This document shows, piece by piece, positions 1 to 22,729 of a DNA stretch of 22,729 nucleotides. The stretch lies in NCBI GenBank assembly GCA_021808665.1, contig JAKBBA010000053.1:1-22729 (forward strand), in the 5' to 3' direction. The notes under the pieces were generated by a model. The model ran no database searches and was not told the origin of the DNA. It was given only the letters and a program-made list of their open reading frames with translations. This DNA is from Actinomycetes bacterium. GTDB taxonomy: Bacteria; Actinomycetota; Acidimicrobiia; Acidimicrobiales; Palsa-688. How positions within the stretch are numbered: the first letter of the stretch is position 1; each line of letters begins with the position of its first letter. A program made the translations under genes and the position numbers.

Positions 1-336
1 GGGGGACATCGAAACTGCTGGATGTTGCCCTTGGCGCGTGAGGCGGCCGCCGCCGCCGAGGCGATCCGACAGAACATGAAGATACCGTTCCCAGATGACT
101 GGGCTTCCCGTCTCGAGCTGGCCATGGGGCGCGATCTAGCTGATCCAGCAACCCTTCCGCCGAGCCGACCTGTTGAGCGACTCTCTGGGTGGGGAGCTGG
201 GGATGTTGTTGGTGGTTGCGGTGTCGCTGGTTTGAGGTCAGCTTGGGGATGTCCTGTTCGCGTGAGGACCTCCTCGTTGCGCTCTTGGTTGAGTTCGAGG
301 GGGTCCTGGGGTTTCCCCGGTTTTGTTGTCGTTTGA
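1..336 (+). CDS. Open frame truncated at left edge, function unknown
   Basis: The frame is open from the first base and stops at 336, so the true start lies outside the window. The first 60 or so residues look protein-like: an alanine-rich helix, then a segment with 'MKIPFPDDWASRLELAMGRD'. After about base 185 the DNA becomes G/T-rich and the translation turns into Gly/Val/Ser/Trp-rich text that does not look coding. The real gene tail may therefore have been joined to unrelated DNA. I do not recognise the family. It lies directly downstream of an IS3-type transposase stub on the other strand, so the join may mark an old insertion boundary. Confidence 0.3.
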   Translation, partial: GGHRNCWMLPLAREAAAAAEAIRQNMKIPFPDDWASRLELAMGRDLADPATLPPSRPVERLSGWGAGDVVGGCGVAGLRSAWGCPVRVRTSSLRSWLSSRGSWGFPGFVVV

Positions 337-474
337 TTATGCTGCTCCCGCGGGCTCCTCGTATGAATAGTGGTACTGTTGTGGGGTCATGTAGTCAAGT
401 GTGAAATGTAGCCGTTTCCGTTTGTAATGGACTTCGATGTACTTGAATATGTCGGCTTGTAGTTCCTGGCCGGT
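337..474 (-). pseudogene. IS3-family transposase, C-terminal remnant
   Basis: Read on the minus strand, 474 to 337 encodes about 45 residues ending in a TAA stop. They include 'FKYIEVHYKRKRLHFTLDYM' followed by TPQQY. This matches the usual end of IS3-family OrfB integrases, F-x-YIE-x-(F/H)Y-N/K-RxRxH-xxL-x-Y-x-(S/T)P. The frame is closed upstream by TAA at 475-477, so the DDE catalytic domain and OrfA are absent. I could not identify terminal inverted repeats on either side. It is a dead fragment, and it indicates that this end of the window has hosted insertion sequences. Confidence 0.8.
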
Positions 475-650
475 TTAATCTGAGTTCTATAGACGTGTCT
501 GGGCTGTTGATGTGCCCGGTTGAGCCGGCACTGTGCGCAACGTCCCAGCCACTGGGCCGGTCAGGACGCAGGGAGAGAGGTCAGCTTCTTCTAGCACCGT
601 GAAGAGTTCGGAGAGCGCGTGAGCAGTGGGGCATTCGTTCTAAGAAGACC

Positions 651-1304
651 GTGGCCGTTCGGAAGCCATGCCTAATCGAAGTCCTGCCGGAGCCACTCTG
701 CGCTCCGCTTTGCGACCCTGATCGGCGCAGCAGCCCGGCTAGGTCAGTGGTGTTCGTCGGGACCCCAGCGTTCGCCGAACTGGTCGGCCTGGACCAATCC
801 CGTCTCGCCGGCCTCGCCCGGCCGTTTGTGAGCAATCCCCTAGCTGCCGAAGACGGGGCCCAAGACAGTTGGCTGGCCGTGCTGGGCCGTGTAGAGCACT
901 TCGAGGGGCGTTCATCGCTATGAGGAGGGACGTTCCAGATAAGCGAGAACCGGGATCGCTCGCTTGGCGTTCGAGCGAACGGGGTGGTACCAAAGGGTTT
1001 GGTTGAGCCGGATGTGGACCCCGGTCGCTTCGGCTCCGACGGGGCCTGGTCCGTGCCGCCGGCCCAGTGGGCTGGCCTGGTCGAAGATCGCCTGGAGGCG
1101 GACGCGCTCCGCGGAGAGGTGCGCGCAGGTATCGACCGCCTACCGATCTTCCAACACCTCGTTGTGACGTTGCGAGACGTCGAGGGAGCGACGAGCCAGG
1201 AGGTATGCTTGATCTTGTCGGTTAGTGAAGGCAACCAAGGGGCGTTGCTCCACAAGGATCGTTCTTCTGTGCGCCGGCCGCTAGCTCCGGTGCTCGACCG
1301 ATGA
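651..1304 (+). pseudogene. ECF sigma-70 factor, interrupted by an in-frame stop
   Basis: One reading frame carries both halves of an ECF sigma factor, separated by TGA at 921-923. The upstream half has the region 2 pattern 'ARPFVSNPLAAEDGAQDSWL' followed by AVLGRVEHFEGRSSL (compare AxxFVxxxxxAEDxxQDxWLAVLxGLxxFEGRSSLRTW). The downstream half has the region 4 pattern DRLPIFQHLVVTLRDVEG, SQEVCLILSVSEGNQ and LLHKDRSSVRRPL. The stop falls exactly where families of this type have Arg (RSSL-R-TW), so a CGA to TGA change is the simplest explanation. The linker between the halves has also drifted. The GTG at 651 is only a nominal start; clear homology begins near 741. A degraded anti-sigma frame follows at once, so a whole sigma/anti-sigma unit seems to have decayed. 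Confidence 0.75.
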
Positions 1305-1464
1305 GATGATCGGCGACCGCCTCGAGGGCGCGCTATCCGTCCATCAGACTAGTCGACTGATGGATCAGGTGATACACCGCAATCTCCGTGTCGAGTACGT
1401 CGGCCAGAGTCGAAGCACCATGGCTCTAGCCCACCGGGTCCGCCGGAAGGGATTGACCCGGTGA
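1291..1464 (+). pseudogene. Degraded zinc-finger anti-sigma factor remnant
   Basis: Directly after the sigma-factor frame and overlapping its end, another frame carries GDRLEGALS, then QVIHRNLRVEYVGQSRSTM and LAHRV, stopping at TGA 1462-1464. Anti-sigma proteins of the zf-HC2 type read roughly C-x(n)-DYLEGAL ... HL-x-HCxxCRxYxxQxRxT. The alignment is convincing around LEGAL and YVGQSR. However, the HCxxC zinc ligands are replaced by H-R-N-L-R (CGC and CGT where TGC/TGT is expected). About 55 residues remain, too short for a complete anti-sigma factor. The position downstream of a sigma pseudogene supports the call. The match is short, so confidence is moderate. Confidence 0.5.
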
Positions 1465-1613
1465 CCATGCAGTAGCTCATGGGGCCCTATAGGGCCTGGC
1501 AGAAGGAACCCTCTGGCCGAAGTTGACATGAGACGCCCAAACCCGTTTGGTGTAACCGTGGCGAGCGACTCGGTTCTGCAAGCTGCAGAAATCGGAGGTC
1601 AAGCTGAAGAGAC
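1465..1613. other. Intergenic stretch with a 14-bp perfect palindrome
   Basis: The palindrome GGCCCTATAGGGCC lies at 1483-1496. A TTGACA hexamer at 1523-1528 could be a -35 box for the secreted-protein remnant that starts at 1614, but I see no good -10 at 16-18 bp from it. No coding pattern is visible here. Confidence 0.35.
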
Positions 1614-2134
1614 ATGATATCGAATCAATCGACTATGCTTCGACCCAATAGTTCTAAGCCTTCGACCCGTGCTCGTAAGTCCGGCCACCGGCGAGCGCTG
1701 CTAGTTGCCGGTACTGCTATAGCTGGTTCGACGGCACTGGCCCTAACATTGCCAGTGTCGCCGAGCTATTCTAGCGGACTCTTGTCGAAGGCGGCCCTTG
1801 CTTCAGTATCCACCAGGGCCGTGGACCCTGCAGGGTCCGGCTATTGGCTTGTTTCGGCTGCCGGGCAAGTTTACGCCTTTGGCAACGCCGTCAATTACGG
1901 CGGCATGTCTGGCCAATATTTGGCGAAACCATAGTTGGCATCGTGTCGACACCCGACGGAGGAGCGGCGGGAACGGTCACGGCTCCTGACGGTGCGGGAT
2001 CGGGCGTACTGATTGCATCTCAGCCTGGCTTGACTGGCGGCTCCTTGACAAGCAACCCTGCCTCTATCCCCGGCGCAGGAGGATTCGCTGCTGGCGTAGC
2101 GGGTGGCGGATTCGTGATCATTACGTCCTTGTGA
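1614..2134 (+). pseudogene. Secreted repeat protein, frameshifted
   Basis: The ATG at 1614 opens a frame with a basic N-terminus (RARKSGHRR) and a hydrophobic stretch (ALLVAGTAIAGSTALALTLP), as expected of a signal peptide or membrane anchor. Next comes one repeat unit, 'GSGYWLVSAAGQVYAFGNAV' then NYGG, of the kind found in large extracellular proteins of Acidimicrobiia. The frame stops at TAG 1932-1934. The +2 frame continues the expected repeat link (IVGIVSTPDGG) from about 1925 and stays open to TGA at 2132-2134, so a single base seems to have been lost near 1925-1932. The downstream part is Gly/Ala-rich and does not show a second clear repeat. Intact relatives are usually much longer. It could also be a short protein ending at 1934. 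Confidence 0.6.
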
Positions 2135-2198
2135 TCGTTGGGTTACCTGGCACGCACGATAGGAGAAATCGTTCGGCGTTTAGGTCCAGCAGGGGTGC

Positions 2199-3107
2199 CT
2201 AGGCGAAGTAGTGGCCCGAGCGCACGTTATCGACCCAGCCGGGCCAGGCTGGCTCCCAGCCGAGCAGCTCTCGGGTGCGCTTGGTCGATGTGGGGTTGTC
2301 CCAGGAGGCGAAAAACGCCAGGAAACCAAGGTAGCTGGGCGCCTCTTCGTGGGTGACGCTCCTCGTGGCAACCCCGAGACCGGCGGCGATCTCTTCGGCG
2401 ATCGTCTTGAAGGGGATCCCCTCGTCCGCTGCCCCGTGTAGTCGGGAGCCGGCTGGGGCTTTCTCCAGGGCGAGGCGGTACAGCACGGCGACGTCGCGGG
2501 TGTGAACGGCAGGCCAGCGGTTCGACCCTTCCCCGATGTAGGCGGCGGTCCCGTGCTCACGGGCCATGCCTATCAGGGTTGGTGTGAAGCCGTGCAGGTC
2601 TATGTCGCTGTGAACCAGCGGCGCCAGACGGACATACGAGGAGCGCACGCCACGATCTGCGAGGGCGATCAGGGCGTTCTCGGAGTCGATCCGCGGACCT
2701 CCCCCCGGGGCTACGTCTTCCTCGGTGCCGGGCCGTCCCGTGACTCCCGAGATGGCGAGCATCAGGGTGCCGCCGGTGCCGACGAAAGGTTTGCCGGTGC
2801 CGGCAAGGGCCTCGCCGATGGCGGCTATGGCGGCCAGGTCTGCGCCGGCCGCGACGTCGATCTTGCCGTCGTGGAGAGCTTCGTGCTTGAACGCAAGGTG
2901 GATGACTCCGTCCACCTCAGACGCCGCGGCTGCTAAGCCGTCGGGGTCGTCTAGGTCGCCCCTGCGCACCTCGGCGCCCAGCGCTTCCACCTTCTTAGCC
3001 GCATCGTCGGAGCGGGCGAGTCCGACGACGCTGTGACCGTGGTCGAGCAGTTCGGGGATAAGTGCTGAGGCTATGTGGCCCGAGGCGCCTGTAACTAGGA
3101 CACGCAT
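2199..3107 (-). CDS. SDR-family NAD(P)-binding epimerase/reductase-like protein
   Basis: This 302-residue protein begins MRVLVTGASGHIASALIPEL, the GxxGxxA/G dinucleotide-binding fold of extended or atypical short-chain dehydrogenases. GDLDD and a VIHLAF segment follow. The C-terminal half carries VHTRDVAVLYRLALE, typical of NAD-dependent epimerase/dehydratase-like proteins. I do not see a clear YxxxK catalytic pair, which fits the atypical SDR group, so a substrate cannot be named. I chose the ATG at 3107 because the Rossmann motif starts immediately after it and AAGGAG lies 8 bases upstream. A GTG further upstream (3152) would add 15 residues encoded by the operator DNA. It is divergent from a TetR gene that probably controls it. 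Confidence 0.85.
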   Translation of the reverse strand: MRVLVTGASGHIASALIPELLDHGHSVVGLARSDDAAKKVEALGAEVRRGDLDDPDGLAAAASEVDGVIHLAFKHEALHDGKIDVAAGADLAAIAAIGEALAGTGKPFVGTGGTLMLAISGVTGRPGTEEDVAPGGGPRIDSENALIALADRGVRSSYVRLAPLVHSDIDLHGFTPTLIGMAREHGTAAYIGEGSNRWPAVHTRDVAVLYRLALEKAPAGSRLHGAADEGIPFKTIAEEIAAGLGVATRSVTHEEAPSYLGFLAFFASWDNPTSTKRTRELLGWEPAWPGWVDNVRSGHYFA

Positions 3108-3122
3108 TGGGAGCTCCTTCAC

Positions 3123-3195
3123 AGATAAGGTGATGTCATTGTGTGACGTCATTACTGTAACACATCAATGGCACTGTGTGTCGTAACTGTATGAT
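3123..3195. promoter_or_regulatory. Divergent promoter region with TetR-type operator
   Basis: An inverted repeat with half-sites TGTGTGAC (3140-3147) and GTAACACA (3157-3164), separated by 9 bp, lies between the SDR and tetR genes; 7 of 8 half-site positions match. A minus-strand promoter candidate is ATGACG (3147-3152), an 18-bp spacer and TTATCT (3123-3128), so the operator covers its -35 box. For tetR on the plus strand, TATGAT at 3190-3195 ends 6 bases before the GTG start, which suggests a leaderless transcript. Control by the adjacent TetR protein is inferred from position. Confidence 0.55.
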
Positions 3196-3201
3196 GTCGA
3201 G

Positions 3202-3765
3202 GTGAGCCGCTGGAAGCCTGATGCCGTTGGGCGCCTGATGGGGGCCGCTCTGGCTCTCTTCGACGAGCAGGGCTACGACGAGACCACGGTCGCTGACATC
3301 GCAGCGCGCGCCGGGCTGACCAGGCGAACATTCTTCCGGTACTTTCCCGACAAACGTGAGGTCCTCTTCAGCGGAGCGGAGCACCTAGAGCAGGTTTTCG
3401 CAGAAGCGGTCAAGCAAGCCCCCGAGGCCGCGTCGCCCATGCAGGCCCTGCGGGCCGGTCTCTGCGCTGCCGGTGACGTCTTCGCCGGTGTCCATCCTTA
3501 CGCCCGTGTAAGGGCTCGAGTGATTGCGGCCAACCCGGAGCTACAAGAACGTGAGCTGATCAAACTGGAGCGTCTCGCCTCCAAGGTGGCCGAGGCGCTC
3601 GAAGGCCGCCAAGCGACGCCGAGACTCGCACTGCTAACTGCGGACATCGGAGTTCGCGTGTTCCACCGGGCCTTCGCCGAGTGGGTCGCTAACGGCGACC
3701 CCGATGCTTTGGGTCCCATGACAGCGAGGATGCTCGACGAGCTGGGAGAGCTGTGGGACACCTGA
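3202..3765 (+). CDS. TetR-family transcriptional regulator
   Basis: This 187-residue protein has a normal length for the family. Residues about 8-55 form the TetR DNA-binding domain: 'TVADIAARAGLTRRTFFRYF' followed by PDKREVLF is the classical helix-turn-helix with the FxxYFxxK signature. The rest is the helical ligand-binding domain, whose ligand cannot be deduced. The GTG at 3202 has no Shine-Dalgarno sequence but sits 6 bases after a TATGAT -10 box, consistent with leaderless expression. It is divergent from the SDR gene across a palindromic operator, and its 3' end overlaps the following acetyltransferase gene by 13 bp. It probably represses itself, the co-transcribed acetyltransferase and the SDR gene. 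Confidence 0.9.
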   Translation: MSRWKPDAVGRLMGAALALFDEQGYDETTVADIAARAGLTRRTFFRYFPDKREVLFSGAEHLEQVFAEAVKQAPEAASPMQALRAGLCAAGDVFAGVHPYARVRARVIAANPELQERELIKLERLASKVAEALEGRQATPRLALLTADIGVRVFHRAFAEWVANGDPDALGPMTARMLDELGELWDT

Positions 3766-4463
3766 ACGAGTTCGGTCAGCCTGTCGGCCCGCCCGTCCCG
3801 GGCTGGACGCCTCGCTCTGCGCCGACGCCGAAAGTCGTTACCGGACGGTGGTGCCGGCTCGAACCTCTCGACGCCGGGCGCCACGGTGCCGACCTGTTCG
3901 CCGCCAACGGGCGGGATGGAAACGCCGGGATGTGGACCTATATGGCCTACGGTCCCTTCGAGGATCTGGAAACCTACATGGCGTGGATAGACAGCGTGGC
4001 GGACCGTGACGACCCGATCTTCTTCGCCATACTGCCCAGGGGCGGGAGCGCAGCAGGCGTTGCGGCCCTGCAGCGGATGGACCGCCAGATGGGCAGTGTC
4101 GAGGTCGGCCATCTTGCTTTCAGCCCGGAGCTGCAGGGGACCACAGCGGCTACCGAAGCTATAGCCCTGCTGGCGAGCATGGTTTTCGACGAGCTCGGCT
4201 ACCGTCGCTACGAGTGGAAGTGCGACGCATTGAACGCGCCGTCCAGGAGAGCAGCTCGACGTTTCGGGTTCGTCTACGAGGGGACTTTCCGCCAGGCCGT
4301 AATCGTGAAAGGGCGCAACCGGGATACGGCTTGGTTCTCGATCACTGACGGCGAATGGCCGCGAGTGAGAGCAGCCTACGACCGCTGGCTGGCACCGGAG
4401 AACTTCGCCCCTGACGGATCGCAGCTGGTGTCGTTGTCGTCGCTCACCTGCGCTGAGCGCTGA
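3753..4463 (+). CDS. GNAT-family N-acetyltransferase (RimJ/RimL-like)
   Basis: This 236-residue protein resembles the RimJ/RimL branch of GNAT acetyltransferases, which use acetyl-CoA to acetylate amines on proteins or small molecules. Visible family features are the early WCRLEPLDAGRH strand-helix, the central VEVGHLAFSPELQGTTAATEAIALL segment (beta-4 and the pyrophosphate-binding loop/helix), and the C-terminal ALNAPSRRAARRFGFVYEGTFRQA. The acetyl-CoA loop QGTTAA is a diverged form of Q/RxxGxG/A. The GTG start at 3753 lies inside the end of tetR and is preceded by GGGAG, so translation is probably coupled. The acceptor substrate is unknown. Confidence 0.85.
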   Translation: MGHLNEFGQPVGPPVPGWTPRSAPTPKVVTGRWCRLEPLDAGRHGADLFAANGRDGNAGMWTYMAYGPFEDLETYMAWIDSVADRDDPIFFAILPRGGSAAGVAALQRMDRQMGSVEVGHLAFSPELQGTTAATEAIALLASMVFDELGYRRYEWKCDALNAPSRRAARRFGFVYEGTFRQAVIVKGRNRDTAWFSITDGEWPRVRAAYDRWLAPENFAPDGSQLVSLSSLTCAER

Positions 4464-4477
4464 CGCCTCAGCCAGTC

Positions 4478-5128
4478 TCAGGCCGGGAACGGTCCGGCGA
4501 GGACTGGTACCCGGAGTCTCGAAGCCAGCTCGTCTACCGTCGTCCCGAAAGTCTCGGTGACGTACACCTGATCGTCCTCCAGCCGGAACACGGCGAGGTC
4601 AGTGTAGACCCGGCTGACGCAGGCGAGGCCTGTAAGAGGGTAGGTGCACTTGGGGACGAGCTTCGGGGTCCCGTCCTTGTCGAAGAGCGTCATCATCACA
4701 TAGACCGTTTTGGCGCCGACGGCCAGGTCCATGGCCCCCCCAACGGCTGGGATGGCGTCAGGGTCCCCGGTATGCCAGTTGGCGAGGTCCCCGGCGGTGG
4801 ACACCTGGAAGGCGCCCATGACACACACGTCAAGGTGCCCGCCGCGCATCATGGCAAAGGAGTCGGCGTGGTGGAAGTAGGAGGCTCCTGGGAGCTCGGT
4901 GACAGGAAGCTTTCCTGCGTTGGTCAGGTCCGGGTCGATGTCGTCGCCCTGGGCTTGGGGTCCCATGCCGAGCATGCCGTTCTCAGTGTGCAACACCACG
5001 TGCTTATCGGAGGGAAGGTAGTCCGCTACGAGGGTCGGCTGGCCGATGCCAAGGTTCACGTACGAGCCACCTGGAATGTCACGGGCGACGAGCTTCGCCA
5101 TCTCAGTCCTGGTCAAAGGGGCGCTCAC
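4478..5128 (-). CDS. pcaJ: 3-oxoacid (probably 3-oxoadipate) CoA-transferase, subunit B
   Basis: This 216-residue protein is the beta subunit of a family I CoA-transferase, which moves CoA from succinyl-CoA to a 3-oxoacid through a glutamyl-CoA intermediate. The catalytic glutamate is E49 in HTENGMLGMG, matching the conserved (S/T)ENG motif; GIGQPTLVADYLP precedes it. The GTG start overlaps the TGA of the alpha subunit gene by 4 bp (GTGA), so the two are translated together. The neighbouring pobA favours 3-oxoadipate as substrate (PcaJ), but acetoacetate CoA-transferase (ScoB/AtoA) is very similar and cannot be excluded from sequence alone. Confidence 0.85.
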   Translation of the reverse strand: MSAPLTRTEMAKLVARDIPGGSYVNLGIGQPTLVADYLPSDKHVVLHTENGMLGMGPQAQGDDIDPDLTNAGKLPVTELPGASYFHHADSFAMMRGGHLDVCVMGAFQVSTAGDLANWHTGDPDAIPAVGGAMDLAVGAKTVYVMMTLFDKDGTPKLVPKCTYPLTGLACVSRVYTDLAVFRLEDDQVYVTETFGTTVDELASRLRVPVLAGPFPA

Positions 5129-5835
5129 CTCGTGGTCTCCCGCGATCCCGAGCGGGCCGATCCCGCCTTGGCCGTCCCGACGGCGAGCACGACACGGTTC
5201 ACGAAGATGCCCGGCGTCACGACGTTCTCAGGGTCTATAGCCCCAGCGGGCACCACCCGGTTGACCTCGGCGACGGTTACCTTGGCGGCAGTCGCCATGA
5301 TAGGCCCGAAGTTACGGGCGGTCTTACGGTAGGTGAGGTTGCCCGCCTCGTCCGCGGTGTCGGCCCTTATCAAGGCGACGTCGCCGTGGATAGGCAGCTC
5401 AAGGATGTAGTCACAGCCGGCTATGTTTCTGACCTCCTTGCCGGCGGCTAGGGGAGTCCCGACCCCGGTCGGCGTGTAGAAACCGCCTATGCCAGCGCCC
5501 GCCGCCCGGATCCTCTCGGCCAGGTTGCCTTGAGGAACGAGCTCGAGCTCGATCTTGCCCTCCCGGTAGAGGCGGTCGAAGACCCACGAGTCGACCTGGC
5601 GGGGATAGGAGCAGATGATCTTACGGACACGCCCCGTGGCGAGCACCGCGGCGAGGCCGCTGTCGCCGTTGCCGGCGTTGTTGCTGACCACGGTCAGGCC
5701 GGCGGCGTCGCATCGCAGGAGACCGTCCAGAAGACCGAACGGCAGGCCTGCCTCCCCGAAACCCCCGACTAGGACGGTAGCCCCGTCGCGCAGGTCGCGA
5801 AGTGCGGCTTCGGCGTCGCCGCAGACCTCTATCAC
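5125..5835 (-). CDS. pcaI: 3-oxoacid (probably 3-oxoadipate) CoA-transferase, subunit A
   Basis: This 236-residue protein is the alpha subunit of a family I CoA-transferase. The glycine-rich CoA-binding loop is VLVGGFGEAGLPFGL near the N-terminus. GVGTPLAAGKEVRNIAGCDYILELP and DEAGNLTYRKTARNFGP are further family hallmarks. The GTG start at 5835 is preceded by GGAG about 10 bases upstream. It is the first gene of a two-gene unit with subunit B and is divergent from pobA. In the 3-oxoadipate pathway the product is 3-oxoadipyl-CoA. The rest of that pathway (protocatechuate dioxygenase, PcaB, PcaC, PcaD, PcaF) is not in this window. Confidence 0.85.
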   Translation of the reverse strand: MIEVCGDAEAALRDLRDGATVLVGGFGEAGLPFGLLDGLLRCDAAGLTVVSNNAGNGDSGLAAVLATGRVRKIICSYPRQVDSWVFDRLYREGKIELELVPQGNLAERIRAAGAGIGGFYTPTGVGTPLAAGKEVRNIAGCDYILELPIHGDVALIRADTADEAGNLTYRKTARNFGPIMATAAKVTVAEVNRVVPAGAIDPENVVTPGIFVNRVVLAVGTAKAGSARSGSRETTR

Positions 5836-5964
5836 CTACGCGCTCTCCGAGACCGCTGTCGAAGGTTGGGGAGCCAAATTTCTCGTCACGACATTCGGAA
5901 GACTAGACAAGCGGCCGCGAGGACGCCACCCGCAGCGGGCCGGGCCTCGCCGGGCGCAGGGGGT

Positions 5965-5970
5965 TATCAT
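5965..5970 (+). promoter_or_regulatory. -10 box of a likely leaderless pobA promoter
   Basis: TATCAT ends 6 bases before the GTG start of pobA, placing the expected transcription start at or next to the start codon. No matching -35 hexamer is obvious. An alternative is a leadered transcript using AGGGGG at 5958-5963, but that lies 13 bases from the start. Confidence 0.4.
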
Positions 5971-5976
5971 TCGGCT

Positions 5977-7146
5977 GTGCGAACCCAGGTCGCGATCGTC
6001 GGAGCCGGCCCTTCGGGGATGCTGCTATCGCACCTGCTTGAGCGGGAAGGGGTTGAGTCGGTGGTGCTCGAAGCCCGCTCCGAGGATTACGTCGCCTCAC
6101 GCGTCCGCGCTGGTGTGCTGGAAAGCTCCTCGGTGGACCTTCTCCGTCAAGTGGGTCTCGGGGATCGCCTCGACGGGGAAGGGTTGCATCACAGCGGGAT
6201 CCTCTTGCACTGGCCGGGCGAACGTCACCGCATCGACTTCGTCGATCTCGTCGGGCGCGGCGTCTGGGTCTACGGGCAGACCGAAGTCCAAAAGGACCTG
6301 GTAGCGGCCCGGCGGGCGGCCGGCCAGCGGGTCGAGTACGAGGTGTCCGAGACGTCGATCCACGACGTCCACACCGATCGACCCTTCGTGAGCTTTGTCG
6401 ACGCGGGCGGCGTCCCAAGGCGCCTCGAAGCTGGCGTCGTGGTCGGCTGCGACGGCTCTCACGGGCCCTGCCGGACTGCCATCACCGATCGCCGAGCGTG
6501 GGAACGGACTTATCCGTTCGCGTGGCTCGGGGTGCTCGCTGACGTGGCGCCGTCGACTGGCGAGTTGATCTACGCCTGGCACCCAGACGGCTTCGCTCTG
6601 CACTCGATGCGCTCCGAAAGCGTCAGTCGCTTCTACCTGCAAGTCCAACCCGACGAGGACCTCGCCGCCTGGTCTGACAACCGTATCTGGGACTCCCTAG
6701 CCGCAAGGCTCGGCGACGAGCCCGGCGGGTGGCGCCTGAGCACCGGCGCGATCAGGGAGAAGTCCATCCTCCCGATGCGCAGCCACGTGGCAGCCCCCCT
6801 CCGCCAGGGAAGGCTTTTCCTGGCAGGGGACGCCGGGCACGTGGTTCCTCCGACGGGAGCTAAGGGCCTCAACCTCGCTATCGCCGACGTCGCGCTCCTA
6901 GCCCCGGCGCTGTCGGCGATGCTGCGAGACGGGGACAGTTCCCTGGCGGACACCTACTCCGAAAGGGCGCTGCGCCGGGTGTGGCGCTGCACGCAGTTTT
7001 CTTGGTGGATGACTATGATGTTGCACCGCCACGGAGACGACTTCGACGCAGAGCTTCAAATCTCCCAGCTTCGCTGGGTGGCCACTAGCCGGGCCGGGGC
7101 GCAAGGCTTGGCGGAGAACTACGCCGGGCTGCCGCTAGAACTGTGA
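5977..7146 (+). CDS. pobA: 4-hydroxybenzoate 3-monooxygenase
   Basis: This 389-residue FAD-dependent aromatic hydroxylase converts 4-hydroxybenzoate to protocatechuate; characterised PobA is 394 residues. The start VRTQVAIVGAGPSGMLL gives the GxGxxG FAD site. E32 and R44 (in RAGVLE) fall at the same positions as the FAD-contacting residues of the Pseudomonas enzyme. VYGQTEVQKDL, the DG motif (GCDGSHGPCR), SRFYLQVQPDEDL and the GDAGHVVPPTGAKGLNLAIADV motif complete the pattern. I chose the GTG at 5977 because family homology begins exactly there; the open frame reaches back to 5866 but that extension is not family-like. The gene is divergent from pcaIJ, and its 3' end overlaps the convergent MFS gene by 12 bp. 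Confidence 0.9.
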   Translation: MRTQVAIVGAGPSGMLLSHLLEREGVESVVLEARSEDYVASRVRAGVLESSSVDLLRQVGLGDRLDGEGLHHSGILLHWPGERHRIDFVDLVGRGVWVYGQTEVQKDLVAARRAAGQRVEYEVSETSIHDVHTDRPFVSFVDAGGVPRRLEAGVVVGCDGSHGPCRTAITDRRAWERTYPFAWLGVLADVAPSTGELIYAWHPDGFALHSMRSESVSRFYLQVQPDEDLAAWSDNRIWDSLAARLGDEPGGWRLSTGAIREKSILPMRSHVAAPLRQGRLFLAGDAGHVVPPTGAKGLNLAIADVALLAPALSAMLRDGDSSLADTYSERALRRVWRCTQFSWWMTMMLHRHGDDFDAELQISQLRWVATSRAGAQGLAENYAGLPLEL

Positions 7147-8355
7147 CGGCGGATGCACCGCTGCGAGAAGTCTCTCCAACACCAAAAGCGCCACGGCTAG
7201 GACAGTGAGAGCCGGCCCCAGCGAGGCGACACCCGCTACGTCGACGACCACACCGACCAAGGCTGAAATAGCCGCTCCACCGGCCGCGGCCGCTCCCACC
7301 TGCCAGGAGATGGCCGTGGCGGCGAGGTCCGACCCGAGCCGGACCGGGGTCAAGCCGATCAGCGCCGGGAACACCCCCGCCAGCGCCCCACCGAGCATGA
7401 CAAAGCCGGCGATCGCCGCTGCGGCAACGGGATCCCACCAGATCAGCCCGGCGGCAGCCAAGCTCAGCGTCACTCCCCATCGCAGCACCGTCTGGCCGGA
7501 TATGGGACGGGGCAGGAGCGCGAGGATCAGCCGTACGGCGGTCAGCGCCGCCCAGTATCCGAAAGTTGCGATGCCCGCGGCCGGCGTCGACAGGTGCAGG
7601 TGGCCCTTGGTGTACGTCGTCTCCCACTGGCCCGCCGCCACCTCAAGGCCGGTGTAGACGAAGAAGACGGCGACTCCCGCAGCAACCGCCGTGCGACGGC
7701 GGAGTCCCGCGGGCGTTGGGATCGACCGAGCTGCCCCTTGGGGGCCAGAGGCGACGTCGGGGACCGCTCCCACCGGCGCGGCGGGTGTCGCAGGGGAGCC
7801 TCCGGCTGCGTCGAGGGCGGCATCGCGTCGGCGCAGCAGTATCCACCACGACGCCACGACGGCGTCGACCGCAGCCAACACCACATAGGCGGGGCGCCAC
7901 GAGCCGCTGAGCACCGAGAGGGTGACTACGACAGGCCCGATAGCCGTGCCTACCCCGTAAGCGCCGTGGAGAAGGTTGAGAAGCCTGTTACGGCCCGACA
8001 GCCCTACCGCGGTGTTGAGTCCCGCGTCCGTGAGGCCGGCCGCCACCCCGAACAGCACGCTGAAAGCGACGACGACCCCGAATAAGGGCGCCACAAAGAA
8101 GCCTACAGCCGCAGACGCTGCCGACACAGCGCCAGCGGCCAGGACGATGGCCACCCCGAGCCGTCGTAGCAGACGCCCGACGAAGAAGGTAACGCTGACC
8201 GATCCCGCGGTCGACAGGAGCAGTATCAGGCCGAGGTCGCCGATCGGAGCGCCGAAGCTGTGGCGCATCTCCGGCCAGGCGGTTCCGAGCATCCCGTCGG
8301 GAATGCCTAATGCGACGAAGCTGGCCAGGCTCAGGACCTCACCGGACCGCCTCAC
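7135..8355 (-). CDS. MFS transporter
   Basis: This 406-residue, strongly hydrophobic protein has about 12 predicted membrane segments. The N-terminus (VALGIPDGMLGTAWPEM) and the loop VGRLLRRLG between segments 2 and 3 are typical of the major facilitator superfamily. A longer hydrophilic loop rich in Ala/Pro at about residues 170-220 separates the two six-helix halves. The GTG start overlaps the TGA of the upstream padR gene by 4 bp, so the two form one operon and the substrate may be the PadR effector. The gene ends 12 bp inside the convergent pobA. Aromatic acid transport is possible given pobA, but the transcription units differ, so I do not assign a substrate. Confidence 0.85.
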   Translation of the reverse strand: MRRSGEVLSLASFVALGIPDGMLGTAWPEMRHSFGAPIGDLGLILLLSTAGSVSVTFFVGRLLRRLGVAIVLAAGAVSAASAAVGFFVAPLFGVVVAFSVLFGVAAGLTDAGLNTAVGLSGRNRLLNLLHGAYGVGTAIGPVVVTLSVLSGSWRPAYVVLAAVDAVVASWWILLRRRDAALDAAGGSPATPAAPVGAVPDVASGPQGAARSIPTPAGLRRRTAVAAGVAVFFVYTGLEVAAGQWETTYTKGHLHLSTPAAGIATFGYWAALTAVRLILALLPRPISGQTVLRWGVTLSLAAAGLIWWDPVAAAAIAGFVMLGGALAGVFPALIGLTPVRLGSDLAATAISWQVGAAAAGGAAISALVGVVVDVAGVASLGPALTVLAVALLVLERLLAAVHPPSQF

Positions 8356-8936
8356 CAGCGGCGCCCGTCGGGCCCGGCGTTGGAGTCAGAGGTAGCTGAA
8401 TGGCTCAGGGTTCGCAGCGCAGCCCTTGCCCATTCGATGCTGGCACGGTGCGCGACTATGCCGTGTTCGAGAGCGAGAGCCGGGTGGCGTCCCGGTAGGG
8501 GGGTCGCCGAAAGGTAGTCCTCGACCTGTTTCACGAAGACTTCGAGCGCGCCGGCGAGATCGGCGAGGAACTCTACGACTTCGTGTTCGTCCAACTCGGG
8601 CTCCATCATGGCGAAGCGCATTAAGTGGACCCCGAGATCCCGCCCGACGTTGGAGGGATCGACGGGCTGACGCAGCCAGGCGCGGTGCACTTCGAGCCCT
8701 TCGGCGGTCACATCGTAGACCCGCCGGTTGCGTGGGCCGGGTTCGTCTCGGGCGTTCAGGTAGCCACGTCGCACCAAGCGTCTCAGGGCGGGTACGAGCG
8801 CCCCTGCGCTCGGCTGGTAGACGCCGGCCGGACTGTCAGAGAAACGCTTCTTCAGGTCGTAGGCGGACGAGGGGTTGCGGGCGACAAAGCCGATCAGCAC
8901 GTTCTCGAAGTCGGTCAAAGGTCGGTCTCGCACCAT
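8352..8936 (-). CDS. PadR-family transcriptional regulator
   Basis: This is a 194-residue regulator. The winged helix spans about residues 5-85: LTDFENVLIGFVARNPSSAYDLKKRF, then GALVPALRRLVRRGYL and RRVYDVTAEGLEVHRAWL, the usual PadR pattern. The C-terminal part (about 95-185) is the helical dimerisation domain of Vir-type PadR proteins. The frame is open further upstream to 9299, but that part is antisense to the ABC ATPase. I chose the ATG at 8936 because AAGGAT lies 4 bases upstream and the winged helix follows. It is co-transcribed with the MFS gene and divergent from an ABC exporter. A perfect 11-bp palindrome in the divergent promoter is its probable operator. Confidence 0.88.
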   Translation of the reverse strand: MVRDRPLTDFENVLIGFVARNPSSAYDLKKRFSDSPAGVYQPSAGALVPALRRLVRRGYLNARDEPGPRNRRVYDVTAEGLEVHRAWLRQPVDPSNVGRDLGVHLMRFAMMEPELDEHEVVEFLADLAGALEVFVKQVEDYLSATPLPGRHPALALEHGIVAHRASIEWARAALRTLSHSATSDSNAGPDGRRW

Positions 8937-8943
8937 CAGATCC

Positions 8944-8972
8944 TTGTAACAGGTCGATTCGACTGGTAGTCT
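8944..8972 (+). promoter_or_regulatory. ABC exporter promoter with embedded palindrome (PadR operator candidate)
   Basis: TTGTAA (8944-8949), a 17-bp spacer and TAGTCT (8967-8972) form a promoter whose expected start is the GTG of the ATPase gene 7 bases downstream, so the transcript is probably leaderless. The spacer contains GTCGA-T-TCGAC (8953-8963), a perfect palindrome around one base. A protein bound there would block RNA polymerase, and the adjacent PadR is the natural candidate. Confidence 0.5.
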
Positions 8973-8979
8973 AACCCTG

Positions 8980-9963
8980 GTGGAAGTCGGCATTGGCGAC
9001 AGGCGGCGATGGGCGAGCCGAGATCCCGCCGGCACCCTGCCACCTGCGATCGAGCTCGCTGGCGTGCACAAGCATTTCGGTGACGTCCAGGCGGTGCGCG
9101 GGATCGACCTTCGCGTCGAGCCGGGGGAGGTCGTCGCCTTCCTCGGACCTAACGGGGCCGGCAAGACCACGACCATCGACATGGTCCTCGGACTGTCCGA
9201 TCCGAGCGTCGGGCGGGTTTCGGTGTACGGCATGTCGCCCAGGGACGCCGTGCGTCGTGGCCTGGTGTCGGCGGTCATGCAATCCGGCGGGCTGCTCAAG
9301 GACCTGACCGTGGCGGAGACCGTCGCCTACACGGCCCACCTTTTCCCTTCGAGCCGGCCAGCGGAGGAGGTGATGGCACGGGCGGGGATCACCGAGATCG
9401 CAGGGCGTCTGGTCGGCAAGTGCTCGGGAGGCGAACAACAACGGCTGCGTTTCGCGATGGCGTTACTGCCCGACCCGCTGCTGCTCTTGCTCGACGAGCC
9501 GACCCAGGGTATGGACGTGGAGGGCCGGCGAAGTTTCTGGGCGGCTATCCGCCACGACGCTGACGTCGGGCGGACCATCGTGTTCGCCACCCACTATCTG
9601 GAGGAGGCCGACGCGTACGCGGACCGGGTGGTGCTGGTGCGACGGGGGGAGATCGTCGCCGACGGCACCGCCTCTCAGGTCAAGGCGTTAGCTTCGGGGC
9701 GTACCGTGCGCGCCACGCTCGCAGAACCCGACGATGCGGCGCTCCGCTCGATAGCAGGGGTGGATCGGGTGGAGGTTCGCGGGTCGAGCGTGGTCGTGCA
9801 CTGCGCCGACAGCGACGCTGTAGCCAGGTACCTGCTCACCGAGACCAACGCCAAGGACCTGGAGGTCACAGCGCTCGGATTGGAGGAGGCTTTCGTGGCT
9901 CTCACCGGGGACCCTGACAGCCCCGATGCCGCACCGACGATACGGCCCGCGGTGGGCCGGTGA
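8980..9963 (+). CDS. ABC transporter ATP-binding protein (ABC-2 type exporter)
   Basis: This 327-residue protein contains a full nucleotide-binding domain: Walker A GPNGAGKT (residues 56-63), Q-loop Q101, signature CSGGEQQR (148-155), Walker B LLLLLDEP (about 168-174) and the switch histidine in FATHYLEEAD. The C-terminal 80 residues are the regulatory extension common in DrrA/CcmA-like export ATPases. It would energise the permease encoded next, whose GTG overlaps this stop by 4 bp. The GTG start at 8980 has no Shine-Dalgarno sequence but fits a leaderless promoter. With a PadR regulator beside it, export of a drug-like or toxic small molecule is plausible, though the substrate is unknown. 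Confidence 0.92.
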   Translation: MEVGIGDRRRWASRDPAGTLPPAIELAGVHKHFGDVQAVRGIDLRVEPGEVVAFLGPNGAGKTTTIDMVLGLSDPSVGRVSVYGMSPRDAVRRGLVSAVMQSGGLLKDLTVAETVAYTAHLFPSSRPAEEVMARAGITEIAGRLVGKCSGGEQQRLRFAMALLPDPLLLLLDEPTQGMDVEGRRSFWAAIRHDADVGRTIVFATHYLEEADAYADRVVLVRRGEIVADGTASQVKALASGRTVRATLAEPDDAALRSIAGVDRVEVRGSSVVVHCADSDAVARYLLTETNAKDLEVTALGLEEAFVALTGDPDSPDAAPTIRPAVGR

Positions 9964-10757
9964 ACGCACCGACTGTACCGGCCGACCCTCGGGAGCGTCC
10001 CGTGCCTCCCCTCGGGGGCTTCTCGGCGGCTGTAGTCGGATTGGAGATCCGCCGCCTGCTGCGCAACCGCCGAACGGTGATCTTCACGGTCGTCGTGCCG
10101 GTGCTGTTCTTCTTGCTGTTCGGATTGAACAGCGCATACGCGACCGATCGGGTGGGCCAGGGCAACGAGTCCGCATTCATCATGATCTCCATGGCGCTCT
10201 ACGGCGCTGTGCTGGCAACGGCGGGTGGCGGGGCGATGGTATCGGTTGAGCGCCTGTTGGGTTGGAGCCGCCAGCTGCGGATCACGCCGCTGGCCCCGGC
10301 AGCCTACATAGCGATCAAGATGACGACCTCGCTGGTGTTAAGCCTTGCCGCCGTGCTCGCCGTCTACGTCGTCGGCATGGCAACTCACAAGCCCGTCATG
10401 CCCGCAGGAATCTGGGTGGCGACGGGGTTGGCGCTTTGGATCGGGTCGTTGCTGTTCGCTGCATTCGGGCTGTTCGTCGGCTATCTTCTGCCATCGGAGA
10501 ACGTCATGCAGATCATCGGGTTCGCCTTGATGCTGTTCTCCTTCGGCGGCGGGCTGTTCATCCCGCTTAGCCAGTTCTCCCACGCACTACGGATGCTTGC
10601 CACCTTCACGCCTCTATACGGGCTCAACCAACTCGTGCACTACCCGCTCGTCCAAGGCGCCTTTGACTGGGCTTGGGCGGCGAACCTGGTCGTGTGGCTC
10701 GTCATTTTCACAGCCGGTGCTATCTGGCGGTTCCGCAAGGACACCGCCAGAGTCTGA
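9960..10757 (+). CDS. ABC-2 type exporter permease
   Basis: This 265-residue membrane protein has about six predicted membrane segments. The first follows a short cytoplasmic N-terminus (RNRRTVIFTVVVPVLFFLLFGL). The segment GWSRQLRITPLAPAAYIAIKM is the conserved cytoplasmic coupling region of ABC-2 permeases (compare LxxLxxTPLxxxxYxxxK). It pairs with the ATPase encoded immediately upstream (GTGA start/stop overlap). The last 144 bp of the gene overlap the 3' end of the convergent WYL-regulator gene. Confidence 0.9.
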   Translation: MNAPTVPADPRERPVPPLGGFSAAVVGLEIRRLLRNRRTVIFTVVVPVLFFLLFGLNSAYATDRVGQGNESAFIMISMALYGAVLATAGGGAMVSVERLLGWSRQLRITPLAPAAYIAIKMTTSLVLSLAAVLAVYVVGMATHKPVMPAGIWVATGLALWIGSLLFAAFGLFVGYLLPSENVMQIIGFALMLFSFGGGLFIPLSQFSHALRMLATFTPLYGLNQLVHYPLVQGAFDWAWAANLVVWLVIFTAGAIWRFRKDTARV

Positions 10758-11726
10758 CATCACCGTCTCGCCGGCCGTGTAGCACTCGACAAGACGCCGC
10801 CCGAGGGCGGCGAGCTCGGCGCGCACCTCCGGGGGGTTCAACACCTCGACGGCGCCGTCGAAGCAGACGAGCTCCATCGCCGCCTGGCGGGGGCTGCAGA
10901 TCCGAAGTAGCGCTTTGCGCCGGCCGTCGCAGGCGACCCCAAGGTCGGCGAGATCCCACCAGGCGCAAAGACGCCCGGACAGGCGGGGCCATGCGCCCGC
11001 ATCGACCAACACTTCGACGGTGACTTCGGCGGACGGTCTGAGCGCGTCGAACGCGCGCTGCGACTCGCCCCAGGTAGCGGCCAGGTCGAAATCCGCCGGG
11101 GTTCGTGACGGCTCTGACGTCAGTTCGAGCGTCTGGATCCTCGACACGCGGTAGGTTCTCGGACCGGTCGGGCCGAGTCCGAGCAGGTACCAGGTGCCGT
11201 GCTTGACCACCAGCCCCAGAGGGTGTACGCGCCGCCAAGAGGCATCGGAGCCGGGCTTGGCGTAGCAAAGGTCCACCACCAGGCTGCGCTCGAGGGCGTC
11301 CCGGAGCCCGGCGAGGGTTGACTCGGCGCCCTCGCCCCGAGCTGGTCCCCAGGCGGTTGGGTCGACGTGCACCCGGTGGCGAGCTGAGAGCACCTGGTCG
11401 CGTATCGTGGCCGGCAAGGCTGCGAGCACCTTGCGTAGAGCGGAGTCGACACCCTCCTGACCCGGAGCTCCAGAGGCAGCCAGTACCAGCGACCTTGCCT
11501 CGGCGGCGGTGAGACCCGACAGGTCGATACGGTGGCCCGCCAGAAGCGCCCAACCGCCGCCGCGACCGCGCTGAGGGTAGACGGGGACGCCCGCTGTGCA
11601 GAGCGAGTCGAGATCCCGGCGTATCGTCCTCTCCGAGGCGCCCAACGTCTCGGCTAGCTGGGCGACTGTGCGCTGGCCGTGAGACTGCAGCAAAAGGACG
11701 ATTGCAACGAGCCTGTCAGCGCGCAC
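10614..11726 (-). CDS. YafY-like transcriptional regulator (HTH + WYL domain)
   Basis: The N-terminus VRADRLVAIVLLLQSHGQRTV, with LAETLGASERTIRRDLDSL, is the DeoR-like helix-turn-helix of YafY proteins. The WYL ligand-sensing domain covers about residues 140-215, with HPLGLVVKHGTWYLLG and YRVSRIQTLELT. A WCX-like C-terminal domain follows. I chose the GTG at 11726 because relatives begin MRADRL and because TAACGT ends 7 bases upstream; a TTG at 11744 would add six residues. The protein is 370 residues, longer than usual: the last 48 or so are antisense to the ABC permease and look like read-through past the normal end near ECYTAGE. It may regulate the divergent TIGR03086-type gene. Confidence 0.85.
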   Translation of the reverse strand: MRADRLVAIVLLLQSHGQRTVAQLAETLGASERTIRRDLDSLCTAGVPVYPQRGRGGGWALLAGHRIDLSGLTAAEARSLVLAASGAPGQEGVDSALRKVLAALPATIRDQVLSARHRVHVDPTAWGPARGEGAESTLAGLRDALERSLVVDLCYAKPGSDASWRRVHPLGLVVKHGTWYLLGLGPTGPRTYRVSRIQTLELTSEPSRTPADFDLAATWGESQRAFDALRPSAEVTVEVLVDAGAWPRLSGRLCAWWDLADLGVACDGRRKALLRICSPRQAAMELVCFDGAVEVLNPPEVRAELAALGRRLVECYTAGETVMSDSGGVLAEPPDSTGCENDEPHDQVRRPSPVKGALDERVVHELVEPV

Positions 11727-11796
11727 AGCAGCGACGTTACACAACAGGAAAAGAAATAGGACACAAGGTGACCACTTGGCCTTTCACAATTAGGTC

Positions 11797-12417
11797 ATGA
11801 CCGAATCCACTGAGCTCCACGCAGACCACGACATCTCCGACCGCCGGCGAGCCCTCCTCGACGCCTACGCCCACGCCGCGCAGGTCGTTTCCGCCGTGCG
11901 CGCCGACCAGCTGGCTGGGCCGACTCCCTGCCCCGACTTCGACGTCGCTGCCCTGGTCGACCACCTAGTGGGGGCGGGGTGGCGCGCCGTGTCGCTAGGC
12001 CGAGGTGAGACGCCGAGCGGCGAGGAGTTCCCCCACGTCGAGCTGGGCGACGCAGCAGACCAACTGAGCCAGGCTGGGAGGGCTGCGGCGGGAGCCTGGA
12101 GCGACGACCGCCTGTCGGAGACCACCACGATGCCCTGGGGTGAGACCTACACCGGTTCGACGCTGGTCGACATGTACCTGAGCGAGCTGGTCGCCCACTC
12201 CTGGGATCTGGCGGTAGCGACCGGCCAGCCGGCGGTGTGCGACGAAAGCCTAGCGATGGCAGCGCTCGACGCCGGCCGGGCGATGCTGCGCCCGGAGTAC
12301 CGGAACATGATGGGACCAGGCAGCCCCTTCGGCACAGAACAGCCCGTCGACGAGGGCGGCCCGACGTTGGAGCGCTTCGCCGGTTTCATGGGGCGCAGCC
12401 CCGACTGGCGACCATGA
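11797..12417 (+). CDS. TIGR03086-type, DinB/maleylpyruvate isomerase-like protein
   Basis: This 206-residue protein matches the actinobacterial TIGR03086 family, a four-helix DinB-like fold related to mycothiol-dependent maleylpyruvate isomerases. Visible marks are TPCPDFDVAALVDHLVG, where the histidine is the first metal ligand, WGETYTGSTLVDMYLSELVAHSWDLA, which supplies further metal ligands, and the C-terminal TLERFAGFMGRSPDW. Members are thought to bind a divalent metal and may act with mycothiol, but the substrate is unknown. It is divergent from the YafY-like regulator. CACAAT at 11785-11790 ends 6 bases before the ATG, so a leaderless transcript is possible. Confidence 0.85.
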   Translation: MTESTELHADHDISDRRRALLDAYAHAAQVVSAVRADQLAGPTPCPDFDVAALVDHLVGAGWRAVSLGRGETPSGEEFPHVELGDAADQLSQAGRAAAGAWSDDRLSETTTMPWGETYTGSTLVDMYLSELVAHSWDLAVATGQPAVCDESLAMAALDAGRAMLRPEYRNMMGPGSPFGTEQPVDEGGPTLERFAGFMGRSPDWRP

Positions 12418-12432
12418 GGAGCGAACGCGGGC

Positions 12433-12438
12433 TATGGT
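12433..12438 (+). promoter_or_regulatory. Candidate -10 box for the thiC leader
   Basis: TATGGT lies about 12 bp upstream of the conserved TPP aptamer, which would place the transcript start near 12445. No clear -35 hexamer is visible. Confidence 0.35.
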
Positions 12439-12447
12439 GTCAGGACA

Positions 12448-14198
<1,751 letters not shown>

Positions 14199-14199
14199 C

Positions 14200-14229
14200 T
14201 CGCCTGCGGGTAAGCCGCGCAGCGGGCGA
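14200..14229 (+). terminator. Hairpin after thiC (no U-tract)
   Basis: TCGCCTGCGGG ... CGCAGCGGGCGA can fold into a GC-rich stem (TCGCC with GGCGA, TGCG with CGCA, 3-base bulge) starting 2 bases after the thiC stop. No run of T follows, so it is at best a weak or factor-dependent terminator, or only a transcript-end stabiliser. Confidence 0.35.
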
Positions 14230-14433
14230 AACACTCCGGGGGTCCTAAGCTCGCCGGCGGCGGTCAACTCGATGCAAACCTGGGCGCTTATCGGCGGTGG
14301 GCGCATGTGGCGGACGGCCGACGGGACCTCGTGGTCCCAGGTGAGCCCGGCAGGGTAGAAGGGCCCTGATCGCCTCTCGAAGATATGACGATCGGCCCTA
14401 GCAGGAGAGCCAGCCGAAGCTGAAAATGGCAGG

Positions 14434-14871
14434 ATGGAGACTTCCGAATCAGACGCTGCTCTGGAAAGCTTGATTCCCGAAACCTGCTGGGCGCTTCTAG
14501 GCCAAAAGCATCTCGGGCGCATAGCGGTCATCGTCGACGACGAGATTCACGTGCTGCCAGTGAACTACACGCTGCAGCAAGGGCGGGTCATCCTGCGCAC
14601 CGGGTCGCACAGCCTCCTGCGCGAGGCGGCCCCTTGCCATGCGACCCTCGAAGTCGACGACATCGACGAAGCGGAACGGAGAGGTTGGAGCGTGTCAGCC
14701 AAAGGTGCTCTCGAAGAGATCAGCGACGAGGCTCACGACCACCCACAGCTCGCTTCGCTCGATCTCGACACGTGGGCTCCAGGGTCCAAGCCGCTTGTTA
14801 TGCAACTCCGACTGGCAGGAGTGACGGGACGCCACCTGTATCCCACGCCCGGGGTGGACAGCTCCAAGTAG
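14434..14871 (+). CDS. PNPOx-like (pyridoxamine 5'-phosphate oxidase family) protein
   Basis: This 145-residue protein fits the split-barrel flavin-binding family (PF12900/PNPOx-like). The opening CWALLGQKHLGRIAVIVDDE with HVLPVNYTLQQGRVILRTG is the standard first half of these barrels (LxxxxxGRLAxxxDGxPxVxPVNY). EVDDIDEAERRGWSVSAKGALEEI follows, as in members that bind FMN, F420 or heme. The cofactor and substrate are not clear. The ATG at 14434 has no good Shine-Dalgarno sequence; GAAAAT at 14422-14427 ends 6 bases upstream, so it may be leaderless. It lies between thiC and the sulfur-related genes with no sign of co-transcription with either. Confidence 0.82.
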   Translation: METSESDAALESLIPETCWALLGQKHLGRIAVIVDDEIHVLPVNYTLQQGRVILRTGSHSLLREAAPCHATLEVDDIDEAERRGWSVSAKGALEEISDEAHDHPQLASLDLDTWAPGSKPLVMQLRLAGVTGRHLYPTPGVDSSK

Positions 14872-14890
14872 ACAAGCTTGCACAAAGGGC

Positions 14891-14935
14891 TTGACAATCG
14901 CAGCTCTGTCCGCGAATATGAGCATACGCGCATAT
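14891..14935 (+). promoter_or_regulatory. dsrE promoter with overlapping palindromic operator
   Basis: TTGACA (14891-14896), a perfect -35 box, is followed after 17 bp by GAATAT (14914-14919) as a weak -10. Overlapping that -10 is the imperfect palindrome ATATGAGCATACGCGCATAT (14916-14935), with 8 of 10 half-site positions matching. AT-rich palindromes of this kind are used by ArsR-type repressors, a family that controls sulfur-oxidation genes in other bacteria (for example sHdrR, BigR/SqrR). No such regulator gene is in the window, so the link is inferred. The Shine-Dalgarno for dsrE is AGGGGG at 14942-14947. Confidence 0.5.
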
Positions 14936-14955
14936 ACAGCTAGGGGGTTGTAGCG

Positions 14956-15471
14956 GTGCTCGAAGAACCAGCTGTTCCCGCACGGGAGTCCGAGCGTCAG
15001 AAAACCATGGCCGTGGTCTGTTGGAGCTCCGACCTGGACCGGGTTTGGCCGACGTTGATCCTCTCCACGACCGCCGCGGCGTCAGGTCTCGACGTCAGCG
15101 TGTTCTTCACGTTCTGGGGTTTGCGTGTCCTGCAGCGCAACGACAAGCTCGTGACCGGCACGAACTGGATGCAAAAAGCCGAGTCTCTCGTCGACCGGGG
15201 CGGAACCGACCATCTCCGGCTCGGCAAGATCCACTTCGGCGGGGTGGGAACCAAGATGATCAAAAAGCTTGCAGACGACTACAAGGTGGCCAGCCCGACC
15301 GATCTTTTGTCCATGGCCCAGGATCTCGGCGTGAGGCTCTACCCGTGCCAGATGACGATGGACCTTTACGGGCTTACCAAGGACGACTTCATCGACGGGA
15401 TAGAACCCCCGATGGGAGCGGCCAGCTACATCAACATGGCCGCCGACGCTGACATCTCGCTTTTCATCTGA
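14956..15471 (+). CDS. DsrE/DsrF/DsrH-like sulfur-carrier protein (DsrE2-type)
   Basis: This 171-residue protein follows the DrsE_2 pattern closely: SSDLDRVWPTLILSTTAAASG, FFTFWGLRVLQ, KIHFGGVGTKMIKKL, DLLSMAQDLGVRLYPCQMTMDLYGL and a final DADISLFI. C131, in YPCQMTMDLYG, is at the conserved position of the sulfur-binding cysteine; C22 is a second possible thiol. Proteins of this family pass persulfide sulfur between carriers such as rhodanese, TusA and Hdr-like or Dsr enzymes in sulfur oxidisers. The GTG at 14956 has AGGGGG 8 bases upstream; an ATG at 15007 is a possible later start. It is followed 4 bp later by the Rieske fusion gene and faces the lbpA operon. Confidence 0.88.
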   Translation: MLEEPAVPARESERQKTMAVVCWSSDLDRVWPTLILSTTAAASGLDVSVFFTFWGLRVLQRNDKLVTGTNWMQKAESLVDRGGTDHLRLGKIHFGGVGTKMIKKLADDYKVASPTDLLSMAQDLGVRLYPCQMTMDLYGLTKDDFIDGIEPPMGAASYINMAADADISLFI

Positions 15472-15475
15472 CCGG

Positions 15476-16147
15476 GTGCAGCCCGCCGGGCGCCCGCGGG
15501 TGTGGCTGCAAAAAGGCGACCGGTTAGCGCCGACGCTGGGACGGCGCCTTCAAGTCGAAGTCGTCTTGGGGGAGCGTTTGGACGTGAGCTGCGTGGCGGA
15601 GGAGGCGGCCGTGGCGGTCGTCGCGCTCGAAGCCGGCGGGGCTTGCGACTTCGTGTCGGAGCTCAAGGCGGCGAGACCTGACGTTATCGTAGCGGCGCAC
15701 ACCTTTTCCCCGGACCGCAACGTCTGGGAGGAGGCGGAGCGTGCCGGTGCGGACGTCGTAGTCAATAGCGGGGCTTTGGCGAAGACGCTCGCCGCGATGG
15801 TCGCCTCGGCTGGGACGGCAGGGCTTGGTAAGAAGCGGTGGGCGCTTTTCGACGCAGCGGAGATAGCCGGCCGGCTCGGCCTGATCGCAGCGTGCGACGA
15901 CACTCCGATCGGCCCGGTAGCAGTGTTCAACTTGGACTCCAAGCTCGTCGCCGTCGCTGACCGATGCCCTCACGCCGGGGCTCGGCTCTCCGAGGGGGGT
16001 TACGAGTCGGGGGTGGTAACCTGCCCGGCGCACGGCAGCCAGTTCGAAGCTGCGACCGGCGGGCGGGCGCGGGGACCCGCCGACTGCGGCGTGGAAGTGT
16101 TCGACGTCGTGTCCGACGCCGGCCGGGTGTGGCTGCTGTGGGTGTGA
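15476..16147 (+). CDS. Pseudo-receiver / Rieske [2Fe-2S] fusion protein
   Basis: This is a 223-residue protein in two parts. Residues about 120-223 are a Rieske domain: C164-P-H166 and C183-P-A-H186 with the usual G-SQF after it, so both cysteines and both histidines are present. Residues about 7-112 alternate strands and helices like a response-regulator receiver (PDVIVAAHTFSPDRNVWEEAERAGADVVV resembles its second half). However, the phospho-acceptor Asp region reads VAVVALEAGG and the conserved Lys is missing, so it would be a non-phosphorylated pseudo-receiver if the fold is right. The GTG start is 4 bp after dsrE, which makes the two an operon. A ferredoxin-like or redox-sensing role in sulfur transfer is inference. 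Confidence 0.7.
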   Translation: MQPAGRPRVWLQKGDRLAPTLGRRLQVEVVLGERLDVSCVAEEAAVAVVALEAGGACDFVSELKAARPDVIVAAHTFSPDRNVWEEAERAGADVVVNSGALAKTLAAMVASAGTAGLGKKRWALFDAAEIAGRLGLIAACDDTPIGPVAVFNLDSKLVAVADRCPHAGARLSEGGYESGVVTCPAHGSQFEAATGGRARGPADCGVEVFDVVSDAGRVWLLWV

Positions 16148-16151
16148 AAGC

Positions 16152-16619
16152 TCACTCTGCGCAACGGTAGCAGCGGATCCCGTCGCGTTCGATGACCTCA
16201 CGGTAGTGTTCGAAGGCCGCCGACGCGTCAGCCAGCAGCTCTAACTCGGCCGGGTCACTCGGCGCTATGCGGGCGAACCAGCCGGCGCCGTAAGGGTCGC
16301 GGTTTGCTGCGGCGACGTCAGCGTCGAAGGTCGCGTCGTTCGTTTCCAGGACGGTTCCGGTGAGAGGCGACTTGATCGGCCCTACCCACTTGGCACTTTC
16401 GATGACGCACAGGGGCCGACCCCTGCGTAGTTTCGCGCCTGCGTGCTTCCACGACACCTGCACCAGGCGCCCGCATCGTGTCTGGGCTACGTCGGTCATT
16501 CCCACCGTGGCCGAGCCGTCAGCGTCGACGCGGACCCACACGTCGGCGTCGAGGTCGTAGACGAGACCACCCGGCACGTCGCAGCCCGCCCAGACGTTGG
16601 AGGTCACGCCGGGGGTCAT
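16152..16619 (-). CDS. lbpA: Lipoate-binding GcvH-like protein, second copy (LbpA)
   Basis: This 155-residue GcvH-fold protein has its lipoyl lysine at K77 in VIESAKWVGPIKSPLTGTVLETN. The ESxKWVG form of the site, instead of the ES(V)KA of glycine-cleavage GcvH, is the mark of LbpA proteins of sHdr sulfur oxidation. LbpA carries sulfur bound to lipoamide during oxidation to sulfite. The C-terminus ends GIRCYRCAE, giving an extra C-x2-C pair. It starts 7 bp after the stop of the first lbpA and is last in the minus-strand operon; its stop lies 4 bp from that of the convergent Rieske gene. No glycine-cleavage genes (gcvT, gcvP) are nearby. Confidence 0.85.
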   Translation of the reverse strand: MTPGVTSNVWAGCDVPGGLVYDLDADVWVRVDADGSATVGMTDVAQTRCGRLVQVSWKHAGAKLRRGRPLCVIESAKWVGPIKSPLTGTVLETNDATFDADVAAANRDPYGAGWFARIAPSDPAELELLADASAAFEHYREVIERDGIRCYRCAE

Positions 16620-16626
16620 CGCCCGC

Positions 16627-17070
16627 TCAGGCGGTCTCGGCGCAGGTTATGCCCTGCTCGGCGAGGAAAGCCTCGTAGGAGGCGACACCTCGCGCACCGG
16701 TAGCCAGGTCGGCGGAGTCGGCGTCCCAGTCGGCGCAGCGGACCCGGGCCACCCAGCCGGCACCGTAGGGGTCGGAGTTGATCGTCGACGGCGCCGACGC
16801 CAACGCTGTGTTCACCTCGACCACCTCGCCGCTGACGGGGCTGGGCACCGGGCCGACCCATTTGCCGCTTTCGACGGTGGCGAGGCTGCGCCCCTTCTTC
16901 ACTGGCTTGCCCGCGTCGCGCAGAGCCACGGAGATTATCTTCTTCGCCATCGCCTGGGCGACGTCGGTGAGCCCTACTTCTACGACGTCACCGGCCGGCC
17001 GGGCCCAAACGTGCTTGTCGATCAGGTAGAACAGGTCTTCTGGCAGGTTGCAGCCGCTGTCGGTTGTCAT
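16627..17070 (-). CDS. lbpA: Lipoate-binding GcvH-like protein, first copy (LbpA)
   Basis: This 147-residue GcvH-fold protein has the lipoyl-lysine site K70 in TVESGKWVGPVPSPVSGEVVEVN, again the ESGKWVG form of sulfur-oxidation LbpA. YLIDKHVWARPAGDVVEVGLTDVAQAM matches the GcvH N-terminal hairpin, and SDPYGAGWVARV the C-terminal part. The end GITCAETA retains one cysteine where the second copy has two. The ATG overlaps the stop of the finger-protein gene by 4 bp and is preceded by GGAGGAG. The two copies are clearly paralogous but diverged, so they may serve different partners, as LbpA1 and LbpA2 do elsewhere. Confidence 0.88.
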   Translation of the reverse strand: MTTDSGCNLPEDLFYLIDKHVWARPAGDVVEVGLTDVAQAMAKKIISVALRDAGKPVKKGRSLATVESGKWVGPVPSPVSGEVVEVNTALASAPSTINSDPYGAGWVARVRCADWDADSADLATGARGVASYEAFLAEQGITCAETA

Positions 17071-17381
17071 AGCTCCTCCGCTGTGTTGGACGTGGCGGCG
17101 CCGAGGTCGGTGTGCTCGGCGACGATGTGATTGACGAGCATGTCGAACGCTACGAGCCGTATTTCGTTGCGGTACTCCTCAAGAAAGTCAGGAGAGTTGT
17201 AGCGGGGTTTGATCTCCTGCTCGTAACCAGAATCGCACGACGGGCAGGTCACTGCGTAGAAGCTGCGGCTGCCGCGCGTCGGGAAGGCGACCATGTCGGG
17301 GTGCTCCTCGTCGAAATGTTGCTGCAGTGACCGGGAGCTCCCAGCGAAATCGCACCAAGGGCATTGCACCCGAATGCTCAT
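17067..17381 (-). CDS. Small protein with two CxxC...HxxxxH zinc-finger-like modules
   Basis: This 104-residue protein starts MSIRVQCPWCDFAGSSRSLQ. Two modules are visible: C7-x2-C10-x11-H22-x4-H27 and C46-x2-C49-x35-H85-x4-H90. Both have the ligand order of C2H2 fingers, although the second loop is long. There is no signal peptide or membrane segment. The ATG at 17381 overlaps the TGA of the Emo-like gene (ATGA), and its own stop overlaps the lbpA start, so it is translated in series with them. I do not recognise a named family. Zinc-dependent scaffolding or delivery of sulfur to LbpA is possible, but nothing in the sequence proves it. Confidence 0.75.
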   Translation of the reverse strand: MSIRVQCPWCDFAGSSRSLQQHFDEEHPDMVAFPTRGSRSFYAVTCPSCDSGYEQEIKPRYNSPDFLEEYRNEIRLVAFDMLVNHIVAEHTDLGAATSNTAEEL

Positions 17382-19594
17382 GAGGTCTCCGTCTCGCCTG
17401 AGTTGGCCCCGGATGCCATCCCGGCGGTCTCGCGGGCCGTGTCGCGCACGGCGAGAACGTGCGCCTCCTCGACGAGCTGTACGAGGTCCACGACTCGCAT
17501 GGACGTGTCGAGACCGGTGGTTTTCGCGGCGTCGCTGTACATGGCGAAGTCCTTCGGGCAGGCGACGACGAAACGGTCGACGGCCAAGAGTCCCGCTTCT
17601 TTGATCCGCATCTCGCTGGGACGCTCCTCTAGGTGGGAGTCGTCCATCCAGATGCGTCCCCCGCCGGCCCCGCAGCAGAACGTGTTGTCCCTGTTGCGTG
17701 GCATCTCCACCAGTTCGCAGCCGAGCGCTCGGATCACCCTTCGGGGCGCCTCGGTTATACGGTTGTAGCGGCCGAGATAGCACGGGTCGTGGTAGGTGAC
17801 CTTGGTGCCCAACGGTGCTACGGGGATACGGCCGGCGTCTAGAAGGTCGGCGAGCAGCTGGCTGTAGTGGCGCACCCGGACTTCCAACCCGAAGGAGCTG
17901 TACTCGTTGCGCAGAGTGTTGAAAGAGTGCGGGTCGGTGGTGAAGATCTCTTTGAAGCTGGCGTTGCCCATGGCTTGCATGTTCGACTCGACGAGCATTT
18001 CGAACAGGCCTTCTTCTCCTACACGGCGCACGTCGTTTCCGGCGTTGCGTTCCGCTTCGTAGAGCAGGCCGAAGTCGACGTCGGCGTCGTGAAGAAGCCG
18101 CGCCAAGGACTGGGAGAGGCCTTGCATGCGCTCGTCGAAAGAGGCGTGGTCCCCGACGAACCACAAAAGCTCGACAGGCTCCTTGCGGGCGTCTTTGATC
18201 GTGAAGTCGAGCGCTTTGGTCCAGCGCGCCCTCATGCGGGCCGACTTGCCGAACGAGTTGCCTTGGGACGCAACGTTTTGCAGCGCCGCTTGAAGGGTTG
18301 GCTCCAACTTGCCCTGGTCGACGAGGCGGCGTCGCAGGGACACGATTGTAGGAACGTGCTCGATGCCCACCGGGCACGCCTCGACGCACGCCATGCAAGT
18401 GGTGCAAGCCCAAAGGGTCTCCTGGCGGATCACGTCCCCGGCTGGTTCCGCGTCGGGCGGTGCGGCCGGCCCGGTGGTCTCGGAGCGCAGCTCGGTTTCC
18501 AGCAGCGTCGGGATGTGACGCGAAGAGTTGAGCCACTGGCGCAGGTCGAGGATCAGATCCCTCGGCGAAAGCGGACCGCCCGACGTCCTCGCCGGGCACA
18601 CCTCGTGGCACCGCCCGCATTTGGTGCAAGCGTCGAAGTCTAGAAGTTCCTTCCAGGTGAAGTCGGCGGCGCTCGTGTAGCCCGGCTTGCCGTCCGCAAG
18701 GGCGGGAAGCCTGCGCGTCGGACCGGGGTCGGTTGCCACCAGGTCGGCCGCGGAGGTGATCATGTGAACGGCTTTGGAGTAGGGCAGGTAGGCGACGAAA
18801 CCCAGCGCCATCAAAGAGTGCGCCCACCACAGCACCCCGTGAAGGTAGAACGCGACGTCAGGGCTGATTCCTGCGACGGAGAGGGCCTTGGCGACGAACC
18901 ATCCCATCCACGTCCAACCCTCGAAGCTGGGGAAGCCCTCCGAGAGGATCCGCAGCCCTTGGACCAAGAAGCCGGTTACGAGGATGGCCATCAGAAGGTC
19001 GACGAAGAGCATATCCCCGGCGACGAGCTTCGCTCTCGAGTAGCCGCCGTCCTTCACGTCGACGCGCGTGTAGTCCAACTGAGGCTCGCTTCGCTGGTGC
19101 CTTCTCACCAAAAGCACAGCGAGGCCTCCGATCGCAGCGACACCGGCCGCGTTGAAAACGAGGTTGAAACCCTCGTAGAACCATCCGGTTAGGAAGGTCT
19201 TCTCGTGGCCTTGCAAAGCGCCGGTGATGATGTGGCCATAGATGTCGTAGTCGACACCGACGATCGTCGTCGCGGCGAGCAGTCCGAGGAAACCCCAAAA
19301 CAGCGCCAGGTGCGCCCAACCGACCAGAGGCTTGCGCCGCCGCACCGTCCGGTTGGTGAGGACCGCGCCCGCAGCGGACGCGAAGCTCGGCCTTGCCGTG
19401 ACGCCTTTCACCCCGGAACCCGGACCGCGAAGCCACGGTCGGTCGAGGGCCCGGCCCTGGCGGTATTTAACGACCCGGCGTGCCATGCCGTAGAAGAAGA
19501 CGGCTATGGCGATCACGGCGAGCGAGTAGAAGACGGCTATCTGGGCCGACCCCATGCCGCCGAGGATGTGACGGGTGACGACTAGTGCTAGCAC
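17378..19594 (-). CDS. emo: Membrane Fe-S oxidoreductase, Emo-like (ETF:menaquinone oxidoreductase)
   Basis: This 738-residue protein has a membrane part (about residues 15-275, five or six segments, with H95, H121, H252 and H259 as possible heme ligands) resembling NarI-type cytochrome b subunits. Two [4Fe-4S] ferredoxin motifs follow: C323/C326/C329/C333 and C397/C400/C403/C407. A CCG domain like HdrB/GlpC comes last: C605 in YHDPCYLGR, C640-C641 in FCCGAGGG, C679. This order is that of HdrDE-like fusions and of Emo proteins, which accept electrons from EtfAB and reduce menaquinone. The gene lies 9 bp after etfA and overlaps the next gene. GTG 19594 has no Shine-Dalgarno; ATG 19555 is an alternative start. 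Confidence 0.83.
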   Translation of the reverse strand: MLALVVTRHILGGMGSAQIAVFYSLAVIAIAVFFYGMARRVVKYRQGRALDRPWLRGPGSGVKGVTARPSFASAAGAVLTNRTVRRRKPLVGWAHLALFWGFLGLLAATTIVGVDYDIYGHIITGALQGHEKTFLTGWFYEGFNLVFNAAGVAAIGGLAVLLVRRHQRSEPQLDYTRVDVKDGGYSRAKLVAGDMLFVDLLMAILVTGFLVQGLRILSEGFPSFEGWTWMGWFVAKALSVAGISPDVAFYLHGVLWWAHSLMALGFVAYLPYSKAVHMITSAADLVATDPGPTRRLPALADGKPGYTSAADFTWKELLDFDACTKCGRCHEVCPARTSGGPLSPRDLILDLRQWLNSSRHIPTLLETELRSETTGPAAPPDAEPAGDVIRQETLWACTTCMACVEACPVGIEHVPTIVSLRRRLVDQGKLEPTLQAALQNVASQGNSFGKSARMRARWTKALDFTIKDARKEPVELLWFVGDHASFDERMQGLSQSLARLLHDADVDFGLLYEAERNAGNDVRRVGEEGLFEMLVESNMQAMGNASFKEIFTTDPHSFNTLRNEYSSFGLEVRVRHYSQLLADLLDAGRIPVAPLGTKVTYHDPCYLGRYNRITEAPRRVIRALGCELVEMPRNRDNTFCCGAGGGRIWMDDSHLEERPSEMRIKEAGLLAVDRFVVACPKDFAMYSDAAKTTGLDTSMRVVDLVQLVEEAHVLAVRDTARETAGMASGANSGETETS

Positions 19595-19603
19595 TGGGTC
19601 GTG

Positions 19604-20563
19604 TCAGTCGCCTAGACGCTCGGCGAGCTCGGGTAGGAGGTCGAACAGGTCTACGGTTGTCCCGTAGTGAGCCACGTCGAAGATCGGTGCGCTCGGGTCG
19701 GTGTTGCAGGCGATGATCAGCTCGGAGTTCCGCATGCCCTCCAGGTGCTCGGGCGCCCCGGAGATACCGAAAGCCAGGTAAGCCTTCGGCTTGACCTTCT
19801 TGCCCGACTTGCCGACCTGGTGGGGTTTCGGCAGCCAACCCTGGTCTATCACGGGTCTGGAAGCCGACAGGGGAACACCGAGGGCGTCGGCTACCTCCTG
19901 GGCGAGCTCGAGGTTGTCTTGGCCTGCGATACCCCTACCCACCGACACCAGCATCGGGGCGGCGGTTATGTCGACCCCTCCGCCGTCGGGAACGCGGCGC
20001 TCCTTGAAAGCGCTTTTCAGCGAGCCGAGCACGCCAGGGTCTATCTCCTCGCGCGCCGGGGAGCCGGCTCTCCTACCAGCGTCGGATGGGAGCAGCCCGC
20101 CGATGTGGGTGACCACGACCCGTGGTGCTGTCACGCGTAGATCGGCGAGAAGCTTCCCCGCGTAGATCTGCGAGGTGGCGAGAAGCTGGTCCCCGTCGGC
20201 TCTCAAGGCGACCACGTACGACAGCGGCGCAGCGTGCCAGCGCGCAGCGAGCGAAGAGCCCAAGTCCATGCCCACCGTGGACGTGCCGATCAGAACCAGC
20301 CGGGCGTCGACGCTCTCGACGACGTTAAGCAAAAGAGCCTCCCACGCTTCGGGGCAGTAGCCGCCGAGCTCGGCGCCCGCTGCGAAGCGGACCACGTCGG
20401 CTGCTCCTAACTCGCCGGCCAGTTCCGGTTCGCCGAACAGGGCGGCCACGAGCCGGCCGCCCCACGCGTCGGCGAGCTCCCGGCCTTTTCCCAAAAGTTC
20501 GAACGTGGTGTCCGAGACGACACCACCGTCGTGCTCGACTACCACCACAACGTCATTTCCCAT
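19604..20563 (-). CDS. etfA: Electron transfer flavoprotein, alpha subunit
   Basis: This 319-residue protein shows a complete C-terminal FAD domain: VSVGRGIAG, LGVPLSASRPVIDQGWLP, HQVGKSGKKVKPKAYLAFGISGAPEHLEGM and ACNTDPSAPIFDVAHYG. These correspond to the ETF-alpha signature (SRxxVDxGxxP, QVGxTGxxVxP, GISGAxxH, AxNxDxxAPIF). The residue after QVG is Lys and the next Ser, rather than the usual Gln-Thr. The ATG at 20563 has a strong GGAAGGAGG about 7 bases upstream. It pairs with EtfB encoded just before, and the Emo-like gene follows by 9 bp. In this context its likely electron donor is an Hdr-like complex, not acyl-CoA dehydrogenases. Confidence 0.93.
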   Translation of the reverse strand: MGNDVVVVVEHDGGVVSDTTFELLGKGRELADAWGGRLVAALFGEPELAGELGAADVVRFAAGAELGGYCPEAWEALLLNVVESVDARLVLIGTSTVGMDLGSSLAARWHAAPLSYVVALRADGDQLLATSQIYAGKLLADLRVTAPRVVVTHIGGLLPSDAGRRAGSPAREEIDPGVLGSLKSAFKERRVPDGGGVDITAAPMLVSVGRGIAGQDNLELAQEVADALGVPLSASRPVIDQGWLPKPHQVGKSGKKVKPKAYLAFGISGAPEHLEGMRNSELIIACNTDPSAPIFDVAHYGTTVDLFDLLPELAERLGD

Positions 20564-20629
20564 TGGGGATCCTCCTTCCCGGACCGGTAACGGTCGACGT
20601 TCGCTGACTGCGGGACTCGCCGGGCGGTG

Positions 20630-21415
20630 TCACAGCTTGACCAGCCCTTTGGAGGCGAGGATCTCCACGATCCGCTCGGCAACGGCCGGAGCGTCACCCG
20701 AGATCATCTCCGCTCGTCCCGCTTTCTCCGGAGGGTACAGCCGCAAAAGCTCGATGCCGTCGGCCGGGCCGGTGGCCTCGCCGGGCGCTTCTACGCTTTC
20801 CAGGCCGCCGGCGGACATCGCCTGGCGTATGCGGCTGATCGGCGCGTAGCGGGGAGCCTGCCGGGCGGTTTGCATGCCGAGAACGCAAGGGGTGGCGATC
20901 TCGGTTCTCACCACGGTACCCCCGGCCAGCTCCTGGGTGACGGTCACAGACCCCGAGCCGGGCTCCACTCCCACGACGACCGACGCGTGCGGCACGCCGA
21001 GAAGGCCGCCGAGCGTCCCGGCCAGTTGGCCGTCGAGATCGTCGGAGGCCTGCACACCTGTTATCACCATGTCGTAGGACTGTCCTGACAGCCACTGCGC
21101 CAGGAGCCGAGAGCGCTCAGCGGTGCTCAGCCAGCCGTCGCCAGCGCCGGTCAGTTTGACCGCTTCGTCGGCCCCCCGAGCCAGCGCCGTGTAGAGCGTC
21201 TGGTCCACGTCGGGCTCGTCGAAAGCGACGACGCTCACCTGGGCTCCGACGGCTTCTTTGATCAGCAGAGCCTCTTCTAAGGCCTGCTCGTCCCATTCGT
21301 TGGCGACGAACTTGACGAACTCGCGGTCTATGTCGGAGCCTTCCGAGTTGAGCTCCAGTTCTTCTACGAGGTCCGGTACCTGCTTGACCGGTACGACAAT
21401 TCTCATGGCTATCAC
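20630..21415 (-). CDS. etfB: Electron transfer flavoprotein, beta subunit
   Basis: This 261-residue protein begins with the standard ETF-beta strand MRIVVPVKQVPD. The AMP/FAD site is visible as TGVQASDDLDGQLAGTLGGLLGVP, and PRYAPISRIRQAM matches the conserved PRY(P)S motif. The GTG at 21415 lies 3 bases after AGGAAGG; the ATG at 21406, where family homology begins, is the alternative start. It is 66 bp from etfA, with no promoter-like signal in the gap. Whether the heterodimer is of the bifurcating type cannot be decided here: the extra FAD-site residues would need structural comparison. Confidence 0.93.
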   Translation of the reverse strand: MIAMRIVVPVKQVPDLVEELELNSEGSDIDREFVKFVANEWDEQALEEALLIKEAVGAQVSVVAFDEPDVDQTLYTALARGADEAVKLTGAGDGWLSTAERSRLLAQWLSGQSYDMVITGVQASDDLDGQLAGTLGGLLGVPHASVVVGVEPGSGSVTVTQELAGGTVVRTEIATPCVLGMQTARQAPRYAPISRIRQAMSAGGLESVEAPGEATGPADGIELLRLYPPEKAGRAEMISGDAPAVAERIVEILASKGLVKL

Positions 21416-21460
21416 AAACCTTCCTGACGTTGCGTGCCCGAATACTTTCTGGCCCCGGGC

Positions 21461-22699
21461 CTACCGGGGGAACATGGCGGCGTCTACCAACTCGACGATG
21501 TCGAGGACCTTCAGGTGCTCGTTGCCGGTGGACTTGGCGGCGTCCTCGAAGCGTGACACCTCGTAAGGGCAGCAAACGGCGAGGATGTCAGCACCGGTCT
21601 CGGCCGCTTCTTTGACCCGGCGCTCCGACAGGCGCTCGGTGACCCGGTCCGAGTTGAAACCGTCGAGCCACATGCCCCCGCCGCCACCCCCGCAGCAGTA
21701 GCCGTTCTCCCTGCAGCGGCTCATTTCTACGAGCTCGACGCCGGGGATGGCGGCGAGCAGGCGTCTCGGGGCGTCGTACTCGCCGTTGTGGCGACCGAGG
21801 TAGCACGGGTCGTGGAAGGTCACTTTCGCCTCGACGGACCCGGCCCACTCCGCCTGATATATCAGAGGGGCAAGGAGCTGCGTGTAGTGCAGCACGTCGA
21901 AGTTGTGCCCGTAGGTCGGGTACACCTTGCGTAGCGCGTTGAAGCCGTGGGGGTCCGGTGTTACGATCCTGTTGAAGCTGTACTTGCCCAGGGTGGCTAC
22001 GACGTCTTCCATCAACGCTTCGAACAGCCCTTTCTCGCCGGCCGTGCGCTGGCTGTCACCGAGGGTCTTCTCCTCGGCCCCCAGGATCGCCCAGTCCACT
22101 CCGAGGGCGTCTGCTATGCGCGCGAACGCCTGAGCCGCCTGCTGGCCTCTCGGATGGTAGGACCAGTAGTCCTCGACGTAGAAGAGCACGTCGACGGGTC
22201 GGGGATCCGACGCGAGAACCCGGACCGGCACTCCCGCGCCTTTCGTCCAAGCGTGGCGGCGCCTCGGGTTCTCCCCCAGGCAGTTACCCTGGCGGAAGGT
22301 CTTCTCGAACACATCTTGAAGTTCGGGAGGCATGATCCCGTCGGTGACGGCGGCTTCGCGAGCGGCGGGCATGATCTGGATCATGTCCACCTCTTTTGGG
22401 CACACACGTAGGCAGTTTCCGCAGGTGGTGCACATCCAAAGGTCCGCGTCGCCGAGCAAGTTGACGCCGGTCTGGGCTTTGCGGTGCAACTTGCGCGGCC
22501 CGTACTCGCCGACCAGGTCCACCGGGCAGACGGGCACGCACTTGCCGCATCCGTAGCACCATTCGATCGACTCCCCGCCGGGCAGGGAGGATATCCGCGC
22601 CAGCTCCGACGTCGTGTAGCCGCTCAGGACGCGGCTTTCGAACATGCGGTTCCACATGCCGGGAAGTTCCCACTCGCGGCCCGACAGCGAGGAGGTCAC
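21461..22699 (-). CDS. Ferredoxin/CCG-domain Hdr-like protein (sHdrB3-like)
   Basis: This 412-residue soluble protein combines an HdrC-like ferredoxin part (C48/C51/C54/C58 and C90/C93/C96/C100) with an HdrB-like CCG domain (C299 in FHDPCYLGR, C335-C336 in YCCGGGGGG, C376-C377 in AVCCPYE). The closest gene sets I know are type II sHdr clusters, where an HdrB3 protein precedes etfAB and emo. It may hold a noncubane [4Fe-4S] centre at the CCG cysteines. The frame stays open from the GTG at 22699 to the right edge (10 more codons), so the true start may lie outside the window. It shares long stretches with the Emo-like protein, so the two are paralogous. Confidence 0.8.
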   Translation of the reverse strand: MTSSLSGREWELPGMWNRMFESRVLSGYTTSELARISSLPGGESIEWCYGCGKCVPVCPVDLVGEYGPRKLHRKAQTGVNLLGDADLWMCTTCGNCLRVCPKEVDMIQIMPAAREAAVTDGIMPPELQDVFEKTFRQGNCLGENPRRRHAWTKGAGVPVRVLASDPRPVDVLFYVEDYWSYHPRGQQAAQAFARIADALGVDWAILGAEEKTLGDSQRTAGEKGLFEALMEDVVATLGKYSFNRIVTPDPHGFNALRKVYPTYGHNFDVLHYTQLLAPLIYQAEWAGSVEAKVTFHDPCYLGRHNGEYDAPRRLLAAIPGVELVEMSRCRENGYCCGGGGGGMWLDGFNSDRVTERLSERRVKEAAETGADILAVCCPYEVSRFEDAAKSTGNEHLKVLDIVELVDAAMFPR

Positions 22700-22729
22700 C
22701 GTCGCCTGCTCCAGTTCGGTAGCGACTGG

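Follow-up and report, generated by a model that had tools for sequence, protein, structure and literature searches.

Downstream half of a probable type II sHdr-LbpA locus in an actinobacterial contig

A stretch of 22,729 nucleotides from contig JAKBBA010000053.1 of an Actinomycetes bacterium, here called the window, carries in its right part electron transfer flavoprotein (Etf) genes that may serve the oxidation of sulfur. A first-pass annotation had described an sHdr-like sulfur oxidation locus at 14872..22729, and this observation is real: the DsrE-family protein, two LbpA, Emo, EtfA, EtfB and a CCG protein were all found. The protein it called "HdrB-like" is indeed a CCG protein, but it is an HdrC-HdrB fusion, sHdrB3 (21461..22729, minus strand), with two CxxCxxCxxxC motifs and a CCG domain. 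It is partial, about nine N-terminal residues lying past the window edge as judged from its 98% identical counterpart in a relative (locus L007). The minus strand continues with EtfB (20630..21415; ETF, E-value = 3.1e-23; the start may be an ATG three codons inside), EtfA (19604..20563; ETF_alpha, E-value = 3.5e-30, also ETF) and Emo (17378..19594), a membrane Fe-S/CCG protein of 738 aa named by architecture and place, whose N-terminal part has about four TM-like segments and which also carries two 4Fe-4S motifs and one CCG domain. Two lipoyl proteins follow on the same strand, LbpA_x (16627..17070; lipoyl site ESGKWVG; GCV_H, E-value = 1.6e-34) and LbpA_y (16152..16619; ESAKWVG; GCV_H, E-value = 4.6e-29). 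On the plus strand lies a DsrE2-type sulfur-carrier protein (14956..15471, 171 aa; Pfam DrsE_2, E-value = 1.1e-44). Two ORFs of the cluster were absent from the first-pass annotation: a fusion of a pseudo-receiver with a Rieske [2Fe-2S] ferredoxin (15476..16147, plus strand, 223 aa), and a 104-aa protein with two CxxC...HxxxxH sets of candidate zinc ligands (17067..17381, minus strand).

Type II sHdr is defined, in the excerpted literature, by shdrC1B1AHB3 and etfAB within one cluster. These genes had been read as the electron-output half of such a cluster, with shdrC1, B1, A, H, tusA and a lipoate ligase expected to the right of 22729. A relative (genome G001), 97-99% identical to the window, bears this out. 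Its contig C37 (L007) matches the window at 97% over 20186-22729 and exhibits, in order, sLpl, ArsR, TusA, DsrE, C1, B1, A, H, B3, EtfB and the start of EtfA. C1, B1 and A match HdrC, HdrB and HdrA models; H has no family match, and its name follows from its position between A and B3. Residues 4-348 of the L007 sHdrA align along the whole length with residues 2-343 of 6tjr (E-value = 4.5e-89), which we take to be the sHdrA of Hyphomicrobium denitrificans, whereas archaeal HdrA gives a partial match only. It is thus an sHdrA of the short sHdr kind. In the frame 21461..22729, sHdrC2 and sHdrB2 are fused as sHdrB3, as in type II. By predicted gene content, the locus conforms to the type II definition, with B3, EtfB and EtfA seen in the window, and C1, B1, A and H (the last by position) taken from the relative. 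A homologue scan with the window sHdrB3 returned at least 79 loci. The seven-gene core (C1, B1, A, H, B3, EtfB, EtfA) is on one strand in 53 of the 79 loci listed, so that the grouping goes beyond chance; in the five examined among the other 26 (L008, L012, L021, L028, L074) the absent core genes fall beyond the end of the DNA read. Given the gene content and order, domain make-up, hallmark residues, the LbpA/GcvH tree split presented below and the near-identical continuation in the relative, we consider it very probable that the window holds the downstream half of a type II (Group III) sHdr-LbpA locus of an uncultured actinobacterium, probably of Acidimicrobiales. Its products are predicted to form a cytoplasmic machine that converts sulfane sulfur to sulfite and delivers the electrons to respiration.

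On the model of the homologous system of Hyphomicrobium, persulfide sulfur would arrive on TusA and the DsrE proteins and be bound and oxidised by the sHdrC1-B1-A-H-B3 complex, the two lipoylated LbpA serving as swinging, Cys-bearing carriers. EtfAB would then collect the electrons, and Emo would pass them to menaquinone. The ArsR gene adjoining the cluster may encode a sulfur-responsive regulator. A dedicated electron route for the cluster is plausible, since G001 possesses two further EtfA genes outside the cluster and, on C131, encodes another Emo-like protein.

The closest described arrangement is Group III/type II of Actinobacteria and Firmicutes (PMC6067878, PMC11582611), with which the present locus has in common shdrC1B1AH, shdrB3 as a fusion, etfBA, lbpA in two or three copies, dsrE and tusA. 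The Ferrithrix locus (L024) has a gene order equal to this type II locus; in contrast to Group III, LipS1/S2 were not found in the nearest relatives of the window. The expectation that an acidimicrobial host would extend the range of the pathway is not supported as far as Actinobacteria are concerned: in the excerpted text of PMC6067878 (eLife 2018), clusters in which hdr-like genes stand together with etfBA and two or three copies of lbpA are assigned to "Actinobacteria and Firmicutes" (Group III). The locus adds a clear actinobacterial example of a pathway already known from the phylum. The cluster also occurs in cultured Acidimicrobiaceae (Ferrithrix, L024; Aciditerrimonas, L068), and for two proteins of the window the named homologues of highest identity (76% and 86-87%) belong to Acidimicrobiales. 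No sHdr experiment in an actinobacterium was found in the excerpts of the literature examined, which deal experimentally mainly with Hyphomicrobium; the window presents a clear actinobacterial case of that machine. The type I system of H. denitrificans shares sHdrA, C1, B1, a two-Cys LbpA and its own lipoate ligase. However, type I is defined, in the source excerpt, by separate hdrC2/hdrB2 and the lack of etfAB, whereas B3 is fused and etfAB present here. Moreover, sox genes are described in the excerpt as adjacent in H. denitrificans, whereas SoxY was not found in any of the 29 distinct actinobacterial genomes searched (29/29). Sox-type thiosulfate oxidation is therefore an unlikely sulfur source judging from gene content, and growth on thiosulfate, proposed as a test in the first-pass annotation, becomes a doubtful one.

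That SoxY was not found in these genomes also favors a different function, namely that the cluster, though sHdr-like in make-up, has organic thiols or disulfides as substrates, or serves to maintain the redox state of starving cells, instead of acting in a sulfur-oxidising energy pathway. Among the hosts of the loci listed are Amycolatopsis and Gordonia, which are heterotrophs; but Ferrithrix, Aciditerrimonas and Alicyclobacillus, acidophiles of iron- or sulfide-rich places, are hosts as well. A 19-gene hdr-etf-tusA-dsrE-lbpA cluster of Thermomicrobium roseum resembles the locus in possessing hdrABC, etfAB, tusA, two dsrE and three lbpA; it differs in belonging to Chloroflexota and in its known expression, 45-fold up on average in persistence, for which the excerpted text proposes thiol oxidation (PMC6776052). 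The actinobacterial cluster, on the other hand, includes TusA and two DsrE-type carriers, and it agrees with the proven sulfur-oxidising system in its sHdrA and in the hallmarks of its LbpA. We thus regard a thiol or starvation role as rather unlikely.

The DsrE2-type protein exhibits Cys22 and Cys131 and no TM-like segment by hydropathy. It scores 97 bits, under the NCBIfam DsrE2 cut-off of 210, and its nearest solved chain is 3pnx. The C-terminal domain of the neighboring fusion resembles dioxygenase Rieske ferredoxins (naphthalene dioxygenase, carbazole dioxygenase CarAc) in fold and in CxH/CxxH ligands. Unlike these, it has a leading receiver-like domain without the receiver Lys, and no oxygenase was found among the matches listed for the scanned cluster proteins. 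With columns assigned from the CheY pattern, the phospho-acceptor column 50 is Asp in 92 of 109 sequences and Ala in the window, and the Lys column is Asn in 106 of 109; the window fusion thus lacks the Asp and Lys of a working receiver. Is this pair (14956-16147) an unrelated neighbour outside the sHdr system? In the window and in L008 the pair is encoded on the other strand and runs convergently towards lbpA. Five cluster genomes (G048, G052, G061, G062, G079; the L022 contig of G052 stops inside Emo) yielded no fusion, and in three others (G066, G076, G056) 16.5-18 kb separate it from DsrE2. However, it is present in 26 of 31 cluster-bearing actinobacterial genomes against 0 of 9 other cluster genomes, and 23 of its 27 copies are no more than 300 b away from DsrE2. 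In a survey of 396 genomes of the phylum, scoring the best seven candidates at most per genome, the fusion over both domains occurs in four, three of which have sHdrB3 (at least 77% identity; Fisher p = 1.6e-6, kinship ignored); two of the genomes surveyed, G001 and G082 (the source of L029), are also among the 40 cluster genomes compared above. The two are uncoupled in G106, where B3 is present and the fusion was not found, and in G283, with the fusion and no B3 found. An unrelated pair is on this evidence unlikely, and we keep it provisionally with the sHdr system.

According to the excerpted text of PMC6067878, LbpA are set apart from GcvH by a pair of conserved Cys, one towards each terminus. 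Both lipoyl proteins of the window have this pair: LbpA_x has an N-terminal Cys7 and a single C-terminal Cys143, LbpA_y an N-terminal Cys13 and a C-terminal CxxC (150/153). In the actinobacterial sequences compared, LbpA_x has the N-terminal Cys in 34/34 and the C-terminal Cys in 31/32, and LbpA_y in 24/24 and 20/21 (CxxC in 19); in GcvH, Cys occurs in the N-terminal stretch in 3/29 and within the last 16 residues in 1/31. The lipoyl lysine of the GcvH-like family is present in both window LbpA. The residue before the conserved Trp is Val in both, and Glu, presumably the aminomethyl-binding residue, in 29/29 GcvH. In a tree of 66 rows, a single clade (support 100/99) takes in all 12 GcvH sequences from relatives, and the window LbpA sit outside it, in x and y clades, both grouping with Ferrithrix LbpA; the grouping with true GcvH that would have spoken against LbpA did not appear. 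One exception is an ESGKWVG protein of Alicyclobacillus (L066), located beside GcvH. A true GcvH is encoded elsewhere in G001 (C242, ESTKSVS).

A fatty-acid oxidation branch of EtfAB/EtfD type with glycine-cleavage proteins as chance neighbours, a reading favored by the likeness of EtfAB plus a membrane CCG protein to the mycobacterial EtfBA/EtfD arrangement and by the GCV_H matches (LbpA_x even passing the threshold set for one subfamily model of GcvH), is extremely improbable, being contradicted by the LbpA tree and the Cys/Val residues, by further EtfA copies and a true GcvH elsewhere in G001, and by the absence of acyl-CoA dehydrogenase, GcvT and GcvP among the matches listed for the scanned window and L007 proteins.

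A lipoate ligase of sLpl type accompanies the cluster in L007 (255-1409; LplA-B_cat, E-value = 1.6e-31). LipS1 and LipS2, which usually carry out lipoate assembly, occur in 74.3% of sHdr bacteria according to the excerpt of PMC10332631. LipS1 was not found in G001-G003 or Ferrithrix, nor LipS2 in G001-G003 (completeness about 90% for G001 and about 77% for G002 and G003). LipA above the cut-off was not found in G001; G002, of the same genus as G001, encodes LipA, and G003 contains a partial copy. Because LipS1/LipS2 and LipA were not found there, lipoylation of the G001 LbpA is not fully accounted for. In other loci, a third, Cys-less LbpA accompanies the LipS genes.

The difference between one C-terminal Cys and CxxC is conserved across the Actinobacteria examined and partly beyond. 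The excerpted eLife 2018 text reports no conserved Cys difference between its two LbpA types and leaves open why some organisms keep two (PMC6067878); our observation bears on this question, and the searched excerpts of the literature gave no account of it. Nor did they give one of the two small conserved proteins: by term count, "Rieske" does not occur in the text of PMC6067878 and PMC11582611, whose excerpts do not name a zinc-site protein, nor in the text of the paper on the T. roseum cluster (PMC6776052). Each of the two is a candidate for a component still missing from the path of the electrons or of the sulfur. As a tentative and possible joint reading, the Rieske fusion might dock on DsrE2 and take or give single electrons in sulfur loading, and the zinc-site protein might be translationally coupled to Emo and LbpA. 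LbpA_x would carry persulfide on its one Cys, and the CxxC of LbpA_y would release persulfide or pass electrons as a dithiol; the third, Cys-less LbpA beside LipS1/S2 would act as a relay in lipoate assembly rather than carry sulfur. If this were true, the actinobacterial type II sHdr would have a built-in extra redox arm. The 104-aa protein has no fold match among solved structures at E-value ≤ 0.001 and reaches 27.0 bits for zf-Di19, just under the cut-off of 27.5. Its eight candidate zinc ligands are invariant in 24 sequences, its gene shares ATGA overlaps with both the Emo and LbpA_x genes, and its place behind Emo is kept in 28 of 31 loci from Actinobacteria and in 9 of 17 from elsewhere.

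A compact gene block, delineated by gene calls and family searches, fills the right third of the window. On the minus strand, leftward from the edge, it reads sHdrB3 (an HdrC-HdrB fusion, 21461-22729, its 5' end just past the window edge), EtfB, EtfA, Emo, a 104-aa protein with putative zinc ligands (17067-17381), LbpA_x (16627-17070, lipoyl site ESGKWVG) and LbpA_y (16152-16619, ESAKWVG). ATGA overlaps link Emo to the zinc-ligand protein and the latter to LbpA_x; these three are therefore probably translated together, judging from the gene arrangement. Convergent to them on the plus strand are DsrE2 (14956-15471) and a fusion of a pseudo-receiver with a Rieske [2Fe-2S] ferredoxin (15476-16147). 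Left of the block a family match identifies a pyridoxamine-phosphate-oxidase-like gene (at 14434), preceded by thiC. An aromatic-degradation piece is found in the same region, 3-oxoacid CoA-transferase subunits adjoining 4-hydroxybenzoate 3-monooxygenase (4478-5835 and 5866-7146).

The first-pass annotation was right in recognizing an sHdr system with Etf and Emo, and the sHdr genes, TusA and lipoate ligase that it expected beyond the right edge are present in the nearest relative. This genome, G001, shows 99% identity to the window over 16000-20050 and 97% over 20186-22729, on two contigs whose break falls within etfA. Its contig C37 (Actinomycetes bacterium MAS3.bin85) carries on with H, A, B1, C1, DsrE, TusA, a divergent ArsR gene and a lipoate ligase. 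C1, B1 and A match the HdrC, HdrB and HdrA models, respectively; H had no match in the family searches and is named by its position only. In a solved-structure search the A protein aligns along its length (E-value = 4.5e-89) with 6tjr, which we take to be the sHdrA of H. denitrificans. The cluster as it continues in G001, with H assigned by place, has the composition C1B1AHB3 plus etfAB within one cluster, by which the available part of PMC11582611 defines type II. The window locus is a genuine type II sHdr-LbpA locus and, as a kind, unremarkable.

A grouping of the LbpAs with the glycine cleavage H protein (GcvH), named earlier as an argument against this assignment, was not seen. In a 66-row tree, the 12 GcvH from relatives group together in a single clade (support 100/99) and the window LbpAs fall in two others, x and y, both extending into Chloroflexota. 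The split has exceptions: one Alicyclobacillus ESGKWVG protein groups on the GcvH side, and the y clade holds two ESGKWVG proteins from outside Actinobacteria. The residue before the conserved Trp is Glu in all 29 GcvH, and Val in LbpA_x (34/34) and LbpA_y (20/24) of actinobacterial loci. The window proteins carry the one N-terminal and one C-terminal Cys described as the LbpA hallmark in the available part of PMC6067878; among GcvH, 3 of 29 have a Cys in the N-terminal stretch and 1 of 31 has one within the final 16 residues.

The two LbpAs differ in their C-terminal cysteines. In actinobacterial loci, LbpA_x exhibits an N-terminal Cys (34/34) and a single C-terminal one (31/32), and LbpA_y an N-terminal Cys (24/24) and a C-terminal CxxC (19/21), the three C-terminal misses being frames that run off the end of the fetched DNA. 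The pattern is looser outside Actinobacteria (CxxC in 5 of 7 y, one Cys in 10 of 15 x). A y-clade protein of Alicyclobacillus tolerans (L066, 15666-16160), with ESGKWVG and a longer tail, departs from the CxxC pattern in lacking Cys in its last 16 residues. The difference is a usable lead, because PMC6067878 (2018), in the part available, reports no Cys difference between LbpA1 and LbpA2 and calls the reason for having two unexplained.

A third protein, z (EAxKFVG), possesses neither hallmark Cys in actinobacterial loci (0/36 and 0/36). Among the matches listed, it occurs in 40 of 79 loci, 37 of them actinobacterial, and shares the fetched DNA with LipS1 or LipS2 in 38 of the 40; in the other two (L027, L038) the DNA stops just past z. 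In the 35 actinobacterial z loci with LipS1, the start of this gene follows the z lipoyl site by 158-383 b, and five non-actinobacterial loci have LipS without the EAxKFVG motif. Lip-operon loci such as L025:12116 and L045:12312 show the Cys-less protein directly before LipS1. Rather than carrying sulfur, this protein may serve as a relay in lipoate assembly. LipS1 was found in 25 of the 36 cluster-bearing genomes, and genome searches did not find it in the window's relatives or Ferrithrix. Strong LipS2 matches (E-value ≤ 3.2e-48), all below the family's cut-off, were obtained in 5 of 17 genomes, with none in G001 or its near kin G002 and G003 and a weak radical-SAM match only in Ferrithrix. 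Of the 39 handles searched for LipA, 34 gave a score above the cut-off; G001 did not.

The sHdrB3 scan returned at least 79 loci. Those listed comprise, by record titles, 55 actinobacterial loci (Ferrithrix, Aciditerrimonas, Amycolatopsis, Gordonia, Conexibacter and many bins) and 24 others (Myxococcota, Chloroflexota, KSB1, Rokuibacteriota, Planctomycetota, Alicyclobacillus and more); the seven core genes share one strand in 53 of these 79. The extension of range first proposed brings little taxonomic novelty, since the available part of PMC6067878 already stated this arrangement for Actinobacteria in 2018. One locus titled Bacteroidota (L059, a bin) has a type II cluster with a 61% identical fusion protein, which may stem from genuine transfer or from faulty binning.

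SoxY was not found in any of 29 distinct actinobacterial genomes searched (30 handles, G003 and L008 being one genome; G002, where no cluster was found, is included), and was present in 2 of 9 non-actinobacterial ones. Thiosulfate oxidized by Sox is therefore a less likely electron donor than sulfide, elemental sulfur, polythionates or thiols. As G001 has two further EtfA genes, the Etf/Emo pair of the cluster can be dedicated to sulfur.

Three features had no description in the open-access literature searched: the pseudo-receiver/Rieske fusion accompanying DsrE2, the one-Cys/CxxC split of the LbpA pair, and the zinc-site protein. This last protein contains two sets of CxxC and HxxxxH, invariant in 24 sequences, and had no fold match at E-value ≤ 0.001 in the solved-structure search. 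In loci with sufficient DNA, its gene follows Emo in 28 of 31 actinobacterial cases and in 9 of 17 non-actinobacterial ones, one of the latter weakly matched (L067, E-value = 4e-4). Small conserved Cys-rich proteins divergent from TusA were also observed (L025:5078-5521 and L050:4930-5403, both minus strand), in an ORF cluster of 34 loci possibly including antisense frames. Relative to Ferrithrix and others, the window (15476-16147 versus 16152-16619) and L008 have the DsrE2/Rieske pair in inverted orientation, so that, from gene order, it seems to move as a unit. One genome bin (G078, the genome of L041; contigs C4 and C56) has the pair twice.
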